64,000 nt of DNA, taken from Pseudanabaena sp. Chao 1811 (GTDB taxonomy: Bacteria > Cyanobacteriota > Cyanobacteriia > Pseudanabaenales > Pseudanabaenaceae). Of this stretch, positions 1-64,000 are shown piece by piece. A program made the translations under genes and the position numbers. Location of the stretch: assembly GCF_027942295.1 (NCBI RefSeq), contig NZ_CP101416.1, positions 4,450,501-4,514,500 on the forward strand, written 5' to 3'. Each line of letters begins with the position of its first letter. Position 1 is the first letter of the stretch. A model generated the notes under the pieces. It ran no database searches, was not told the DNA's origin, and was given only the letters and a program-made list of their open reading frames with translations.

Positions 1-3
1 CGT

Positions 4-318
4 ATGGTATCTCAGTTTCAAGCTATTCAAAGTGGCGAATCTGAAGATGCAGCATTGAGAGTAACAACTGACCTAGAATCGGCAGATATTGCATTAGCTA
101 GTGTTCAGATTAAATCAGAGGACTATTACACTCATACTTGTGGCATGATAGCTGAAAAATTTAGTATCAGTAAAAATCAGGTACTTAATTTGATTAAAAA
201 ACTAGAGCTTCGTGGGAATAGCTCTTATCACAAGCAATTTCAAACAGGAGCCAAAAGTTTTGTACACAAGTATTCTGAAGAAGCTTTAGCAAAGATTAAG
301 AAAGAAATAGATTGCTAA
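4..318 (+). CDS. Hypothetical protein with HTH-like segment, possibly 5'-truncated by window edge
   Basis: Small protein of 104 residues or more. I do not recognise the family. Residues about 45-70 (CGMIAEKFSISKNQVLNLIK) have the helix-turn-helix look of a DNA-binding segment, and the C-terminus is rich in Lys and Glu. The frame is open to the first base of the window, so the ATG at position 4 may be internal and the gene may begin upstream. The segment has no HIP1 octamer. The convergent FecR-like gene ends about 40 nt downstream. Confidence 0.5.
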   Translation: MVSQFQAIQSGESEDAALRVTTDLESADIALASVQIKSEDYYTHTCGMIAEKFSISKNQVLNLIKKLELRGNSSYHKQFQTGAKSFVHKYSEEALAKIKKEIDC

Positions 319-359
319 AATCTTCCTAGAAATGTGGATTGTGTATAGTACTAGTTGGC

Positions 360-1124
360 TTAAGAAGTTTTAGTTATGCTTGCTTGTCCGGGAACGAGCT
401 TATCAATAATTGTTTGAGTTGGTAGAGGAGTCTTAAAGCTGCGGAGTAATGTACTTGTTTTAGAAATTTCTTTCCACTCTTTGAGATCTAAGCGACGGAC
501 AACTGGTGGAGTTGGAGAATTTGGTTTTACAATGATTTCTTCGCCTGTTAGCAAAATAATCTCTTTAGGCTGATTGGGTAACTTAACCGCTACCGTTCCT
601 TCCCAAGAGAAAAATCTAACGCCTTGATTGATATCCTTAGGAATTTCCACAAAAGCAGTTGTGCCACGAATAGCGGCAGTTCCATAATCAGTAGAGATTT
701 CTGTTGGGACTTTTAATCCCGGTTTCACCCAAGTAATCATCTTGCCTGATTTGAGATGTAGCCGATTTTGGGGTTGAATCTGTAAGACAGCATTACCACC
801 AATCCGAAAACCTACACCATTATTAAACTCAACCTGAGTTTTGCCATTTGCCTCTGTACGAACTGTGTCTGATACATATAAATCCATCCCGACTTGAGCA
901 TCTATTTCTTTGGGTTGTGGATTTTGTTGCGGTGTGACAAATACAGGCTTGTCTTCAATCATTGATACTTTGGCGATCGCTTGATTGATAGGTTGACTGA
1001 CAGGAGCACTGCTTGCAGTGGTGCTAGAAGCAGATGGATTAGGGGGTGGACTAGAAGACTCACAGCCAAATAGGGCGATCGCAATAGTTGCTGTAAATAG
1101 TGCCGTAAACAGAGAACTTTTCAT
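360..1124 (-). CDS. FecR-domain lipoprotein
   Basis: Predicted exported lipoprotein of 254 aa. The N-terminus is a hydrophobic signal peptide ending in a lipobox (ALFGC, Cys21), followed by a Ser/Pro/Thr-rich linker to about residue 55. Residues about 75-180 match the FecR beta-sandwich family: a 'dTvrTeanGktqveF' stretch, then 'GFRIGGNAVLQI' and 'YGTAAIRGTTAFVEI'. FecR domains in TonB systems transmit signals to sigma factors, but stand-alone cyanobacterial versions with signal peptides are common and of unknown role. No sigma factor or TonB receptor is adjacent. The start is the ATG directly before the signal peptide. Confidence 0.75.
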   Translation of the reverse strand: MKSSLFTALFTATIAIALFGCESSSPPPNPSASSTTASSAPVSQPINQAIAKVSMIEDKPVFVTPQQNPQPKEIDAQVGMDLYVSDTVRTEANGKTQVEFNNGVGFRIGGNAVLQIQPQNRLHLKSGKMITWVKPGLKVPTEISTDYGTAAIRGTTAFVEIPKDINQGVRFFSWEGTVAVKLPNQPKEIILLTGEEIIVKPNSPTPPVVRRLDLKEWKEISKTSTLLRSFKTPLPTQTIIDKLVPGQASITKTS

Positions 1125-1203
1125 TACGGTATCTCAATGAAAGGCTAGACGAATAGTTTTGATGTTGGCATACCCCATAATCAGCAATCAAGAGATTTTA
1201 TGC

Positions 1204-1410
1204 TTAATTTATGTTTTTATCGGTTTCTATTTCGATTTTCCCAGTGCCATTACAAAAAGAACAATTTTCTTCTCTCTGTATTTCCCCAGAACAGTCTCGC
1301 AATTCTAAATAGCCTTTACCTTCACAATGATGACAAGATTTAGTTGTTGGAATGGAATCTAAGTCTAAATTGCGATCACAATTGCGATCGCCTATTAATT
1401 TTTCTGGCAT
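1204..1410 (-). CDS. Small DnaJ-type zinc-finger (CxxCxGxG) protein
   Basis: A 68-residue protein with two CxxCxGxG repeats (CHHCEGKG near residue 27 and CSFCNGTG near residue 51). This is the zinc-binding module of the DnaJ central domain, here without J-domain or substrate-binding domain. It may bind Zn and act as a small thiol or chaperone cofactor; this is inferred from the motif only. It lies downstream of the small membrane protein gene on the same strand with a 45-nt gap, so co-transcription is possible. Confidence 0.6.
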   Translation of the reverse strand: MPEKLIGDRNCDRNLDLDSIPTTKSCHHCEGKGYLELRDCSGEIQREENCSFCNGTGKIEIETDKNIN

Positions 1411-1455
1411 ATTTTTAAAGTCTTGTTCTAAAAAGGTGTGTGTATATTAACCAAT

Positions 1456-1803
1456 TTACCAAGGGTGAATTATTAAATGACTGAACCATTCTAAGACTCC
1501 CCAAATCAATTGCCAAAGAATGGTAGCCACTAGAATCACTTCTAATGCGAGGGCTAATACTGTTATGGTGAAGGCGAGTATAGCAATCGCTACATTCTGC
1601 TGCTTCCTAATTCCTTGCCATCCTAAAAACAATGCCATCGTAGCGATCGCACCACGAAATGCCCACAGAGTAACGATAACGGATTCTTCTACTTTGCCTT
1701 GAATCTTTACAGTGGTAATTGCGATTGCTATATCAACAATTGCTAAGGCTAAAGCAAGGAAGCTATAGCTATTACGGTTCAGAAATATAGCTAATCTATA
1801 CAT
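1456..1803 (-). CDS. Small integral membrane protein, unknown function
   Basis: A 115-aa very hydrophobic protein with three probable membrane segments (about residues 14-34, 45-62 and 68-95) and a Trp-rich tail. I do not recognise the family. It shares strand and close spacing with the zinc-finger protein downstream and the 123-aa protein upstream. Codon use fits the neighbourhood, including a HIP1-like GCGATCGC inside the frame near 1646. Confidence 0.55.
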   Translation of the reverse strand: MYRLAIFLNRNSYSFLALALAIVDIAIAITTVKIQGKVEESVIVTLWAFRGAIATMALFLGWQGIRKQQNVAIAILAFTITVLALALEVILVATILWQLIWGVLEWFSHLIIHPW

Positions 1804-1841
1804 TGTCCAACACCGAATGTAAAAGTGTAGAAGTACAGTAC

Positions 1842-2210
1842 TTATCGCCTGTAGTCATACTCTTCGGGCAATGGACGGATAAATATCTTATCTCTCCATT
1901 TTGATGGGGGAGTTTTATCGAGATCGCCACAGATTGCCCAATATAGGGTATGAATTTCTAGACTATTTGCTCCATCACTTACCCAAGTTTGGAATAATGC
2001 GCCATCAAGGTATTCATTGGAGAGGTGCGATCGCAATATTTCACAGGCTTCAGGATCGCATATTGGCAAATAAGAATCATCGTAGTAACTGTAAAGACGT
2101 GCTTCATGCTCATCTAGCCATAACAATCCATACACAAAAAATACTTCATTGGTCTTTATGTTTGCCTTAACCCGATTATTAAAATCTCTTACAGTTAAAG
2201 TGATTGTCAT
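1842..2210 (-). CDS. Hypothetical protein downstream of parA
   Basis: Acidic, soluble protein of about 122 aa. The start is placed at ATG 2210 (MTITLTVRDF), 17 nt after the parA stop codon; the longer reading from 2240 would overlap parA by 14 nt. The family is not recognised. The N-terminus (TVRDFNNRVKANI) and the run EHEARLYSYYDDSYLP suggest a small alpha/beta protein. Its position directly behind an orphan parA suggests co-transcription, but it does not resemble ParB. Confidence 0.5.
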   Translation of the reverse strand: MTITLTVRDFNNRVKANIKTNEVFFVYGLLWLDEHEARLYSYYDDSYLPICDPEACEILRSHLSNEYLDGALFQTWVSDGANSLEIHTLYWAICGDLDKTPPSKWRDKIFIRPLPEEYDYRR

Positions 2211-2226
2211 CGCAATCGCAACTAAA

Positions 2227-3189
2227 TTATTCCAAATCAACCAAACTCAATCTTGAAGTTTGCTCCTTCATGCCGAGAGAGATATCTAACTTTTTCAAAA
2301 GTTCTGCGGATACTTCTGCGAAAGCCTTTGCACCACCTGAGTTGGGGTTAGATAATGACACAGGAACAAAATCATCCACAGCTTTGGCAATACTTACATC
2401 ATTGGGAATTTTAGTTTTAAAAATCTTGGCACTACTAAAATCATTACTTACCCGATCCATGACTTTATTGTAATATCGGCTCAGGGTAAAGCCTGCGGAC
2501 ATACTAAATATGATGCCTAATAGTTGAATATTTACAGACTTGTCATCTCTATAGACTTCGCGGAGTTTCTCAATGCGTCTTTCTAATAGTTGAATCCCGA
2601 CTACAGAAAGGGGTTCAGGTCTTGCAGGCATGAGGTAATAATCGCTTGCCACAATACTACTGCGCGTGATTAGGTTATATCCGGGGGCGCAGTCAAGAAT
2701 GATGAAATCATAGTTTTTAATTGCAGGAGCGAGAATACCTCTGATTAAACCCTGCTCAAATTTGCTCCATGTCTGTTGGAAGGTTTGCTTTTCTTCGTAG
2801 AGGAGAGAACGGTTATAGAGCATCTCTGAGACTAGGAACTCATCGTATAGGTCAATATCGCCCACTAGAAGGTCTAAGCCTTGGACTTTACAAACATGGG
2901 GAATGACAATATCTCTAACTTGGTATATTTTCTCTTCAGGATCTTCAACATGCACACCATAACGAGTGATTGCTTGACTTACAAGATGTCTAAGTGTGCG
3001 ATTTTCTTTGCGGCATTTGGCAAATTCGGCGGGTGAAATCATGCTCAGAGTTGCACTGATTTGAGTATCTAAATCAACAACTAAAACCTTTTTGCGGTGG
3101 ATTTTGGCTAGGCATGTGGCAATATTTACGGTTAAGGTGGTTTTACCTACTCCACCTTTCATATTGACTGTTGCGATTACTTGACCCAT
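2227..3189 (-). CDS. ParA/MinD-family ATPase (orphan ParA)
   Basis: A 320-aa Walker-type ATPase of the ParA family, which positions DNA or protein cargo along the nucleoid. The deviant Walker A motif KGGVGKTT sits at residues 10-17, the A' motif is 'VVDLDTQ' near residue 38 and Walker B is 'FIILDCAPG' near residue 160. No ParB-like gene is visible beside it; the next gene on the strand is a small protein of unknown function. It could therefore serve a plasmid-derived or cargo-positioning role (for example carboxysome McdA-like), but no McdB-like partner is seen. The start ATG follows an AT-rich leader. Confidence 0.85.
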   Translation of the reverse strand: MGQVIATVNMKGGVGKTTLTVNIATCLAKIHRKKVLVVDLDTQISATLSMISPAEFAKCRKENRTLRHLVSQAITRYGVHVEDPEEKIYQVRDIVIPHVCKVQGLDLLVGDIDLYDEFLVSEMLYNRSLLYEEKQTFQQTWSKFEQGLIRGILAPAIKNYDFIILDCAPGYNLITRSSIVASDYYLMPARPEPLSVVGIQLLERRIEKLREVYRDDKSVNIQLLGIIFSMSAGFTLSRYYNKVMDRVSNDFSSAKIFKTKIPNDVSIAKAVDDFVPVSLSNPNSGGAKAFAEVSAELLKKLDISLGMKEQTSRLSLVDLE

Positions 3190-3328
3190 ATTTTTATACC
3201 CAGTTTAATATCCACCAAGATCCAATCTTTTAAATCAGACATTTTCAGACACTTTGCGCCGTTTATCCTAAATCACTTTGAGTGAGTTAACAATACATCA
3301 AAAGATAAAAGTGGCAGTATTAAGTTAA

Positions 3329-3455
3329 GTAGCTAGAACCAAAACCTGTGGCGCACGCACAGCGTGCGCCACAGGTTTTGGTTCTAGCTACGCGGAAAGT
3401 GGTAAAAATCGCTTACCACTTTCCGCCATTTGCGCTTCGCGCCGCGCAAATGGCG
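3329..3455. repeat. Three back-to-back palindromes (includes MITE-A core)
   Basis: Three inverted repeats abut each other upstream of parA. The first (3329-3391) has perfect 30-bp arms around the centre ACA. The second (3392-3426) has 14-bp arms around a 7-nt loop. The third (3424-3455) has 12-bp arms around an 8-nt loop and overlaps the second by three bases. The first begins GTAGCTAG and contains CCAAAACCTGT, like MITE-A copy 4 at 57382, but lacks the AATTAAA inner terminal segment. Confidence 0.85.
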
Positions 3456-3470
3456 TTATCGAACTCACGT

Positions 3471-4025
3471 TTAGTTAAGGTTGGGATTAACAACATGACC
3501 TCTGGTGGGGTTGGGGATAAACAAGCCAAGACGTAGCGATCGCAGCATGGCTTCCCAAACTTCACGCATTTGTTCTTCGCCTTCTGTCCAATAGTCAAAG
3601 GTAAATAGGACTTGGACATTGCCACCGATACCAACCAAAATGCGGGAGGTGGCTTCTCTTTTTTCGGTAGCATCGATATAACGGATATCTGCCCAAACGA
3701 GTCTCATCCCATCGCGATTGGTGCTAGTAACCTTGCTTCTATGGAGGATTTCGCGATCGTCGTCATCGAGGATTTGTTGAAGAGTCTGTTTGAGAGGGAA
3801 TGTACTCCAATCGTTTGGGGGGAGCCGATTGAAGGACATTTCTAATGCGCCTGTATCATCGGTTGGCTCAAAATCATGGAAGCTGACGGACTTTTCCTTA
3901 AATTTCACGATCCAATCTTTGGGGAAATCAAAGCGTACTGCGCCGCGATCGGCAACAAATATTTTGTATCCTTCTTCGGATTCCCAACTATGATCGTTGC
4001 GTAGAGTTAAGTCTTTCTTTCTCAT
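3471..4025 (-). CDS. Conserved hypothetical cyanobacterial protein
   Basis: Soluble protein of 184 aa starting at ATG 4025 (MRKKDLTLRN); a TTG at 4046 gives a longer but less likely form. The middle reads like a small beta-rich fold: 'AVRFDFPKDWIV', 'ALEMSFNRLPP', 'VLFTFDYWTEGEE'. The pattern 'f.fP.dW......' followed by a late 'f.y' strand resembles PsbP/DUF1795-type folds, but I do not assign it there. No signal peptide. The C-terminal residues are encoded close to the palindrome cluster. Confidence 0.5.
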   Translation of the reverse strand: MRKKDLTLRNDHSWESEEGYKIFVADRGAVRFDFPKDWIVKFKEKSVSFHDFEPTDDTGALEMSFNRLPPNDWSTFPLKQTLQQILDDDDREILHRSKVTSTNRDGMRLVWADIRYIDATEKREATSRILVGIGGNVQVLFTFDYWTEGEEQMREVWEAMLRSLRLGLFIPNPTRGHVVNPNLN

Positions 4026-4090
4026 GTTTCTATACAGGGGGAGCAACTAAAGCCCATTTTAATGGATTGCTCTCAGAGATTGAGCAATGT

Positions 4091-4774
4091 CTATCCTACT
4101 TGAGGTGCTGGAAATATGGCTGGCAAGATAAAGGCGATCGCAATACCACCAATAACCAATACTTCAAAAATGAAGAGAAATGTCGTGGAAGGCTTAATTT
4201 TAAACCCTCGCAACCAAAATTTAGGCATGTCCTCTGGGCGAATCTTCCAGTTGTAAATTGAGAGCAATAGGGGTAAGCCTCCAACCTTGGCACTCATTAA
4301 TAGATGGATGGCTATGCTAACAATCATTAATAGCCATCCTATTAAATGCCCAATATACCAAACGTGATTAAGTTCTCCAGTGGGTAGCCATTCTTCCTGC
4401 ATCATTCGTCCTGTAATAACGGCAAATGTTGCAGATAGTAGGAGCAAACTATTGGCAAATCGCTGTAATGAGATCCACCAAATCGGTTTTCCTACTTCTT
4501 GGAGTTGTTTGAGAGATTCCTTTTGGATCAGACGGCGATCGCCTATATGAAAGCAGTAAATGGCAAAGATCGGTAAAAGACATAAAAAGGCTAAAGCGAT
4601 CGTGCCATGAATACCTTGGGTATCACGGATAATTGGTAAATTAAGCGTCCCAAATCTTTTGTCGTATCGGTCATAAACCATAAAGCCTGTAATCAATGAG
4701 CCAAATACTAATAGAGCGATCGCGCTATGTAGCAATCGTAAAAGGACAGGCTGGTACGGGGCAGTACGCGACAT
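4091..4774 (-). CDS. Cytochrome b561-like membrane protein
   Basis: A 227-aa integral membrane protein resembling the bacterial cytochrome b561 / Ni-Fe-hydrogenase b-type family, which carries haem b and moves electrons in the membrane. Four to five hydrophobic spans are evident. Candidate haem-ligand histidines are in 'RLLHSAIAL' (about 16), 'GIHGTIAL' (about 55), and the pair 'IGHLIGW' / 'IAIHLLM' (about 142-158). The C-terminal span ends in a short Pro-rich tail. The start is the first ATG (MSRTAPYQPV). No obvious redox partner is adjacent. Confidence 0.7.
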   Translation of the reverse strand: MSRTAPYQPVLLRLLHSAIALLVFGSLITGFMVYDRYDKRFGTLNLPIIRDTQGIHGTIALAFLCLLPIFAIYCFHIGDRRLIQKESLKQLQEVGKPIWWISLQRFANSLLLLSATFAVITGRMMQEEWLPTGELNHVWYIGHLIGWLLMIVSIAIHLLMSAKVGGLPLLLSIYNWKIRPEDMPKFWLRGFKIKPSTTFLFIFEVLVIGGIAIAFILPAIFPAPQVG

Positions 4775-4818
4775 AGTCTTTTTGTTATGATTGTGGATGA
4801 ATTACAGATAAAACAGGA

Positions 4819-5034
4819 ATGAATAAAAACCTAATAAGCAAGGTTTTAGCCATTAGTCTTACCCATCTTGTATTTAATATTATGATGCGTTTTACTGAAA
4901 GTCCTGCTGGCAGTGGCGCATCCATCGCTCAATCTCTAAAATGGTTGAGCTTTGGTAATGGTGAGCAATATGGAGTAATCACACTGATCTGTATTGCATT
5001 TGGAATGGACTCATTTTTAAAGAGAATTCTCTAG
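4819..5034 (+). CDS. Small membrane protein, unknown
   Basis: A 71-aa protein with two hydrophobic stretches (about residues 8-23 and 52-65) separated by a Gly/Ser-rich loop. Not recognised. It is divergent from the cytochrome b561-like gene and 11 nt upstream of another small membrane protein on the same strand, so the two may form an operon. Confidence 0.45.
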   Translation: MNKNLISKVLAISLTHLVFNIMMRFTESPAGSGASIAQSLKWLSFGNGEQYGVITLICIAFGMDSFLKRIL

Positions 5035-5045
5035 GAAAGAAGAAA

Positions 5046-5231
5046 ATGACAAAGATAGTGATGTATTTTGTAATGTTTGTTGGGGCTTTGGTAATCGCGG
5101 CATGGGTTTCCCGTGAAGCTAGTTACTTTTTTAATAATTTGCTTTATTGGATTCGCTATAACTGGTTGCCCTTCTTTGGTTTAGTGATTTTAGGGGCGAT
5201 CGCTTACAAAGTTTTTAGCAGTAAATCATGA
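5046..5231 (+). CDS. Small membrane protein, unknown
   Basis: A 61-aa protein with two probable membrane helices (about residues 4-20 and 39-56). A GGAAAG stretch 5-10 nt upstream can act as ribosome binding site. It lies 11 nt after the previous small membrane protein and 13 nt before the recombinase, so all three may share a transcript. Function unknown. Confidence 0.45.
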   Translation: MTKIVMYFVMFVGALVIAAWVSREASYFFNNLLYWIRYNWLPFFGLVILGAIAYKVFSSKS

Positions 5232-5244
5232 TGTGTAATGACTA

Positions 5245-6789
5245 ATGACCTTACAGAGCGACTTATCAGAGCGACTTCTGAGGGCTTGCGATCGCGATAC
5301 ATTGGCAGGTCAGCGTGATTATGCAATTTTGCGATTACTCATCGAGAATTCTCTAAAGCGCCAGCAGGTTGCCGCGATTAATATTAATGATGTCGATTGT
5401 GAGGGGCGATCGCTACAGGTTGATAAATGCTACAAGCGGCAAGGGCAATCACACCAGAAGGAAATTATTAGTCTCAGTTTAGACACAGCCGCCGCATTAC
5501 AGGACTGGCTCAATTTAACGCATCTTCCTAGCGAGGATGAGGATACTCCAACACCGCTATTTATATCCCTAGATCGCGCTAAATATGGGCATAGGCTGAC
5601 GGGAACCGCAATCTATAGCATTGTCAAACGGGCGGCGACTAATGCGGGGATTAACGATGCGATCGCTCCTGAACAGTTGCGATTTAGCCAAGAGAAATAT
5701 GCCTTAAATCAAGATTTTGAGACACTTAATAAGACTATAATTGGGACTAGTGAGACTCAATCGAGACCAATAGCTGTATCTAAATTAGAAGCTGAGAATC
5801 AAAATAGGACTTATCTAGATACAGATGAGACTCAAATGAGCGCTGTTTCTAGTGGAATTCCCTATGCTTTGACGGGATTTAATCCAGACATTCTCACTTC
5901 TCTCCTCGCAGACAAACGGAGTCTCAATACTAGACGCGCCTATGAGAAGGATTTACGTTACTTTTTTCTGGCTGCCTATGGACAAAAGCCAACGGAGACA
6001 GTGATTGCCCAATTTTTGCAGTTAAATCGTTTTGAGGCGATCGCGATCGCGCTGCGTTACAAGTCAGATCTGATTACTCAAGGTTTAAAAGAATCGACAA
6101 TTAACCGTCGTCTATCGGCTCTCAAATCCTTAGTAAATTTCGCTGCCAAACTAGGCAAATGCAATTGGAATCTCAATGATGTCCAAACTGAGATAGTCCA
6201 AACCTATCGCGATACAACAGGCATTAAGCCCGATGGTATCCGCACAATGCTTTTAAAAATAGATCGAACTACCATCAAGGGAAAACGTGATTTCGCAATT
6301 TTGAGACTACTGTGGGACAATGCCCTGCGTCGCAATGAAGTAGTTAGCGCGAATATCGGTGATTTTGACTATGAAGCGCGATCGCTACAAATCTTGGGCA
6401 AGGGACGTGGCTCTCAAAAGAGTCTCATTAGTCTTAGTATGGGAACTGCTAACGCAATTCAAGACTGGTTATCTCAACTTAAGACGAAAAATAGTGATCG
6501 CCCATTATTTCAATCCCTCGATCCCGTCAATCACGGACATAGACTGACTGGCACGGCAATTTACCAAATTGTCGATCAACTTGCGCGAGACTCAGGCATT
6601 ACCAAAAAAATGTCTCCCCACCGTATTCGCCACTCTGCGATTACAGCCGCCCTTGATGCCACCAATGGTAATGTCCGCAAGGTGCAAAAACTCTCGCGTC
6701 ATAAAAAGCTAGATACATTAATGCTCTACGACGATAACCGCACTAATATGCAAGGTGAAGTATCGAGTTTATTAGGTGATCTGATTTAG
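5245..6789 (+). CDS. Tyrosine recombinase with a duplicated, decayed catalytic domain
   Basis: A 514-aa phage-integrase-family protein. Residues about 210-325 are a SAM-like core-binding domain ('LADKRSLNTRRAYEKDLRYF'). Residues about 345-514 form a complete catalytic domain: Arg362 in LRRNEV, the box HRIRH at 459-463, a later SRHKK and the nucleophile Tyr495 (MLYDD). Residues about 22-150 are a second copy of the same catalytic domain: 'RDYAILRLL' matches 'RDFAILRLL', and 'GHRLTGTAIY' occurs in both. This copy has lost its active site: the first Arg is Lys38, HRIRH has become EQLRF (143-147), and it stops before any Tyr. The second half should be active by itself. It is XerC/D-like in size but far from any visible dif site. 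Confidence 0.85.
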   Translation: MTLQSDLSERLLRACDRDTLAGQRDYAILRLLIENSLKRQQVAAININDVDCEGRSLQVDKCYKRQGQSHQKEIISLSLDTAAALQDWLNLTHLPSEDEDTPTPLFISLDRAKYGHRLTGTAIYSIVKRAATNAGINDAIAPEQLRFSQEKYALNQDFETLNKTIIGTSETQSRPIAVSKLEAENQNRTYLDTDETQMSAVSSGIPYALTGFNPDILTSLLADKRSLNTRRAYEKDLRYFFLAAYGQKPTETVIAQFLQLNRFEAIAIALRYKSDLITQGLKESTINRRLSALKSLVNFAAKLGKCNWNLNDVQTEIVQTYRDTTGIKPDGIRTMLLKIDRTTIKGKRDFAILRLLWDNALRRNEVVSANIGDFDYEARSLQILGKGRGSQKSLISLSMGTANAIQDWLSQLKTKNSDRPLFQSLDPVNHGHRLTGTAIYQIVDQLARDSGITKKMSPHRIRHSAITAALDATNGNVRKVQKLSRHKKLDTLMLYDDNRTNMQGEVSSLLGDLI

Positions 6790-6861
6790 AAGATGCTTAT
6801 AGTTCACATGTTTTTGAACCCAGATGCTTCAGTACTTGTAATACGCTGTAAAGTTCATTTT

Positions 6862-6958
6862 CGCGATTGGAAGCCTGCACTTAATCGCTTTGCCATCCTC
6901 TTTGAGGATCGTCTCCATATCTAGCTTCTAGACTTTACACAATTTACTTGACAGTCTC
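6862..6958 (+). mobile_element. 3'-end remnant of an IS256-family element
   Basis: About 97 bp match the end of the complete IS at 61315-62641 with few differences. They encode its last residues ([18 protein letters not shown], then His-Ile instead of His-Val and a stop) and run through to the terminal inverted repeat, ending at GACAGTCTC (6958). The rest of the transposase is missing. It abuts the next transposase fragment directly. Confidence 0.8.
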
Positions 6959-7460
6959 TGACAGTCTCCATTTCCAAGTTATTCGAGTCACCCATCCCCA
7001 TTGCTCTGGTTTGTGGTTAGCTTGGGTGGGTGAGCAAATGCCATCTTTAGAACAGATTTGGCACTTGTACTTACGCCGTTTTGCTATCGACCACTGGAAT
7101 CGGTTTGCCAAACAACGTTTACATTGGACTCTGCCCCATTTGTTGACTCCTCAGCAAGCTTTGCGTTGGAGTGACCTCATGCCTCTACTTTCTTGGCAAT
7201 TGTGGCTAGCTCGGCAACTAGTTATTGATACTCCTTTACCTTGGCAGAAACCTCAAGCCAATCTCACCTTTGGTCGGGTCGCTCAGGGCTTTGCCGCACT
7301 TTTAGTCAGGATTGGCTCTCCTGCTTGTTCTCCTAAACCTCGCGGTAAGTCTCTTGGTTGGAAATCTGGACGTAAGCGTTCTCTTCATCTTCGGTTTCCC
7401 ATCATCAAAAAACGGGCTTCTCGTCCAAAAAAGGACAACAAAGACAACCCTAATTCCTAG
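6959..7460 (+). pseudogene. C-terminal fragment of a cyanobacterial DDE transposase (NF041680/IS701-like)
   Basis: From about 6970 the frame encodes the C-terminal 160 or so residues of a transposase family common in cyanobacteria. The fragment includes 'QIWHLYLRRFAIDHWNRF', 'QRLHWTLPHLLTP', 'RWSDLMPLLSWQLWLAR' and a basic tail (KPRGKSLGWKSGRKR). The catalytic N-terminal part is absent; the 5' end joins the IS256 remnant. The apparent start codon at 6948 lies in the IS256 end, so the reading frame is a fusion of two fragments rather than a gene. It marks this stretch as an insertion hot spot behind the recombinase. Confidence 0.75.
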
Positions 7461-7569
7461 TCCTGAATATTCTCCTTTGCATTCTCTTGGATTTGCTCAG
7501 TTCTTTATTCTCTGAGTTACTTATGTCTAGCTACTTAGCTACCACCAAAAGTATATCAGGACATAAAAT

Positions 7570-7612
7570 CCCAAAGAGAATTGCGGTGCAGAGCACCGCA
7601 ACTCTCTTTGGG
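7570..7612. repeat. Palindrome, 20-bp arms, centre AGA
   Basis: Inverted repeat with one mismatch around GC-AGA-GC, placed 3 nt beyond the stop of the minus-strand amidase gene at 7616. It probably acts as that gene's terminator. The inner part TTGCGGTGC is shared with the palindrome at 10981. Confidence 0.75.
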
Positions 7613-7615
7613 CAA

Positions 7616-9010
7616 TTAGAAAATGCCTGCGGATTCATAGAGGCGGCGGATGAGGGCGAGGATTTTGCGATCATAGAGAGGATCGATCGCCCAGCGTCCT
7701 GTGAGTTGATTTAAGACTAGGGCAACGCCTCGCGCTACCAAATGGAATCTCGGCGCAACGACAGGTTGAAATAGAGGGGCATTACTGGCATAGGCTTTAA
7801 GATGTTGGATATGCGCTCTCACACCTGTACGTTGATCGACAAAACTCGCTCCTGACACTTTAGCCATTGCACTTGCCGAAGGTGCAGCACCAAGACTGGC
7901 AAAGTTATTTTGTTCAGGTTCAATACCTCTGCCAAATCTGAGAAATCCTGTTTCAATGCACATTTGACAAAAGGCAATATCATGATTTACGCCTTCGATT
8001 TCTGCTTCCTCACGATATATATGTGGTAAATCGCCATAGTTGGTGAGGGCAGTCTCATTATTATTTTTGAGGAACATCAATAATTGCACTTCTGAGGCAT
8101 TACCCACACCCATGATCTGATCAATTTGCCCCGTGAATACCTTAAAAATCGTTTTTAGATAGAGGGTGCGGGTGGTGCTATCCCAAGATACAGAAGTATT
8201 CAGTTCACGTAGAGCGATCGCCTGTACATAGACAATACTTTGATAGCGCAGACGACAGGTTAAAGGAATTTGATTCAGATCGAAGCCGAGGCGATCAACC
8301 AAATCGGCTGGGACTAAGACATTCCCTGCGACTAAAATTCCCTTTTCTTCATAACTCTGCCCATTGAGATTGATATTAATTTCTGGATAGGTAACAGGCC
8401 TGGTGACGGGGATACGGTTCGCGGGAGTGAATACAGGAATCGTAGTTGCTGTTTCATTAATCCATGCCTGTACGCCATCGGCAATACCGATCGCATAGTC
8501 CCGCCGCCTTGTTTGCATCAGTAGGCGATCCTGTGAAGTATTTGCAAAAACTAATTCCAACAAAATTGAAGGAATGACAATTTGGCGACAAAAGCTCAAA
8601 TTGCCAATACTAGCGATCGTGTCCGCTTTCGCGCCTCGATTAGTAATTTCAGGAACACGCTTTGTTAAGGCATTGGTAATAATTTCCGCTTGACGTTTGC
8701 GAATCGTATTATTGGCGATGTAATAGGTTGTAGCTCCTCGTAATTCTGGTGAAGTAACTGTATCGAGATTAAGTGATAGAGCCACATCTTGACTAGTTGC
8801 CCTTGAATTAATCCATGCGATCGTCTCTTCTAAGGTCAGGTCATCACTAGGTACAGCGATCGCAATCCCCCGCGATCGTAATTCAGCAATTACTAGATCT
8901 CTAGTGGCTACCAATTCAGCCATTTCGATTATTCCACCAACTCCTTCACTGAGATCGCGGAACGAACCTTCAAAAACGCTATGACCTGCGGAAATAAATA
9001 TTTTGCCCAT
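7616..9010 (-). CDS. Peptidoglycan amidase with glucosaminidase domain (TftA-like)
   Basis: A 464-aa multidomain cell-wall hydrolase. Residues about 1-190 resemble N-acetylmuramoyl-L-alanine amidase (Amidase_3): 'IFISAGHSVFEGS' near the start carries the first His, and 'SILLELVFANTSQD' near 155 fits the zinc/catalytic Glu region. Residues about 215-300 resemble a copper-amine-oxidase N-terminal-like beta domain ('LRYQSIVYVQAIALRELNTS'). Residues about 310-460 resemble an endo-beta-N-acetylglucosaminidase domain ('FCQMCIETGFLRFG', 'NNFASLGA'). The architecture resembles the hormogonium tapered-terminus protein TftA of filamentous cyanobacteria; that name is by resemblance only. No signal peptide is obvious at this start. 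Confidence 0.75.
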   Translation of the reverse strand: MGKIFISAGHSVFEGSFRDLSEGVGGIIEMAELVATRDLVIAELRSRGIAIAVPSDDLTLEETIAWINSRATSQDVALSLNLDTVTSPELRGATTYYIANNTIRKRQAEIITNALTKRVPEITNRGAKADTIASIGNLSFCRQIVIPSILLELVFANTSQDRLLMQTRRRDYAIGIADGVQAWINETATTIPVFTPANRIPVTRPVTYPEININLNGQSYEEKGILVAGNVLVPADLVDRLGFDLNQIPLTCRLRYQSIVYVQAIALRELNTSVSWDSTTRTLYLKTIFKVFTGQIDQIMGVGNASEVQLLMFLKNNNETALTNYGDLPHIYREEAEIEGVNHDIAFCQMCIETGFLRFGRGIEPEQNNFASLGAAPSASAMAKVSGASFVDQRTGVRAHIQHLKAYASNAPLFQPVVAPRFHLVARGVALVLNQLTGRWAIDPLYDRKILALIRRLYESAGIF

Positions 9011-9087
9011 ATCCCTATCTGCTAGTCCATTTCAGCAAGCAAAAAAGTCTCCGTGAGTTTATCAGCTTTTGTCCTGTTTGACTATTT

Positions 9088-9220
9088 ATTTATCAAATAG
9101 AGAGGCGGCGCTTTGCGCCGTCTCTCTATTTGATAAATCATGAACAAGGGGCTTAAGCCCCTTGCCTGTCATCGAAAGTATTTGTTTCTCGACGAAGATC
9201 GAGAAACAAATACTTTCGAT
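9088..9220. repeat. Cluster of three palindromes
   Basis: Three inverted repeats in 133 bp between the amidase and the ferredoxin gene. 9088-9138 has about 23-bp arms around GC-TT-TGC with one mismatch. 9145-9164 is a perfect 20-bp palindrome. 9171-9220 has perfect 22-bp arms around a 6-nt loop. It mirrors the three-palindrome cluster at 3329-3455. The first lies in the amidase promoter region, so it is not a simple terminator. Confidence 0.8.
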
Positions 9221-9297
9221 GATAAAAATCTCTGTATTAGTTTCATAATGAGTATTGCTGATTGATTAGGGCGGGTAATACCCCAAAAATACCAACT

Positions 9298-9702
9298 ATG
9301 AAAAAAAGAGTTAATCTCACCTTCCCTAAACGGGCGATCAACATTCCCCTCACCTATCGGCTTGCCAAAGATTTTAATATTGCCGCAAATATCATCCGTG
9401 CTCAAGTTGCCCCCAATAAAGTCGGCAAGATGGTACTAGAGCTATCAGGGGATATCGACCAACTCGAAGAAGCCGTCGAATGGATGCGATCGCAAGATAT
9501 CGAGGTTTCATTACATGGGCGCGAAATTGTAATTGACGATACTGCCTGTGTTGACTGTGGCTTATGCACTGGTGTATGCCCCACTGAAGCTCTAACCCTC
9601 GATCCTAAGAGCTTTCAACTCACCTTTACGCGATCGCGATGTGTAGTTTGCGAACAATGTATAGCGGCTTGTCCTGTAAACGCCATCTCGATTAATCTAT
9701 AG
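9298..9702 (+). CDS. NIL-domain 2[4Fe-4S] ferredoxin
   Basis: A 134-aa protein starting at ATG 9298 (MKKRVNLTFP). Residues about 1-75 are a NIL domain, the small ACT-like sensor first seen at the C-terminus of methionine-type ABC ATPases. Residues about 80-134 are a bacterial-type ferredoxin with two cluster motifs, CVDCGLCTGVCP and CVVCEQCIAACP. It probably transfers electrons in the cytoplasm, with the NIL domain sensing a small ligand such as a sulfur amino acid; the ligand is inference. The fusion is common in cyanobacteria. It is monocistronic here. Confidence 0.85.
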   Translation: MKKRVNLTFPKRAINIPLTYRLAKDFNIAANIIRAQVAPNKVGKMVLELSGDIDQLEEAVEWMRSQDIEVSLHGREIVIDDTACVDCGLCTGVCPTEALTLDPKSFQLTFTRSRCVVCEQCIAACPVNAISINL

Positions 9703-9851
9703 TTAGTAGTATCTTTACCCGCGCTAGCTGAAAATCCAGTCTAAGGGCTGACTTATAGGTCTGTTTTTTGACGGACAAGCGCCTATAATGATACAAAAAG
9801 TAACAATTTTTTATATACAAATTTAGCCCACTAGACTTTGAGTTACAACTC

Positions 9852-10604
9852 ATGCATTTTGAGTTTTTTTCGCTAGAAATTATTCAAGAATGGACGCAAC
9901 AGTATGGATACTGGATCGTTTTCTTGGGCATTATGCTTGAGAATGCTGGCATCCCATTACCGGGGGAAACGATTACGCTGGTAGGCGGCTTCCTAGCTGG
10001 AAATGGTGAATTGCGCTATCCATTAGTTTTGCTATGTACCGTAGCAGGAGCAATCCTTGGAGATAGTGCAGGCTATTGGTTAGGTCGTTGGGGTGGTTTA
10101 CCTGTCCTAGAAAAAATTGGTAAATTATTTCGGATGCCCACCGATGAAATTGCGATCGCCCGTGAGAAATTCCGTGGTAGTGCCGATCGCGCAGTTTTTT
10201 TTGGAAGGTTTATCGCCATCTTGCGAATTTTTGCAGGACCAATGGCAGGGCTATCGGGGATGTCCTACTCAAGGTTCCTCTTTTTTAACGCTACAGGTGC
10301 TTTGGTTTGGGGTGTAGTTACTACAGGTGTTGCCTACTATGCAGGCACGCTAATTCCTCTTGAAACCTTGGTATCTGGAGTTGTGAAAATCAGCTCAATC
10401 ATTTTAAGTGCAGTTGTCCTATGGTTTGGCGCACCACCTACATTTCGGTTCCTAAAAGCCAAGTTCATTGATTGGCGCACTTCCCGTAAGCCTCAAAATG
10501 CTAATCCTAGTCATCCACATCTACAAGCGGGGCAAGAGTCACCTGTATTATTACCGATCGCTGAAGATAAGGTAATGGTTAAACAGGCGATCGAAAATGA
10601 CTAA
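9852..10604 (+). CDS. DedA-family membrane protein
   Basis: A 250-aa member of the DedA/VTT family, implicated in membrane lipid scrambling and envelope integrity. The sequence shows the family hallmarks: 'LENAGIPLPGETI' near residue 35, 'GDSAGYWLGRWGG' near 75, and 'FFGRFIAILRIFAGPMAGLSGM' near 120 with the conserved F..RF.P..R..... G-like pattern. Four or more hydrophobic spans and a charged cytoplasmic tail from about 200. Start at ATG 9852. The gene ends shortly before a terminator shared with the converging tRNA gene. Confidence 0.85.
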   Translation: MHFEFFSLEIIQEWTQQYGYWIVFLGIMLENAGIPLPGETITLVGGFLAGNGELRYPLVLLCTVAGAILGDSAGYWLGRWGGLPVLEKIGKLFRMPTDEIAIAREKFRGSADRAVFFGRFIAILRIFAGPMAGLSGMSYSRFLFFNATGALVWGVVTTGVAYYAGTLIPLETLVSGVVKISSIILSAVVLWFGAPPTFRFLKAKFIDWRTSRKPQNANPSHPHLQAGQESPVLLPIAEDKVMVKQAIEND

Positions 10605-10636
10605 AACAAAAGGACATTCCTAGCAATACTTCATTA

Positions 10637-10668
10637 CAAAGAAAGCTACCTGACGGTAGCTTTCTTTG
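10637..10668. terminator. Bidirectional intrinsic terminator, dedA / tRNA-Ser
   Basis: Perfect 14-bp stem (CAAAGAAAGCTACC and complement) around a TGAC loop, with T-rich sequence on the right side and A-rich on the left. It lies between the convergent dedA-like gene and tRNA-Ser. Confidence 0.75.
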
Positions 10669-10676
10669 TTTATTTA

Positions 10677-10761
10677 CGGAGAGAGAGGGATTCGAACCCT
10701 CGGTTGCTTTCACAACATTCGATTTCAAGTCGAACGCATTCGACCACTCTGCCATCTCTCC
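10677..10761 (-). tRNA. tRNA-Ser (anticodon UGA)
   Basis: Complete class II tRNA read on the minus strand. The 7-bp acceptor stem is GGAGAGA/TCTCTCC with discriminator G at 10677. The anticodon loop CTTGAAA gives anticodon TGA (serine). A long variable arm follows the anticodon stem, as expected for tRNA-Ser. The T-loop is GGTTCGAATCC. CCA is not encoded. Confidence 0.95.
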
Positions 10762-10800
10762 CGTTGGATATTCTAAAGCATCAATACGCACAATACAAGC

Positions 10801-10827
10801 AAAAAAGCTCTCTTTGTGAGCTTTTTT
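10801..10827. terminator. Hairpin left of MITE-B copy 1
   Basis: Inverted repeat AAAAAAGCTC ... GAGCTTTTTT with a 7-nt loop, flanked by A-runs and T-runs, so it can terminate transcription in either direction. It lies 6 nt left of MITE-B copy 1 and upstream of tRNA-Ser. Confidence 0.6.
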
Positions 10828-10832
10828 ATAAT

Positions 10833-10981
10833 TAACGCAAGTTCGGGATAACTTGAAACTAACTTTGAGAGAGGATTTGCGTAACAAATTCTCTCTCAAA
10901 ATGCAGAATTAGAAGCCTTACTAAGCAAAGCTCCTGATTCTGCACTTATAAAATTTGCAAGCTTAACCCGAACTAGCGTTA
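10833..10981. repeat. MITE-B copy 1
   Basis: 149-bp element with terminal inverted repeats (TAACGCAAGTTCGGG left; complement of CCCGAACTAGCGTTA right) and two internal hairpin modules. It is non-coding. Compared with copies 2-4 the modules have diverged (AGAGGATTTGCGTAAC instead of AGAGGGTTTGCTACGC). Confidence 0.8.
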
Positions 10982-11019
10982 GTCAAGAGTTGCGGTGCAA
11001 AGCACCGCAACTCTTGACT
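10981..11019. repeat. Palindrome, perfect 18-bp arms, centre AAA
   Basis: Perfect inverted repeat around GC-AAA-GC, directly abutting the right end of MITE-B copy 1 and 22 nt left of copy 2. Confidence 0.85.
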
Positions 11020-11041
11020 GAATCTGTAAGCAACCTAAAAG

Positions 11042-11188
11042 AACGCGAGTTCGGGATAATTTAAAACGGGCTTTGAGAGAGGGTTTGCTACGCAAACCCT
11101 CTCTCAAAGCCTAAAAGTAAAAGCCTTGCTTAGTAAGGCTTTTACTTTTGGGCTTTTACAATTTGCCAGCTTAACCAGAACTAGCGTT
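11042..11188. repeat. MITE-B copy 2
   Basis: 147-bp element in the same orientation as copy 1. Order of parts: left terminal repeat (AACGCGAGTTCGGGATAA), hairpin GAGGGTTTGC-TAC-GCAAACCCTC, hairpin AAAAGCCTTGC-TTA-GTAAGGC, right terminal repeat. AAAAGA occurs on both outer sides and may be a target duplication. Confidence 0.8.
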
Positions 11189-11207
11189 AAAAGAATAGAT
11201 TCCAATA

Positions 11208-11238
11208 AATAAAGGCAACGTATCACGTTGCCTTTATT
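11208..11238 (-). terminator. Terminator of the histone-H1-like gene
   Basis: Perfect 13-bp stem (AATAAAGGCAACG and complement) around a 5-nt loop, 44 nt downstream of the minus-strand gene at 11282. AT-rich sequence follows. Confidence 0.65.
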
Positions 11239-11281
11239 GGGGTTTAAGCAAAATTTATATTGCTATCTCTGGATAAAGGGT

Positions 11282-12445
11282 TTATGCCTTAACCGCAGAC
11301 ATCGACAAGGTGTAATAACCTAGCTGATTAGGAACTCTTTCCCACTTACCATCTAGCTTGCCCTTAGACAGGTTTTTGGTGACGCGATCCTTGGCTTGAC
11401 GGAAATTCTCAACGGAGAGATCGCCGTATAGAGCTTTGACAACGCTATCAGCATTAACAAACTCACCCTTACGCTCTTGTAATACTTTCTCGATCGCATC
11501 GGTTAAAGTATTACCCTGATAAAGAGGACGGAAAGCTAGAGAACTCAGGCGACCAGACTTCTTAGCTTGAGGAGCTTTAGATGCGGTGGCTTCAGCCTTC
11601 TTAGAGGCTTTAGGTGCTGCCTTTGCCGCAACGGTAGTTGCTTTAGCAGCAGCTTTAGGAGCTTTGGTTGCTTTAGCAGCAGCTTTAGGAGCTTTGGTTG
11701 CTTTAGCAGCAGCTTTAGGAGCTTTGGTTGCTTTAGCAGCAGCTTTAGGAGCTTTAGTTGCTGCTTTCTCAGCCTTAGCAGTAGTGGTTGCCTTAGCAGC
11801 GCCACGACCTCTCTTAATAGTTGAGGTAGGAACTGTTTTCAGACTTTCGAGGGATAGAGTGTAGTAACCAAGTTGATTAGGAACGCGCTTCCATCTATTT
11901 TCACCTTTACCCTTCGATAGGTTCTTGGTGACACGTTCTTTGGCTACACGGAAAACCGTTTCAGGGAGATCTCCGTAAAGGATATTTACTACATCATCAG
12001 CATTAACTGCTTGACCTTGGCGTTCGTTCAAAATCTTTTCGATTGATTCTGTCAGGGTTAGTCCTTCGTATGCAGGACGAGTTGTCAATGAACCCCGACG
12101 ATGTCCTCTTCCTTTTCCTTTTGCAGCAGGTGTGGCGACAGGAGCTGCTTCAGGCTTAGCGGCGACGGCTTTGGGCTTACGACCTTTGGTAGGGGCTTTA
12201 GGAACTTCAGCAATTACTGGAGCAACAACAACAGGAGCAACTACAGCTTCTTTCTTTTTGCCTTTGGCTTTAGGTGCTTCAGCAGGGAGGCTGCCGAGGA
12301 GTGCTTCAACGTGAGCGAGTTGAGCGCGGGCTTGAGCGACTTTATCTTCATATTCTGCGAGGAATCCTTGCAAATGGGATTGCAAAGCTTGTAAAGACGC
12401 GCCAAAACCATCTGGCTGTAGATTTACAGGTAGATCTATACTCAT
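11282..12445 (-). CDS. Histone-H1-like Lys/Ala-rich protein with two winged-helix-like domains
   Basis: A 387-aa protein. Residues about 10-55 form a helical, probably coiled-coil N-terminus. Two copies of one globular domain follow, at about 125-200 and 305-385. Both share LTxxIEKxLxERxG, 'VxxLYGDL', 'RVTKNLSKGK' and the ending 'W(K/E)RVPNQLGYYTLS'. The pattern fits a small winged helix of HARE-HTH type, which is an inference. Between them lies a highly basic linker of KATKAPKAAA repeats, like the tail of histone H1 or HctB-type chromatin proteins. The likely role is DNA binding or compaction in the nucleoid. Start at ATG 12445 (MSIDLPVNLQ). Monocistronic. Confidence 0.7.
   Translation of the reverse strand: MSIDLPVNLQPDGFGASLQALQSHLQGFLAEYEDKVAQARAQLAHVEALLGSLPAEAPKAKGKKKEAVVAPVVVAPVIAEVPKAPTKGRKPKAVAAKPEAAPVATPAAKGKGRGHRRGSLTTRPAYEGLTLTESIEKILNERQGQAVNADDVVNILYGDLPETVFRVAKERVTKNLSKGKGENRWKRVPNQLGYYTLSLESLKTVPTSTIKRGRGAAKATTTAKAEKAATKAPKAAAKATKAPKAAAKATKAPKAAAKATKAPKAAAKATTVAAKAAPKASKKAEATASKAPQAKKSGRLSSLAFRPLYQGNTLTDAIEKVLQERKGEFVNADSVVKALYGDLSVENFRQAKDRVTKNLSKGKLDGKWERVPNQLGYYTLSMSAVKA
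11641..11760. repeat. Four 30-bp tandem repeats inside the H1-like gene
   Basis: Four consecutive 30-bp units begin CTTTAGCAGCAGCTTTAGGA. They differ at one base in the last unit (GCTTTAGTTG for GCTTTGGTTG). Each encodes one KATKAPKAAA-type decapeptide. Near-identity at DNA level points to recent slippage, so repeat number probably varies between strains. Confidence 0.9.
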
Positions 12446-12703
12446 ATTATGGGAACCAAAGAGATAATAATGATTGATTGATTTGATTAGTTTGTTTCCT
12501 CATACTTTTTCTTATGATGGAATAAACTCATCATTTCGTTCTATCACGTTTTGAGAGAACTCGCAATAGTTTAGAAAGAATTCTCACCATTATCTATCTT
12601 TTTTAGAGATAATGCTGTTTATGTCTCTATGTACAACGGCATCAGCTATTTAGGATTAGCCTGTTTTCTAGAAGAGAAAGAGGGTATTTAGCCCCTCCTC
12701 TCT

Positions 12704-15058
12704 TTATTTCTTTAGGTCTAACAGAAATTTTGCTTCAGCCGCACGATCGCTATTTGGATATCTTTCCAACAGCCTTTGCAAATAGTACGGTTGCTCACTG
12801 AGAAAGAAACTAGAAAATAGCAAATCATCAATATAGTTACTCTGAGGGAACTTTACCTGTAATTCAGTGATAATGCTATCAATTCGTCGTTGATAGTCAG
12901 AGAGCATACTCTTTTCCCGTTGTTCGTAATCTTGGTAAGAATAGCTGCGTCTACTACTGAGTTGGAGATATTTTCCACTAGCACTCAATCCTGCGGGGGG
13001 ATGGATACGTTGGGTTTCTGCGAAAGTGTGGTTTTCCCACTGGGCAAGTAGGGTCATGGCAACCATATACAAAGATTTTTCACGAATCGCAGGAGAGAGA
13101 TTTTTGTCGTCGAGTACATTTTGATAGAGGGAAAGGGCGATCGCATTTTGACTACCGCCTTGATATTTAGTCAAAATCTCAGAGCTACTGCGTTTGGATT
13201 CATCGCATACCCACCACTTATCACATTCCCAGTCCATAGGGATGCGATAGGCGCGAAATCCATCCCAGATGGGCAGATAGCCATTTTTCCATCCGCCCAT
13301 TCCTGCCCAATCTGAAGCGATTTGGTAGCGAGATTCGGGAGTATTTTCGATTTGCCATTGCCGCAGTTTTTGCCAGCGTATTTTTTGTTCGCTCAGGAGT
13401 GATTGCGCTTCTTTCTTAAAATCAACCACTCGATTATCCTCACGCCACCAGCGACCTTGAGGGTAATAGTATTCTTCGAGGATACGGTCGGGAATTGTAT
13501 CTAAATTTAAGTTGGCAGTGGTTTCTAAAGCCTTCGCATAATTGTGCGATCGCGCATATTGAATGGCGATCGCATATTGCAGGAGTGGTGCAAGGGGTTG
13601 ACTATCTGGTTCTTGCAAGAGGGTTTGCATTTGTTCGATGGAAAGTCCCACATCGAGGAGAGTCCGCACATGGGGGAAAGCGAGATAGAGGGCATCGCGA
13701 TCGCCCATGGGTTGCACCATGATTTTGATCCACAGTCTCATTGCTCCCACAATGTCATTGTTGTTTTGGAGACTGAGGGCAAGGAAATAGTTAGCATCAT
13801 CGGCTCCAGAATGATCAGGATATTTCTTGAGCCAGTCCTGCCATGCCTTGAGGCGTTCTTTCTCAGTGCGGTTAGCATTACGAGAGAGGATGTCTTGACT
13901 ACGCGGCTCACCATCAAAATAGGAGCGCCCTGTTAAATCTCCATACTCACGACAGGCGATCGCAAATTTGGATTGCGGATATTTTGTCACCATCCCTAAG
14001 AGTAGGTAATAAGCATAATCACCTTTACTCGCGAAATTCTCATAACTAACGATCTTGGAGAGGGAATGAAGCTGGGATAGGTCATTGTTCAAAATATTTT
14101 GAAGGAGTTCTGTCCCTTGAGCATCCCCATGACGATCTAGTTCAGCGATCGCCCAAATCCGATCATTAGAATTTGGTTCATTAATCAAAGAATGGAAGAA
14201 GGCACGACCAAAGGGAGTGATTTCTCCCGCTTTAATCACTCCAAGTCGCTCGACCAAGATATATTCCTGAGCATCGCTAGGTAATTTTTGATAGAGTGCG
14301 ATCGCAGACTTGATTTGACTATCTGTCGGTTTTGATAACTGCTCATAGTTCACCCATTCCGATAAACCTGCGAAGTTCTTATCTTTTTCGTATGGAGATT
14401 TACCATATACGGCTTCATAGCCTAGGAGTCTCGTCAAAAATTCCAAGTTGAATTGACTATAATATTGCGGAGAATTTTTGGGTTCGAGATTAGCTTTGGC
14501 GAGACTGATTAGCTCTTTGCGGACTTGAGGATCATCTAATCCGAAATCTTTCTCCCAGTCTTTACTTTTAGCCTCGGAGACATAGGGAGCGATTTCGTAC
14601 AAACTAGGATAGGTCAATCGGCGTTGAATTTGTCCACGAAGCCATATGGTTGTATAGGGTTTACCGAGATTGCGAATACCTTCAATACCATACTTCTGTC
14701 TAGTTTCATCACGGGAACGCGCATAATAGCTCAGCAATGGATATGCTTTAGCTCCGTACTTTTTCCATGCGGGATTGGCGACTGGATCTTTTCCCCATTT
14801 GGCAACAATAATATCTTGGCGGATAGCTTGAACGATTTCTTGCCACTGTGGATCGAAGCGGAGGCGATCGCGAAGGACATCATCGATTTCCAGTTGGGAA
14901 ATTTCTTGGGCACTGAAGGAGTCCGCTAGTTTTGACATTTCCGCAGGACTAGATATTTTGACGGTGCGTGATTGAAATACTTCTGCTGCTTTGATGGCTG
15001 CACCACAGGAGGCGATCGTGATGACTATCGTTAATATATATAGATGTCGCTTTTTCAT
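12704..15058 (-). CDS. Large exported helical-repeat (TPR-like) protein
   Basis: A 784-aa protein from ATG 15058 (MKKRHLYILT), preceded by GGAGAG at the right distance; a TTG 12 nt upstream is less likely. Residues about 1-25 are a signal peptide, with a possible lipobox-like ASCG. The rest is predominantly helical with spaced 'A..Y......A' and 'YPNSDRAAEAKFLL' / 'YPDHSGADDANYFLAL' motifs of tetratricopeptide repeats, as in soluble lytic transglycosylase superhelical domains and BamD-like proteins. No catalytic lysozyme-like domain is seen. Likely periplasmic scaffold; function unknown. Single gene. Confidence 0.65.
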   Translation of the reverse strand: MKKRHLYILTIVITIASCGAAIKAAEVFQSRTVKISSPAEMSKLADSFSAQEISQLEIDDVLRDRLRFDPQWQEIVQAIRQDIIVAKWGKDPVANPAWKKYGAKAYPLLSYYARSRDETRQKYGIEGIRNLGKPYTTIWLRGQIQRRLTYPSLYEIAPYVSEAKSKDWEKDFGLDDPQVRKELISLAKANLEPKNSPQYYSQFNLEFLTRLLGYEAVYGKSPYEKDKNFAGLSEWVNYEQLSKPTDSQIKSAIALYQKLPSDAQEYILVERLGVIKAGEITPFGRAFFHSLINEPNSNDRIWAIAELDRHGDAQGTELLQNILNNDLSQLHSLSKIVSYENFASKGDYAYYLLLGMVTKYPQSKFAIACREYGDLTGRSYFDGEPRSQDILSRNANRTEKERLKAWQDWLKKYPDHSGADDANYFLALSLQNNNDIVGAMRLWIKIMVQPMGDRDALYLAFPHVRTLLDVGLSIEQMQTLLQEPDSQPLAPLLQYAIAIQYARSHNYAKALETTANLNLDTIPDRILEEYYYPQGRWWREDNRVVDFKKEAQSLLSEQKIRWQKLRQWQIENTPESRYQIASDWAGMGGWKNGYLPIWDGFRAYRIPMDWECDKWWVCDESKRSSSEILTKYQGGSQNAIALSLYQNVLDDKNLSPAIREKSLYMVAMTLLAQWENHTFAETQRIHPPAGLSASGKYLQLSSRRSYSYQDYEQREKSMLSDYQRRIDSIITELQVKFPQSNYIDDLLFSSFFLSEQPYYLQRLLERYPNSDRAAEAKFLLDLKK

Positions 15059-15170
15059 TTTGCTCTCCAAACTCCAAGCTATAGGACTGGTTTCCCCAGA
15101 AAAAGTGGCTATCTATCATTAAATGTGATTTAGGCGAGATAGAAATACTTCTCAGCAATTTGCAACAAAT

Positions 15171-15221
15171 ATCCCCTTAAGAAAGAATCGGCGCAATGCG
15201 CCGATTCTTTCTTAAGGGGAT
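15171..15221. repeat. Palindrome, perfect 24-bp arms, centre AAT
   Basis: Perfect inverted repeat around GC-AAT-GC, 4 nt left of MITE-B copy 5. It lies between the TPR-like gene's promoter side and the short-chain dehydrogenase's 3' side. Confidence 0.85.
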
Positions 15222-15225
15222 TTCG

Positions 15226-15337
15226 CAAAACAGAATAGAGAGGGTTGGCTACGCCAACCCTCTCATAAAGAAAAGCCTTGCTTAATAAGGCTTTTCTTTA
15301 TGGGATTGTAAAATTTACAAGCTTAAGAACTGACGTT
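15226..15337. repeat. MITE-B copy 5 (left terminal repeat lost)
   Basis: Contains both internal hairpins of the family (GAGGGTTGGC-TAC-GCCAACCCTC and AAAAGCCTTGC-TTA-ATAAGGC) and the right end AAGAACTGACGTT, but no recognisable left terminal repeat; the palindrome at 15171 sits there instead. The right end stops 2 nt before the dehydrogenase stop codon. Confidence 0.7.
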
Positions 15338-15338
15338 T

Positions 15339-16055
15339 TTAAAAGAATAAATGACTTTCAGGTTGAATATTGATTTCCATCGGTACAGCTTGAGGATCTG
15401 CCGAGAGGGCAAACATAATTGCATTTGCAGCAGTTTCGGGAGTCAGCATTTTGCTGCGATCGACTTTGAGACTGACATTATCCCAAAATGGCGAATCAAT
15501 TCCCCCAAAATAAAACAGAGTTACCTTAACTCCAAAGCGGCGTAACTCATCCGCCATACATTTGCTAAAGCCAACGGCTCCAAATTTAGAAGCACAATAG
15601 GCGGCTGCCATTGCCATCGGATGCTTACCCAAGATGCCAATCACATTACAGATATGTCCAATCTTGCGCTCCTTCATCGCATTAGCGACTAACTGACTCG
15701 TATAGAAATTCCCTTTGAGATTGAGATCGAGCAGGTAATCGATTTCCTGTGGCTCAATGCGATTGAATTGTTTGAGAATACCTGCACCTGCGGCATTAAC
15801 TAAGACATCAATCTGTCCAAACTGCGCGATCGCCTGTTGCACCATTCCTTCAACTTGAGCATATTTCGTAATATCTGTAGGAATAGCGATCGCTTCAGCA
15901 TCGTAATCATCTTCGAGATTGTTAACGAGTTCCTCTAATTTATGTATATCTCTCGCTACGAGAACTAATTTTGCACCTGCTTCTGCTAATTTCGGTACAA
16001 GCGCTGAACCAATCCCACCTGTTGCACCGACAACGACAACAACTTTGTTTTGCAT
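15339..16055 (-). CDS. Short-chain dehydrogenase/reductase
   Basis: A 238-aa classical SDR-family oxidoreductase. Rossmann motif 'VVGATGGIGSALV' (TGxxxGIG type) near residue 8, 'NAAGAG' (NNAG equivalent) near 88, and catalytic Tyr-Lys in 'AAYCASKFGAVGF' near 150 (YxxxK). NAD(P)(H)-dependent; substrate cannot be read from sequence. Length is normal for the family. The gene appears monocistronic. A large palindrome lies in its promoter region (16124-16192) and MITE-B copy 5 lies right after its stop. Confidence 0.85.
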   Translation of the reverse strand: MQNKVVVVVGATGGIGSALVPKLAEAGAKLVLVARDIHKLEELVNNLEDDYDAEAIAIPTDITKYAQVEGMVQQAIAQFGQIDVLVNAAGAGILKQFNRIEPQEIDYLLDLNLKGNFYTSQLVANAMKERKIGHICNVIGILGKHPMAMAAAYCASKFGAVGFSKCMADELRRFGVKVTLFYFGGIDSPFWDNVSLKVDRSKMLTPETAANAIMFALSADPQAVPMEINIQPESHLFF

Positions 16056-16123
16056 CTTGTTTTGCTTTTTAAAAGTAAAGTATTTATGCTTGAATTTCTT
16101 TACAATACTTTACTTTTGTTTAC

Positions 16124-16192
16124 ATAGCTATAAGCCTCTATAGAGATCTGACGCTCAAAGCGTCGCGACTCTCTATAGAGGCTTATAGCTAT
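16124..16192. repeat. Palindrome with 23-bp perfect outer arms
   Basis: Outer arms ATAGCTATAAGCCTC... are perfect over 23 bp. An inner GACGC/GCGTC stem sits asymmetrically inside the loop. It lies in the region shared by the promoters of the dehydrogenase (minus) and the antitoxin (plus). Confidence 0.8.
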
Positions 16193-16255
16193 TTTGTGTG
16201 GTCATTGATATTTATGTTAGCCTGAAGATTAAAGTGCATTCTAATCAGGTGATAT

Positions 16256-16468
16256 ATGTCTAAAATCACACTAGATAAAGGTCAAGAGCAGTACATTGTG
16301 GATGCTAACGGTAATAAAACAGCCGTGATTTTAGATATTGAGCTATATGAACAAATGTTAGAAGATATTCACGATTTAGCGGTTGTTGCTGAGAGGCGAT
16401 CGCAACAGTCGATAAGTTTAGCTGAAATGAAAGAAAGGCTAAGTCTCAATGGAACCCTATCAAATTAG
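16256..16468 (+). CDS. Phd/YefM-type antitoxin (orphan)
   Basis: A 70-aa protein resembling Phd/YefM-family antitoxins: an N-terminal DNA-binding part ('QYIVDANGNKTAVILDIELYEQML') and a flexible C-terminal arm that would wrap the toxin. Antitoxins of this class repress their own operon and neutralise a RelE/ParE-type RNase. Here the overlapping partner has been reduced to a 23-codon remnant (16449-16520), so the antitoxin stands alone. Start at ATG 16256, 63 nt beyond the preceding palindrome. Confidence 0.75.
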   Translation: MSKITLDKGQEQYIVDANGNKTAVILDIELYEQMLEDIHDLAVVAERRSQQSISLAEMKERLSLNGTLSN

Positions 16469-16520
16469 TATTCTGATTCATTATGTGCGTCATCGCCGTG
16501 AAGTTTATCGAGATCTTTGA
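16449..16520 (+). pseudogene. Remnant of a RelE/ParE-type toxin with internal deletion
   Basis: A 23-codon frame starts at ATG 16449, overlapping the antitoxin end by 20 nt as is usual in such operons. It encodes MEPYQIS, typical of a toxin N-terminus, joined to ILIHYVRHRREVYRDL, typical of a RelE/ParE C-terminus, then TGA. The middle of about 70 residues is missing in frame. Reading it as a deletion derivative rests on motif resemblance; the fragment is too short for certainty. Confidence 0.6.
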
Positions 16521-16540
16521 CTAGGGAAATAAATAGTCAG

Positions 16541-16733
16541 GATCGCGGATTAGACGGATTATTGGATTTCACGGATTTTGAGTAGCTGTGCAGAATCAAA
16601 CTGAAAACGCAAGGATTGAGATCTCCGACTTTTTCTAGACAAGCGAAGGGGATTTGCAAGTTCACAAAAAAGTCGGAGATCTGGGCATATCTAAAAATCC
16701 GTGTCATCCCTAAATCCGTCTAATCCGTGTTCT
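16541..16733. repeat. Nested inverted repeat, MITE-like
   Basis: About 190 bp. The outer arms (16541-16579 and 16693-16733) share CGGATTAGACGGATT and CACGGATTT in inverted order. A second inner pair reads GATCTCCGACTTTTT near 16620 and AAAAAGTCGGAGATC near 16667. Non-coding. It differs from MITE families A and B. Confidence 0.7.
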
Positions 16734-16740
16734 CACTTAT

Positions 16741-18255
16741 TTATCCCCCAATGAGAACCTTGACTAACAACCCAACTCCCAAAGCCGCCAAACCAGTCGC
16801 AAAAAGTATCATTGTTGCTTTCCATTTTCCAACAGATTCAAGTAATTCTACGCTAGCCACACTCCCAGCCACAGCCACATTCACAGCCATGACCCAACCC
16901 CAAGCCCAACCCATAGACCAAACCCAACCCCAAGCCCAACCCCAAGCCCCAGACATAGCCCCAATACCACACCAAACCCAAGTCCAAGCCCCAGCCCCAG
17001 ACATAGCCCAAGTACCAGCCCAAGTACCAGCCCAAGTACCGACACTTAAAAATTCTATGAAAGAAAGAGATTTGTCATAAGCGATGGCGATTTGAACAAT
17101 CAGTAAAATTGAAAGTATGGCATTTATTCCTCCAATAGCAAATGCTAGTAGAAAATTTCTCCAGAATCTTTTCAGTTTACTTTCTTTCTCTAATTTATTG
17201 AGCCAACCACCGACTAAAGGAGAGATAGAAATCATTACAATTGGCTCAAGCAGAAGTAGCCAAACCGACAATTTTACTTGAGTAACAGCAAAAGTTATCC
17301 CAATAATAGCGTAAATAGTGAAACTTGTTTCTAATGCAATCCATGTGGATTTTTTGATGAGAGAAGATGGGGATGTTTGTCTGAATGAGGGCTTAGGCGG
17401 TTTGGGTATCAGTGTCGGTGGAATTAGTTCATCAATCCATTTTTGTACCGATTTCGGACGATCGCTTGCCTTCAACTTCATCCCATGCAAAATCGCCTTC
17501 TCCACCCGACCATCAATATTTGGCTGAATCTGTCTCGGTGGAACTAGCGCCGCCCCCGCCACGATATTAAAAGAAGGAGTAGGACGTTCCGCAGTCAATG
17601 CAAAATAGAGCGCTGCCGCCAACCCATAGACATCTGTATACGCCCCACGCTTAGCATTCTCGTCATACTGCTCAATCGGTGCAAACCCATCACACGCCAT
17701 CGCCGTATGTTTACCCGTCTTATCCTGTACAAACTCCCGCGCCAAACCAAAATCAATTAGCACCGCATTGTTTGTCCGCCGTCGAATCATGATGTTGTTA
17801 GGATTGAGATCGCGATGTAAAAGAGGCTCATCGAGATTGTGCATATATTCCAACGCACTACCAATTTGCTGGATATAGCCCAAAGCCTCCGACTCAGGCA
17901 AAGCCCCCTTTCTCTTGACTCTTTCCCCCAGAGTTTCACCATCGATCCACTCCATCACCATGCACCACAGATCTTCACGAATATCTTTGTGTTGAAAGAT
18001 ATCCAAAATTTTTACAATGTGTCGATGCTTGCAACCTCTTAGTAAAAATGCCTCTTTATGGAATTTTCTTTGTAAGTTAGCAAACTTACGATCACTCTCA
18101 TTTTGTTCTTTATCAGTGGGTGTCTTTATTACCACCTTTAAACCGTCTTCACGAATTGCCAAATAAGCAATACCAAAACCTCCCTCACCGATCGCCTTTT
18201 TGATTTTGTATTGGTAATTCGTGCCATCAATCAGCCAGCCTTCTGCAAAAGCCAT
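16741..18255 (-). CDS. Ser/Thr protein kinase with Trp-rich membrane C-terminus
   Basis: A 504-aa Hanks-type kinase. The glycine loop is GEGGFGIAY (about 23-31), the ATP lysine is in VVIKTP, the catalytic loop is HRDLNPNN (from residue 147), and the Mg-binding DFGLA and activation segment 'GFAPIEQY' follow. Residues about 300-400 contain three hydrophobic spans. Residues about 403-470 are a low-complexity membrane stretch made of GTWAGTWAG and WGWAWGWVW runs, followed by a final span. Cyanobacterial kinases often pair such domains with membrane anchors; the Trp/Gly/Ala tract is unusual. Autophosphorylation and targets are not deducible. Single gene. Confidence 0.85.
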   Translation of the reverse strand: MAFAEGWLIDGTNYQYKIKKAIGEGGFGIAYLAIREDGLKVVIKTPTDKEQNESDRKFANLQRKFHKEAFLLRGCKHRHIVKILDIFQHKDIREDLWCMVMEWIDGETLGERVKRKGALPESEALGYIQQIGSALEYMHNLDEPLLHRDLNPNNIMIRRRTNNAVLIDFGLAREFVQDKTGKHTAMACDGFAPIEQYDENAKRGAYTDVYGLAAALYFALTAERPTPSFNIVAGAALVPPRQIQPNIDGRVEKAILHGMKLKASDRPKSVQKWIDELIPPTLIPKPPKPSFRQTSPSSLIKKSTWIALETSFTIYAIIGITFAVTQVKLSVWLLLLEPIVMISISPLVGGWLNKLEKESKLKRFWRNFLLAFAIGGINAILSILLIVQIAIAYDKSLSFIEFLSVGTWAGTWAGTWAMSGAGAWTWVWCGIGAMSGAWGWAWGWVWSMGWAWGWVMAVNVAVAGSVASVELLESVGKWKATMILFATGLAALGVGLLVKVLIGG

Positions 18256-18334
18256 AAACCCATACTCACGGTGAGGTTATTTGAAAAAGTTCACGATTCT
18301 AATCATATAGCAATGCCAGTTTTGCTTGGGACAC

Positions 18335-18386
18335 AAAGCACAAGGGAGTAATGGCGCAAAGTACCGCCATTACTCCCTTGTGCTTT
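18335..18386. repeat. Palindrome, 22-23-bp arms, 7-nt centre
   Basis: AAAGCACAAGGGAGTAATGG and its complement surround a short GC-rich loop. It lies between two minus-strand genes, in the upstream region of the kinase. Confidence 0.8.
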
Positions 18387-18427
18387 ATATGAATGGCTCC
18401 TATTCGTAGGAATCATATCTGTATAAG

Positions 18428-18450
18428 AAAGAGCGCTATGCGCTCTTTTT
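18428..18450 (-). terminator. Hairpin downstream of dienelactone hydrolase gene
   Basis: AAAGAGCGC-TAT-GCGCTCTTT, a perfect 9-bp stem of the GC-NNN-GC type, 3 nt from the minus-strand gene's stop codon at 18453. It is an intrinsic-terminator candidate. Confidence 0.7.
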
Positions 18451-18452
18451 GA

Positions 18453-19283
18453 TTAAACTCCGTTTTTCTTAAACCAAGCTTTCAATCGTTTCCAGCCATC
18501 TTCAGCTTCTTTTTGGCGGTAGGAGGGGCGATAATCAGCATTAAAAGCATGGGGAGCTTCAGGATAGACAACAATTTCGGAGTTAACACTGCAACCCTTA
18601 AGTTGCTCGCGCATTTGCTCAACTGTCTCTAGGGGAATACCCGTATCTTTGCCGCCGTAAAGTCCTAAAACTGGCACTTGTAAATTTTTAGCGATATCAA
18701 TGGGATGCTTCGGTGTGAGTTCTGTCGATTCACCCACCAGTCTGCCATACCAAGCTACACCAGCCTTGACCTTAGGATTATGGGCTGCATAGAGCCATGT
18801 AATCCTGCCGCCCCAGCAGAATCCTGTAATCCCCAACTTTTGAATATCGCCCTGTGCAGATTTGGCTGCCCATTCTACGGTTGCGTCAAGATCAGCAAAT
18901 ACCTGAGCATCAGGAACCTTGTTCACAATCGGTCTAATTTGAGCAATATCGGCTAGTTTTGATACATCACCTTGGCGATAAAACAATTCGGGGGCGATCG
19001 CTAAATATCCTAATTTGGCTAGGCGACGACATACATCTTGAATATGGGCATGAACGCCAAAAATTTCTTGGATTACTAAAATTACGGGGAAATTTTTTCC
19101 TCTGGCGGGTTGTGCTCGATAGGCGGGAATCGTGCCATCGCTGACAGGAATTTTTACTTCTCCTGCAATTAGTCCCTTACTAGTGGTGGTAATTACTTTC
19201 GCGGAAATGGGCTGAACAGCGATCGCAAATCCAGCAGTTAGGCTACTAACGGCGATAAACTCGCGCCTTGTAAGTCTTGACAT
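18453..19283 (-). CDS. Dienelactone-hydrolase-family protein with Tat signal
   Basis: A 276-aa alpha/beta hydrolase. The N-terminus TRREFIAVS is a twin-arginine motif followed by a hydrophobic segment and a 'SAKV' cleavage region, so it should be exported folded to the periplasm. The catalytic triad is visible: nucleophile Cys in GFCWGGR (about 153), Asp in '[10 protein letters not shown]' (about 205) and His in 'EAPHAFNAD' (about 250). Family members hydrolyse dienelactones or related esters; the real substrate is unknown. Start at ATG 19283. Confidence 0.85.
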
Positions 19284-19415
19284 TAATATAATCTCTCAAA
19301 ATCTCTTAAAAATCAATAAGACGATAAGCACAGCTCATCGCCTCATCATATTTATTCTGCATCCTAAAAATGAAAATTGATGTATTGCAGATTTCGTCTT
19401 CTCAACAATGAATCA

Positions 19416-19488
19416 CCCCGCCGCAAGCGGACGGGGTATCAAATTCTTTTTTACTAGAATATACTCACACCGCAGAACGGTGGGGTAT
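19416..19488. repeat. Pair of GC-rich imperfect palindromes, possible IS200/IS605 end remnant
   Basis: CCCCGCCGCAAGCGGACGGGG (19416-19436) folds as a stem with a bulge. CACCGCAGAACGGTG (19468-19482) is a second hairpin. Both are followed by GGGGTAT. Sub-terminal hairpins of this kind are typical of IS200/IS605 ends, but no transposase is present, so this is only a suggestion. Confidence 0.4.
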
Positions 19489-19504
19489 TTACCCTCTTAG
19501 TTCA

Positions 19505-19533
19505 AATAAAGTGGCACTGCGTGCCACTTTATT
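19505..19533. repeat. Palindrome, perfect 13-bp arms, centre TGC
   Basis: AATAAAGTGGCAC-TGC-GTGCCACTTTATT, 17 nt left of MITE-B copy 3. On the minus strand it may be the original terminator of gpmI, now separated from its stop codon by the MITE. Confidence 0.8.
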
Positions 19534-19550
19534 GCTGTTTATGACTATTT

Positions 19551-19697
19551 AACGCGAGTTCGGGATAATTTTAAACGGGCTTTGAGAGAGAGTTTGCGTA
19601 ACAAACCCTCTCTCAAAGCCCAAAAGTAAAAGCCTTGCTACGCAAGGCTTTTACTTTTGGGCTGTTAAAATTTGCTAGCCTAACCCGAACTGACGTT
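19551..19697. repeat. MITE-B copy 3
   Basis: 147-bp element, nearly identical to copy 2 over both internal hairpins. Its right terminal repeat (CCCGAACTGACGTT) ends inside the gpmI stop codon (19696-19698), so the element abuts the last codon of that gene exactly. Confidence 0.85.
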
Positions 19698-21300
19698 ATT
19701 TACCAATTTTTACTGGTGTTTTGAGTTTTTTGACTTCATAGTTGGCTGGTTCCAACAGAGAAACACCTGTCATTTCTGCGGGCTGGGGAATTTGCAGAAT
19801 TTCTAAAATTGTGGGAGCAATGTCTGCGAGACGACCACCTGTGGGCTTTAGTTTGACATCTGCACCATGACCATGGATCTTGCGCCCCTCACCCTCTACC
19901 AAAATAAATGGCACGGGGTTACTAGAATGGGCTGTCCAAGGATTACCATCGTCATCCCACATATACTCTGCATTACCATGATCGGCAGTAATTAATGCCG
20001 TACCACCTGCATTGGCAATGCTAGCCAATAGATTACCTAAACATCGATCAACATGTTCCAGAGCCTTGATCGTAGCTTCAAAGTTACCAGTATGTCCGAC
20101 CATATCAGGGTTGGCATAGTTAATTACGATCAACGAATAAATCCGCTTGGCGATCGCCTCTGAAGCAATTCTAGTTACCTCAGTTGCTGACATTGCTGGC
20201 TCTTGGTCATAGGTTGATACCCTTGGACTATTAACCAAAACGCGATCGTCACCTTCACTAGCCTCTTCCATACCACCATCAAAGAAATAGGTGACATGGG
20301 CATACTTTTCAGTTTCGGCTAGGCGTAGTTGTTTCAGTCCATGACTTGCGACAACTGGCCCAAGCAGGTTGGTCAAGTTTTGAGGCAAAAAGGCGACAGG
20401 TACTGGCAATGAACTGTCGTACTGAGTAAATGTAGCAAAGGCTAACGACTCAATGCGATCGCGTTCAAATCCTGTAAAGTTTTCGGCGACGAGAGCTTGG
20501 GTAATTTCACGGGAGCGATCGGGACGGAAGTTAAAGCAAATAACACCATCACCTGCGGCGATCGCACCATGGGCAAGCCTTGTGGGGGGTAAAAATTCGT
20601 CAGTGATTTTTTCCTTATAAGCTGCTTCCAACACCTCAGCCGCCGACGTTAATTCTGTCGTGATTTGGTCATTAGTCAGCACTTCATAGGCTTTTTGGAC
20701 ACGATCCCAGCGCTTGTCGCGATCCATAACGTAGTAGCGACCACTGATTGTGACGATGCGCCCAGTACCAATCTTATTAAGATGTGCTTGCAATAGCTTA
20801 ATAAAGTTAATGCCAGATTGTGGCAAGGTGTCGCGACCGTCGGTAATAGCGTGGATACAGACATCTTGAATACCCTGTACCTTCGCTAAATCGATCAATC
20901 CTAATAAATGATCGATGTGGGAATGCACACCTCCATCGGAGCAAAGCCCAATCAAGTGCAATTTGCTATTGTTAGCTTTGACCTTGTCACAAACTCCAAC
21001 TAGTGCAGGATTTGACAACAACGAGCCGTCATCTACAGCATCAGAAATTCTAACTAATTCTTGGGGGACGACTCGACCTGCACCAATATTCAAATGACCA
21101 ACTTCTGAGTTGCCCATTTGTCCTTTGGGTAAGCCGACATCCTTGCCAGAGGCTTGGAGGAGAGTTTTGGGGTAAGTACTCCACAGACTATCTATGACGG
21201 GAGTATTTGCTGCGGCGATCGCATTGCCCTCGGTTTCTTCTCTATATCCCCAGCCGTCCAAAATGATCAGAACCAGTGGAGAAACAGACCCCGTTTGCAT
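19696..21300 (-). CDS. gpmI: 2,3-bisphosphoglycerate-independent phosphoglycerate mutase
   Basis: Cytoplasmic glycolytic/gluconeogenic enzyme interconverting 3- and 2-phosphoglycerate using two Mn ions. 534 aa, the normal length. Alkaline-phosphatase-type metal sites are visible: 'LIILDGWGYRE' near residue 11, the catalytic Ser in 'GQMGNSEVGHLNIGAGR' near 65, and 'ALITADHGNAEYMWDD' near 460. Start at ATG 21300. The stop codon TAA overlaps the first bases of MITE-B copy 3. Confidence 0.95.
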   Translation of the reverse strand: MQTGSVSPLVLIILDGWGYREETEGNAIAAANTPVIDSLWSTYPKTLLQASGKDVGLPKGQMGNSEVGHLNIGAGRVVPQELVRISDAVDDGSLLSNPALVGVCDKVKANNSKLHLIGLCSDGGVHSHIDHLLGLIDLAKVQGIQDVCIHAITDGRDTLPQSGINFIKLLQAHLNKIGTGRIVTISGRYYVMDRDKRWDRVQKAYEVLTNDQITTELTSAAEVLEAAYKEKITDEFLPPTRLAHGAIAAGDGVICFNFRPDRSREITQALVAENFTGFERDRIESLAFATFTQYDSSLPVPVAFLPQNLTNLLGPVVASHGLKQLRLAETEKYAHVTYFFDGGMEEASEGDDRVLVNSPRVSTYDQEPAMSATEVTRIASEAIAKRIYSLIVINYANPDMVGHTGNFEATIKALEHVDRCLGNLLASIANAGGTALITADHGNAEYMWDDDGNPWTAHSSNPVPFILVEGEGRKIHGHGADVKLKPTGGRLADIAPTILEILQIPQPAEMTGVSLLEPANYEVKKLKTPVKIGK

Positions 21301-21474
21301 AAAAGACAGTTCCTTGTTAAGTACACGTTCACTCCTTACTTGGCAATAATACCATTAGAGCAAATTTACGGATTATCTTAACAATACTTGGCAATTAGCG
21401 CGATCGCAATGTATCGCAGAAAACTTTTAACAAAACCGAAGATATAGCAGTCCTAAATCATTTGTAGATTTTGG

Positions 21475-21517
21475 GGTTTGTGGAAGCGCACCCCAGCGGG
21501 GTGCGCTTCCACAAACC
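21475..21517. repeat. Palindrome, perfect 20-bp arms, centre AGC
   Basis: GGTTTGTGGAAGCGCACCCC and its complement around AGC, in the 467-nt gap between the divergent genes gpmI and lysC. A weaker outer pair (TCCTAAAT / ATTTAGGA) encloses it. Confidence 0.85.
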
Positions 21518-21565
21518 ATTTAGGATAGCTATATATGGCAGTGTGCCAGCTATAGCCAAAACCCA

Positions 21566-21603
21566 GAAGAGAGAGTGGGGCACTAAGCGCCCCCACTCTC
21601 TTC
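21566..21603. repeat. Palindrome in the gpmI-lysC gap
   Basis: GAGAGTGGGG ... CCCCCACTCTC around a CACTAAGCG centre, with one bulged base. It is the second palindrome in this divergent promoter region. Apart from these two I see no other feature in the gap. Confidence 0.65.
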
Positions 21604-21767
21604 ATGATGGAGCAAAGCCTTGTATGGCGATCGTCTAGATGAAATGTATGATAGATAAGCTGTAATGCTTTGACTTGAATTAGTTAACTTGAGTGAGTTG
21701 ACTGGACTTAGGTTATTGGGCAGAACATCTTCAGAAATTCTCTCAGGTTTACAAAATTTCCCCACGA

Positions 21768-23594
21768 ATGGCGCTAATAGTTCAGAAATATGGTGGCTCC
21801 TCCGTAGCCGATGCCGATCGCATTAAAGCAGTGCGCGATCGTATTAAGCAGACAGTTGATGCTGGTAATCAAGTCGTCGTTGTTGTTTCCGCAATGGGCA
21901 AAACCACCGATGGTTTAGTTGCCCTTGCGGAGTCCGTATCCACAACCCATGCCCAGACCCTTGAAGAAATTGCCGCTAAAGAGCGTGAGACAGATCTGCT
22001 TTTGGCTACGGGAGAACAGGTGACGATCGCGTTGCTAAGTATGGCGTTACAGGCAGTGGGACAACCTGCGATCGCAATGAATGGCTCACAGGTGCGTGTC
22101 GTTACGGAGCCAAATCATACTCGTGCCAGAATTTTATATGTAGAGCCAGAGCAAATTAAAGCAGCATTAGCACTGGGTAAAGTGGTCATCGTTGCAGGTT
22201 TCCAAGGTGTTGCTATTGATGATGCAACGGGCTTACCAAGTACAGAAATTACAACCCTAGGTCGCGGTGGCTCTGACACCTCGGCTGTGGCAATCGCGGC
22301 GGCGATTGAGGCGGATGTTTGCGAAATTTATACCGATGTCCCCGGGATTCTCACCACTGATCCCCGCATTGTGCCGAAGGCGCAGATGCTTGATGAAATT
22401 ACCTGTGATGAAATGCTAGAGCTAGCCAGCTTAGGTGCTAAGGTCTTGCATCCGCGATCTGTGGAAATTGCGCGAAATTTCGGTGTAAAAATGTGCGTGC
22501 GATCGAGTTGGCTCGATGACGCTGGTACTGTAATCACTTCACCCCGCATAGGTACTGGCAATCTCAAAACCCTAGAAGTAAATCGTTTCGTGGAAAATGT
22601 TGCCATTGACTACGATCAAGTCAAAATTGCCCTACTACAAATTCCTGATCGCCCGGGGATTGCCGCACAATTATTTAAACCACTTGCTGAGCAGGGTATA
22701 AATGTCGATTTGATCATCCAAGCGGTGCAAGAGACTGAAGGCGTAAATGACATTGCCTTTACGATCCCCCAAGATCAGTTACAGCTAGCTGAGTTAGTAA
22801 CCCGTAGTCTAGAGATTGGAGCAAGTTCTGTCACCATTGATTCTAATGTTGCCAAAATCAGCATAATTGGTGTGGGTATGATCGGTCGTCCGGGGGTAGC
22901 AGCGAAGATGTTCTCTGCCCTTGCCGAAGCGGGGATCAATATCCAGATGATCTCGACATCAGAAATAAAAATCAGTTGTGTAATTGCGGCAACCGATGGT
23001 GAAGCTGCTATCGCTGCTCTCCAAAAAGCCTTTGATGTGCCTGTACAGACAGGAACATCCCAAGAAAAGAACATCGGTAATGCCAATAATCCACCAGTGC
23101 GAGGCGTTGCCCTCGATCGCAATCGCGCCAGAATCGCTGTCCAAAAAGTACCCGATCGTCCGGGGATGGCGGCGCAGATCCTTGAGCAATTAGCTGAACA
23201 AAATATTAGTTTGGATATGATCGTGCAGTCCCAGTCCGATCGCGATGTAAACGAAATTGCCTTTACGGTAGCAATTACAGATCTGGCTAAAGCAGAAACT
23301 GCACTGAAGCAGGTCGCGACCGATCTCGGTTATGGCGAAGTATCCTGTGATGACGATATTAGTAAAGTTAGCATCGTGGGATCAGGGATGATCAATCAAT
23401 CTGGTATTGCGGCACGGATGTTTGGAGCATTAGCAGATGCAGGCATTAATATTGAGATGATCGCTACATCTGAAATTAAAGTTAGCTGTGTAGTACGCGA
23501 TAATCAAGCGGAACAAGCGCTAAAACTAATTCATCAAGAATTTAATCTTTCTGGTGATCGCGCGATCGAAGTTCCTAGTGTTTTGAAAAAGTAG
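21768..23594 (+). CDS. lysC: Aspartate kinase, four-ACT cyanobacterial type
   Basis: First enzyme of the aspartate pathway (Lys, Thr, Met): ATP + L-aspartate to 4-phospho-L-aspartate. Residues about 1-245 are the kinase domain, with KYGGSSVAD at residues 7-15 and 'TTLGRGGSDTSAVA' near 170. Residues about 265-608 contain four ACT domains as two tandem pairs; 'VPDRPGMAAQ' and the earlier 'IPDRPGIAAQ' open the pairs, and 'INIQMISTSEIKISC' / 'INIEMIATSEIKVSC' close them. Four ACT domains are characteristic of cyanobacterial enzymes and imply feedback by Lys/Thr. The stop overlaps a palindrome (23593-23622). Confidence 0.95.
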   Translation: MALIVQKYGGSSVADADRIKAVRDRIKQTVDAGNQVVVVVSAMGKTTDGLVALAESVSTTHAQTLEEIAAKERETDLLLATGEQVTIALLSMALQAVGQPAIAMNGSQVRVVTEPNHTRARILYVEPEQIKAALALGKVVIVAGFQGVAIDDATGLPSTEITTLGRGGSDTSAVAIAAAIEADVCEIYTDVPGILTTDPRIVPKAQMLDEITCDEMLELASLGAKVLHPRSVEIARNFGVKMCVRSSWLDDAGTVITSPRIGTGNLKTLEVNRFVENVAIDYDQVKIALLQIPDRPGIAAQLFKPLAEQGINVDLIIQAVQETEGVNDIAFTIPQDQLQLAELVTRSLEIGASSVTIDSNVAKISIIGVGMIGRPGVAAKMFSALAEAGINIQMISTSEIKISCVIAATDGEAAIAALQKAFDVPVQTGTSQEKNIGNANNPPVRGVALDRNRARIAVQKVPDRPGMAAQILEQLAEQNISLDMIVQSQSDRDVNEIAFTVAITDLAKAETALKQVATDLGYGEVSCDDDISKVSIVGSGMINQSGIAARMFGALADAGINIEMIATSEIKVSCVVRDNQAEQALKLIHQEFNLSGDRAIEVPSVLKK

Positions 23595-23622
23595 TAAGTG
23601 GGCGCTTCGCGCCACACTTACT
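23593..23622. terminator. Palindrome at lysC end, centre TTC
   Basis: AGTAAGTGGGCGC-TTC-GCGCCACACTTACT, 13-bp arms with one bulge, beginning in the lysC stop codon. Probable terminator. Confidence 0.7.
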
Positions 23623-23663
23623 AAAGACGCTTTAAGATAAGTACATATTCCGCGAGCATTCCT

Positions 23664-24362
23664 ATGTCATCTGATAATTCTAGCGATCGCACTGATAAGT
23701 CTCCAGTCACACCGCCTTCTGATCCCAAGCAAATTCCACCTGTTCAAGAACGTTCGTTTAAAACGATCTTGGCTGATAATTTGCCAACTGTGGCAGTAGC
23801 GATCCTCTTAGCAGTTGGGGTACGGATATTTGTGGCAGAACCACGGTTTATCCCCTCTAGCTCTATGGAGCCCACCTTATTAATTGACGATCGCCTAATT
23901 ATTGATAAATTGTCCTTTCGTTGGCGCAAACCCGAACGTGGCGAAATAGTGGTATTTAATCCACCCAATAATCCTGTAGTTCCCGATGCTACTAAGGTCT
24001 ATATCAAGCGCGTGATTGGTTTACCTGGCGATCGCATTAGTATCCATGATGGCAAGGTATTTATTAATGATGCTCCTTTAAATGAGCCATACATCGCTGC
24101 CCCACCAAACTATACTTTGCCCACCCAAGACGATGCGCTGTGTCCCAACTGCTTTCGTCCCGATAATGTCCAAGCTGGTAAGGATCATCCCTTTTTCACA
24201 GTTCCTAATGGTAAGTATTGGGTAATGGGTGATAACCGCAACAACAGTTTGGATTCCCACGCATGGGGATTTATGCCAGAAGAAAATCTTGTCGGACGTG
24301 CGATGTTCCGCTATTGGCCCCTTGATAGCCGTGCTGGTAACTTAAGCGTTCCTAAATATTAA
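23664..24362 (+). CDS. lepB: Signal peptidase I (first of a tandem pair)
   Basis: Membrane-anchored type I signal peptidase of 232 aa that cleaves exported preproteins. One N-terminal membrane span (about 33-52). The catalytic Ser is in PSSSMEPTL (about 72) and the Lys in 'YIKRVIGLPGD' (about 116). Box E is 'VMGDNRNNSLDS'. Between the Lys box and box E it has an extra segment with CPNCFRPD (about 157-164) that the next gene lacks. The acidic N-terminal extension of about 30 aa is Pro-rich. The pair probably divides substrates or compartments. Confidence 0.9.
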   Translation: MSSDNSSDRTDKSPVTPPSDPKQIPPVQERSFKTILADNLPTVAVAILLAVGVRIFVAEPRFIPSSSMEPTLLIDDRLIIDKLSFRWRKPERGEIVVFNPPNNPVVPDATKVYIKRVIGLPGDRISIHDGKVFINDAPLNEPYIAAPPNYTLPTQDDALCPNCFRPDNVQAGKDHPFFTVPNGKYWVMGDNRNNSLDSHAWGFMPEENLVGRAMFRYWPLDSRAGNLSVPKY

Positions 24363-24391
24363 AATTATGGGCGCTAAGCGCCCATAATTTT
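24361..24391. repeat. Palindrome between the two lepB genes, centre TAA
   Basis: AAAATTATGGGCGC-TAA-GCGCCCATAATTTT, perfect 14-bp arms, starting within the first lepB stop codon region. Probably a terminator or attenuator between the two genes. Confidence 0.85.
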
Positions 24392-24423
24392 AATTAACTC
24401 AAAATATATATAGATAGTGATTC

Positions 24424-25002
24424 ATGTCCACAGAAAATAAGCTCGATTCGCAAGTGACCGTCAAACCTTGGTGGCAACAACATGGTGAAACGATTCGGAT
24501 TTTTGCTGTTGCCCTTGTGATCGCTATTTTCCTACGCACGTTTATTGTGGAGCCACGCTTCATTCCCTCTGGCTCGATGGAGCCTACTTTGCAAGTGGGC
24601 GATCGCATTTTAGTAGACAAAATTTCCCAGCGTTGGCAAGAACCTCAATACGGCGATATTTTAATTTTCTATCCGCCTGCTACGCCTGCAACCAGTGATA
24701 CGAGTAAGGCTTATATTAAGCGATTGATTGGTGTAGAAGGAGATCGCATTGCAGTTAAAAATGGCAAGGTCTATCGCAATGATCAAGCACTTGATGAATC
24801 CTATATTGCAGAAACTCCAAAATATACAATGCGCGAAGTGGTCGTTCCCAAAGGTCATTACTGGATGATGGGCGACAATCGCAATCATAGTAATGATTCG
24901 CATATTTGGGGATTTCTGCCAAAAGAGAATGTCATCGGTAAAGCAACTATTAGGTTTTTCCCTTTTGGCGATCGTTTAGGCGTTATTACAACTGCTAAAT
25001 AA
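24424..25002 (+). CDS. lepB: Signal peptidase I (second of a tandem pair)
   Basis: Type I signal peptidase of 192 aa, shorter than the first. Single N-terminal span (about 21-40), catalytic Ser in PSGSMEPTL (about 48), Lys in 'YIKRLIGVEGD' (about 97), box E 'MMGDNRNHSNDS'. It shares about the same core as the upstream gene but lacks the CPNC insertion, so the pair looks like an old duplication followed by divergence. Start at ATG 24424. Confidence 0.9.
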   Translation: MSTENKLDSQVTVKPWWQQHGETIRIFAVALVIAIFLRTFIVEPRFIPSGSMEPTLQVGDRILVDKISQRWQEPQYGDILIFYPPATPATSDTSKAYIKRLIGVEGDRIAVKNGKVYRNDQALDESYIAETPKYTMREVVVPKGHYWMMGDNRNHSNDSHIWGFLPKENVIGKATIRFFPFGDRLGVITTAK

Positions 25003-25101
25003 TATCTAAAAGTTTATCTATATTTCAATGATAAGCAATTTGACTAAAATTCATCTCCTCTATATTGATTATAAAAATTACTTTGTAGTTACAATGTAAG
25101 T

Positions 25102-25395
25102 ATGAGTGAGTTAGCATTCGACTGGGATGATCTAAAAGCCAGAGTCAACGAACAAAAACATGGAGTTTCGTTTGAAGAAGCACAAACTGTGTTTTATGAC
25201 GAAAATGCGCGTTTACGATATGACTCAGAGCATTCTCTAAATGAAGAAAGATACATCCTCTTAGGTATTAGCAGTTCACTGCATCTTGTGGTTGTATGTC
25301 ATGTTTATAGAGAAGAAGATGGCATCATTAGGATTATTTCAGCTCGTAAAGCAACTAAGCAAGAGGTTCAACAATATCGTAGGTTTTCCTTATGA
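25102..25395 (+). CDS. brnT: BrnT-family toxin
   Basis: A 97-aa RelE-fold ribonuclease toxin of type II systems. Family signatures: 'FDWDDLKARVNEQKHGVSFEEAQTVF' (W..K...N..KHGvsFeeA), 'ERYILLGISS' and 'IRIISARKATKQEVQQY'. It probably cleaves mRNA when freed from its antitoxin. Its stop overlaps the start of the BrnA gene by 4 nt (ATGA), as usual for this pair. Start at ATG 25102, 15 nt after an AT-rich promoter-like stretch. Confidence 0.9.
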   Translation: MSELAFDWDDLKARVNEQKHGVSFEEAQTVFYDENARLRYDSEHSLNEERYILLGISSSLHLVVVCHVYREEDGIIRIISARKATKQEVQQYRRFSL

Positions 25396-25601
25396 AAGAT
25401 GAATACGATTTCTCTGATTCTGTGCAGAATCCATACTTTAAGAAACTGAAGAAGCAGATGACAATTCGGCTTGAAGAGGAAGTGGTAGATTATTTTAAGG
25501 ATCTATCTGAAGAAGTGGGAATTCCTTATCAGAGTCTCATCAATCTGTACCTTCGTGACTGTATGCGATCGCAGAAAAAGTTATCGCTAGAATGGGTCTA
25601 A
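25392..25601 (+). CDS. brnA: BrnA-family antitoxin
   Basis: A 69-aa ribbon-helix-helix antitoxin. The N-terminal part (to about residue 20) would contact the toxin. 'KQMTIRLEEEVVDYFKDLSEEVGIPYQSLINLYL' is the RHH DNA-binding core. BrnA normally neutralises BrnT and represses the operon. Overlaps brnT by 4 nt. A HIP1 octamer at 25564 lies inside the gene. Confidence 0.85.
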   Translation: MKDEYDFSDSVQNPYFKKLKKQMTIRLEEEVVDYFKDLSEEVGIPYQSLINLYLRDCMRSQKKLSLEWV

Positions 25602-25676
25602 TACAAATCAGTCGCTTTACTTCAATAAATAATACCTAATTGTGAAATTTCATCGTCAGCCAAGGAGCATCCAACG

Positions 25677-26387
25677 TTGACAGAATCCCAAGAGAAGTAC
25701 AGTCTTACTTCTAACAGAATTCAGTGTGGGCATTGTGCTATCAAGTCACTAATGAGGATTATTTGTGAAGGCGAAGAATCCTACATTGTTGGTGATGAAG
25801 AATATGGTGGAGATGATATTTATTATAAGTGGCAAATCTTGAAATGCCTTGCTTGTTCACGAATAAATATTCTTCAGTACTCATCATCATCTCTGTGGGA
25901 ATATACGCTAGACGGTGAAACATTTATACGTCCTACCAATACTGATATTTTGTATCCTCATCAGATTAGTGAAAAGCCGCTTGAACTGAAAATTAGTAAC
26001 GAAGTAATAGAGCGAGCAATTGCTGACGTAGAAGTTCTAATTTTATCTAGAGGTGCAGTTAGTGGAGTTGATCGAATACATACTGCTCTTCATGGTTATC
26101 TACGTGCAATATGTATTAGAGAAAATCTTGTGTATAACAAAGATGACAGCATAGTTAAGCTATTCAAGTTACTGCGTCAGCAACATCCAAAACTGCAAAG
26201 TACTCGCACACAAGACATTGATCGTCTCCTTCAATCATTTGCTGGTATTTTAGATTCACTCAATCCAATAAGAAATCATGCAAGCATGGCACATCCCAAC
26301 GAAAATGTTCTAGAGAAAGATGAAGCTTTGTTTTTCATCAATGTAGTTCGTACATTACTCCGTTACATTGATGGGAAGTTGATATAG
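25677..26387 (+). CDS. Abi_C-like abortive-infection-type protein with zinc ribbon
   Basis: A 236-aa protein starting at TTG 25677; AGGAG ends 10 nt upstream, which supports this unusual start. Residues about 15-70 include CGHC and CLAC, a likely zinc ribbon. The C-terminal third ('IDRLLQSFAGILDSLNPIRNHASMAHPNE', 'FFINVVRTLLRYIDGKLI') resembles the Abi_C domain of abortive-infection proteins: helical, with an 'iRN..s.aHg'-like motif similar to HEPN nucleases. This suggests an RNase-type defence effector, inferred from motif only. It sits between brnTA and a nuclease-like gene, and the segment is free of HIP1. Confidence 0.55.
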   Translation: MTESQEKYSLTSNRIQCGHCAIKSLMRIICEGEESYIVGDEEYGGDDIYYKWQILKCLACSRINILQYSSSSLWEYTLDGETFIRPTNTDILYPHQISEKPLELKISNEVIERAIADVEVLILSRGAVSGVDRIHTALHGYLRAICIRENLVYNKDDSIVKLFKLLRQQHPKLQSTRTQDIDRLLQSFAGILDSLNPIRNHASMAHPNENVLEKDEALFFINVVRTLLRYIDGKLI

Positions 26388-26455
26388 AAAGATACCCAGT
26401 CTCATAAAATATATTATTTCAAGAGATAAATATTTAACAAATTCGATGCAACCTC

Positions 26456-27067
26456 ATGACTATTAAAAAACAACGTTTTTCACAGATTGATTTGCGTAGT
26501 GCGTTGCAAATTATCGGGATTAATGAATTAAAAGAATGGCAAATAAACTTTACGCCTAAACAAGCTTCAGAATATTATTTGACAAGCACCCAAAAACTAA
26601 AAGCACACTTTGATTTATCCTTATCTGAATCAGCCAAGTCATTATTAATTGATGCTATTTTACTCGAAGCAATTGATAGTTATGCTGCTTTAAAAATCTG
26701 GAAAGAAGCAAAATTACAAACTGAACAATTAACAGGAGTAGTTGATTATTTAATTGCTGGACAGGGGAAAGTATACCAATCGCCTTTATTATGTATTGTC
26801 GAAGCTAAAAAAGATGATTTTGAACAGGGATTAGCACAATGTTTAACAGAAATGTATGCTTGTCGCACATTAAATCAACCGCAATATTCATTTCCCGTAT
26901 ATGGCATTGTTACTAATGCAACGACATGGCGATTTTATCAATTAAGCAAACAAGAATGCTATGAAAGTCTTGCCTATTCAGAGACACAATTAGCCGATAT
27001 TCTCGGAATTTTAAATTATTTATTTGCGGATTGTCAGGCGAAACTTTTAAATCATTGTCAATCTTGA
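26456..27067 (+). CDS. PD-(D/E)XK-fold nuclease-like protein
   Basis: A 203-aa protein. 'LTGVVDYLIAG' followed by 'LLCIVEAKKDDFEQGLAQCLTEMYA' has the D...(V/I)EAK pattern of the PD-(D/E)XK nuclease fold. Then comes 'VYGIVTNATTWRFYQL', which in restriction-like families is the strand after the active site. It is common as a stand-alone gene in cyanobacteria and resembles type I R subunit N-terminal domains. Cleavage activity is inference. Located 68 nt after the Abi_C-like gene and convergent with ruvA (9-nt gap). Confidence 0.65.
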   Translation: MTIKKQRFSQIDLRSALQIIGINELKEWQINFTPKQASEYYLTSTQKLKAHFDLSLSESAKSLLIDAILLEAIDSYAALKIWKEAKLQTEQLTGVVDYLIAGQGKVYQSPLLCIVEAKKDDFEQGLAQCLTEMYACRTLNQPQYSFPVYGIVTNATTWRFYQLSKQECYESLAYSETQLADILGILNYLFADCQAKLLNHCQS

Positions 27068-27076
27068 AATGTAAAT

Positions 27077-27721
27077 TTAGCGAGATAGCCATGCGATCGC
27101 TTCTTTAATCCATGCTTCGATATCTTGTGTTCTCGCAAGAATTGGTAAACTGGCGATCGCCTTGAGCGCATTGCTAATTTCCGTAGGCGTATAACCGAGA
27201 GCTAGCAAAGTCATCTCTAATTCTTCTTGGAGCGCCACACTTAAAATACTGCTTGGCGATCGCGTTGAGCCAACCTGAGCTAGGCGACCATCCGCAAGTT
27301 TCGTTTTTAGTTCTAATGCAAGTCTTTCCGCAGTCTTAGTCCCCACTCCCGGAGTTAAACTTAACACTCTGGTATTGCCCGAAACGATCGCTTTAACCAG
27401 ATCTTGAATTCCTAAACTATTTAATAGAGCTAAGCCCACTTGTGTGCCAATCCCTGAAACACTGATTAATTGGCGAAATAGCTCACGCTCGGCGAGAGTG
27501 GGAAATCCAAACAGAATCATTTGATCCTCTCGGACAAGCAAATGGGTGAATACCTGTGTTTCTTCGCCTACAGGCGGTAACTTACCCGCCGCACTAGCCG
27601 TAATTTGAATATCGTAACCAACACCCTGCACATCGAGGGTTAGCCAATAGGTAGGCGTATTTTTTCGAGAACTGTCAGCAGCTTTGCAGGCAGCGATCGC
27701 ACCACGTAAAAAACCAATCAT
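27077..27721 (-). CDS. ruvA: Holliday junction branch-migration protein RuvA
   Basis: RuvA tetramer binds four-way junctions and loads the RuvB motor during recombinational repair. 214 aa. N-terminal OB domain ('MIGFLRGAI', 'GVGYDIQI', 'TQVFTHLLVREDQMILFGF'), central helix-hairpin-helix pair ('LISVSGIGTQVGLALL' and 'LTPGVGTKTAERLALELK') and a C-terminal UBA-like domain that contacts RuvB ('EEELEMTLLALGYTPTEISNALKAI'; exact register approximate). There is a short insertion after GAIA in the OB domain. Its ATG overlaps the upstream gene's stop by 4 nt. Confidence 0.95.
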   Translation of the reverse strand: MIGFLRGAIAACKAADSSRKNTPTYWLTLDVQGVGYDIQITASAAGKLPPVGEETQVFTHLLVREDQMILFGFPTLAERELFRQLISVSGIGTQVGLALLNSLGIQDLVKAIVSGNTRVLSLTPGVGTKTAERLALELKTKLADGRLAQVGSTRSPSSILSVALQEELEMTLLALGYTPTEISNALKAIASLPILARTQDIEAWIKEAIAWLSR

Positions 27722-28797
27722 CGGCGCGGCAATGGTGGGAACTGGGGAAGCTGCACTGCGGCTAACGATGTCACGGCTTTACGAGGAGCAGAATTGGCGA
27801 TCGCTAATTGAGTAGGCTCTTCGATTTCTTGATTAGCATTACCGTATAAAGCTTGGATAAACTTAGGCGCAACTACGGTAGACATCATTGGCGAACTTTT
27901 TACTACCGACCCTGAAGAGATTGCCGACTCATTAGATGGTAAATCATTAGTGACAGTAGGATTGCTTTCATGGAAAGAGAGAACTTTCTGCTCTACTTGT
28001 GAGGCAATTTCTATTGAGCATTCTTCTCTCTCTTCCTTCTGTTCAGATACAAAGCTCGGTTTCCACTTCGGTAAATTAGGTGCAATTGGTGAACCTTGTG
28101 AAGCTTTGTGAGGTCTAATAATCAGAGGTGAGATTGGTTGATTCTTAGCAGGGATGGATAAGCTGATGGGTTCTTCAATAGTTTCAGGTTCTGGGGATGC
28201 TTGACTGGAAGCGGTGATTTCTTGAGTTTCAGTTATTTCGATGGGCTGAGGAGCAGGGTTGATTTTGACTACATTCTGTAAAGGTGAGTCATTAATTGCT
28301 TCGACAGGAGTAATTTTTTCGTCAGAGAGTTTGGCGATCGACCAAGATTCCAAAGCCGAAAGCGCCATATCCTTGGGGGCAGGTGTGGCTGTGTCAAGGC
28401 AGCGTTCGAGGGCAGCTTTTAGTTGAGATGTGTGATGTTGTTGACGCTTGAGGCGATCGCGCAACTCGTCACAGTTGGTATGCACATCTTGCAATTCACG
28501 CTCTAGTTGATCAATCCTTGCTTGCAGGGTCAGAGTTAGTGTTTCCTGTCGTTGGATCACTAATTGTGAAAGCTGCAATTGTTCTTGAGCCTGACGCAAC
28601 AAAACTTGCGCCTGTTGACTGCGCTCATTGCAAAACTGTAGCTCTTGCTCTAAAACTTGTCGGGGCAAAGTATTAAGCAGAGTAGATGGCTCTCCCAGTA
28701 CGTTGGATGATGAACTCTGAGATTGGGATTGCGGTTCCGAGATCAATGGATTGATGCTCTCTTGTGGTGATGAATCGCCAAATCCTGCCTGACTCAT
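27718..28797 (-). CDS. Hypothetical coiled-coil protein translationally coupled to ruvA
   Basis: A 359-aa protein, not recognised. Residues about 45-130 are a strong coiled coil (Gln/Leu/Glu-rich heptads such as 'LEQELQFCNERSQQAQVLL'). The remainder is a low-complexity, Ser/Pro/Glu-rich region likely to be disordered, ending in 'LAAVQLPQFPPLPRR'. No enzyme motifs. The stop overlaps the ruvA start (ATGA), implying translational coupling; whether it has a recombination role is open. Start at ATG 28797. Confidence 0.6.
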   Translation of the reverse strand: MSQAGFGDSSPQESINPLISEPQSQSQSSSSNVLGEPSTLLNTLPRQVLEQELQFCNERSQQAQVLLRQAQEQLQLSQLVIQRQETLTLTLQARIDQLERELQDVHTNCDELRDRLKRQQHHTSQLKAALERCLDTATPAPKDMALSALESWSIAKLSDEKITPVEAINDSPLQNVVKINPAPQPIEITETQEITASSQASPEPETIEEPISLSIPAKNQPISPLIIRPHKASQGSPIAPNLPKWKPSFVSEQKEEREECSIEIASQVEQKVLSFHESNPTVTNDLPSNESAISSGSVVKSSPMMSTVVAPKFIQALYGNANQEIEEPTQLAIANSAPRKAVTSLAAVQLPQFPPLPRR

Positions 28798-29168
28798 GAC
28801 TTACCCTTCACACAAAGAATTTTACCTAGTGTCAAATCTTATCTCAAAAATTTGTTTTTTGTATCATTAATTTTCATGAATTGATAAAAAGTTATGACAA
28901 TATCCACCAGAATCCATCAGAATCAAGACAAATTCCGCCATTTATCCACCAGTTATAGCCATAGAAGACTTGCTTCGTAACGCTCTTGGTGCTCCACGCC
29001 AATGCGAAACCCGCAATATTTCTTAGATTAATTAGAAGCAGTTTGTTAACTCTACTTAAAAATATCAATTGCTATAACATGAAAGCATTCCATTCCAGAT
29101 ATATAGGATAAATGCCGCTTAGCGTCACCTATCCTGCTCATCACTACATCCCAATTTGAGAGGCATTC
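28798..29168. other. Intergenic region, nothing recognised
   Basis: 371 nt between the divergent coiled-coil gene and nadK. AT-rich on the left; a short GCCGCTTAGCGTC stretch near 29113. I see no RNA gene, repeat or clear operator. Confidence 0.4.
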
Positions 29169-30098
29169 GTGAAGATTCGTAAAGCAATAATCGCCTATAA
29201 GTCGGGTAGTCAAATTGGCAAAATGTGGGCAGAGCGATGTAGCTGTGAGCTAGAAGAACTTGGAGTCAAAGTCTTAATTGGTCCAACGGGAGCTACCGAT
29301 AATCCCTATCCTGTGTTTCTAGAATCCATGCACCAAGAAATTGATCTAGCCGTTGTCTTAGGTGGCGATGGGGCAACTTTGGGGGCGGCGAGATATTTGG
29401 CAAGATTGCAAGTACCAATTTTAGCGATTAATGTCGGTGGACATCTAGGCTTTCTGACCCACTCGATCGAGGAATGTGGCAATACTAAGGAAATCTGGGA
29501 AAGGCTATTATCAGATCGCTTTGCGATCGAGCGGCGGATGATGCTCGAAGCGCGGGTCATCAATGTTGATGAAGGTTTAGGGAGCAGAATGGGGCAGCCC
29601 TGCGGTCCTTTTTTGTGTCTCAATGAAATGTGTGTTAAGCCTGCCTCTCCCGATCGCATGGTGACAGCATCTTTAGAACTAGAGATCGATGGTGAAGTGG
29701 TCGATCAATATCATGGTGATGGGCTGATTGTGGCAACACCCACAGGCTCGACCTCCTACACGGTGGCGGCAAATGGTCCCATTGTGCATTCAGGAATGCA
29801 CGCGATCGCGATTACACCAATTTGTCCCTTGAGCCTATCGAGTCGGGCGATCGTGATTCCGCCAAAACTAACGGTGAGCATTTGGTCACTGACTACCGAT
29901 GACTTTAGTTTGAAATTATGGACAGACGGAGTGATCGCTACTTCAGTGTTCCCCGGGCAGAGAGTTGATATTCGGATGTCAGATTGTCAGGCGCAGTTTA
30001 TCGTTTTACGTGAAGAATATTCCTATTATCAAGCGCTACGTCAAAAGCTTTTATGGACAGGGGCAAGGGTTCGTTATCCCAATCAATATAGACCATAA
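29169..30098 (+). CDS. nadK: NAD kinase
   Basis: Phosphorylates NAD+ to NADP+ with ATP (or polyphosphate in some homologues). 309 aa. The signature 'VVLGGDGATLGAARYLA' (GGDGT-type) is near residue 62, 'INVGGHLGFLT' near 90 and 'DGLIVATPTGSTSYTVAANGPIVH' near 183. The start is GTG at 29169; the next residues KIRKAIIAYK fit the family N-terminus. Cyanobacteria have two NAD kinases; I do not assign the paralogue. Confidence 0.95.
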   Translation: MKIRKAIIAYKSGSQIGKMWAERCSCELEELGVKVLIGPTGATDNPYPVFLESMHQEIDLAVVLGGDGATLGAARYLARLQVPILAINVGGHLGFLTHSIEECGNTKEIWERLLSDRFAIERRMMLEARVINVDEGLGSRMGQPCGPFLCLNEMCVKPASPDRMVTASLELEIDGEVVDQYHGDGLIVATPTGSTSYTVAANGPIVHSGMHAIAITPICPLSLSSRAIVIPPKLTVSIWSLTTDDFSLKLWTDGVIATSVFPGQRVDIRMSDCQAQFIVLREEYSYYQALRQKLLWTGARVRYPNQYRP

Positions 30099-30129
30099 GA
30101 AAAGCCTCGCAATGCGAGGCTTTTCTTAT
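30095..30129 (+). terminator. nadK terminator, perfect 16-bp stem, centre AAT
   Basis: ATAAGAAAAGCCTCGC-AAT-GCGAGGCTTTTCTTAT overlaps the end of nadK. GC-NNN-GC type; works as an intrinsic terminator candidate in both directions. Confidence 0.8.
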
Positions 30130-30188
30130 CAAGAAATGTGGTAAATCGCTACCTTTCTTTGCAGTCTGTTAAAGCTTAAAACCGAGAG

Positions 30189-30229
30189 AAATTTTTGAAA
30201 GTGCGGCAAAGCCGCACTTTCAAAAATTT
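30189..30229. repeat. Palindrome, perfect 19-bp arms, centre AAA
   Basis: AAATTTTTGAAAGTGCGGC-AAA and complement, 30 nt from the stop of the minus-strand DUF3177-like gene. Likely its terminator; together with 30095 it separates the two convergent genes. Confidence 0.85.
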
Positions 30230-30258
30230 AAGTCAGCGAAAAAGCGCTGTAGTACAAA

Positions 30259-30849
30259 TTAGTCACGAAATGCGATTCTGCCTGTTTTGGGCAGACTAAA
30301 GGCGAGAAAGGAGAATAGGTATAGACCATAAACAATGCCCCCAACTGCTCCAAAAAATGCCAAGTTTTCTACAGGCATTCCATGATGAAATGTAGCGCTA
30401 AAACTTAGAGGTGGCTCGAACCAAATTTTGCAAGTATCGCTAAGTTTATCAATTGAGGTAAAGGCACAGTTAGCAAATAATGCCCTTAATACAATACTTA
30501 CACCACAATAAATAGTGGTTGCCCAACGCCATCCTAAATAAACTGGTCTCAGACTTTGGCGAGAAGCTTCAATATCTTCATTAAGATCTTGCCAAAACCA
30601 CAGTGCTAAGACAATGAGAATCTCGGCAACGATACCTGAAATAAAGGATATTGGTAAACTACCGATCGCTAAGTAGATCGTAATGAGAAAGAGGCTAGCC
30701 ACACGCCAATATAAAAGTAGCGATCGCTTTACTGCCTCACTGTCACTGCGAAAAGCCCAACATAACAATCCAAAAGGGACAAAAACAACAAATAGCAGAG
30801 CTAATCGATAGTCTAGCCATACAAGTTGACGAATAAGGGTTGCATCCAT
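30259..30849 (-). CDS. DUF3177-like cyanobacterial membrane protein
   Basis: A 196-aa integral membrane protein with about five hydrophobic spans. The N-terminus 'LVWLDYRLALLFVVFVPFGLLCWAF' and 'LLYWRVASLFLITIYLAIGSLPISF' match my recollection of the DUF3177 family, restricted mainly to cyanobacteria. A conserved-looking 'CAFTS....CKIWFEPP' segment has two Cys on a probable lumenal or periplasmic loop. Function unknown. Start at ATG 30849. Confidence 0.7.
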   Translation of the reverse strand: MDATLIRQLVWLDYRLALLFVVFVPFGLLCWAFRSDSEAVKRSLLLYWRVASLFLITIYLAIGSLPISFISGIVAEILIVLALWFWQDLNEDIEASRQSLRPVYLGWRWATTIYCGVSIVLRALFANCAFTSIDKLSDTCKIWFEPPLSFSATFHHGMPVENLAFFGAVGGIVYGLYLFSFLAFSLPKTGRIAFRD

Positions 30850-31113
30850 AAAAGCAAAAAATTTCTGACCAGATCTCTCAACTTATGTTACTATATTGAC
30901 TTGCAATAAATTATCTTAAAAACTAGTAGGGCGCTAGTAATCAGTTTATTGATGTTGATTGCAAACTGATATTTCTAAAACAAAACACAAAAATAGCGAG
31001 AATCAAACCTTTCAGTCTAAATCTCGCTGCAAATGGGCTTAACGAAACATCTATGTTGCTGTGTTTAGTTTCTCAAAAAAATCTGATTATTGCATCAGCA
31101 AAATAGCTTATCT

Positions 31114-31215
31114 AAGTAGCTGGGCGTAATTAAAACCCAAAATCAAACCCAGTAGCTCACGCGCAGCGTGAGCTACTGGGTTTGGGGCTTTATATTTAAT
31201 TGCACCCAGCTACTT
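31114..31215. repeat. MITE-A copy 2
   Basis: 102-bp element. The left end AAGTAGCTGGGCGTAATTAAA and right end (complement AAGTAGCTGGGTGCAATTAAA) form near-perfect 21-bp terminal repeats. An inner palindrome CCCAGTAGCTCACGC-GCA and complement lies between. It sits in the 400-nt gap between two minus-strand genes; I see nothing else in that gap. Confidence 0.85.
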
Positions 31216-31249
31216 AAGAACAGGGGGTGTAATACATCCCCTGTTTGAT

Positions 31250-31678
31250 TTAGAGCCATTCTCCTCCATGAAATCGCCAACGGGGAAAGATGACTCGCAT
31301 GATCGTTTGAGAGGCAGTAAAGACAGCTAGCCATATACATATGTAATGTAATAAAAATTTGTCGAAGGGAAGGTCTGAGTTGAGCCAAGGTAATTTCAAG
31401 ACATTACCGAGTAGAAATTTAAAGGGAACATAAAAGAAAAAAGCTTCCCAAATCCCTGCGGATAATTGCCACAATGCTGACCAATCATGATCCCAACGTA
31501 TTTGCTGGAGTAGATTGTAGACAATATCCCAAATACATCCTAGAACTGCAATACATAGTAAAACTTGAAAGTAAATCGAATCACCATTGATCAGAGAAAA
31601 GGGAATGGTAATGAGTACTCCCAATGTTGCCAAAAGTAAAAGGCGAGTTTGCCATCGTCCAAGTAATGTCGGAGTCAT
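31250..31678 (-). CDS. Membrane protein, unknown function
   Basis: A 142-aa protein from ATG 31678 (MTPTLLGRWQTR). Longer readings would translate through the 31-bp palindrome at 31694 and are not credible. Three to four hydrophobic spans, several Trp residues and a C-terminal 'RVIFPRWRFHGGEWL'. Conserved-looking, but I do not recognise the family. Divergent from the FHA gene at 31799. Confidence 0.55.
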   Translation of the reverse strand: MTPTLLGRWQTRLLLLATLGVLITIPFSLINGDSIYFQVLLCIAVLGCIWDIVYNLLQQIRWDHDWSALWQLSAGIWEAFFFYVPFKFLLGNVLKLPWLNSDLPFDKFLLHYICIWLAVFTASQTIMRVIFPRWRFHGGEWL

Positions 31679-31693
31679 GGAAATTAATGTTCG

Positions 31694-31758
31694 GTCTTTC
31701 CGATAAGATGTTTGTATTCTCGCCTTCGGCGAGAATACAAACATCTTATCGGAAAGAC
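31694..31758. repeat. 31-bp perfect palindrome in a divergent promoter, centre TTC
   Basis: Arms of 31 bp are perfectly complementary around CC-TTC-GG. It is the longest perfect stem seen in the window. It occupies most of the 120-nt space between the start codons of the membrane protein (31678, minus) and the FHA protein (31799, plus), so both 5' leaders or promoters must include or flank it. Confidence 0.9.
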
Positions 31759-31798
31759 AGGAAAACGCTATATTTAGGATCAAGCATTAAGGGCAATT

Positions 31799-32284
31799 AT
31801 GTCTGAATTAACACTGGCTTGGGTGGAAGCTGGCCTTACTAAAAAATATAAAATTGGTCTCACGATGGTGCGGGTTGGGCGTGACCCTGCAAGGTGTGAT
31901 TTAGTTTTATCAGATCCCACAGTGTCAGGCTTGCATGTGGTGATTTATTTTGACCCGCAGAAGCGAAAATTTTGGCTTAGGAATATGCGTGAATCCAATC
32001 CGCCAGTCGTTGACGGTAAGCGGTTAGTGCAGGGAGAAATCGAACTTCAGCAAAATAGTGCGATCGCATTGGGACATCAAATTTTGCAAATTACGGAAAT
32101 CGTCACTCAATCTCCCCAAAAATCTGTACCAACTCCTCATAACAATCCCGAGCAAGCCTATGGATTGCAATGTCCAAATCTCAAATGCGCTAAGATTTCG
32201 AGCTATGACAAGATAACCCTCGTATGTCCTTGGTGTGGTACTTCCTTAGCTGGCGCTGCCAGTAGTATTTTGCCTCTTGCTTAG
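31799..32284 (+). CDS. FHA-domain protein with C-terminal zinc ribbon
   Basis: A 161-aa protein. Residues about 20-100 form a forkhead-associated domain, which binds phosphothreonine peptides: 'VRVGRDPARCDLVLSDPTVSGLHVVI' gives the GR and SxxH motifs, and 'RNMRESNPPVVDGKRL' the N..P..VNG-like part. Residues about 125-150 contain CPNLKC and CPWCG, a likely zinc ribbon. It could read the output of Ser/Thr kinases such as those encoded at 16741 and 42753; this is inference. A second FHA protein follows 130 nt downstream. Confidence 0.8.
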   Translation: MSELTLAWVEAGLTKKYKIGLTMVRVGRDPARCDLVLSDPTVSGLHVVIYFDPQKRKFWLRNMRESNPPVVDGKRLVQGEIELQQNSAIALGHQILQITEIVTQSPQKSVPTPHNNPEQAYGLQCPNLKCAKISSYDKITLVCPWCGTSLAGAASSILPLA

Positions 32285-32298
32285 GGACATACAGGGAA

Positions 32299-32358
32299 AT
32301 AAGGAACCGATTTTTTGTGGCGCGGCGAAGCCGCGCCACAAAAAATCTGGTTCCTTAT
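32299..32358. repeat. Palindrome between the two FHA genes, centre GAA
   Basis: 28-29-bp arms with one bulge (ATAAGGAACCGATTTTTT...) around GC-GAA-GC. It separates the two FHA-domain genes and is a candidate terminator. Confidence 0.85.
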
Positions 32359-32414
32359 TAAATTGCAGAACCCTTAGGTAAAGAATTGCGATGTAAATCT
32401 CTTAACACATCATT

Positions 32415-34469
32415 TTGAATAACATGCAAATTTTTGTTCAGTTAAGTTGGCTGGAAATCAATACGAATCAGCAGCAGAGCTTACAGTTGAGTTTACCGAT
32501 CGCGATTGGCAAGGAGCAAACTTCTTTACCAAATGACCTTGATGGAAATCAGGTATCGCCATTAGTGCTAAGCGATCGCTCGGTGTCGCGATATCATGCT
32601 TTGCTGGTATTCGAGCAGGGTAACGTAGTAGTAATTGATCAAAATAGTACCAATGGGATTTTGGTAAATGGGGCATTAATTGAACAGGGGATGGGATTAC
32701 GGAGAGTGCTAGCGAGTGGAGATCGCTTAACGATTGGACGCTATGAAATTGCGATCGCCTTTGATTTGCCATCAACGAGTCAAACGATTATTACGGGATC
32801 GCCCCATAATTCATCAAGTAATACCGTTAAGCTCTCTTCTTCTGTTCCGACAATTCTCTTTCATCCTGAAACGGGATTGCTCCAGTCCGAGGCAAGTCCA
32901 GCTAGTTCACAGCCTGTTAATACTGGACAAAGCCTAGAATCTACTCAAACATTCCCTCCCGATTTCTTTCAATTACCGAATGTAGAAGTTCAATCTTTGT
33001 ATAGTTTGGGGCTACCAGTACATGAGACAACCTACGGAGCGCTCGGTGGCGGATTAGGAAGTTATATCTGGACTGACTATTTGCGGATTTTTGGTGTGGG
33101 GGCGGATCAGATTGTTGCCCTTGGTTTGGAGCCACAACCCTATGCTCGATATAAGAGACTCTGCCTTAATTCGCAAATTCCTTTACATGAAAGACTGCGC
33201 TCTAATTCCGATTCCTGTCCCGATAATATTTGGGGATTTCCTAGTTACGCATGGAGAGAGGCATGGCATGACTTCACTCACTGTAAGGTTGACACAGCTT
33301 TGAGATATCTCTGGCAAGTCTTTGCTGAGCCTGATTTAGCCGAAACCTATACACCGCGATCAGGCAATGTGTTTGATTCCATCGATCGCGAAGCGAGCCG
33401 TATTGGGTGGGACAAAATCTATCGCTATGGAAGAGTACGTTCCCTTCGCAAAACTACCGATGGACGCTATGCGATCGCCTATTCTCTAGGACGTGGGAAT
33501 CATGCTTTTTTAGTCGCCAAATATCTCCATTTGGCGATGGGCTATGCGGCGATTCAGTTTTTGCCAGATTTACAAGCCTATCGCAGTGAAACCGAGGATT
33601 TCCGAGCGGTGGTAAATGGCTATGAGGAACATGAGCATATTTACGAGCATTTACAAAATCATGGTGGTACGGTGTTGATTCGTGGACGTGGCATAGTCGC
33701 TTCGCGGATTGTGCAGCGTATTTATGAAGTACGACAGCGATCACCACAGCAAAAAATTAATCTCTTACATTTAATGCGATCGCCCAAAGCCCAAGGCAAT
33801 AGCTACGGACGCGCCCGCCGCACCGTGGAAAATCATTACGAATTTCAGCCCTTCAACTGGCCCAAAGCTTGTTGGGGTGGAGATTTACGCGCAGTGTTGG
33901 AAGAAGCTGATCCACAGACAAGGCAAGCTTTGCTCAAGGATTGGGGTGGAACGACGACAGCCGATCGCCATGACTGGAAAAGGATCGTGCAAACAGGGCT
34001 GAATGAGGGTTGGTATCAGATTACCTTTGGTGATGTGGAGAAGGTGGAACAACTGAGCGATCGCCGTACAGCCACCTACATTCGTCCGCGTCAAATGGAA
34101 GGAGTCTTGCAATTAACGGCAGATTTTATTATTGATGCGACGGGTTTAGATGCGAAGGTGCAGACTAATCCTCTATTCGCTGATTTACTCGATTGCTATA
34201 ACATTCCTATCAATGCTTTGGGACGATTGAGTGTGACTAATGATTTTGAAATTGCGGAATTGCGGAATAACGAAGGAAGGGTATATGCCGCAGGAGCCGC
34301 AACTTTAGGAGGTCCCTATGCGGCTGTTGATAGCTTCTTGGGTTTACAGTTTGCAGCTTTGCGATCGGTTGATAGTTTGGTAAAAGCTCACGCTCCCCAG
34401 TTACAGCATCTCAATGGATGGAGTTCTGTGGCGCAGTGGTTTAAATGGGTGAGAAATCAGTCACCCTAA
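32415..34469 (+). CDS. FHA domain fused to an FAD/NAD(P)-binding oxidoreductase-like domain
   Basis: A 684-aa fusion. Residues about 5-110 are an FHA domain ('LSDRSVSRYHALLVF', 'IDQNSTNGILVNG'). A Ser/Thr-rich linker spans about 120-190. From about 205 the protein reads like a flavoprotein or NAD-binding fold: 'YGALGGGLGSYIWTDYLRI' (GxGxxG-like), a second nucleotide-type motif 'GTVLIRGRGIVASRIVQRIYE' near 415, and 'FIIDATGLDA' near 570 followed by 'VYAAGAATLGGPYAAVDSFLG', typical of FAD-dependent oxidoreductases. Substrate unknown. The FHA part suggests docking on phosphoproteins. Confidence 0.7.
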   Translation: MNNMQIFVQLSWLEINTNQQQSLQLSLPIAIGKEQTSLPNDLDGNQVSPLVLSDRSVSRYHALLVFEQGNVVVIDQNSTNGILVNGALIEQGMGLRRVLASGDRLTIGRYEIAIAFDLPSTSQTIITGSPHNSSSNTVKLSSSVPTILFHPETGLLQSEASPASSQPVNTGQSLESTQTFPPDFFQLPNVEVQSLYSLGLPVHETTYGALGGGLGSYIWTDYLRIFGVGADQIVALGLEPQPYARYKRLCLNSQIPLHERLRSNSDSCPDNIWGFPSYAWREAWHDFTHCKVDTALRYLWQVFAEPDLAETYTPRSGNVFDSIDREASRIGWDKIYRYGRVRSLRKTTDGRYAIAYSLGRGNHAFLVAKYLHLAMGYAAIQFLPDLQAYRSETEDFRAVVNGYEEHEHIYEHLQNHGGTVLIRGRGIVASRIVQRIYEVRQRSPQQKINLLHLMRSPKAQGNSYGRARRTVENHYEFQPFNWPKACWGGDLRAVLEEADPQTRQALLKDWGGTTTADRHDWKRIVQTGLNEGWYQITFGDVEKVEQLSDRRTATYIRPRQMEGVLQLTADFIIDATGLDAKVQTNPLFADLLDCYNIPINALGRLSVTNDFEIAELRNNEGRVYAAGAATLGGPYAAVDSFLGLQFAALRSVDSLVKAHAPQLQHLNGWSSVAQWFKWVRNQSP

Positions 34470-34486
34470 TAAATTGCGAGCGATTG

Positions 34487-34535
34487 ATTTAGGTAATGAT
34501 AGGCGGCGCTTCGCGCCGCCTATCATTACCTAAAT
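34487..34535. terminator. Palindrome between convergent genes, perfect 23-bp arms, centre TTC
   Basis: ATTTAGGTAATGATAGGCGG... around GC-TTC-GC, between the FHA-oxidoreductase gene and the convergent DUF1517 gene. It reaches into the last codons of the latter. Bidirectional terminator candidate. Confidence 0.85.
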
Positions 34536-35630
34536 TTGGATCATGTCGGTGTACTCGGTGAGTAGCTCGTCGTAGGTGAGACTATCGGAATCTGCTTGGG
34601 GAGACCAGAGCAGCTCAAATACTAATAAATGACTTGCAGGCATAGAAGCGATCGCTTCTAAAGCGGTGCGTAGCTCTTGAGTATTTCTAATTTCGCCAAA
34701 GAGTGGCTTGTCATGCTCTGTGCCGATCAGCAAAGTGACCACAATATATGCCGATGGGTCTTTATCAGGTGAAGCGATCGGTGCTTGGCGTTGAGAAACT
34801 CTACCACCGACATTGACTAAAGATTCGTGACTAAATTTACTACGTTCGGCGAGGGAAAGTTTTTGAAAAATCCCTTCAGCCTGATCACGCTTTACCGATT
34901 GAGAACTACTGCAAACATGAGTCCAATTTTCGGGAGTGCGAATCAATGCGAGGGCAGATTCTTGTAATAGAGTCAGTAAGCCTTCGGAAGTATCCGTATC
35001 CACTTCTAGGCTTAACTCAGTTAACCGAGATTGGACTTCACGCGCTTGAGACAGGAGCGCCACTTGGAGCTTAGTAACGGTAACAGTGTCATTCTCTAAC
35101 TCTTTGGCAACATTAGGCTTAGATCCAAAAAATAGCGCTCGAATAATAAAGTAAGTAATCGTACCGCCAATTAGTAACAGAATTAGCCAGACATACCAAG
35201 GCGTGCCAGATGAACTAGAGTTATATGACGAGTAGGAATTAGAGTTGGAATAGTTAGGACGAGAATAACCATTATCAATAATTACAGGAGCAACGATGGT
35301 ATTACCTGATGATGGTCGCTGATTGGAGCTAAAGGAATCTTTATCAGGTGAACTGCTGGGGCTTGATGGCGATGATGAACTAGATGAATTGTTGGGACTG
35401 GAAGTTTTAGATGTGCTGCTAGAACTGGAAGGTTTGCTACTAGAACTTGAGGGTGCTGAACGAGTAAAAGATCCGCCACTGCTGCGTCCCGCACTACTTC
35501 TAGCGTAGGCTTGTTGATCTTGCTGAAGCAATGTATTTAGCTGGCGATCGCTATACCCCAGAGCGATCGCCTGAATTGTCGCAAATGTCAGTAATGTAGT
35601 AGCTAAAAAATGGAAGCTGGGCTTACGCAT
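34530..35630 (-). CDS. DUF1517-domain membrane protein
   Basis: A 366-aa protein. Residues about 1-30 are a signal/anchor ('FLATTLLTFATIQAIAL'). Residues about 45-140 are extremely Ser-rich (SSSSS and SNSYSSYNSS runs), likely disordered. A membrane span lies at about 147-168 ('WYVWLILLLIGGTITYFII'). Residues about 175-366 are the DUF1517 domain ('KLQVALLSQAREVQ', 'AYIVVTLLIGTEHDKPL', 'LLVFELLWSPQADSDSLTYDELL'). The family occurs in cyanobacteria and plastids; function unknown. Last residues lie in the palindrome at 34487. Confidence 0.85.
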   Translation of the reverse strand: MRKPSFHFLATTLLTFATIQAIALGYSDRQLNTLLQQDQQAYARSSAGRSSGGSFTRSAPSSSSSKPSSSSSTSKTSSPNNSSSSSSPSSPSSSPDKDSFSSNQRPSSGNTIVAPVIIDNGYSRPNYSNSNSYSSYNSSSSGTPWYVWLILLLIGGTITYFIIRALFFGSKPNVAKELENDTVTVTKLQVALLSQAREVQSRLTELSLEVDTDTSEGLLTLLQESALALIRTPENWTHVCSSSQSVKRDQAEGIFQKLSLAERSKFSHESLVNVGGRVSQRQAPIASPDKDPSAYIVVTLLIGTEHDKPLFGEIRNTQELRTALEAIASMPASHLLVFELLWSPQADSDSLTYDELLTEYTDMIQI

Positions 35631-35739
35631 AGTAATTGCATAAATAATGGTAAACAGTAAAAATAATTAGGACTATCTCAAATTTCTCTATTGCAAAGAT
35701 TGGACTCATACTGCGCCTCTAGAATTCCATCATAGCAAA

Positions 35740-36522
35740 TTAAATCTTAGTCCCACATACCTTGCAAAACTGAGCGTCGGCATCATGTAAAGATAAGCCA
35801 CAACCAGAGCAGGTAATATCCTTCATTTCACCAATACGATCACTTTGATTAGCAGTTTTAATCAAGCGCTTAAACAGTTCCCCTAACTGTACAGGAATGA
35901 GGGCAATCCCCGTAAGCACCATGATTACAGTTGTCAATTTTCCTGCATCAGATTTGGGCATCACATCGCTATAGCCCACGGTTGTCATTGTAAAAATGGA
36001 AAAATAGAAGGCATCAAGGAAATTATGAAATTTGGGATTAGTCGGATGTTCGATCTGGTAAATCAATCCTGAAAAGACAAAGACGATCGCAAATAGCGTA
36101 AACAGTATTCTCAATAAAATCGCGATATCTTCGGTCTTGTTGACAAATAGCGATCGCGATTCCACTAAGCGAATGAGACGCAAAATCCGAAACCACCGCA
36201 GAAGCCGAATGAATGCTACATCGATCGCGCCTAAAAAGAATGGCAAAATCGCTAAAAGATCGACAATTGCATAGAGGCTAAATAAATATTTCAGCTTTTC
36301 CTCAGCGCACCATAGACGCAGAAAATATTCAAATACAAATATCCCCAGAATGATGTCATCTAGTAAATTGAGGTGATAGCGCGTAACATCAGGAATTGGG
36401 TAAGTTTGAGCGACAAAGCTGGTGGCGGAGGCAAGAACGAGGAAAGCGATCGCAATATTAATTAATTTGCCAATCGGTGTGGCAAGGTCATCAAGATAAA
36501 AGCTGATTTTCTGTCTTAGCAT
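35740..36522 (-). CDS. Voltage-gated-type K+ channel with C-terminal zinc ribbon
   Basis: A 260-aa six-span ion channel subunit. The S4-like segment 'FIRLLRWFRILRLIRLVESR' carries Arg at every third position, and the selectivity filter is TTVGYSD (about 190). The S6 segment follows, then a short cytoplasmic tail ending in a four-Cys zinc ribbon (CSGCG near 237 and CKVCG near 253). Normal bacterial Kv channels end in a coiled coil or RCK domain, so the ribbon is a noteworthy tail; it may tune gating or assembly. Start at ATG 36522. Confidence 0.85.
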   Translation of the reverse strand: MLRQKISFYLDDLATPIGKLINIAIAFLVLASATSFVAQTYPIPDVTRYHLNLLDDIILGIFVFEYFLRLWCAEEKLKYLFSLYAIVDLLAILPFFLGAIDVAFIRLLRWFRILRLIRLVESRSLFVNKTEDIAILLRILFTLFAIVFVFSGLIYQIEHPTNPKFHNFLDAFYFSIFTMTTVGYSDVMPKSDAGKLTTVIMVLTGIALIPVQLGELFKRLIKTANQSDRIGEMKDITCSGCGLSLHDADAQFCKVCGTKI

Positions 36523-36583
36523 GAATCTCCTATGATTATGTCGATGTACTTAGAATGAAAACAATAAACTTTGTGCTACTACT

Positions 36584-36683
36584 AAGTAGCTAGGCATAAT
36601 TAAAAAATAGAACCAAAAGCTGTGGCGCACGCTGCGCGTGCACCACAGCTTTTAGGGTTTTATTTAATTGCGCCCAGCTACTT
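36584..36683. repeat. MITE-A copy 3
   Basis: 100-bp element with ends AAGTAGCTAGGCATAATTAAA and the complement of TTTAATTGCGCCCAGCTACTT. Inner palindrome AAAGCTGTGGCGCACGC-TGC and near-complement. It lies between the divergent K+ channel and mlaE genes. Confidence 0.85.
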
Positions 36684-36711
36684 ATTTGAGATGACATAGG
36701 AAAATTAGGGC

Positions 36712-37491
36712 ATGGGAAATTTTGGTAGCTGGCTAATTAAAGTGGGGCAAAGTTGTCTCCTGATCGGACAAATCATTACCCATATTTTGATCTATCGACG
36801 TTTCCATTGGCGCAATACAATTGAGCAAATGTCCATAGTTGGCACAGAATCACTGCTGATTACCTTGATTACGGCTTCCTTTGTTGGTGCTGTATTTACG
36901 ATTCAAGTAGCGCGAGAATTTATTAACTTTGGCGCTCAACAGGCGATCGGAGGAATTTTGGCGATCGCTTTAGCCCGTGAGTTAATTCCTGTATTAACAG
37001 CCGTAATTATTGCAGGTCGGATTGGTTCAGCTTTTGCAGCGGAAATTGGCACGATGCAGGTAACTGAGCAAATTGATGCGCTCTATATGCTACGCACCAA
37101 TCCCATTGATTATTTGGCGACTCCCCGTGCGATCGCCTGTTTGCTAATGCTGCCAATCTTGACAATTTTAGGCTTTTTAACAGGTATGGCGGGCGGATTG
37201 TTTCTCTCGCAAGCGATGTATGCCATTTCCCCAACGATGTTTCTCAATTCTGTTCAGAACTTACTCAAGCCTTGGGACTTAATCGCTGCCCTCATCAAAT
37301 CCAGTATCTTTGGTGTCCTAATTGCTACGATTGGTACAACATGGGGATTAACGACTACAGGTGGGGCAAAGGGTGTCGGTGAGTCTACCACCACTGCTGT
37401 CGTTACGGCTCTACTTTCTATCTTTATTAGTAACTTCTTTCTATCATGGTTATTTTTCCAAGGTATTGGCTCTAGCTTAACCGCAAGATAG
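36712..37491 (+). CDS. mlaE: MlaE/YrbE-family ABC transporter permease
   Basis: A 259-aa inner-membrane permease of the Mla-type lipid transporter, which moves phospholipids between membranes with an ATPase (MlaF) and an MCE-domain protein (MlaD). Family signatures: 'SFVGAVFTIQVAREFINFGAQQAIGG', 'LARELIPVLTAVIIAGRIGSAFAAEIGTM' and 'VTEQIDALYMLRTNPIDYL'. The partners are not in this neighbourhood. In cyanobacteria and chloroplasts (TGD1) the homologue imports lipid to the thylakoid or plasma membrane. Confidence 0.9.
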   Translation: MGNFGSWLIKVGQSCLLIGQIITHILIYRRFHWRNTIEQMSIVGTESLLITLITASFVGAVFTIQVAREFINFGAQQAIGGILAIALARELIPVLTAVIIAGRIGSAFAAEIGTMQVTEQIDALYMLRTNPIDYLATPRAIACLLMLPILTILGFLTGMAGGLFLSQAMYAISPTMFLNSVQNLLKPWDLIAALIKSSIFGVLIATIGTTWGLTTTGGAKGVGESTTTAVVTALLSIFISNFFLSWLFFQGIGSSLTAR

Positions 37492-37495
37492 TCAT

Positions 37496-37524
37496 AGAGA
37501 AGGGGCGCAATGCGCCCCTTCTCT
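37496..37524. terminator. Bidirectional terminator mlaE / clpB, centre AAT
   Basis: AGAGAAGGGGCGC-AAT-GCGCCCCTTCTCT, perfect 13-bp stem between the convergent genes, 4 nt after the mlaE stop and 1 nt before the clpB stop. Confidence 0.85.
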
Positions 37525-37525
37525 T

Positions 37526-40147
37526 TTAAGAAACAGTGATTAGATCTCCAGAAAGTCGTCTGAAGGCAAGACGCTCATTTTCGATATCGACAAAAATTGT
37601 GTCGCCATCAGTATAGTCACCACGCAAGATTCCCTTCGCAATTTGAGTTTCTAGTTGACGCTGAATGATCCGTTTGAGTGGACGCGCACCGTATACAGGG
37701 TCATAGCCAACTTCCGCAATAAAGTCTAGGGCAGCATCGGCAAGTTTGAGGGTCATGCGGCGATCGCCTAAACGTTGTTCTAAACGCTTGACTTGCAGCT
37801 TAACGATACGGCGCAATTCGTCACGGCGGAGAGCATGGAAGATTACAATTTCATCAATACGGTTAAGGAATTCGGGACGGAAGCTAGAGCGCATCGACTC
37901 CATCACGCGATCACGCATTTCTTCATACTTAGAGTCATCCCCCGCAATATCGAGAATGAATTGCGAACCAACGTTGCTGGTCATGATGATAATCGAATTC
38001 TTAAAGTCAACGGTGCGACCTTGAGAATCAGTAACACGACCATCATCGAGGATTTGCAGCATGATGTTAAATACATCGGGGTGGGCTTTCTCAATTTCAT
38101 CAAAGAGAATTACGGCATAGGGACGACGACGCACGGCTTCAGTCAATTGTCCGCCTTCCTCGTAACCGACATATCCGGGAGGTGCGCCGACTAAACGGGA
38201 AACGCTGTGTTTCTCCATATATTCAGACATATCAATCCGCACCATCGAGTCTTCGGTATCGAAGAGATAGGCAGCAAGGGCTTTAGCAAGTTCAGTTTTA
38301 CCGACACCCGTGGGACCTAAAAAGATGAAGCTGGCGATCGGACGGTTCGGATCGGCGAGTCCTGCCCGCGATCGCTGAATGGCATCGGCGATCGCTGTTA
38401 CTGCTTCCTCTTGTCCAACGACGCGATCATGGAGAACATTTTCCAATTGCAAGAGTTTTTCTTTTTCCGATTCCACCAGCTTGCTAACGGGTATACCCGA
38501 CCATTTAGAAATGATTTCAGCAATGTCTTCTTCGGTGACTTCTTGGCGCAATAGCGATCGCCCTGACGTTTTGGCTTCTTCGAGATTGACCTCAGCAATT
38601 TCTAATTGACGTTGTAAATCGGTAAGCTTGCCATACTTGAGTTCGGCAGCTTTATTCAGATCATAGTCACGTTCCGATTGCTGAATTTCGACATTGACAT
38701 GCTCGATTGCTTCCTTCAGTTTGCGGATATTATCGATTACCTGTTTTTCAGCTTCCCACTGAGCCTTGAGGGTGGTTTGTTCTTCCTTTAAGTCGCCCAG
38801 TTCCTTGTTCAGTTTTTCGAGACGATCTAGGGACTCACGATCAGTTTCCTTTTTTAGAGAGAGGCACTCCATCTCTAGCTGAATCACCTTACGATTGATT
38901 TCATCAAGGGCTTCAGGTTGAGAGGTGATTTCCATTTTTAACTTCGCCGCAGCTTCATCGACGAGATCGATCGCCTTGTCTGGCAAAAAGCGATCGCTAA
39001 TATAGCGATTAGAAAGGGTTGCCGCCGCTACCAGCGCCGTATCCGAGATTTTTACGCCATGATGCAACTCGTAGCGATCGCGCAGACCACGCAGGATTGA
39101 GATTGTATCTTCAACATTTGGTTGATCGACATATACCTGTTGGAAGCGACGCTCAAGGGCAGCATCTTTCTCAATATATTTGCGATATTCATCGAGGGTA
39201 GTTGCACCAATACAACGCAACTCACCACGAGCTAGCATTGGCTTCAGCAAGTTACCTGCATCCATTGCACCCTGTGTTGCACCCGCACCGACTACGGTAT
39301 GGATTTCATCGATAAAGAGAATAAATTGTCCACTTGATTCAGTCACTTCCTTGAGGACAGCTTTTAGTCTTTCCTCAAATTCACCGCGATATTTTGCACC
39401 AGCAATTAGTCCACCCATATCGAGGGCAATCAACTTACGCCCCTGTAAAGATTCAGGAACATCACCACTGAGGATGCGTTGGGCTAAACCTTCAGCGATC
39501 GCTGTTTTACCCACACCCGGTTCACCAATTAGGACAGGATTGTTTTTGGTGCGGCGCGACAAAATTTGGATCGTGCGGCGAATTTCATCATCACGACCAA
39601 TTACGGGATCAAGCTTGCCCTCACGGGCTAATTCGGTGAGATCACGACCATATTTGGTTAATGCTTCGTATTTGTTCTCAGGATTTTGGTCTGTCACTTT
39701 TTGATTGCCTCGGACTTGCTGAATAATATTACGGAGCTTGGCTTCATCGAGTCCCATTTCTTGATATAGGGTTTTTCCGAAGCGATCATCTTTGCAATAG
39801 GGCAGCAAAATATGTTCGATGGAAATAAACTCATCGCCAAAACTTTTACGTTCCTTGTCGGCACGATCTAGTAATACATCTAAGTTTTTGCCTAGATAAA
39901 CTGCACTATTTGAGCTAGATACTTTAGGCTGACGATTAATAAACTCATCAGTGCGATCGCGTAAACGCTGAATATTGATCCCCGCTTTGCTAAAAATACT
40001 TGATGCTAGCCCTTCTTCCTCTAGCAAGGATTTTAGTAAATGCTCTGGCTCTATTTGTTGTTGTTGGGCTGCTTTCACCACGTCGGGTGTCCTTGCGATC
40101 GCCGCCCATGCTTTTTCGGTAAATTGATTTGGATTAGTTGGTTGCAT
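37526..40147 (-). CDS. clpB: ATP-dependent disaggregase ClpB
   Basis: Hexameric AAA+ chaperone that resolubilises protein aggregates with DnaK. 873 aa. Repeat Clp_N domain (about 1-145), first AAA+ domain with Walker [10 protein letters not shown] (about 205) and '[14 protein letters not shown]', a middle coiled-coil domain (about 410-530) that marks ClpB rather than ClpA/C, second AAA+ domain with GPTGVGKTE (about 605) and '[16 protein letters not shown]', and the C-terminal ClpB small domain. A GGAGGT-like ribosome site precedes ATG 40147. Cyanobacteria usually have two ClpBs; which one this is cannot be told here. Confidence 0.97.
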
Positions 40148-40536
40148 CGCGAGTTACCTCCTGTGGTGTTTAGACAAATTGAAAATTACAACTCAAGTAC
40201 GACTTGAATGATGATTTATCGGTTATTTGCTTATCTGGGAATATCTTAGAGTGTCTAGATTTTTAGCGGGATCGGTTCTACCTTGCTAAAGAGTGCGTGT
40301 TTCCGTACCTATGGGGCTTTTAAAAAACTTTGTTACGCAAATGATATGTATTGATATAAAAAGAGATAAATCTATATAAAAATCAATATTAAAGAATCAG
40401 TAAATTTAATAAACAAACCAGCAATAAATAAGTGTCCAAATTAATAAATATGTTAATTAATATCGCCCAAAACAAATTGAGAATCACTTAAAGACTAAGT
40501 ACAAATACTTAAGCTTTAAGTTTAGAGAATTAACTG

Positions 40537-40720
40537 TAAAGAAAATATTAAGTGATCCTGCAAGTGTCAAATTTTCGATCAAAATAGGATCATTCAAACG
40601 GAGCCAGCTTATATATAGGCTCTGAATTTAAATACAAACTTAATAAACTACTAACCAAATAAGTGGTTTCTCAGAGCAAATGGTTATTTATACCTAGCTT
40701 CAAGAAACCACTTATTTTTA
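40537..40720 (+). ncRNA. Candidate small RNA, copy 1 of a tandem pair
   Basis: No ORF. It shares with copy 2 a block beginning TAAAGAAAATATTAAG (40537-40558, 20 of 22 nt), then CATTCAAACGGA (40591-40602, 12 of 12 nt) exactly 54 nt from the first block's start in both copies. A hairpin with a perfect 15-bp stem (AAATAAGTGGTTTCT, 40657-40671; complement 40703-40717) and a T-rich tail follows 66 nt later. Transcription would be on the plus strand, away from clpB. The 5' end is unknown; the first block could be promoter rather than RNA. No known family recognised. Confidence 0.5.
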
Positions 40721-40883
40721 TGCAAATTCTTGATAATTTCATTTTAACTGGTATTAATTTTGTCAATTAGGGATAACCACACCAAAAATCCCAGTATTTT
40801 TACTCACTTATATGGGGATCTAGGGCTATCAAGATTTTGAATGTGGGTATTTAAACTTAGGTAAAATAGCTGGCTGGAATTAT

Positions 40884-41067
40884 AAAGAAAACATTAAGCG
40901 ATCCCAGTTTTTGATCAAGATCTTGCAGAATATAAACATTCAAACGGAATCGGCTAATTTAAAGATTCTGAACTTCAATACCAAATTTAAGAACAATTTA
41001 TAGAAATAAATGGTTCACTCTAGATAAGTAATTCTACTTAAATTGAGTGAGCCATTTATTTTTTTGA
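40884..41067 (+). ncRNA. Candidate small RNA, copy 2 of a tandem pair
   Basis: Same architecture as copy 1: block TAAAGAAAACATTAAG (40884-40905), CATTCAAACGGA (40938-40949), then a terminator-like hairpin. The stem is AAATAAATGGTTCACTC (41005-41021) pairing with 41046-41062 over 17 bp with one G-U pair, ended by seven T. The stem sequence differs from copy 1 yet pairing is kept, which suggests selection on the fold. It ends 186 nt before the aat start, so it could also be a leader element, but the T-run favours termination. Confidence 0.5.
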
Positions 41068-41252
41068 CCGTTTTCGCTTTGGTAAAAGTCTTATATTTTT
41101 TATGCGCTAATTGATGTAAATACTGAGTAGTTTTTCAGCTAATTGTCTGCTTTCGCAGATGAGGATTAGACAAAAAACTATGTTGATTTGTAAAGAGACT
41201 TTAAAATAGATTGCAATATTAAATTCTTTACTTGCGAGCTGGAAATCTATTT

Positions 41253-41834
41253 GTGGAAAGATTTGATATCCGCAGCGTTATTGACGGTTATAGCCAAGGC
41301 TACTTTTTGATGGCCGAAGGTGATGGGCAGCCGATTGAGTGGTATTACACGAATGAACGCACCTTGATCCCCCTTGACGATCGCTTTCGATATCCCAAAT
41401 CTTTGCAGCGGGCAATCAATCAAAATCGCTTTGAGGTCAAAATTGATAGTGCCTTTGAGCAGGTTGTAGAAGGCTGTGCTGATCGCGAAACGACATGGAT
41501 CTCCAACGAACTGCGATCGCTATATTTTAATTTGCACCAAGCAGGTTGGGCGCATAGTTTTGAGACATGGCAAGGAGACAAGTTAGCAGGCGGAATTCTG
41601 GGGATCGCCATTCGTGGCGTATTTATTGGTGAGTCGATGTTTTTTAAAATTCCTGAAGGCTCGAAGGTGGCAATGGTGAAGTTAGTAGAGCATTTGCGAT
41701 CGCGGGGTTATGGTTTATTTGATGCTCAGTTAATGAATCCGCATTTAGCAAGATTTGGAGCCTATGAAATTGACGATCAAAGTTATCAAAATCTATTACA
41801 AAAAGCATTAACTAAATCTTGTGTTTTTGTATGA
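41253..41834 (+). CDS. aat: Leucyl/phenylalanyl-tRNA-protein transferase
   Basis: Transfers Leu or Phe from charged tRNA to N-terminal Lys/Arg of proteins, feeding the N-degron pathway (ClpS/ClpAP or ClpC). About 193 aa from GTG 41253 ([13 protein letters not shown]), which matches the expected short cyanobacterial N-terminus; a TTG at 41232 gives 200 aa. Motifs: '[11 protein letters not shown]', '[17 protein letters not shown]', '[10 protein letters not shown]', '[17 protein letters not shown]', '[19 protein letters not shown]', '[15 protein letters not shown]'. Length is short compared with E. coli, as usual here. Confidence 0.93.
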
Positions 41835-41836
41835 AT

Positions 41837-41877
41837 AAACTATTGGGCATCCCGCTTAGCGGGATGCCCAATAGTTT
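41837..41877. terminator. aat terminator, perfect 19-bp arms, centre TTA
   Basis: AAACTATTGGGCATCCCGC-TTA and complement, directly after the aat stop codon. GC-NNN-GC type. Confidence 0.85.
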
Positions 41878-41945
41878 GGGTTTAATTAGTCGCGATCAAT
41901 CTGAATCTCTCTATAATTAAAGTTAAGTTCCTCCCCGTGAGACCT

Positions 41946-42710
41946 ATGGTAGCTATCACCGATCAGCGATCGCAACCTCAAATCACCAACCAAGTACAGG
42001 CTGTCATCCCCACAACCTCAGAAATTGTCTATCCCAGTTCCGATAGAGAACCCTTGGCAGAAACCCAACAACATGTTTTAGCAATTCTGATGACCCTTGC
42101 TCTCTTGAGACTGTATTTACAGGATCAGCAAGCGGTGGTCTTTGCCGATCAATTTCTCTATTACATTGAGGGCAATCCCAGAGCTAGAGTTGCACCTGAT
42201 GTGATGGTAGTTTTCGATATTGAGAAACGACTCTATGATAATTATAAAATTTGGGAGGGAAAGCAAACTCCTGCAATTATCTTTGAGGTAACATCCGCAG
42301 GGACAAAAGAAGTAGATTGGAACTTTAAGAAGACGCTATATGAGCAATTAGGGGTTACGGAATATTGGCTATTCGATCCCTATGGTGAATGGGTTGCCGA
42401 AAAGTTGCAAGGTTTTCGACTGAATGAGGATGATATATATAAGCCCATCAGCGACAATTGCAGCCAAGTTTTGCAACTAAGAGTACAAGCTGAAGAATAT
42501 CTGATCGTTTTTTACCGTCTCGATAATGGAGAGAAGTTGCTCACTCCTGAAGAGTTATACATCGCCGCGCAGGAGGCTAATCAAAGAGCAGAAACGGCTA
42601 ATCAAAGGGTAGAAGTAGCTAATAAGCAGGCGTTACAGGAAAAAGCACGGGCTGATCGGCTTGCAGAGAAGCTACGGCAGTTGGGTGTTGATTTAGATGA
42701 TGAGATCTAA
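41946..42710 (+). CDS. Uma2-family putative endonuclease with coiled-coil tail
   Basis: About 254 aa from ATG 41946 (MVAITDQRSQ); a GTG at 41937 adds three residues. Uma2 (DUF820) proteins have a PD-(D/E)XK-like fold and are greatly expanded in cyanobacteria. Here 'ARVAPDVMVVFD' supplies the PD, 'AIIFEVTSAGTKEVDWNFKKTLYEQLGVTEYWLFDP' the E..K region. The last 55 residues are Ala/Glu/Arg heptads (ANQRAETANQRVEVANKQAL), a coiled coil. Nuclease activity is inferred from the fold. Not linked to an obvious partner. Confidence 0.8.
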   Translation: MVAITDQRSQPQITNQVQAVIPTTSEIVYPSSDREPLAETQQHVLAILMTLALLRLYLQDQQAVVFADQFLYYIEGNPRARVAPDVMVVFDIEKRLYDNYKIWEGKQTPAIIFEVTSAGTKEVDWNFKKTLYEQLGVTEYWLFDPYGEWVAEKLQGFRLNEDDIYKPISDNCSQVLQLRVQAEEYLIVFYRLDNGEKLLTPEELYIAAQEANQRAETANQRVEVANKQALQEKARADRLAEKLRQLGVDLDDEI

Positions 42711-42752
42711 CTACAACACAACATCTGAATAATATTGATTTAGGGAAATTTT

Positions 42753-44165
42753 GTGACAGAACTACATCAAACTGGGGAAATAGTTCAAGAACGTTATCGT
42801 ATTTCTCATGTTTTGGGACAGGGGGGAATTGGTATCACTTATGCTGCTGAGGATTTGCAAACGGGCGATCTCGTTGCACTTAAGGCTTTATCGCTGCGGC
42901 GGATGAATGAATGGAAAGTATTAGAGCTATTTGAACGGGAAGCCAAGGTCTTAGCCCAACTTGATCATCCTGCTATTCCCCGTTACCTAGACTATTTTCA
43001 GATCGATCATCAAAGCGATCGCGATTTTTACATCGTGCAGCAATTAGTAGAGGGGCGATCGCTTGCACAGGAAATTGCCAATGGATGGCATGGCGGCGAA
43101 TCTGACATTAAACAAATTGCAGAACAAGTTCTTGATGTATTGATCTATCTCCATGAACTGAAGCCACCCGTAGTACATCGCGATATCAAACCCCAAAATC
43201 TAATTCGGCAACCCAATGGCAAAATTGCCCTTGTTGATTTTGGTGCAGTGCAAGATACCTATCGCAATACCCAAATAGGCGGTAGTACGATCGTTGGGAC
43301 TTATGGCTATATGCCGCCCGAACAATTTCGTGGAAAGTCATTACCTGCCACCGATCTCTATGCACTCGGTGCAACAATTTTATTTTTACTGACAGGGCGA
43401 TCGCCTGCGGACTTGCCTGAGGTCAGATTCAAAATTAACTTCCGTGATTCTGTGGATATTTCACCGCACTTTGCCGATTGGCTCGAAAAAATGATCGAAC
43501 CTGCGATCGAGGATCGTTTTAGTACTGCCAGACAAGCTCTTAGAGCTTTACAAACCCCTAAAAATTTACCACCCATCGAGCAACGCATTAAGGCTCTTGA
43601 TATTCAGCATTTACTCAATCAAACAGGCGATCGCCCAGTTTCTCAACGTCGCTATGAAAAGCCCCTCGGTAGTCGGATCGAACTGAAAAAGACTGACTAT
43701 TTTTTAGAAATTGATATACCACCAACAGGAGGGCGAGGTGAAGGTGTCAGTTTATTAATATTTGCAATTTGCTGGAATGGCTTTCTGGTGTTTTGGACAT
43801 CCTTGGCTTCGAGAGCAGGATTTTTTGCCCTATTCTCGATACCATTTTGGCTTGTGGGTATTGGCATGGCTTATACGGCTTTATCAACGGTATTTGGTAA
43901 AGTGCATCTTCTGATCGGCGATCGCAATTTCAGTCTTGAATGGGATATTCTCGGTGCAAAGCGACGTATACAGGGTAAAACTCAAGATTTGCGCCCCCTA
44001 GAGCTAAAGAGTTTTTATGAAGTCAACAATCAACCTGTCATGCAGTTATGCCTAAATCAAGGTGTCTATTCCCACAAATTTGGGTCGGGTTTGAGTCGAG
44101 TGGAAAAAGAATGGCTAATGCAAGAAATTAATGACTTTTTAGAAATATGGCGATCGCAGCATTGA
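42753..44165 (+). CDS. Ser/Thr protein kinase, membrane-anchored
   Basis: A 470-aa Hanks-type kinase starting at GTG 42753. Glycine loop GQGGIGITYAAED (about 22), Lys in LVALKAL, catalytic loop 'VVHRDIKPQNLI' (about 142), DFGAVQD, 'GTYGYMPPEQFRGKSLPATDLYALGATILFLLTG'. The kinase domain ends near 270. Two hydrophobic spans near 330-375 anchor it, and a C-terminal domain of about 90 residues with 'ELKSFYEVNNQPVMQLCL' follows. Starts 42 nt after the Uma2 gene, so it may be co-transcribed. Targets unknown. Confidence 0.88.
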   Translation: MTELHQTGEIVQERYRISHVLGQGGIGITYAAEDLQTGDLVALKALSLRRMNEWKVLELFEREAKVLAQLDHPAIPRYLDYFQIDHQSDRDFYIVQQLVEGRSLAQEIANGWHGGESDIKQIAEQVLDVLIYLHELKPPVVHRDIKPQNLIRQPNGKIALVDFGAVQDTYRNTQIGGSTIVGTYGYMPPEQFRGKSLPATDLYALGATILFLLTGRSPADLPEVRFKINFRDSVDISPHFADWLEKMIEPAIEDRFSTARQALRALQTPKNLPPIEQRIKALDIQHLLNQTGDRPVSQRRYEKPLGSRIELKKTDYFLEIDIPPTGGRGEGVSLLIFAICWNGFLVFWTSLASRAGFFALFSIPFWLVGIGMAYTALSTVFGKVHLLIGDRNFSLEWDILGAKRRIQGKTQDLRPLELKSFYEVNNQPVMQLCLNQGVYSHKFGSGLSRVEKEWLMQEINDFLEIWRSQH

Positions 44166-44172
44166 TAACCCA

Positions 44173-44207
44173 TAGACAAAAGCAGCGCTTTGCGCTGCCT
44201 TTGTCTA
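44173..44207. terminator. Palindrome after the kinase gene, centre TTT
   Basis: TAGACAAAAGCAGCGC-TTT-GCGCTGCCTTTGTCTA, 16-bp arms with one mismatch, 7 nt after the kinase stop and 17 nt left of MITE-B copy 4. Confidence 0.8.
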
Positions 44208-44224
44208 AATAAGACTATAAATTT

Positions 44225-44356
44225 AACGCAGTGCGGGGCTTTTAGAGAGGGTTTGCTACGCAAACCCTCTCTAAAAGCCCAAAAGTAAAAGCCTTGCTTA
44301 GCAAGGCTTTTACTTTTGGGCTTTTAACATTTGCCAGCTTAACCCGAACTGACGTT
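44225..44356. repeat. MITE-B copy 4
   Basis: About 132 bp, same orientation as the other copies. The left terminal repeat is shortened (AACGCAGTGCGGGGC), but both hairpin modules (GAGGGTTTGC-TAC-GCAAACCCTC and GCCTTGC-TTA-GCAAGGC) and the right end CCCGAACTGACGTT are intact. AAATTT flanks both sides. It lies in the ilvC upstream region. Confidence 0.8.
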
Positions 44357-44395
44357 AAATTTATTTCTTTAGAGGGACGATTTTTGTTAGACTAG

Positions 44396-45481
<1,086 letters not shown>

Positions 45482-45485
45482 TTTA

Positions 45486-45534
45486 AACCAATTAAAAAAG
45501 GGCGGCACTGAGTGCCGCCCTTTTTTAATTGGTT
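45486..45534. terminator. Bidirectional terminator ilvC / mrdA, perfect 23-bp arms, centre TGA
   Basis: AACCAATTAAAAAAGGGCGG... with A-run and T-run forming a classic two-way intrinsic terminator. The right arm encodes the last two sense codons and the stop codon of mrdA. Confidence 0.92.
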
Positions 45535-47351
45535 ACTTTTGGAACTGGGGGATTATTTGGTGAATTGCCTTGCTTTTTGATTTGCATATAGGCTTCTACC
45601 GTCTGAACTGCGAGAGGAGCAGCGATCGCGCTACCACCACCACCACCAGCATTTTCTGCAAATACTGTCACCACAATTTCAGGTTTCTCGAAGGGGGCAT
45701 ACACAGTAAACCAAGCATGGTTAGGACGTGGTGGATCTTGTGCCGTACCAGATTTACCAGCCATCGCAATTTCCGCAGAACTTAGAGATGAAGCCGTTCC
45801 AAACTCAAATACTGATTTGAGAGCTTTTTGTAAGGCTGCTAAATTGGTTGGAGATATATTTAGGGACTGTTTCCATTCCTTAGCATCATTATCTTCAAGG
45901 AGCAAATGCGGTCTGATCTTAAAGCCGCCATTGGCGACCCCAGAGGTCATCATCGAAACCTGCAAAAGATTGGCTTGGACATCACCCTGACCAATCGACA
46001 TATTTAGGGTATTGCCCACATACCAAGGTTCGCCCACCACTTTCTGCTTCCACTCTGGATCGGGAACTGTACCTTTAGTCTCTTCCTCTTTAATTTCAAT
46101 GCCCGAATATTCGCCATAGCCATACTTATGTGACCATTCAGCAAGAGTCCTTTCACCCACTCGCATGCCGACCTGACCAAAGAAGGTATTACTGCTATAG
46201 GCCATCGCCTCATAGAAACCAATCGTGCCAAAGCCTGCCTTGTTATGATCCCAAAACTGGAAGCCTCCCACATCAAGGTATGGATAGGTTGGTAAGACAT
46301 CATTTGTTCCAAAAGCTTTACTCTCTAAAGCCGCAGTCATCGTCACAACCTTAAAGGTACTTGCGGGGGGATATACCTGTAGAGTGCGATTGACAAAGGG
46401 GTGATCTTTTTCTTGGAGTCGTTTCCATGTTGCTTCAGAGATTTTGCCAGAGAATAAATTGGGATCAAAAGCTGGATGACTGACCATTGCCAAGATTTCG
46501 CCATTGTTAGGATTCATCGCCACGATGCCGCCCTGCTGCTCCCCTAAAATCTTCTCAACGGCTTTTTCTAAATCGAGATCGATGGTTAATTTGACAGCAT
46601 TTCCTGCTTTGGGTGGCTTTTGACCTAAAATTCGCAATACCTTACCAAAGGCATCAACTTCTACCTGTTGACCACCCCATTCACCACGCAACATCTTCTC
46701 AAAGGCATACTCTACACCTGCTTTACCAATCACATCCCCCGGACGATAGCCTTTTTCGCGCAATTTGGGCAACTCTTCGGCGGTTAGTTCTCCTGTATAG
46801 CCAAGCAAATGGGCAGCCATATCGCCATTGGGGTAGTAGCGTACTGCTTCTGGCTCTACCTTTACCCCTGGTAATTCGAGGCTATGCTCTGAGAGAACCG
46901 TCACAAGTTTAGCGCTAATGGCTGTGGAGACTCTGACTAAATTGGGTGAGTTATACCCCTCTTGTTCTAACTTATCGGTAATGTTTTGGGCGGGAACTCC
47001 CATCAACTCTGCTAAACGATTAATGATTGGTTCCCATTTTTCTTTGGATTGGGCAATTGGCCAAAGATAAACCACATGGGCTAACCGACTAGATGCAAGA
47101 ATATTACCTTTGCGATCAAACAGACGACCACGCTCAGGTGGTTTGGCAATGAGCCGAATCCGATTATTTTCTGCAAGTTGTTGATTGAGATCGCCCTCAA
47201 TTAGTTGTAAATAAAATAGTCGCCCCCCTAAAATTCCCAGCAGCATCAATACGCCCAGCAAAAATAAAATTGCGGCTCGCATCCCCTTGCCCATAGTGCG
47301 CATGTTTTCGGTGGGATTAAAGGGAGAAGTTTTGCGTTGCGTAAAGGTCAT
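45525..47351 (-). CDS. mrdA: Penicillin-binding protein 2 (elongation transpeptidase)
   Basis: Class B PBP of the elongasome, cross-linking peptidoglycan in the periplasm with RodA. 608 aa. One N-terminal membrane span (about 26-46), dimerisation domain (about 60-240, 'PPERGRLFDRKGNILASS'), then the transpeptidase with the three active-site motifs: STFK (about 331, SxxK), SSN in 'YSSNTFFG', and KSGT in 'AGKSGTAQ'. Ends in a low-complexity 'GNSPNNPPVPKVTN' tail, the last part within the terminator palindrome. Start at ATG 47351. No rodA neighbour. Confidence 0.93.
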   Translation of the reverse strand: MTFTQRKTSPFNPTENMRTMGKGMRAAILFLLGVLMLLGILGGRLFYLQLIEGDLNQQLAENNRIRLIAKPPERGRLFDRKGNILASSRLAHVVYLWPIAQSKEKWEPIINRLAELMGVPAQNITDKLEQEGYNSPNLVRVSTAISAKLVTVLSEHSLELPGVKVEPEAVRYYPNGDMAAHLLGYTGELTAEELPKLREKGYRPGDVIGKAGVEYAFEKMLRGEWGGQQVEVDAFGKVLRILGQKPPKAGNAVKLTIDLDLEKAVEKILGEQQGGIVAMNPNNGEILAMVSHPAFDPNLFSGKISEATWKRLQEKDHPFVNRTLQVYPPASTFKVVTMTAALESKAFGTNDVLPTYPYLDVGGFQFWDHNKAGFGTIGFYEAMAYSSNTFFGQVGMRVGERTLAEWSHKYGYGEYSGIEIKEEETKGTVPDPEWKQKVVGEPWYVGNTLNMSIGQGDVQANLLQVSMMTSGVANGGFKIRPHLLLEDNDAKEWKQSLNISPTNLAALQKALKSVFEFGTASSLSSAEIAMAGKSGTAQDPPRPNHAWFTVYAPFEKPEIVVTVFAENAGGGGGSAIAAPLAVQTVEAYMQIKKQGNSPNNPPVPKVTN

Positions 47352-47399
47352 ACTTCTTTGGAAAGATTTTTTCGCTAGAATAGGAAGTATTACTATTGT

Positions 47400-47513
47400 A
47401 TGGCGATCGTGAATTTAATGAATTCCATTGTGGGCTGGTTACAGGGTAAATTCTTGCAACCGAAACCACATCAGGCTATAGCAGTTATTCTCAGAGGAGC
47501 TAAAAGGGCGTGA
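47400..47513 (+). CDS. Small ORF translationally coupled to the HATPase gene
   Basis: A 37-codon frame (MAIVNLMNSIVGWLQGKFLQ... ending ILRGAKRA). AGGAAG lies 13 nt before its ATG. Its TGA overlaps the GTG start of the next gene as GTGA, a typical coupling overlap. The peptide has an amphipathic helix and a basic tail. Function unknown. Too short to be certain it is a protein rather than a leader. Confidence 0.45.
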   Translation: MAIVNLMNSIVGWLQGKFLQPKPHQAIAVILRGAKRA

Positions 47514-47947
47514 TTGTGACACCTGTCCGTCCCGTGGGACGTAAGTGGAGTAATCTCAGTTTTACTTCAACTCTCTATCTTGCCCCAGTGCTGGACTTGT
47601 TGCTTGACGAAGTACCGTCAGAATGGCAGCCAGAACTACGGCTTGGTTTACAAGAGGCTTTGGTAAATGCAGTAAAACATGGAAATTCTCTAGATCCATG
47701 TAAACAGATCACGGTTAAATTTTCGATTGTGTCGCAAATGTACTGGTGGATCATTACTGATCAGGGACTTGAACCACAATCTTCTGAAGTTGGAAAAGAT
47801 GAACCAACTCCATGTCATGACTTGGAATGTGGTAGAGGCTTTTATATACTGCGCAAGATTTTTGATCATGTGCAGTGGGATAGCGATATTCATCGTTTAA
47901 CTTTATGCAAAAAGATCGATCGCTTAAGTAAGCCGATGATTGTTTAA
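47510..47947 (+). CDS. HATPase_c-type anti-sigma factor/serine kinase-like protein
   Basis: A 145-aa single-domain GHKL ATPase of the RsbW/SpoIIAB type. The N-box is 'ELRLGLQEALVNAVKHGNS' (E....NAxxHG) near residue 42-60. The G1-like region is 'WIITDQGLEP' and the later Gly-rich motif is 'LECGRGFYILRKIFDHVQW' (GxGxxxxxxxxD). Such proteins bind or phosphorylate anti-anti-sigma partners; no STAS partner is adjacent. GTG start at 47510 with GAGGAG upstream, coupled to the preceding small ORF. Confidence 0.85.
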   Translation: MIVTPVRPVGRKWSNLSFTSTLYLAPVLDLLLDEVPSEWQPELRLGLQEALVNAVKHGNSLDPCKQITVKFSIVSQMYWWIITDQGLEPQSSEVGKDEPTPCHDLECGRGFYILRKIFDHVQWDSDIHRLTLCKKIDRLSKPMIV

Positions 47948-48140
47948 TATCTAAAAATTGGCAGTTTAGGCAAGTTTTACCCCTAATTCCTTGGGATAAA
48001 TGCTATATCTTTATGATTTTTTAATATTTTTGCTGTTATTTAGTGCAAATCTAAAGACAAAGTAGCATAGTTGACATAAAGTTTAAAATAAGGTTATGGA
48101 AATCTTATATAAATATCTCTGCTAAGGGGAACTTGAACCA

Positions 48141-50414
48141 ATGACTCCGATGACATTATTAGCTGAAGCTCCAGTAGAACGTCTAGGTCAGTCTCTAGAT
48201 TATGAAAAAGCGCGAAAATGCGATGAAGTAGTGGGTGCGTGGATTCCAGAATGGTTGCGGTGTTGTTGGGAAAAGTCACAGAGGGGAGATAACTTAGAGA
48301 ATGAGGATGTTGTTTGTCGCGCTTTAGACTTTGCCTATCGGCTGCATGATGGTCAATGCCGCGCTTCGGGGGAGCCATATATATTGCATCCGATCGCAGT
48401 TGCTTCGATTTTGAAGGATTTAGGTGGCAGCAATGCCATGATTGCCGCAGGCTTTTTGCATGATGTAGTTGAGGATACTGAGGTATCTTGCGAGCAAATT
48501 GAAGAAAAGTTTGGTAAAGAAGTCAGGCAGTTAGTTGAAGGGGTCACGAAGTTATCAAAGCTGAGTTTTGAGAGTAAAACTGAAAGTCAAGCCGAAAACT
48601 TTCGTCGGATGTTTCTGGCGATGGCACAGGACATCCGTGTAATCATTGTCAAGCTTGCCGATCGCCTGCACAATATGCGCACTCTGGAACATCTACGTCC
48701 TGAGAAACAAGTTTTAATTTCTAGGGAAACCAGAGAGATTTTTGCCCCTTTAGCTAATCGCCTTGGTTTAGGGCAGATTAAGTGGGAACTGGAAGATATC
48801 GCCTTTAAATATATTGAGCCAGAAAAATATCAAATGATGGAGTCTTTGGTTGCTGAGACCCATGAGAGCCGTAACGAGCAATTGGTGGAAGTAACCAAGG
48901 TATTAGGCGATCGCCTAAAAGCAATGGGACTAGAAGACTTTGAAATTAGTGGTAGACCCAAACATCTGTATGGCATTTACCGCAAAATGGAACGCCAACA
49001 GAAACAATATAACGAGATTTACGATATTCAAGCGGTGCGGGTGATCGTCAATAGTAAAGAGGAATGCTATCGCGTTCTCGCGGTTGTCCATGATCACTTT
49101 TGCCCAATCCCCGGACGTTTCAAAGATTACATTGGCTTGCCCAAGCCGAACCGCTATCAGTCTCTACATACTGCGGTAATTGGACCAAAGGGACAGCCTG
49201 TAGAAGTGCAGATTCGCACATGGGAAATGCACCATATCGCTGACTATGGGATTGCGGCTCATTGGAAATATAAAGAGAGCAACTCTACGAGCAAGCCCCT
49301 CAAGGGAGATGACCAGAAATTTACTTGGTTGCGTCAGTTGGTGGAATGGCAGCGCGAACTGAAAGATCCTCAGGAATATTTAGACAGCGTCAAGGAAGAT
49401 TTATTTGATAGTGAGGTTTATGTCTTTAGTCCCAAGGGCGATGTGTACTGTTTGCCAAGGGGTGCAACTCCTGTAGATTTTGCCTATCGGGTACATACAG
49501 AAGTGGGGAATCATTGCTCAGGCGCGCTAGTCAATAGTGTGATGGTTCCTCTCCATCGTCCCCTTAAGCATGGTGATATTGTTTCGATTCTGACGCAAAA
49601 TAATGCCCACCCTAGTACTGACTGGATTAATTTTGTCGCGACCAGTTCCGCAAAATCTCGAATTCGGCAATGGTTTAAGCGATCGCGTCGTGAGGAAAAT
49701 CTTGCCCTCGGTCGCAGTGCATTAGAGCGAGAATTGGGCAAAAATGGCTTAGAAGCTCTGCTCAAATCCGACCAGATGCTCAAACTTGCTGAGCGATGCA
49801 ACTATCACACCGTTGAAGATTTGATCGCAGGAATTGGCTATGGCGAAACGTCGGTTAATGCTGTTGTTAATAAATTGCGGGAGCATCAGCATAGCGAGCG
49901 TTATATCAATCCCCAAAAATATGAAGCTCGCCATGAGCCTAATCATAACCACAATTCTAAATCGCCAATTTTAGGACTAGAGGGAATGGTTTACTCGATC
50001 GCAGGCTGTTGTGCGCCTCTCCCTGGGGAAGCAATTACGGGAGTTGTGTCTTTAGGTAGTAATCGCGGGATTACGATCCATCGCAATGATTGTAATAATT
50101 TAGCGAGTATCCCTAGCGATCGCCTTCTGCATGTGGCATGGAATCAGCGCAAAGAGAATGATCAAGTTATCACCTATCCCATTGATATTCGCGTAGAAAC
50201 CATAGATCGGGTAGGTGTACTACGAGATATTTTGACTCGCCTCTCCGATAACAAGATTAATGTCCGTAAGGCAAATGTGCAGACCAAAAAAGGTAAAGCG
50301 GCAATTATTGATTTAAGTATTGATATTAGCGATCGTCACCAATTTGATCGTGTTTGCAATCAAATCAAAAAAATGTGTGACACCCTCTCTGTCTCGCGAC
50401 TTGTTACCGAATAA
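48141..50414 (+). CDS. spoT: RelA/SpoT-family bifunctional (p)ppGpp synthetase/hydrolase
   Basis: Stringent-response enzyme making and degrading (p)ppGpp. 757 aa. Hydrolase HD domain: 'GFLHDVVEDTEVS' near residue 105 and 'KLADRLHNMRTLE' (intact, so hydrolysis is expected). Synthetase domain: 'GRPKHLYGIYRKM', 'GRFKDYIGLPKPNRYQSLHT' and 'VEVQIRTWEMHHIADYGIAAHW' near 355. TGS domain ('VYVFSPKGDVYCLPRGATPVDFAY') near 430. C-terminal zinc-finger-like segment ('AGCCAPLPGE') and ACT domain. Cyanobacteria usually have one such Rsh enzyme. Start at ATG 48141. Confidence 0.95.
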   Translation: MTPMTLLAEAPVERLGQSLDYEKARKCDEVVGAWIPEWLRCCWEKSQRGDNLENEDVVCRALDFAYRLHDGQCRASGEPYILHPIAVASILKDLGGSNAMIAAGFLHDVVEDTEVSCEQIEEKFGKEVRQLVEGVTKLSKLSFESKTESQAENFRRMFLAMAQDIRVIIVKLADRLHNMRTLEHLRPEKQVLISRETREIFAPLANRLGLGQIKWELEDIAFKYIEPEKYQMMESLVAETHESRNEQLVEVTKVLGDRLKAMGLEDFEISGRPKHLYGIYRKMERQQKQYNEIYDIQAVRVIVNSKEECYRVLAVVHDHFCPIPGRFKDYIGLPKPNRYQSLHTAVIGPKGQPVEVQIRTWEMHHIADYGIAAHWKYKESNSTSKPLKGDDQKFTWLRQLVEWQRELKDPQEYLDSVKEDLFDSEVYVFSPKGDVYCLPRGATPVDFAYRVHTEVGNHCSGALVNSVMVPLHRPLKHGDIVSILTQNNAHPSTDWINFVATSSAKSRIRQWFKRSRREENLALGRSALERELGKNGLEALLKSDQMLKLAERCNYHTVEDLIAGIGYGETSVNAVVNKLREHQHSERYINPQKYEARHEPNHNHNSKSPILGLEGMVYSIAGCCAPLPGEAITGVVSLGSNRGITIHRNDCNNLASIPSDRLLHVAWNQRKENDQVITYPIDIRVETIDRVGVLRDILTRLSDNKINVRKANVQTKKGKAAIIDLSIDISDRHQFDRVCNQIKKMCDTLSVSRLVTE

Positions 50415-50557
50415 TTCAAAAAATTTCCTGATTACTTAGTTCCAGAAAGTTTAGTTTCTCTCCCAAAGGCGAGGAGTTTAAACCGTAATTCACTAAGCTG
50501 GAAAACGCTATAAGCAGGGAATTTCTTGCCTAAGCTATTTTATGGGATTAAACAATC

Positions 50558-51148
50558 ATGAACTTTCAAACCCTCGATCTCAGCCCAGTAATTACGCTGA
50601 CTCGCGAAGAGTTTATCAAGCTTTGTGCGGCAAATCCTGAAATGAAACTAGAGCGTACAGCTAAAGGAGAATTGATCGTCATATCCCCAACAGGTGGTGA
50701 AACTGGTAGTTTTAACTCAGAACTAAATTATGAACTTGTTGCGTGGAATCGGTCTTTAACTAAAAATCAAACAATTGGTAAAACCTTTGATTCATCAACT
50801 GGGTTTAGTTTACCGAAGGGTAGCGATCGTTCACCTGATGCTGCATGGATTTCCTTGGCAAAATGGGAATCGCTTACTCCTGAGCAGCGCAAAGGATTTT
50901 TACCTATCTGTCCTGAATTCCTCATTGAGCTTTTGTCTCCTAGTGATTCATGGAAACAGGGGCAAGTAAAAATGGAAGAATATATGGACAATGGTTGTCT
51001 TTTGGCTTGGTTGATCGATCCAAAATATAGACGAGTTGCCATCTATCGCCAAGGGCAACCCGTTGAGATTTTGGATAATCCCCAAACTCTTTCTGGAGAA
51101 AGTGTCTTACCAAATTTTGTTTTAGATATTGGTACTATGTTTAGCTAA
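50558..51148 (+). CDS. Uma2-family putative endonuclease
   Basis: A 196-aa Uma2 (DUF820) protein of normal length. The PD-(D/E)XK-like core reads 'GSDRSPDAAWISLAKW' (PD), 'CPEFLIELLSPSDSWKQGQVKMEEYMDNG' (E and K) and 'LAWLIDPKYRRVAIYR'. Nuclease function is inferred from fold. It overlaps the convergent ROK kinase gene by 8 nt. Second Uma2 of the window (see 41946). Confidence 0.85.
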   Translation: MNFQTLDLSPVITLTREEFIKLCAANPEMKLERTAKGELIVISPTGGETGSFNSELNYELVAWNRSLTKNQTIGKTFDSSTGFSLPKGSDRSPDAAWISLAKWESLTPEQRKGFLPICPEFLIELLSPSDSWKQGQVKMEEYMDNGCLLAWLIDPKYRRVAIYRQGQPVEILDNPQTLSGESVLPNFVLDIGTMFS

Positions 51149-51857
51149 ATCGCCATAAAGCTAATCCACCGATCAATCCCAAGTCGTTAGAAACGATCGC
51201 GACTTTATTTGATAAGTTTGGTGGTAGCTCAACTTTAACTAAGCGTGAATTACCACCACCTAAATATATTTTGTCGAAATTAAATAACTTATAAAGTGAG
51301 GCGATCGCTTCAGCTAATTGGATATTCCAAATCTCAACACCAATACGATCTAGTGCGGCTTGCCCCAAACAATCCTCGTAGGTATCGCGATCGCGAAAAA
51401 TATGTTGACCGAGTTCTAAATTAGGAAGTAACTTCCCATCGAGAAAAAGTGATGATCCGAAGCCAGTACCCAGAGTAACTACTAGCTCCACGCCCTGCCC
51501 TGAGATCGCGCCACAACCCTGTACATCCGCATCATTGGCAATCCTAATTGGTTTACCCAACTTATTCTGTAATACTTCAGCTAAGTTAAACCCATCCCAA
51601 TCAGGATGTAGGTTAATAGCACCCCTTGTGATCCCATTTTCGACAACGCTTGGAAATCCGATGGCGATCCGATCATAATCGCCCTGTATATTAATCAAAT
51701 CAAGTAACTGGGAAACGATTATATCGGGAGTTGCGGGATGGGCGGTAGGAATTTGAGATCGCTCTGAGGCGGCAGTTCCATCGTCTCGCAATATGATTGA
51801 TTTGATACTACTTCCACCCACATCTATCGCTAAGGTCAATAAACTCACTTCAGTCAA
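51141..51857 (-). CDS. ROK-family sugar kinase (polyphosphate-glucokinase-like)
   Basis: A 238-aa ROK-fold kinase. The phosphate-1 motif is 'LAIDVGGSSIKSIILRDDG' near residue 9. The catalytic region is 'PIRIANDADVQGCGAISGQGVELVVTLGTGFGSSLFLDG', with Asp in NDAD. 'LPNLELGQHIF' and 'YLGGGNSRLV' resemble strictly polyphosphate-dependent glucokinases. It would phosphorylate glucose using polyphosphate or ATP. The start is TTG 51857 (or GTG 51848). Its first 17 nt lie inside the 394-bp tandem duplication, so a stray copy of its start sits at about 52235-52251. Confidence 0.78.
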   Translation of the reverse strand: MTEVSLLTLAIDVGGSSIKSIILRDDGTAASERSQIPTAHPATPDIIVSQLLDLINIQGDYDRIAIGFPSVVENGITRGAINLHPDWDGFNLAEVLQNKLGKPIRIANDADVQGCGAISGQGVELVVTLGTGFGSSLFLDGKLLPNLELGQHIFRDRDTYEDCLGQAALDRIGVEIWNIQLAEAIASLYKLFNFDKIYLGGGNSRLVKVELPPNLSNKVAIVSNDLGLIGGLALWRFS

Positions 51858-51908
51858 AGTTCTCTTAATAAGTAATATTATTGATTAAAGCAATTTGCGA
51901 TCACATTA

Positions 51909-52013
51909 CAGCACTTTATGCTGTATCTAAATCCAGATAATTTTTAGAAAATCTTGTAATACAAGCTTTTCTAAAAGCTACCTGCAAAGTCTTTTAGTTG
52001 TGAAAGACTTTGC
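51909..52013. promoter_or_regulatory. Three hairpins upstream of the NACHT start (repeated at +394)
   Basis: ACAGCA/TGCTGT near 51909, TTTTAGAAAA...TTTTCTAAAA (51942-51976), and GCAAAGTCTTT...AAAGACTTTGC (51984-51994 and 52003-52013, perfect 11 bp), the last followed by an A-run and GAGGA before the ATG. They may attenuate or regulate expression. The same array is present before the second, full-length copy. Confidence 0.5.
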
Positions 52014-52046
52014 AAAAACATGATTCAAACATGAGGAATTAGAGCT

Positions 52047-52262
52047 ATGGTTGTAGCATTGATGCTAAGAGCGTCGTCAGAAGTCCTTGTTATTGCAAAG
52101 GATGCACTCACCCGTAGTGGCTATGATACTTTGCAGTTGGCAAATGATCTTGGCATTGCAGTGCAATTAGTTGAGAACTTTTTGAATGGAGAAATTGTTG
52201 ACCGTAATACCTATAACCTAGTTTGTACAAAATTAAACTCACTTCAGTCAAAGTTCTCTTAA
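52047..52262 (+). pseudogene. Truncated duplicate of the NACHT gene start
   Basis: 71 codons. The first 64 match the NACHT protein's N-terminus exactly (MVVALMLRASSEVLVIAKDA...); the last 8 (NSLQSKFS) come from reading into the duplicated ROK start and promoter. It has a complete ribosome site (GAGGA), so it could be made as a free N-terminal domain, possibly a regulator of the full-length protein; more simply it is duplication debris. Confidence 0.75.
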
Positions 52263-52440
52263 TAAGTAATATTATTGATTAAAGCAATTTGCGATCACAT
52301 TACAGCACTTTATGCTGTATCTAAATCCAGATAATTTTTAGAAAATCTTGTAATACAAGCTTTTCTAAAAGCTACCTGCAAAGTCTTTTAGTTGTGAAAG
52401 ACTTTGCAAAAACATGATTCAAACATGAGGAATTAGAGCT

Positions 52441-54930
52441 ATGGTTGTAGCATTGATGCTAAGAGCGTCGTCAGAAGTCCTTGTTATTGCAAAGGATGCA
52501 CTCACCCGTAGTGGCTATGATACTTTGCAGTTGGCAAATGATCTTGGCATTGCAGTGCAATTAGTTGAGAACTTTTTGAATGGAGAAATTGTTGACCGTA
52601 ATACCTATAACCTAGTTTGTACAAAATTAAATATTGCATTAGATTCTCATCTAGATAAACTTTCAGAAACTTTAGATGATAAGGTAGATGCAACTTCTAC
52701 ATCTACTAATATAGAGGAATCTAGTAATGGTTATAGTATTTCTCATAATGAAGTTCCATCATCTATAAACTTAAGTGATTCTAGTCTCTCCTCTGAATTG
52801 AATCAGGATTTAACTAATAATTTATCTCTACCATCCTCTAACGTGAATCAGGATATACAAGAGGATCTACTAATAACATCTAATCAATTTGTTCAAAAAC
52901 TACGTCAAAAGATCTCTTTTAGTTTGATTCGTCAATGCGATCGCCTTAGAGTAATTGATATCAATAGTCCACTTTATTTACATGACCTATATACAGATAT
53001 TGAGGTATTTACTAATTTACCCAGTAGTCAATATCTAGATCTTAATGAGACTTTTGCAAATATTCCTCCCGAACAATATGATCGCTTTTATTTAGCAAAA
53101 CTCCATCCACCATCAATTCCTGCAAATCAGGCTGTAGAGGAATATAAGAAAATTTTGTTGGTTGGAGGAGCGGGTATAGGTAAAACCACATTAAGCAAAT
53201 ATTGGGCTTTAGCAAGTATTACTGACCAAGTTTTGCCTGATTATTTACCTGTGTTTTTGCCATTGCGATCGCTAGTTGATCTACATAATTTTCATAGAGC
53301 AGATTCTTTAAATAATCCATTTGCATGGCTCAAATCTCAAATTACCCACTATGGATTATCTGGAGATGTATTAGATGGATTATCAACTAACAATGTACTA
53401 GAGCAATTATTAAATGAGGGGGATTTTTTATTGCTTTGGGATGGCTTAGATGAAATACCCGAAGTTTATCGCGCTGAAGTTGCTCAAAAAATCTTAAACT
53501 TTAGCGATTGCTATCCCAAAAATCGGATGGTCTTTGCTACCCGCAATCCTATCTATGGACATATTCTCGAATCATTTCAAACCATAGAAATTGCCCCATT
53601 TAACCATACTCAAATCGCTGAATTTGTAAGTAAATGGTTTCACACAACCTCTGTTCAATCAACTAAAAAAAAGGACAAGTTTCAGCAACTACTTACTACT
53701 AATCAGCCTTTAGCAGAACTTGCGACAAATCCTCTATTACTAACCCATATTTGTACCGCCTTTAACAGTTGTGAATATCTCAAGCCCAACTTTTATCAAG
53801 AAATCTTAAATCTGTTACTCAGTAAATGGGAACAGACGAAATGTTTACCCAGTTCTCCACAGCAATCCTTATCAACTTCTCAGAAGCAGGATTTACTGTC
53901 CTATGTTGCGATCGTCTCTTTGGATCGTCATGGCTACATTTGGCAAAACAATGAGCTTGAGGATGACTTTCAAGCATGTATAAATGCCAGTCGAAGTTTA
54001 TCCCATGTTGCAGTTGATCGTGATCAACTTTTCGAGATGCTTAAATGGCAACATAGCTTATTAATTGAATCTGCCAAAGGTATTTATAAACTCAGTCATA
54101 CAACTTTGCATGATTATCTTGCTGCCTATCGCATCGCCAATAGTAATCCTGCGGCTGCCCAAAAATATTTACTAGATCGCATGTATCTCAATCGCTGGCA
54201 TGGGGTGATTGTAATGACAATAAGTATTTCCCAGCAAGCTGATCGCACGCTAACAATGATGAAGCGAAAAATTGATGAGCTTGTGGTCAAAGATCCTCAC
54301 CTCCAATCATTTTTGTCTTGGGTAAATCAGCAATCGATTCAAATGAAGACTCCCTATAAGGCGGTGACAATTCGAGCTTTATACCTAGATATTGATTTGG
54401 AACATACGCGATCGCTAGATCGTGCAAGAGCATTAGATATTGCCCATTCGCGATCGCTAGAACGAGCAAGAACTAAAGCCTTGGGATTCGACAACACCAT
54501 GGAAACAGAGGTAGATATTGACTTTACGATTAATCTTGCTCTCAACCTTGACTTAGCCTTATATTTTGCCAACCATCGCATTTTGGAACTAGCCTGTATC
54601 CTTGAGCCAGATCTCCATAAGGGATTGCAATTTTTACGGCAGAAATTTCCTGATCCTTACAAAGATCGCGAGAAATTTTCTAAGTGGTGGCAGTCTAAAG
54701 GCTTAGATTGGTCAAAAAAATTACGCAGTCTCATCGTGCAACATCGCAAAGGCTCCCAAGAATGGCAGTTTAGTGAAAATCAACTCAAAGTATTGCGAAC
54801 ATATCACGATGCCAATAAGCTTTTAGTGGAATGTCTCAATAATGCTGAGTACGTCAGCCCATTAGTTAAAAATCAAATTGAGTCTACTTTGCTATCTCCT
54901 CAAGGAGAATATTCTATTTTGCAGTACTAA
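52441..54930 (+). CDS. NACHT-domain STAND NTPase
   Basis: An 829-aa signal-transduction ATPase of the NACHT class, many of which are antiphage sensors in bacteria. Residues 1-64 are a small helical DNA-binding-like domain ('DTLQLANDLGIAVQLVENFLNGEIVDRNTYNLV'). A Ser/Asn-rich linker runs to about 145. The NACHT core follows, with Walker A GGAGIGKTTLSKYW (about 238) and Walker B 'FLLLWDGLDEIPE' (about 330). The C-terminal helical region (about 620-829) has repeated 'LDRARALDIAHSRSLERAR' and 'LALNLDLALYFAN' segments resembling the NACHT C-terminal helical domain 2 (NCH2) of cyanobacterial proteins. No separate effector gene is next to it. Confidence 0.85.
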   Translation: MVVALMLRASSEVLVIAKDALTRSGYDTLQLANDLGIAVQLVENFLNGEIVDRNTYNLVCTKLNIALDSHLDKLSETLDDKVDATSTSTNIEESSNGYSISHNEVPSSINLSDSSLSSELNQDLTNNLSLPSSNVNQDIQEDLLITSNQFVQKLRQKISFSLIRQCDRLRVIDINSPLYLHDLYTDIEVFTNLPSSQYLDLNETFANIPPEQYDRFYLAKLHPPSIPANQAVEEYKKILLVGGAGIGKTTLSKYWALASITDQVLPDYLPVFLPLRSLVDLHNFHRADSLNNPFAWLKSQITHYGLSGDVLDGLSTNNVLEQLLNEGDFLLLWDGLDEIPEVYRAEVAQKILNFSDCYPKNRMVFATRNPIYGHILESFQTIEIAPFNHTQIAEFVSKWFHTTSVQSTKKKDKFQQLLTTNQPLAELATNPLLLTHICTAFNSCEYLKPNFYQEILNLLLSKWEQTKCLPSSPQQSLSTSQKQDLLSYVAIVSLDRHGYIWQNNELEDDFQACINASRSLSHVAVDRDQLFEMLKWQHSLLIESAKGIYKLSHTTLHDYLAAYRIANSNPAAAQKYLLDRMYLNRWHGVIVMTISISQQADRTLTMMKRKIDELVVKDPHLQSFLSWVNQQSIQMKTPYKAVTIRALYLDIDLEHTRSLDRARALDIAHSRSLERARTKALGFDNTMETEVDIDFTINLALNLDLALYFANHRILELACILEPDLHKGLQFLRQKFPDPYKDREKFSKWWQSKGLDWSKKLRSLIVQHRKGSQEWQFSENQLKVLRTYHDANKLLVECLNNAEYVSPLVKNQIESTLLSPQGEYSILQY

Positions 54931-55093
54931 GATAAGCATGCATAATTTGCTTGCAGTAGTTAGAGGCTTTTCTAGAGCGTTGCACAACTTCAAATAGCTA
55001 GAGGTATGATTTTGTGCTGTTTCTAACTGTTTGGGTTTTGTAATGCTGATTGCTATACTTTAAGCAACACTTTAAGAGAGCTAGATATAATTC

Positions 55094-55987
55094 GTGCTAG
55101 AGGTTCGCAAAATCTGTAAATCTTATGGAAAGAAGCAAGTTTTGCAGGACTTGAGCTTTACTATCCAATCAGGTGAAGTTTACGGCTTACTCGGCCCAAA
55201 CGGAGCTGGTAAGACCACCACAATTAGTATTCTGTGCGGTTTGATTAAAGCCGATCGCGGCAACATCATGATGAATGGTCAAACTTCTTCAGGAGTAATG
55301 CGATCGCTAATTGGAATCGCCCCACAGGAAAATATTTTTTATAAGAGCCTGACCTGTGATGAAAATCTCCAGTTTTTTGGGCGGCTCTATGGGCTAAACA
55401 ACGAGCTTTGTCGGAAACAAGCTAAGTATTGTCTCGAACTGGTAGGTCTAGGCGATCGCGCTAAAAGTATTGCCGATACTCTCAGTGGGGGAATGCAACG
55501 TCGCCTGAGTATGGCGATCGCTCTGATTCATCAGCCACAGTTGGTAGTGCTAGATGAGCCAACAACTGGGCTAGATATTGAGGCGCGTTACGAAATTTGG
55601 GAAGTAATTCGTAATTTAAGTAGCCAAGATACGGCGATTTTATTGACTACCCATTTGCTCGATGAAGCAGAACGTTTGTGTCAGCGTATCGGCATCATTA
55701 AACAAGGTAGTTTATTAGCCGAAGGAAATCTGGATGAACTGCGTAAGTATATCCCTGCCCAAGAAATTGCGATCGTTTGTACGCCAACCGAAGACTTGGC
55801 AATCAAGAGAGCGATCGAGCTAGGCTTTGAGTATAGGCACTATGGTCGCGAGCTAACCTTTTGGCTACCAAAGCCAATGGAGCTAAAGGAAATTTTGGAT
55901 TATTTTGATGGCATTGTGATCGACTCGATCATGCGTCAACCAGTACGCCTTGAGAATATCTATGTCGAGTTAACCCGAAACAGATAA
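55094..55987 (+). CDS. ABC transporter ATP-binding protein
   Basis: A 297-aa ATPase of the DrrA/CcmA-like export group. Walker A 'LLGPNGAGKTTTISIL' near residue 34, signature 'LSGGMQRRLSMA' near 133 and Walker B 'LVVLDEPTTGLD' near 153, followed by the H-loop 'TTHLLDEAERL'. A C-terminal extension of about 80 residues is usual in this group. GTG start at 55094. No permease gene follows; the next gene is on the opposite strand, so the partner must be elsewhere. Confidence 0.88.
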   Translation: MLEVRKICKSYGKKQVLQDLSFTIQSGEVYGLLGPNGAGKTTTISILCGLIKADRGNIMMNGQTSSGVMRSLIGIAPQENIFYKSLTCDENLQFFGRLYGLNNELCRKQAKYCLELVGLGDRAKSIADTLSGGMQRRLSMAIALIHQPQLVVLDEPTTGLDIEARYEIWEVIRNLSSQDTAILLTTHLLDEAERLCQRIGIIKQGSLLAEGNLDELRKYIPAQEIAIVCTPTEDLAIKRAIELGFEYRHYGRELTFWLPKPMELKEILDYFDGIVIDSIMRQPVRLENIYVELTRNR

Positions 55988-56021
55988 ATAAAATAGGGAT
56001 TCTCCCCGTTTGGGTAATTGA

Positions 56022-57074
56022 CTAGCTAATAGCTGTAGATATGCTTTTGGCATGGGCAAATACTGCTTTTGTAAAAGCCAGCAGATTTTTCTGCATTTGC
56101 TTACGGTCTGTCGATACAATGCGATCGAGGGAGGTGTAATAGGTGGCAGCTAGTTTAGGACGATTACCCGTTTTCATCATCCATAGACCATCTGCAAGGC
56201 TCGCTCTGATTTCGACTGTTACCTCATTGTTTTCAGGCAAGGTAAACTGCTCTGAAATTCCGTGAAAAGCCCGAATCTGTTCCATTTCATCGCCCTTAAT
56301 CCAAATGGTTGCGACTAGATAAGGACTGAGCGCTTGTAAATCAATGTGCTGTATCGATCTTGCCACGTAAACGTACAGCAACTGTAACCACGGCAAAGGA
56401 TAAATAATCTCCAACGCACTATAACCACTACGTTTTGATGTAATCCCCAATCCTTGCAAATATTCTATTACTGGCGACCATTGTTCGCTAAAACTGCTTG
56501 CCACATCGGGATTGATAAATAGCTGCCCCCATGCACTATGTTGCCAAGGCTGCATATCCATAAAGTGCATGTATTCGATAAATTCATGGGCAAGACGCTC
56601 GTTCTTTTGAGCCACTAGCGCATATATATCTTGCCAACAAAAATATGGCATTGAAGAATTAGTATCATCATAGGGCTGGAGATAGTAGGTCTGTGCTTCT
56701 TGCCCAGCCAAGATCTCAGGAGATATCAGACAATAGCTATTGCTAATTAATGCCACATAGTTTTTTTTCTCTTGAAACTTAGCAAGCGTAAAATACGTGT
56801 CTAGAGAATGCTTGTTTAACTCACTTTCTAATCGATGATCACAGATAATGTCAAAGTCTTGACATTCTAAAATCAGATCAGGCTGGATGTCTGACGAAAT
56901 AAAGGGATAGCTAACAGCTTTAATAAAAGTTGAACTTCGTTTTCCCGATCTCTGCGTTAAGAAATCAACCAATTCCTGCCCCAAATCGGGAATATTTTCT
57001 AGTAAATACTCCCAAGAAGCGGCAAAACGCTCCTTTTTATTTAAGTTTGGCGGCAGCAAGAAAATATTACTCAT
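56022..57074 (-). CDS. Hypothetical protein with nuclease-fold-like N-terminus
   Basis: A 350-aa soluble protein, not recognised. Residues about 60-100 read 'SSDIQPDLILECQDFDIICDHRLESEL', which has the spacing of a PD-(D/E)XK core (PD..., D..I.xE.K) but with Arg-Leu-Glu where Lys is expected. It could be a degenerate or divergent nuclease. The rest has aromatic-rich helices ('MPYFCWQDIYALV', 'LPWLQLLYVYVARS') and a C-terminal 'TKAVFAHAKS'. Single gene, ATG start at 57074. No functional claim beyond the weak fold hint. Confidence 0.5.
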   Translation of the reverse strand: MSNIFLLPPNLNKKERFAASWEYLLENIPDLGQELVDFLTQRSGKRSSTFIKAVSYPFISSDIQPDLILECQDFDIICDHRLESELNKHSLDTYFTLAKFQEKKNYVALISNSYCLISPEILAGQEAQTYYLQPYDDTNSSMPYFCWQDIYALVAQKNERLAHEFIEYMHFMDMQPWQHSAWGQLFINPDVASSFSEQWSPVIEYLQGLGITSKRSGYSALEIIYPLPWLQLLYVYVARSIQHIDLQALSPYLVATIWIKGDEMEQIRAFHGISEQFTLPENNEVTVEIRASLADGLWMMKTGNRPKLAATYYTSLDRIVSTDRKQMQKNLLAFTKAVFAHAKSISTAIS

Positions 57075-57381
57075 AGCTGGGCGCTGTCTAGCCTCATTTC
57101 GCTATATTGTCTCTATATTGTAAAGGTTATCTGTTAACAAATATGTAGTAGAAGAGCAACAATTTTGTCTTTTTTCTACTTGTAATATTCAGTATTTTAA
57201 AAGAAACCAGAGGAATTAACCATTTCTGAAAATTTGCAAAGTTTACTTCGTCAATAATAACTTGTACTACTTAATGCCAAGAAGCCCTCTTAAACTTTAA
57301 CGCAATTCCTAAAAAAAGTCTTGGTATAGACTAAAAGATTTCGTAAAAGTCTGAATCGCCATGCACCATGCCAACTATGCT

Positions 57382-57483
57382 AAGTAGCTAGATGCACTTA
57401 AATGTAAACCACCAAAACCTGTAGAGATCACTTAGCTTACTCTACAGGTTTTGGTTCCGTTTTTTAATTATGCCCAGCTACTT
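57382..57483. repeat. MITE-A copy 4
   Basis: 102-bp element with ends AAGTAGCTAG...TTAAA and complement of TTTAATTATGCCCAGCTACTT. The inner palindrome ACCAAAACCTGTAGAG ... CTCTACAGGTTTTGGT has a longer loop than in the other copies. It lies 215 nt left of the truncated tRNA-Val. Confidence 0.82.
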
Positions 57484-57697
57484 AGTCAAAACTAGCAAAT
57501 TAGCCAAAGCTAGCAAATTGAGAGAGCATCCTTGCGGAACGTTCTGTCACTTAGCGATGTAAAACCTCTATCTATAAAGCTTTTGAGGCTGGATAAAAAC
57601 TTGTTTTGCCAAATATGGCAAAATTTTTAAAAAAGTTTGACTAAATGCGATCGCTATCTGCTATATTAATTGAGGTCAAAAAAATGACAACAAAAAA

Positions 57698-57744
57698 GGG
57701 CGCTTAGCTCAGTTGGTAGAGCGTCTCGTTTACACCGAGAATGT
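57698..57744 (+). tRNA. Truncated tRNA-Val(UAC), 5' 47 nt only; island boundary
   Basis: Begins GGGCGCTTAGCTCAGTTGG and is a normal tRNA-Val through the acceptor 5' strand, D arm and the anticodon stem-loop TCTCG-TTTACAC-CGAGA (anticodon TAC). After the variable-loop ATGT the sequence departs from any tRNA: no T arm and no AGCGCCC acceptor strand follow. The break is where tyrosine integrases often recombine. A working tRNA is not possible from this copy. Confidence 0.85.
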
Positions 57745-57798
57745 GATTACTCTCTAGCCCTCTATTCATAAGGCTTTTACAAATTACAAATATTTTCT

Positions 57799-57820
57799 GT
57801 ACCAATTCCGTACCAACTCC
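57799..57820. promoter_or_regulatory. Tandem 11-bp repeats beside the tRNA break (candidate integrase arm sites)
   Basis: GTACCAATTCC followed at once by GTACCAACTCC, 55 nt right of the tRNA break. Short direct repeats in this position are typical of arm-type binding sites of tyrosine integrases. Assignment is by position and form only. Confidence 0.45.
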
Positions 57821-58267
57821 TTAATAGTAAAGCATTTCAAGTGTTAAGTAAAGAGAAATGATTGCTAGGAAGGGGTTTTTAAATGGCTATTTATATAGGT
57901 ATTTCTTATATTATCTCGTAAACTTATAAGAAAATATTTATGCGAAGATTTCAAGATATTGACTATCGTGATCCTATAGTGAGAAAGATAGACTTATTGC
58001 AAGACTAAAAGGCAACCATAGAAATAAAGTGATGCTTCTAGTAATAAGTATAAATACTCATTCAAACTATATGTATCCTTGTAAAACAAGAGTAGATCAT
58101 ATTTATTCTATGAGTACTTATACTGAGCAAGGTTAAGATAGGTTATTAGGATGCAAATTAAGATAATAATCAGTTTAATTTTTTATTTTTCGTAACACCG
58201 TAGCGTTCTTTTAAAGTTGGTTGTATTGTTTATCTAGGTAAAGTTATACAAAAAGTTTAGGTAAATT
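57821..58267. other. Island left end, AT-rich, no gene recognised
   Basis: About 450 nt between the candidate arm sites and the first island ORF. No HIP1 octamer and no ORF of note. The region probably holds the promoter of the following genes; no clear -35/-10 pair stands out. Confidence 0.4.
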
Positions 58268-58405
58268 ATGGTCAACGATGATGCTGTCAGGAAGTCTAGT
58301 AAAAAAGCTACAGGTGCTGTGAGTGAATACGTTATCAAAAAGATGACAGAGGAAGATGACCAGAAAAAAGCAAAGCCCAAAGCTGATGAATCCAAATCCA
58401 TCTAG
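58268..58405 (+). CDS. Small Lys-rich ORF overlapping the LRAT gene
   Basis: 45 codons (MVNDDAVRKSSKKATGAVSE... ending KADESKSI), with mixed charge and a helical middle. It overlaps the start of the next gene by 50 nt in another frame, a tight arrangement common in phage-like elements. No recognised family, and coding status is uncertain. Confidence 0.4.
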   Translation: MVNDDAVRKSSKKATGAVSEYVIKKMTEEDDQKKAKPKADESKSI

Positions 58406-59189
58406 AGTATTACGCTTGTTTGCTGAGACTCAAGATCGCTTATACGATGGTGACACTATCAAGAAAGCTTTAAGTCAAATTGCTAGACACACTAAAGATA
58501 AGAAGGTAATAGAAAACTGTGAGGCGATTGCAGAATTATTACAAATTGAGTTTGACCAAACTTTTGTAAGAAATGATGTCAATCAACATTTTGATGCTGT
58601 TAAAAAGCTCCAAAATCATGGTATTTGGGTTAAGGACAAGTATAAGGAAATTAAGCTATATACGGATAATTGCGATCCTAAGTGGTTTTCTGCACTGCAA
58701 GAGGTTACGGATGTGCAGTTAGATAGGCTTGGACAGTTGGTTTCTCTTCTAAGTGCTGTTCCTGATATTTGTGATCTTAACGGTAATGTAATCAGACCCA
58801 ATGATCTGGTTATTTATCCATCTCAAGATGAGGAGGGTAGACCCTATGAACACTACGGAATTGTGAGGGCAACTCATCAGGGCTATAGCATCGCGCACTT
58901 CTTTACAATTGAGACTATTAGACCTCAAGGACGTGTAGCAGAAGTTGGGTTAGGTTATGTCTATTTCTCTCCTTACAAAGCTGAGTGGCTATTTAAAGAG
59001 CGTCCTGAATCTGTTTCTGACAGCCAAATAGAGTCGCGTATAGATGAGTCAAGAAAGAAGTTCATTGCAGCTAAAGATAAGCTATGGAATAAGTTGCTTT
59101 ATAACTGTGAGCATTGGGCTAGAGAGATGGTTTATGGTGAGGCTAGGTCAACTCAAGTTGAAAACTTGCGAACCAAGAAAAGCACATAG
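58356..59189 (+). CDS. LRAT-domain (papain-like) hydrolase/acyltransferase, island cargo
   Basis: A 277-aa protein. Residues about 15-130 are helical and unrecognised. Residues about 135-262 fit the LRAT branch of the NlpC/P60 superfamily: 'DLVIYPS....RPYEHYGIV' with catalytic His166, and 'LLYNCEHWARE' with Cys251 in the diagnostic NCEH motif. Family members use a Cys-His pair to move or cleave acyl groups; lipid or peptide targets are possible. Start at ATG 58356 after GAGGAAG; ATG 58386 is an alternative. First sizeable gene of the tRNA-Val island. Confidence 0.75.
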   Translation: MTRKKQSPKLMNPNPSRVLRLFAETQDRLYDGDTIKKALSQIARHTKDKKVIENCEAIAELLQIEFDQTFVRNDVNQHFDAVKKLQNHGIWVKDKYKEIKLYTDNCDPKWFSALQEVTDVQLDRLGQLVSLLSAVPDICDLNGNVIRPNDLVIYPSQDEEGRPYEHYGIVRATHQGYSIAHFFTIETIRPQGRVAEVGLGYVYFSPYKAEWLFKERPESVSDSQIESRIDESRKKFIAAKDKLWNKLLYNCEHWAREMVYGEARSTQVENLRTKKST

Positions 59190-59231
59190 AAAAAGACTGT
59201 GTAAGGACTTCAAGATTTCTACTTTATTAGT

Positions 59232-59747
59232 CTATTTCTCATCTAGAGACAAAGAGGGATTAGTTTCTGCAACTTCTGCTTCCTCATTATTATCTAGACT
59301 GATTTCTGATGAAGTAGGAGCGATAATTCGTAAATTGATATCAATCGCTATTTGATTTTTTCCAAGAACTACTTTAGCTTTTTTGACTAGGATTTTTACT
59401 GAGAAACAATCATCTGATGTTACATCAACTGGTATCTGTTTTTTGTAACCAGCACCTTCAAGCCATTCAGTAATACTTCTCCAATTGTCTACTTTACCGT
59501 TAGACTTCCCAACTAGGCTTTTGACATATTGATATAAGGTGCTACAAAGATCGACTTCTACACCTTTAACACTTTTACTGAGCTTTTCTGCAATTTCTGA
59601 TGGACTATGACCAGCAAGTAAGCCTCTCAAATGTAGTTTTTCTACGGGTGTTAGTCTTCTACCTTTTGCTGAAGCAAGATCGGTGTATAGGGTTTCTAAG
59701 TCCCATTCAGTAAAAACCTGTGGAAACTGCTCATCAGTAAATGTCAT
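59232..59747 (-). CDS. Stand-alone HTH protein resembling the N-terminal domain of cyanobacterial STAND/vWA-MoxR proteins
   Basis: A 171-aa protein from ATG 59747 (MTFTDEQFPQ); the longer TTG form is unlikely. Residues about 35-95 read 'LTPVEKLHLRGLLAGHSPSEIAEKLSKSVKGVEVDLCSTLYQYV' with LuxR-like helix-turn-helix logic. In many cyanobacterial proteins this domain precedes AAA/NB-ARC-type NTPases; here it is free, with a C-terminal domain of about 80 residues of unknown type ('DCFSVKILVKKAKVVLG'). Probably a DNA-binding regulator of the island, convergent to the LRAT gene. Confidence 0.55.
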   Translation of the reverse strand: MTFTDEQFPQVFTEWDLETLYTDLASAKGRRLTPVEKLHLRGLLAGHSPSEIAEKLSKSVKGVEVDLCSTLYQYVKSLVGKSNGKVDNWRSITEWLEGAGYKKQIPVDVTSDDCFSVKILVKKAKVVLGKNQIAIDINLRIIAPTSSEISLDNNEEAEVAETNPSLSLDEK

Positions 59748-59860
59748 AGAGAATACATTAAGTAAATTCCTAACCAAAATACTAACATAACTACTAACTG
59801 AAATTAGGTAAATAATAATACTGTCTCAGGCTAGGATACTGCATATTACAAGAAATACTT

Positions 59861-60250
59861 ATGGAATTTACGTTTAAAGAATTACTCGAATTTACAGATA
59901 ATGAGAAAAATGATACATTGAAAAACGGTATTCGCACAAGCAATCATTTACTCGTCTTCCAAGAGTCTGAGTTAGTTATCAATTTCTATTCCATGATTCC
60001 TTCTCAAAGCATTGTATATGAAGTGGACTTAGAAAGAATTGTGGATGTAAACTCTTTACTAAGTTGGATTTTTCATTTACATGGCAAAGCATGGGATGAA
60101 GATAAGGAAGTAATTAATGCTTTTCTAACTCTATTCATTTATGTTGTAGATGTGTATTTTGAAGATAATATATGTTTAGATGATGCTTCTGAAAGTGGCT
60201 TTAAACTAAATTGGGATGAAAAATCTATAATTTACCCAGAGAAAACTTGA
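59861..60250 (+). CDS. Hypothetical acidic protein, island
   Basis: A 129-aa soluble acidic protein ('ELLEFTDNEKNDTLKNGIRTSNH', 'IFHLHGKAWDEDKEVINAF'). No known motif and no membrane segment. Low GC like the rest of the island. Divergent from the HTH gene with an 113-nt gap that could hold the regulator's operator. Confidence 0.45.
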   Translation: MEFTFKELLEFTDNEKNDTLKNGIRTSNHLLVFQESELVINFYSMIPSQSIVYEVDLERIVDVNSLLSWIFHLHGKAWDEDKEVINAFLTLFIYVVDVYFEDNICLDDASESGFKLNWDEKSIIYPEKT

Positions 60251-60337
60251 GAAGATGTGTATTCATTTCCCAATATTTCAACAAAGATAAATAAGAATTT
60301 ACAATGATTAATCATTTGAGGCAATTTTGAATAGATT

Positions 60338-60511
60338 ATGTTAGAAATTATTGGGATAATACTGGGATATTTAATAAGGGTATTACCAGTATTGGGAATC
60401 TTTTTTATTGTCTTAATTGTTGCAATTTCAATTTGGACAGTAGCACCTATGGGTTTTATATTAATTTTTCTTGGTGGCGGTGCTTTTTTAGGATTCATTA
60501 ATGGTGAATAA
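60338..60511 (+). CDS. Small two-span membrane protein, island
   Basis: 57 codons (MLEIIGIILGYLIRVLPVLG... ending LGFINGE). Two hydrophobic helices with a Gly-rich end (FLGGGAFLGF). Same strand as the flanking genes. A weak GAGG lies 18 nt upstream. Phage-like elements often carry such small membrane proteins, but the function is unknown. Confidence 0.5.
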   Translation: MLEIIGIILGYLIRVLPVLGIFFIVLIVAISIWTVAPMGFILIFLGGGAFLGFINGE

Positions 60512-60633
60512 AAGCCTTTTTTATTGCTAAGAAGCAGTTAATGCTAAGCTGATAGTATTTTAAATAAAAGCTTAATGATTAGCAATTAATTACGTTCGAT
60601 TAACAATATTTTTAAGTATTTAAGTAACAAACA

Positions 60634-61026
60634 ATGCGTATTACAGCCAAACTAATCTTCTGTATTTCTATTGTCCAATTTGCAGTAGGATGTTCAGCTT
60701 CATTGCCTGAACAATGTAGACAACTTAAAACGGCAAAAGAGCTTCTTAACGACTCCTATTATAAATCCGAGAAAGAAACTGACAAAGATAAGAAAACTGC
60801 TCTTTTAACAGAATCTTTTTCTCAGAAAGCTAAAACAGTTGAAAGTATTCAGATTTCAGATAGCAACCTAAAAGCAGTTCAGACAAGGATTGTAAAATAT
60901 AATAATGATTTCGCTAAATGGAGTCTTGACGGTTCCTTTAGTAAAGCTAGTGTTAAGGAATTAAAAGATCTCGTTCAAGAGTCAAAAAACATTGATAATG
61001 ACTTAAAAGCTATTTGCTCAAATTGA
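60634..61026 (+). CDS. Putative lipoprotein, island
   Basis: A 130-aa protein with a signal peptide and lipobox-like AVGC (Cys20). The remainder is helical, Lys/Ser-rich, with two more Cys (27 and 128) that could form a disulfide. No family recognised. Start at ATG 60634. Confidence 0.55.
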   Translation: MRITAKLIFCISIVQFAVGCSASLPEQCRQLKTAKELLNDSYYKSEKETDKDKKTALLTESFSQKAKTVESIQISDSNLKAVQTRIVKYNNDFAKWSLDGSFSKASVKELKDLVQESKNIDNDLKAICSN

Positions 61027-61314
61027 TAGATTTTCTTATGTAGACATGAAAGGAATATAGTTACAAATGACTTATCCCCTGTCTGGTCTAAAACAACTAG
61101 TCGGTTAAAACAAACATGGAAAAGAAAGGGGATGTTATCTCTCACTTTCTTTCTATGTTTCTTCACGTTTTAAGACTTGCAATAGTGTTTACTTATGGTT
61201 TTATGTTTTGGATATCTAAGAGGCTACAGGGGTTAAAAACAGCTATCTCTGTACATTTCTGAAGCATGACGCTATAGAGTGAAGTTTTGAAACTATATAG
61301 TCAGATATTTGAGA

Positions 61315-62641
61315 GAGACTGTCAAGTAAAATGTGTAAAGTCTAGAAGCTAGACGTGGAGACGATCCTCGAAGAGGATGGCAAAGCGATTAAGAGCAGGT
61401 TTCCAATCACGAATCGGCATCGTCCACTTCTTCGAGATATTCCGCATTGCTAAATAAACGAGCTTGAAAGCAGCATCATCAGAGGGAAAAATCTGTTGGG
61501 ATTTAATCACCTTCCGCAAACTACTGTTCATCGACTCAATCGCATTGGTGGTATAAATCGCCCTGCGAATCTCGGTCGGGAAAGCAAAGAAGGGGATAAT
61601 GTTTGCCCAATGACTGCGCCAAGACTTGGAGATTGATGGATATTGCTTGTCCCACTTTTCAGCAAAGAGTTCGAGATTAAACTCAGCCTCCGATTCCGTC
61701 GCCGCGCTATAAATAGCCTTGAGGTCAGCACAAACTTGCTTGCGTTGTTGCCAAGGTACAAAAGCGACCGAGTTTCTGACCATGTGGACAATGCATAACT
61801 GCACCTGAGTTTTAGGAAATACCGTCTCAATCGCATTAGGGAAACCAGTCAAGCCATCGACACAGGCAATCAAAATATCTTTGACCCCACGGTTGTGAAT
61901 TTCGGTGAGTACTGACAACCAGAATTTCGCACCTTCATTCGGAGAAATCCACATACCCAGTAATTCCTTGTACCCGTCCATATTCACGCCCAAGGCAAAG
62001 TACAAGGATTTGTTAATCACTCTGCCATTGTCTCGGACTTTGATGACTAGACAGTCCAGAAAGACGATTGGATAGACTGCTTCAAGGGGACGGTTTTGCC
62101 ATTGCTTCACCTCGTCAATTACTGCATCTGTAACATTGGAAATAAGTGTTGGTGATACTTCAACACCATACATTTCTTGCAACTGGGCTTGAATATCCCT
62201 GACACTCATACCTCGTGCGTAGAGAGCAATGATCTTTTCATCTAGTCCTGACAAGCGACTTTGTCCTTTCTTCACCATCTGCGGTTCAAACTCCCCTTGC
62301 CGATCTCGGGGGACTGCGATTTCGGCTACGCCAAAGTCACCTTGCACTTTTTTCTGGCTATAACCGTTGCGACTGTTGGTTTGTCCTTCTGGTCTAGGTT
62401 CGTGCTTACCGTATCCCAGATGGGTTGATAGTTCTGCTTCCAATGCTCTCTCCACCAACGCGGTTGTCAGTTGTTTCAGAATGCCTCCTTCTCCGAATAG
62501 GTCAGGTGGTGTTTTACATTCTTGCAGCAATTCGTCGAGCAATTCTTTGCGTATATTCATCAGTTTTAGTGTTGGTAATTGTGTGTCTAGATCATCTCTC
62601 TGTATATATCCCAGACTTTACACACTTCACTTTACACTCTC
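61315..62641 (-). mobile_element. Complete IS256-family insertion sequence with 8-bp target duplication
   Basis: 1327 bp. The terminal inverted repeats are 29 bp with 25 matches: the left end starts GAGACTGTCAAGTAAA, the right end (complement) GAGAGTGTAAAGTGAA, and both close with TGTGTAAAGTCT. The 8-bp direct repeat ATTTGAGA flanks it at 61307-61314 and 62642-62649. It carries one intact transposase gene on the minus strand, so it is probably active and a recent arrival in the island. A remnant of a close relative lies at 6862-6958. Confidence 0.93.
61349..62560 (-). CDS. IS256-family transposase
   Basis: A 403-aa mutator-type (transposase_mut) DDE enzyme, full length. Candidate catalytic residues: Asp in '[12 protein letters not shown]' (about 168), Asp in '[13 protein letters not shown]' (about 233) and Glu in '[14 protein letters not shown]' (about 341). 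N-terminal '[20 protein letters not shown]' and '[24 protein letters not shown]' are typical of the family. The gene spans nearly the whole IS. Confidence 0.95.
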
Positions 62642-62808
62642 ATTTGAGATATAGGCAGACATAATAGACAGCTAGAATCATTGCTGTGCATAGCTTTGCT
62701 TACGCTGTCCACATTGACTATAAGTTTTTTACTCTTTTAACTTCTTCTTTCCGCTACTTTTATTTTTATTATTATTTTCCTTTTATAGAAAAAGATATAG
62801 TCAAAGTG

Positions 62809-62864
62809 GGCAGAGTAGTCAACCCGTTACTGTGTATGGTTTTTGAGTTGACCACATCTCTGCC
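62809..62864. repeat. Imperfect inverted repeat beside the VapE-like gene
   Basis: GGGCAGAGTAGTCAAC pairs imperfectly with GTTGACCACATCTCTGCC across a 23-nt loop, 6 nt from the stop of the minus-strand helicase gene. It may be that gene's terminator. Confidence 0.4.
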
Positions 62865-62869
62865 TATGA

Positions 62870-64000
62870 CTAGATCTTCGACCAGTAATAGCCATCTGGA
62901 AATTCTTTGGTTCTCATTCTCTTACTTTGATAACCAGCACTTTTCAAGATTGCTGAGACACGGTTAGAGTAGCTTTTGTTCTGTCTGCTTGTAGGTATTT
63001 CAAGAGTTTTGGTAAGCACATCTGCAATAGTAAAGGGTTCTGTTCTGCTTGCTGCCCAACTTATAACTTGAGACTCCCATACATCACCTATTGCATAGTT
63101 AGAGTTGATCTGAGTGCTTAAAGATTGCTCTTCATCTGTTAGATGCCATTGATAACCCGCTTGATAAAGTTTCATAGCTGAAGCCCAAATCAGATCGCGG
63201 TTGTCTTTAACATAGGCAGTATCAATTTTCTTATCTACCTTGATAACCCAGAATCGTCTGTTACCTGTCGGGTCTACAAGAAACTGCTCTTGGTTGGTAG
63301 TTCCTACAAATACAAAGTGTCGCGATCTTGTCTCACTTTCATTGACATACAGATGTTTAATTTCATCCTTTGTTTTACTCATTTCATTTTTGAGACTTTC
63401 AATCTTGTTGGTGGTAAGCTTCGCTCCAAATTCACCCCACTCGATCAACCAATACTTATACTGTTCTTTAAGAGCTTGGTTATCTCTAGTGCTATGTGAC
63501 AGGGTATAGAAAAATTCACCCGCAAGAGCTTCAAAAAATGTAGTCTTGCCTATACCTTGATTGCCTTGCAGAATCAAAGCTGTATCAACCTTACAACCTG
63601 CTTGTTTTGCTCTTGCTACAGCACTAACAAGAAACTTAACAAAGTATGTAACCTCAATATCTTGCTGAAGACCGAGAATATTTTTAGCTACATTGACAAG
63701 TACATCCTCACAAGCTTGTTCAGAATATTTCTTGTAAGTATCATCAAGGTATTCAACAATAGGATTATAAGGATTAGCTTTAGCAATTTTATAGACTAGA
63801 CTGAGCAGATCATCTTTAGATCCAATAATATTTCTCTCAGTTTCAATATGGTATCTTATATCTGCAAAATCAAGCGATTGTCCATCAAGATTAATCCTTG
63901 AACTACAAACATTTATACCTAGCCTTTTAGAATAGTGTGTGTGTAATACTTCATGCAATGTACTGAAGTCAAGGTGAGTCTTTTTATTCTTGTCTTTACT
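62870..64000 (-). CDS. VapE/D5-like helicase of a phage satellite or plasmid (partial, runs off window)
   Basis: At least 376 codons; the frame stays open to the last base of the window, so the true start lies beyond it and the TTG at 63958 is internal. Walker A 'LQGNQGIGKTTFFEALAG', Walker B-like 'YWLIEWGEFGAK', sensor region 'HFVFVGTTNQEQFLVDPTGNRRFWVI' and a C-terminal winged-helix-like end are those of the virulence-associated protein E family, SF3-like AAA+ helicases often fused to a primase at the N-terminus. They replicate phage satellites and integrated plasmids. This is the best marker that the tRNA-Val island is a replicating mobile element. Confidence 0.85.
   Translation of the reverse strand, partial: SKDKNKKTHLDFSTLHEVLHTHYSKRLGINVCSSRINLDGQSLDFADIRYHIETERNIIGSKDDLLSLVYKIAKANPYNPIVEYLDDTYKKYSEQACEDVLVNVAKNILGLQQDIEVTYFVKFLVSAVARAKQAGCKVDTALILQGNQGIGKTTFFEALAGEFFYTLSHSTRDNQALKEQYKYWLIEWGEFGAKLTTNKIESLKNEMSKTKDEIKHLYVNESETRSRHFVFVGTTNQEQFLVDPTGNRRFWVIKVDKKIDTAYVKDNRDLIWASAMKLYQAGYQWHLTDEEQSLSTQINSNYAIGDVWESQVISWAASRTEPFTIADVLTKTLEIPTSRQNKSYSNRVSAILKSAGYQSKRMRTKEFPDGYYWSKI

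Follow-up and report, generated by a model that had tools for sequence, protein, structure and literature searches.

The tandem repeats between clpB and aat in this Pseudanabaena genome are best explained, with a probability that we put at roughly 70%, as an ancient pair of tandem paralogues belonging to a family of free-standing small RNAs (sRNAs), in which each copy would have its own promoter, give rise to an RNA of about 130 nt with an intrinsic terminator and act in trans via a 5′ hairpin. Comparison of related sequences establishes the copies themselves, their conservation, the covariation in their stems and the promoter-like pattern ahead of them. The window, that is, the whole stretch of 64,000 nucleotides that was analysed, covers positions 4450501-4514500 of the 4.73-Mb genome, and the original prediction, made from its letters, was of two paralogous terminated RNAs at this locus. 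Such RNAs fit the results, and the tandem pair is indeed present here, but the RNA is confined neither to the locus nor to the genus. What the window contains is a tandem duplication within a family that is widespread in the class.

Few trans-encoded sRNAs have been described as conserved across cyanobacteria, and those that have been studied steer photosynthesis, iron or nitrogen; the table of a 2018 review contains four trans-encoded cyanobacterial sRNAs (PMC6202907). A further family of such breadth, with a covarying hairpin and a promoter-like region, would provide a concrete locus for tests in model strains, and the tandem pair would offer a naturally occurring example of one regulatory RNA in two diverged, paralogous forms.

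Organization of the locus

The two units share one plan, as had been claimed from the sequence. Both aligned segments of the repeat, 40532-40558 against 40878-40904 (85% identity) and 40580-40648 against 40926-40994 (72%), recur at the same spacing of 346 nt, and the match of copy 2 to copy 1 has E 5.4e-6 when the entire 4.7-Mb genome is searched; the two-copy repeat is beyond chance. On its plus strand the window contains the 12-nt block CATTCAAACGGA at two places only, 40591 and 40937, in each unit exactly 54 nt past a 22-nt block, and the strong hairpins begin 66 and 67 nt further on, at 40657 and 41004, all in agreement with the original prediction. The 22-nt block itself has the predicted 20 of 22 matches and begins at 40537 in the first unit, but its second occurrence starts at 40883 and not, as given before, at 40884, where only 9/22 letters agree. 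Absent from the earlier description was a smaller hairpin immediately after CATTCAAA in both copies, which turned out to be the most widely conserved structure of the family. The coordinates are collected in Table 1.

Table 1. Features of the two units and their surroundings (window positions unless stated otherwise)
Feature	Position	Strand	Evidence and remarks
clpB	37526..40147	-	Pfam ClpB_D2-small, AAA_2, Clp_N; divergent neighbour, outside the predicted RNA genes
Palindromic box AAGTACAAATACTTA (AGTA-N4-TACT), possible operator	40497..40511	.	38-41 nt upstream of box 1 in 24/44 copies
Copy 1 box 1 (TGTAAAGAAAATATTAAG), 11-bp direct repeat TWANGAAA	40535..40552	+	About -57 to -40; overlaps the 22-nt block; conservation across the 71-copy alignment
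Copy 1 predicted -10 hexamer CAAAAT	40580..40585	+	A and T of NANNNT in 71/71 aligned copies; putative
Copy 1 predicted small RNA, ~129 nt	40592..40720	+	Predicted start A 40592, +/- a few nt; strong conservation resumes there
Copy 1 5′ hairpin CGGAGCC-AGCTTATATATA-GGCTCTG, G-U wobble at pair 2	40599..40624	+	Covariation
Copy 1 A/U-rich linker	40625..40656	+	First ~23 nt nearly invariant in 22 copy-1 sequences
Copy 1 terminator hairpin and T-run	40657..40720	+	Covarying stem; arms 40657-40671 / 40703-40717
Copy 2 box 1 (TATAAAGAAAACATTAAG)	40881..40898	+	Alignment of 71 copies
Copy 2 predicted -10 hexamer CAGAAT	40926..40931	+	Alignment of 71 copies; putative
Copy 2 predicted small RNA, ~128 nt	40938..41065	+	Predicted start A 40938, +/- a few nt
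Copy 2 5′ hairpin CGGAATC-GGCTAATTTAAA-GATTCTG	40945..40970	+	Covariation
Copy 2 terminator hairpin and T-run	41004..41065	+	Covarying stem; arms 41004-41030 / 41035-41061
aat, leucyl/phenylalanyl-tRNA-protein transferase	41232..41834	+	PF03588, 209.3 bits; neighbour; start codon uncertain
6S RNA (RF00013) of the genome	836177-836364 (genome)		62.9 bits; away from the RNA pair

Distribution and copy number

A blastn search with the region matched 31/58 genomes, the query genome included; of the 25 genomes that share its genus, 23 were matched. In one of the 31 (G043) the match is limited to the terminator region. The covariance model search that had been proposed as a check was run with two models, R1, built from 42 copies, and R2, built from 71 diverse copies. 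R1 found relatives in 35/38 genomes of the order and 109/291 genomes of the class, and R2 in 115/386 genomes of a sample of the phylum (best E 1.2e-13), with every one of the R2 matches coming from the query genome, the same genus or the same class. The units are thus conserved in related genomes, far beyond the genus. Nostoc, Fischerella, Microcystis, Geminocystis, Chamaesiphon and Microcoleus are among the matches listed in a pattern scan, and R2 had no match in family f2, from which twelve genomes (1.6-3.0 Mb; presumed picocyanobacteria) were listed, 251 further genomes without a match lying outside the listing. In one 2.8-Mb genome (G045), the RNA lies directly 3′ of a yqeG-like gene.

Within the genus (26 genomes, including the query), R1 detected two copies in 17 genomes, one in 7 and none in 2, the latter being drafts of 460 and 750 contigs; in all 17 two-copy genomes the copies are in tandem. 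R2 had two matches in 30/115 genomes, and three of these second matches are the second hairpin of one RNA. The copies form two groups, with 85% identity within groups and 72% between them, and 71% between both copies of one genome (16 loci). By this pattern, the duplication predates the divergence of the species in which both copies are present. The relatives that were fetched for closer comparison are a chosen selection of the matches.

Structure and covariation

When compared with dinucleotide shuffles, the folding of copy 1 (40592-40722) and of copy 2 has z-scores of -6.9 and -6.3, respectively, with 0/200 shuffles reaching these levels in either case. The predicted RNA consists of a short 5′ tail, a 7-bp hairpin, an A/U-rich linker and a terminator. 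A simple terminator scan, which takes loops of 3-8 nt only, reported none here, where the stems are long and interrupted. The claim that the stems of the strong hairpins had changed in sequence and kept their pairing is borne out by covariation in both terminators, with double changes at 10/21 pairs of the whole structure for copy 1 (22 sequences) and at 12/29 pairs for copy 2 (17 sequences); L033, L034 and L038 were omitted from the full-length set.

In the 5′ hairpin, 98.1% of the cells are paired among 46 distinct copies, which were gathered by blastn or the covariance model and not by pattern, R1 itself knowing the pairs, and 50 cells are changed on both sides, compared with 14.3 in shuffles (0/500 as high) and with at most 7 in slid controls. 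The 42 copies gathered by blastn alone yield 40 double-changed cells vs 11.4 in shuffles (0/500). Not all measures of covariation exceed the shuffles: two of five do not in the 46-copy set (pairs with a double change, 5 vs 4.5; further pair types, 12 vs 12.5), and one of five does not in the 42-copy set (pair types, 8 vs 7.3). The window copies themselves differ by compensatory changes (GGAGCC/GGCUCU vs GGAAUC/GAUUCU). Lengthening the hairpin by 3 bp (GUU with AAC/AAU) was considered and dropped, as the pair counts are without clear covariation.

The second pair of this hairpin is a G-U wobble in 44/46 of the copies not taken by pattern and in 137/139 segments overall, the latter count including segments retrieved with a pattern in which the U side was preset and made after omission of L076, L086 and L098, in which the script found no stem. 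The loop positions are near-invariant in the 71-copy alignment, with the conserved loop CAGC..AUAUAAAG. Furthermore, a second hairpin whose loop ends in the same manner is present in 34/139 copies, compared with 1/1390 letter-shuffled tails; by eye, about 30 of the 34 are of the same kind and four are terminator-like, and a Lyngbya copy carries two hairpin modules. The fixed wobble, like the doubling of the module, suggests that the hairpin is recognised as a unit. The RNA would contact its target, of which none was found, through the conserved loop or through the flanking single strand, and pairing with an mRNA, for which the odds fall just short of even, appears a little likelier than binding of a protein, which we regard as doubtful.

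Several of these features would also be expected of a protein-binding sponge, in which an RNA-binding protein recognises the 5′ hairpin with its fixed G-U and loop, and the RNA titrates or scaffolds that protein. The retention of G-U at pair 2, although G-C would be stronger, the near-invariant loop positions and the second hairpin of some relatives all favor such a function, but each window RNA has one hairpin module only and the sponge has no known partner, so that we consider this interpretation somewhat unlikely. An analogy is with CsrB-type RNAs, which titrate or scaffold CsrA; like the present family, these sponge RNAs have a hairpin with a fixed loop, which here is repeated in some relatives, but they differ in that this family has one or two modules only.

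Comparison with known RNAs

The proposed check against Rfam was carried out with Rfam 15 and returned no family match at the RNA, either in the window or in 20 fetched relatives. At gathering score, the only matches in the window are two tRNAs elsewhere, at 10677-10761 (minus strand) and 57698-57763 (plus strand; weak, 34.5 bits), and those at the 20 distant loci are tRNAs only. Below threshold there are chance-like matches only, the best of them, to a plant microRNA model, scoring 25.3 where 54 bits are required.

Among individual RNAs, 6S RNA is likewise conserved, structured and of similar size, but RF00013 is absent at the RNA locus and present elsewhere in the genome (Table 1). PsrR1 (SyR1) resembles the window RNA as a free-standing sRNA of ~130 nt that is conserved in cyanobacteria, and it has been tied to the OmpR-type regulator RpaB (PMC13421787); it differs in that no mRNA partner is known for the Pseudanabaena RNA. 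The SyR1 primers, which are primer-length pieces from Synechocystis, match the window at best in 12/22 and 14/24 letters, within the range of shuffles, and match 129 regions at best in 15/22 and 16/24, the shuffled maxima being 15 and 15. In Synechocystis, SyR1 is located in the fabF-hoxH spacer (PMC2662882); a fabF-type active-site motif, V[DE]TAC[SA]S[SA], was found in 0/127 fetched stretches around relatives in what was a motif test and not a profile search. Yfr1 and Yfr2 are, like the window RNA, cyanobacteria-wide and short, with a fixed motif. The single-stranded Yfr1 motif CACUCCUCACACC reaches 8/13 in the window, as in shuffles, and 11/13 in one copy among the relatives, where shuffles reach 10; six primers for Yfr2a-c do not exceed the shuffled maxima in the window and do so by at most one letter in the 129 regions. 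PsrR1/SyR1, SyR2, Yfr1 and Yfr2 were accordingly rejected on printed primer-length sequences, one-letter excesses being taken as noise. IsaR1, which is induced by iron starvation, has a length of 68 nt, compared with the ~130 nt predicted here.

A literature search, with start-site tables in supplements and most subscription papers outside its scope, found no description of the RNA. Because there is no Rfam match, no clear match to an sRNA primer and no description in the literature covered, we propose that this is a new RNA family of a known kind. There is about one chance in four that it is already listed, that is, that it corresponds to a described cyanobacterial sRNA outside Rfam, such as IsaR1 or an unnamed entry of a dRNA-seq table. 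In support of this alternative, IsaR1 is called conserved in cyanobacteria in PMC6202907, and 229 intergenic starts are given for one Synechococcus strain alone in PMC6091082. Against it, the Synechocystis primers for SyR1/PsrR1, SyR2 and Yfr2 are not clearly beyond shuffles in the window and 127 regions of relatives, the 6S RNA of the genome lies elsewhere, and IsaR1 is about half as long as the predicted RNA.

Promoter-like region and predicted start

In the alignment of 71 copies (A7), from which 16 loci were omitted by hand together with copies more than 78% alike, conservation is concentrated in islands, namely the box (columns 2-26), a hexamer and, further on, the hairpin; the stretch that separates box and hexamer is variable in sequence and nearly constant in length, an arrangement typical of a promoter. 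The -10-like hexamer NANNNT, which in the window is 21 nt past the end of the 22-nt block, has its A and T in 71/71 copies, an invariance that is not that of the whole family because of the 16 loci omitted by hand; by eye, about 9 of these (e.g., L114, L126, L162, L175 and L117) keep the hairpin and have another upstream region. One base ahead of the hexamer there is a TG (T in 54/71, G in 63/71), which both window copies lack at that place. From the invariant hexamer and the preceding TG, we infer a start just before UUCAAAC and an RNA of ~130 nt, which is the low end of the 130-180 nt originally predicted. The hexamer and the first base of the stem are separated by 13-15 nt in 63/71 copies. 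The eighth letter after the hexamer varies (G 34, T 19, A 17 of 71), and hence the exact start letter is uncertain; in the window, the predicted start is placed at position 40592 in copy 1 and 40938 in copy 2, in each case an A that follows the hexamer by six nt. The mapped start of SyR2 in Synechocystis also has a hexamer CAAAAT six nt upstream (PMC2662882).

Each copy would thus have a promoter of its own, with the box about 50 nt upstream, a -10 element and no clear -35 element, and many relatives have a -10 that belongs to the extended TGN class. Contrary to its inclusion in the unit at first, the 22-nt block probably lies outside the RNA and most likely serves as a promoter box, formed by an 11-bp direct repeat that precedes the start by ~50 nt. 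That the whole unit from 40537 is transcribed and the block is an RNA element appears improbable: conservation of the block within the genus is high, and its AAGYGATCC looks, by eye, similar to an arm of certain copy-1 terminators, but the variable sequence of near-constant length up to the hairpin and the invariant A and T of the -10 argue against this, as does a consensus fold without any pairing that involves the block.

Box 1 has the spacing of sites of OmpR/PhoB-type regulators, an 11-bp direct repeat of TWANGAAA, and an OmpR-type response regulator might read it; an UP element is an alternative. Across the 71 copies, the paired positions of the half-sites have T in 68 and 71, A in 71 and 70, and G in 52 and 59. 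With at most one mismatch, the box pattern has 109 matches in the genome, compared with 223 for the reversed control, so that the box is not enriched as a site common to many genes in this genome. Exact matches number three, two of them the window copies and the third at G000:C1:3010206-3010221. A Pho box bound by SphR was rejected as well. SphR sites consist of 8-bp repeats with a 3-bp linker (PMC1906773), and the spacing of box 1 is PhoB-like, yet its half-sites are only vaguely similar to those of SphR and point in the opposite direction. In the genome's own PstS-like promoter, by eye, CTTAACCT repeats are oriented towards the gene, and box 1 has no such repeats.

Of the AGTA-N3..5-TACT palindromes, found in 24/44 copies, 22 belong to copy 1, one to copy 2 and one to a single copy of another genus. 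The palindrome keeps a fixed distance from copy 1 and is a possible operator, and its presence in 22 copy-1 sequences vs one copy-2 sequence suggests separate control of the paralogues. At copy 2 of the window, AGTA-N4-TACT has decayed (40845-40859).

The HLR1 site of RpaB is KTTACAWW-N2-KTTACAWW, with activation from about -66 to -45 and repression from -38 to +23 (PMC13421787). Both window copies have 4 mismatches to it at best. Upstream of relatives, HLR1-like sites with at most 2 mismatches are found in 23/89 cases vs 0.9 in shuffles, with 1/89 on the minus strand, and in thinned copies in 14/55 vs 0.85 shuffled, but 4 in the reversed control; they are mostly outside the RpaB positions given in PMC13421787. 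Control by RpaB via HLR1 is therefore offered as a lead only. These (G/T)TTACA-N4-(G/T)TTACA sites are enriched on the plus strand, ~80-160 nt before the predicted start (e.g., in L100, L129, L137 and L078).

Taken together, these patterns invite a broader and more speculative proposal, which we hold to be rather unlikely as a whole: an undescribed RNA of many cyanobacterial lineages, seemingly not including picocyanobacteria, might use one or two hairpin units to capture a common partner, either a protein or a core mRNA, and might be driven by an OmpR-type regulator, with an HLR1-like light/redox site in many relatives and with the Pseudanabaena duplicates under separate control.

In several Fischerella/Calothrix-type copies (L114, L126, L162, L175, L117 and L191), the hairpin is combined with a different upstream region. 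Some of them bear TTAAGAAAATATTAAA repeats in tandem, a stretch resembling GATGRGARTCTAAATA is shared, and these copies perhaps represent another subfamily.

Gene context

Neighboring genes were surveyed in the 110 loci for which both flanks were available, after removal of 14 whose flanks were short, by a script that took ORFs of at least 80 aa and labelled them by short motifs, with single examples checked by Pfam. The upstream ORF is co-oriented in 92/110 loci and is DUF3493-like in 35 and YqeG-like in 31. Downstream, the ORF is proB in 21/110 loci and otherwise varied, and in 53/110 it is on the opposite strand; thus, there is no fixed co-oriented downstream gene of the kind that a cis-acting riboswitch or leader would have. 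The varied neighbors and the frequent opposite orientation favor a trans-acting RNA over a riboswitch, and a role in cis is unlikely. In particular, the two units are very unlikely to be tandem cis-acting leaders (riboswitches or attenuators) of aat, notwithstanding the terminator after each unit and the co-oriented aat that follows both in the window and at five further family loci (L033, L066, L068, L069 and L072), given that proB or other genes follow elsewhere, often in opposite orientation, and that both units have a promoter pattern of their own. Opposite orientation of the downstream gene is frequent at L079 and similar Nostocales loci, the gene at L079 encoding a beta-helix DUF1565 protein with S-layer domains.
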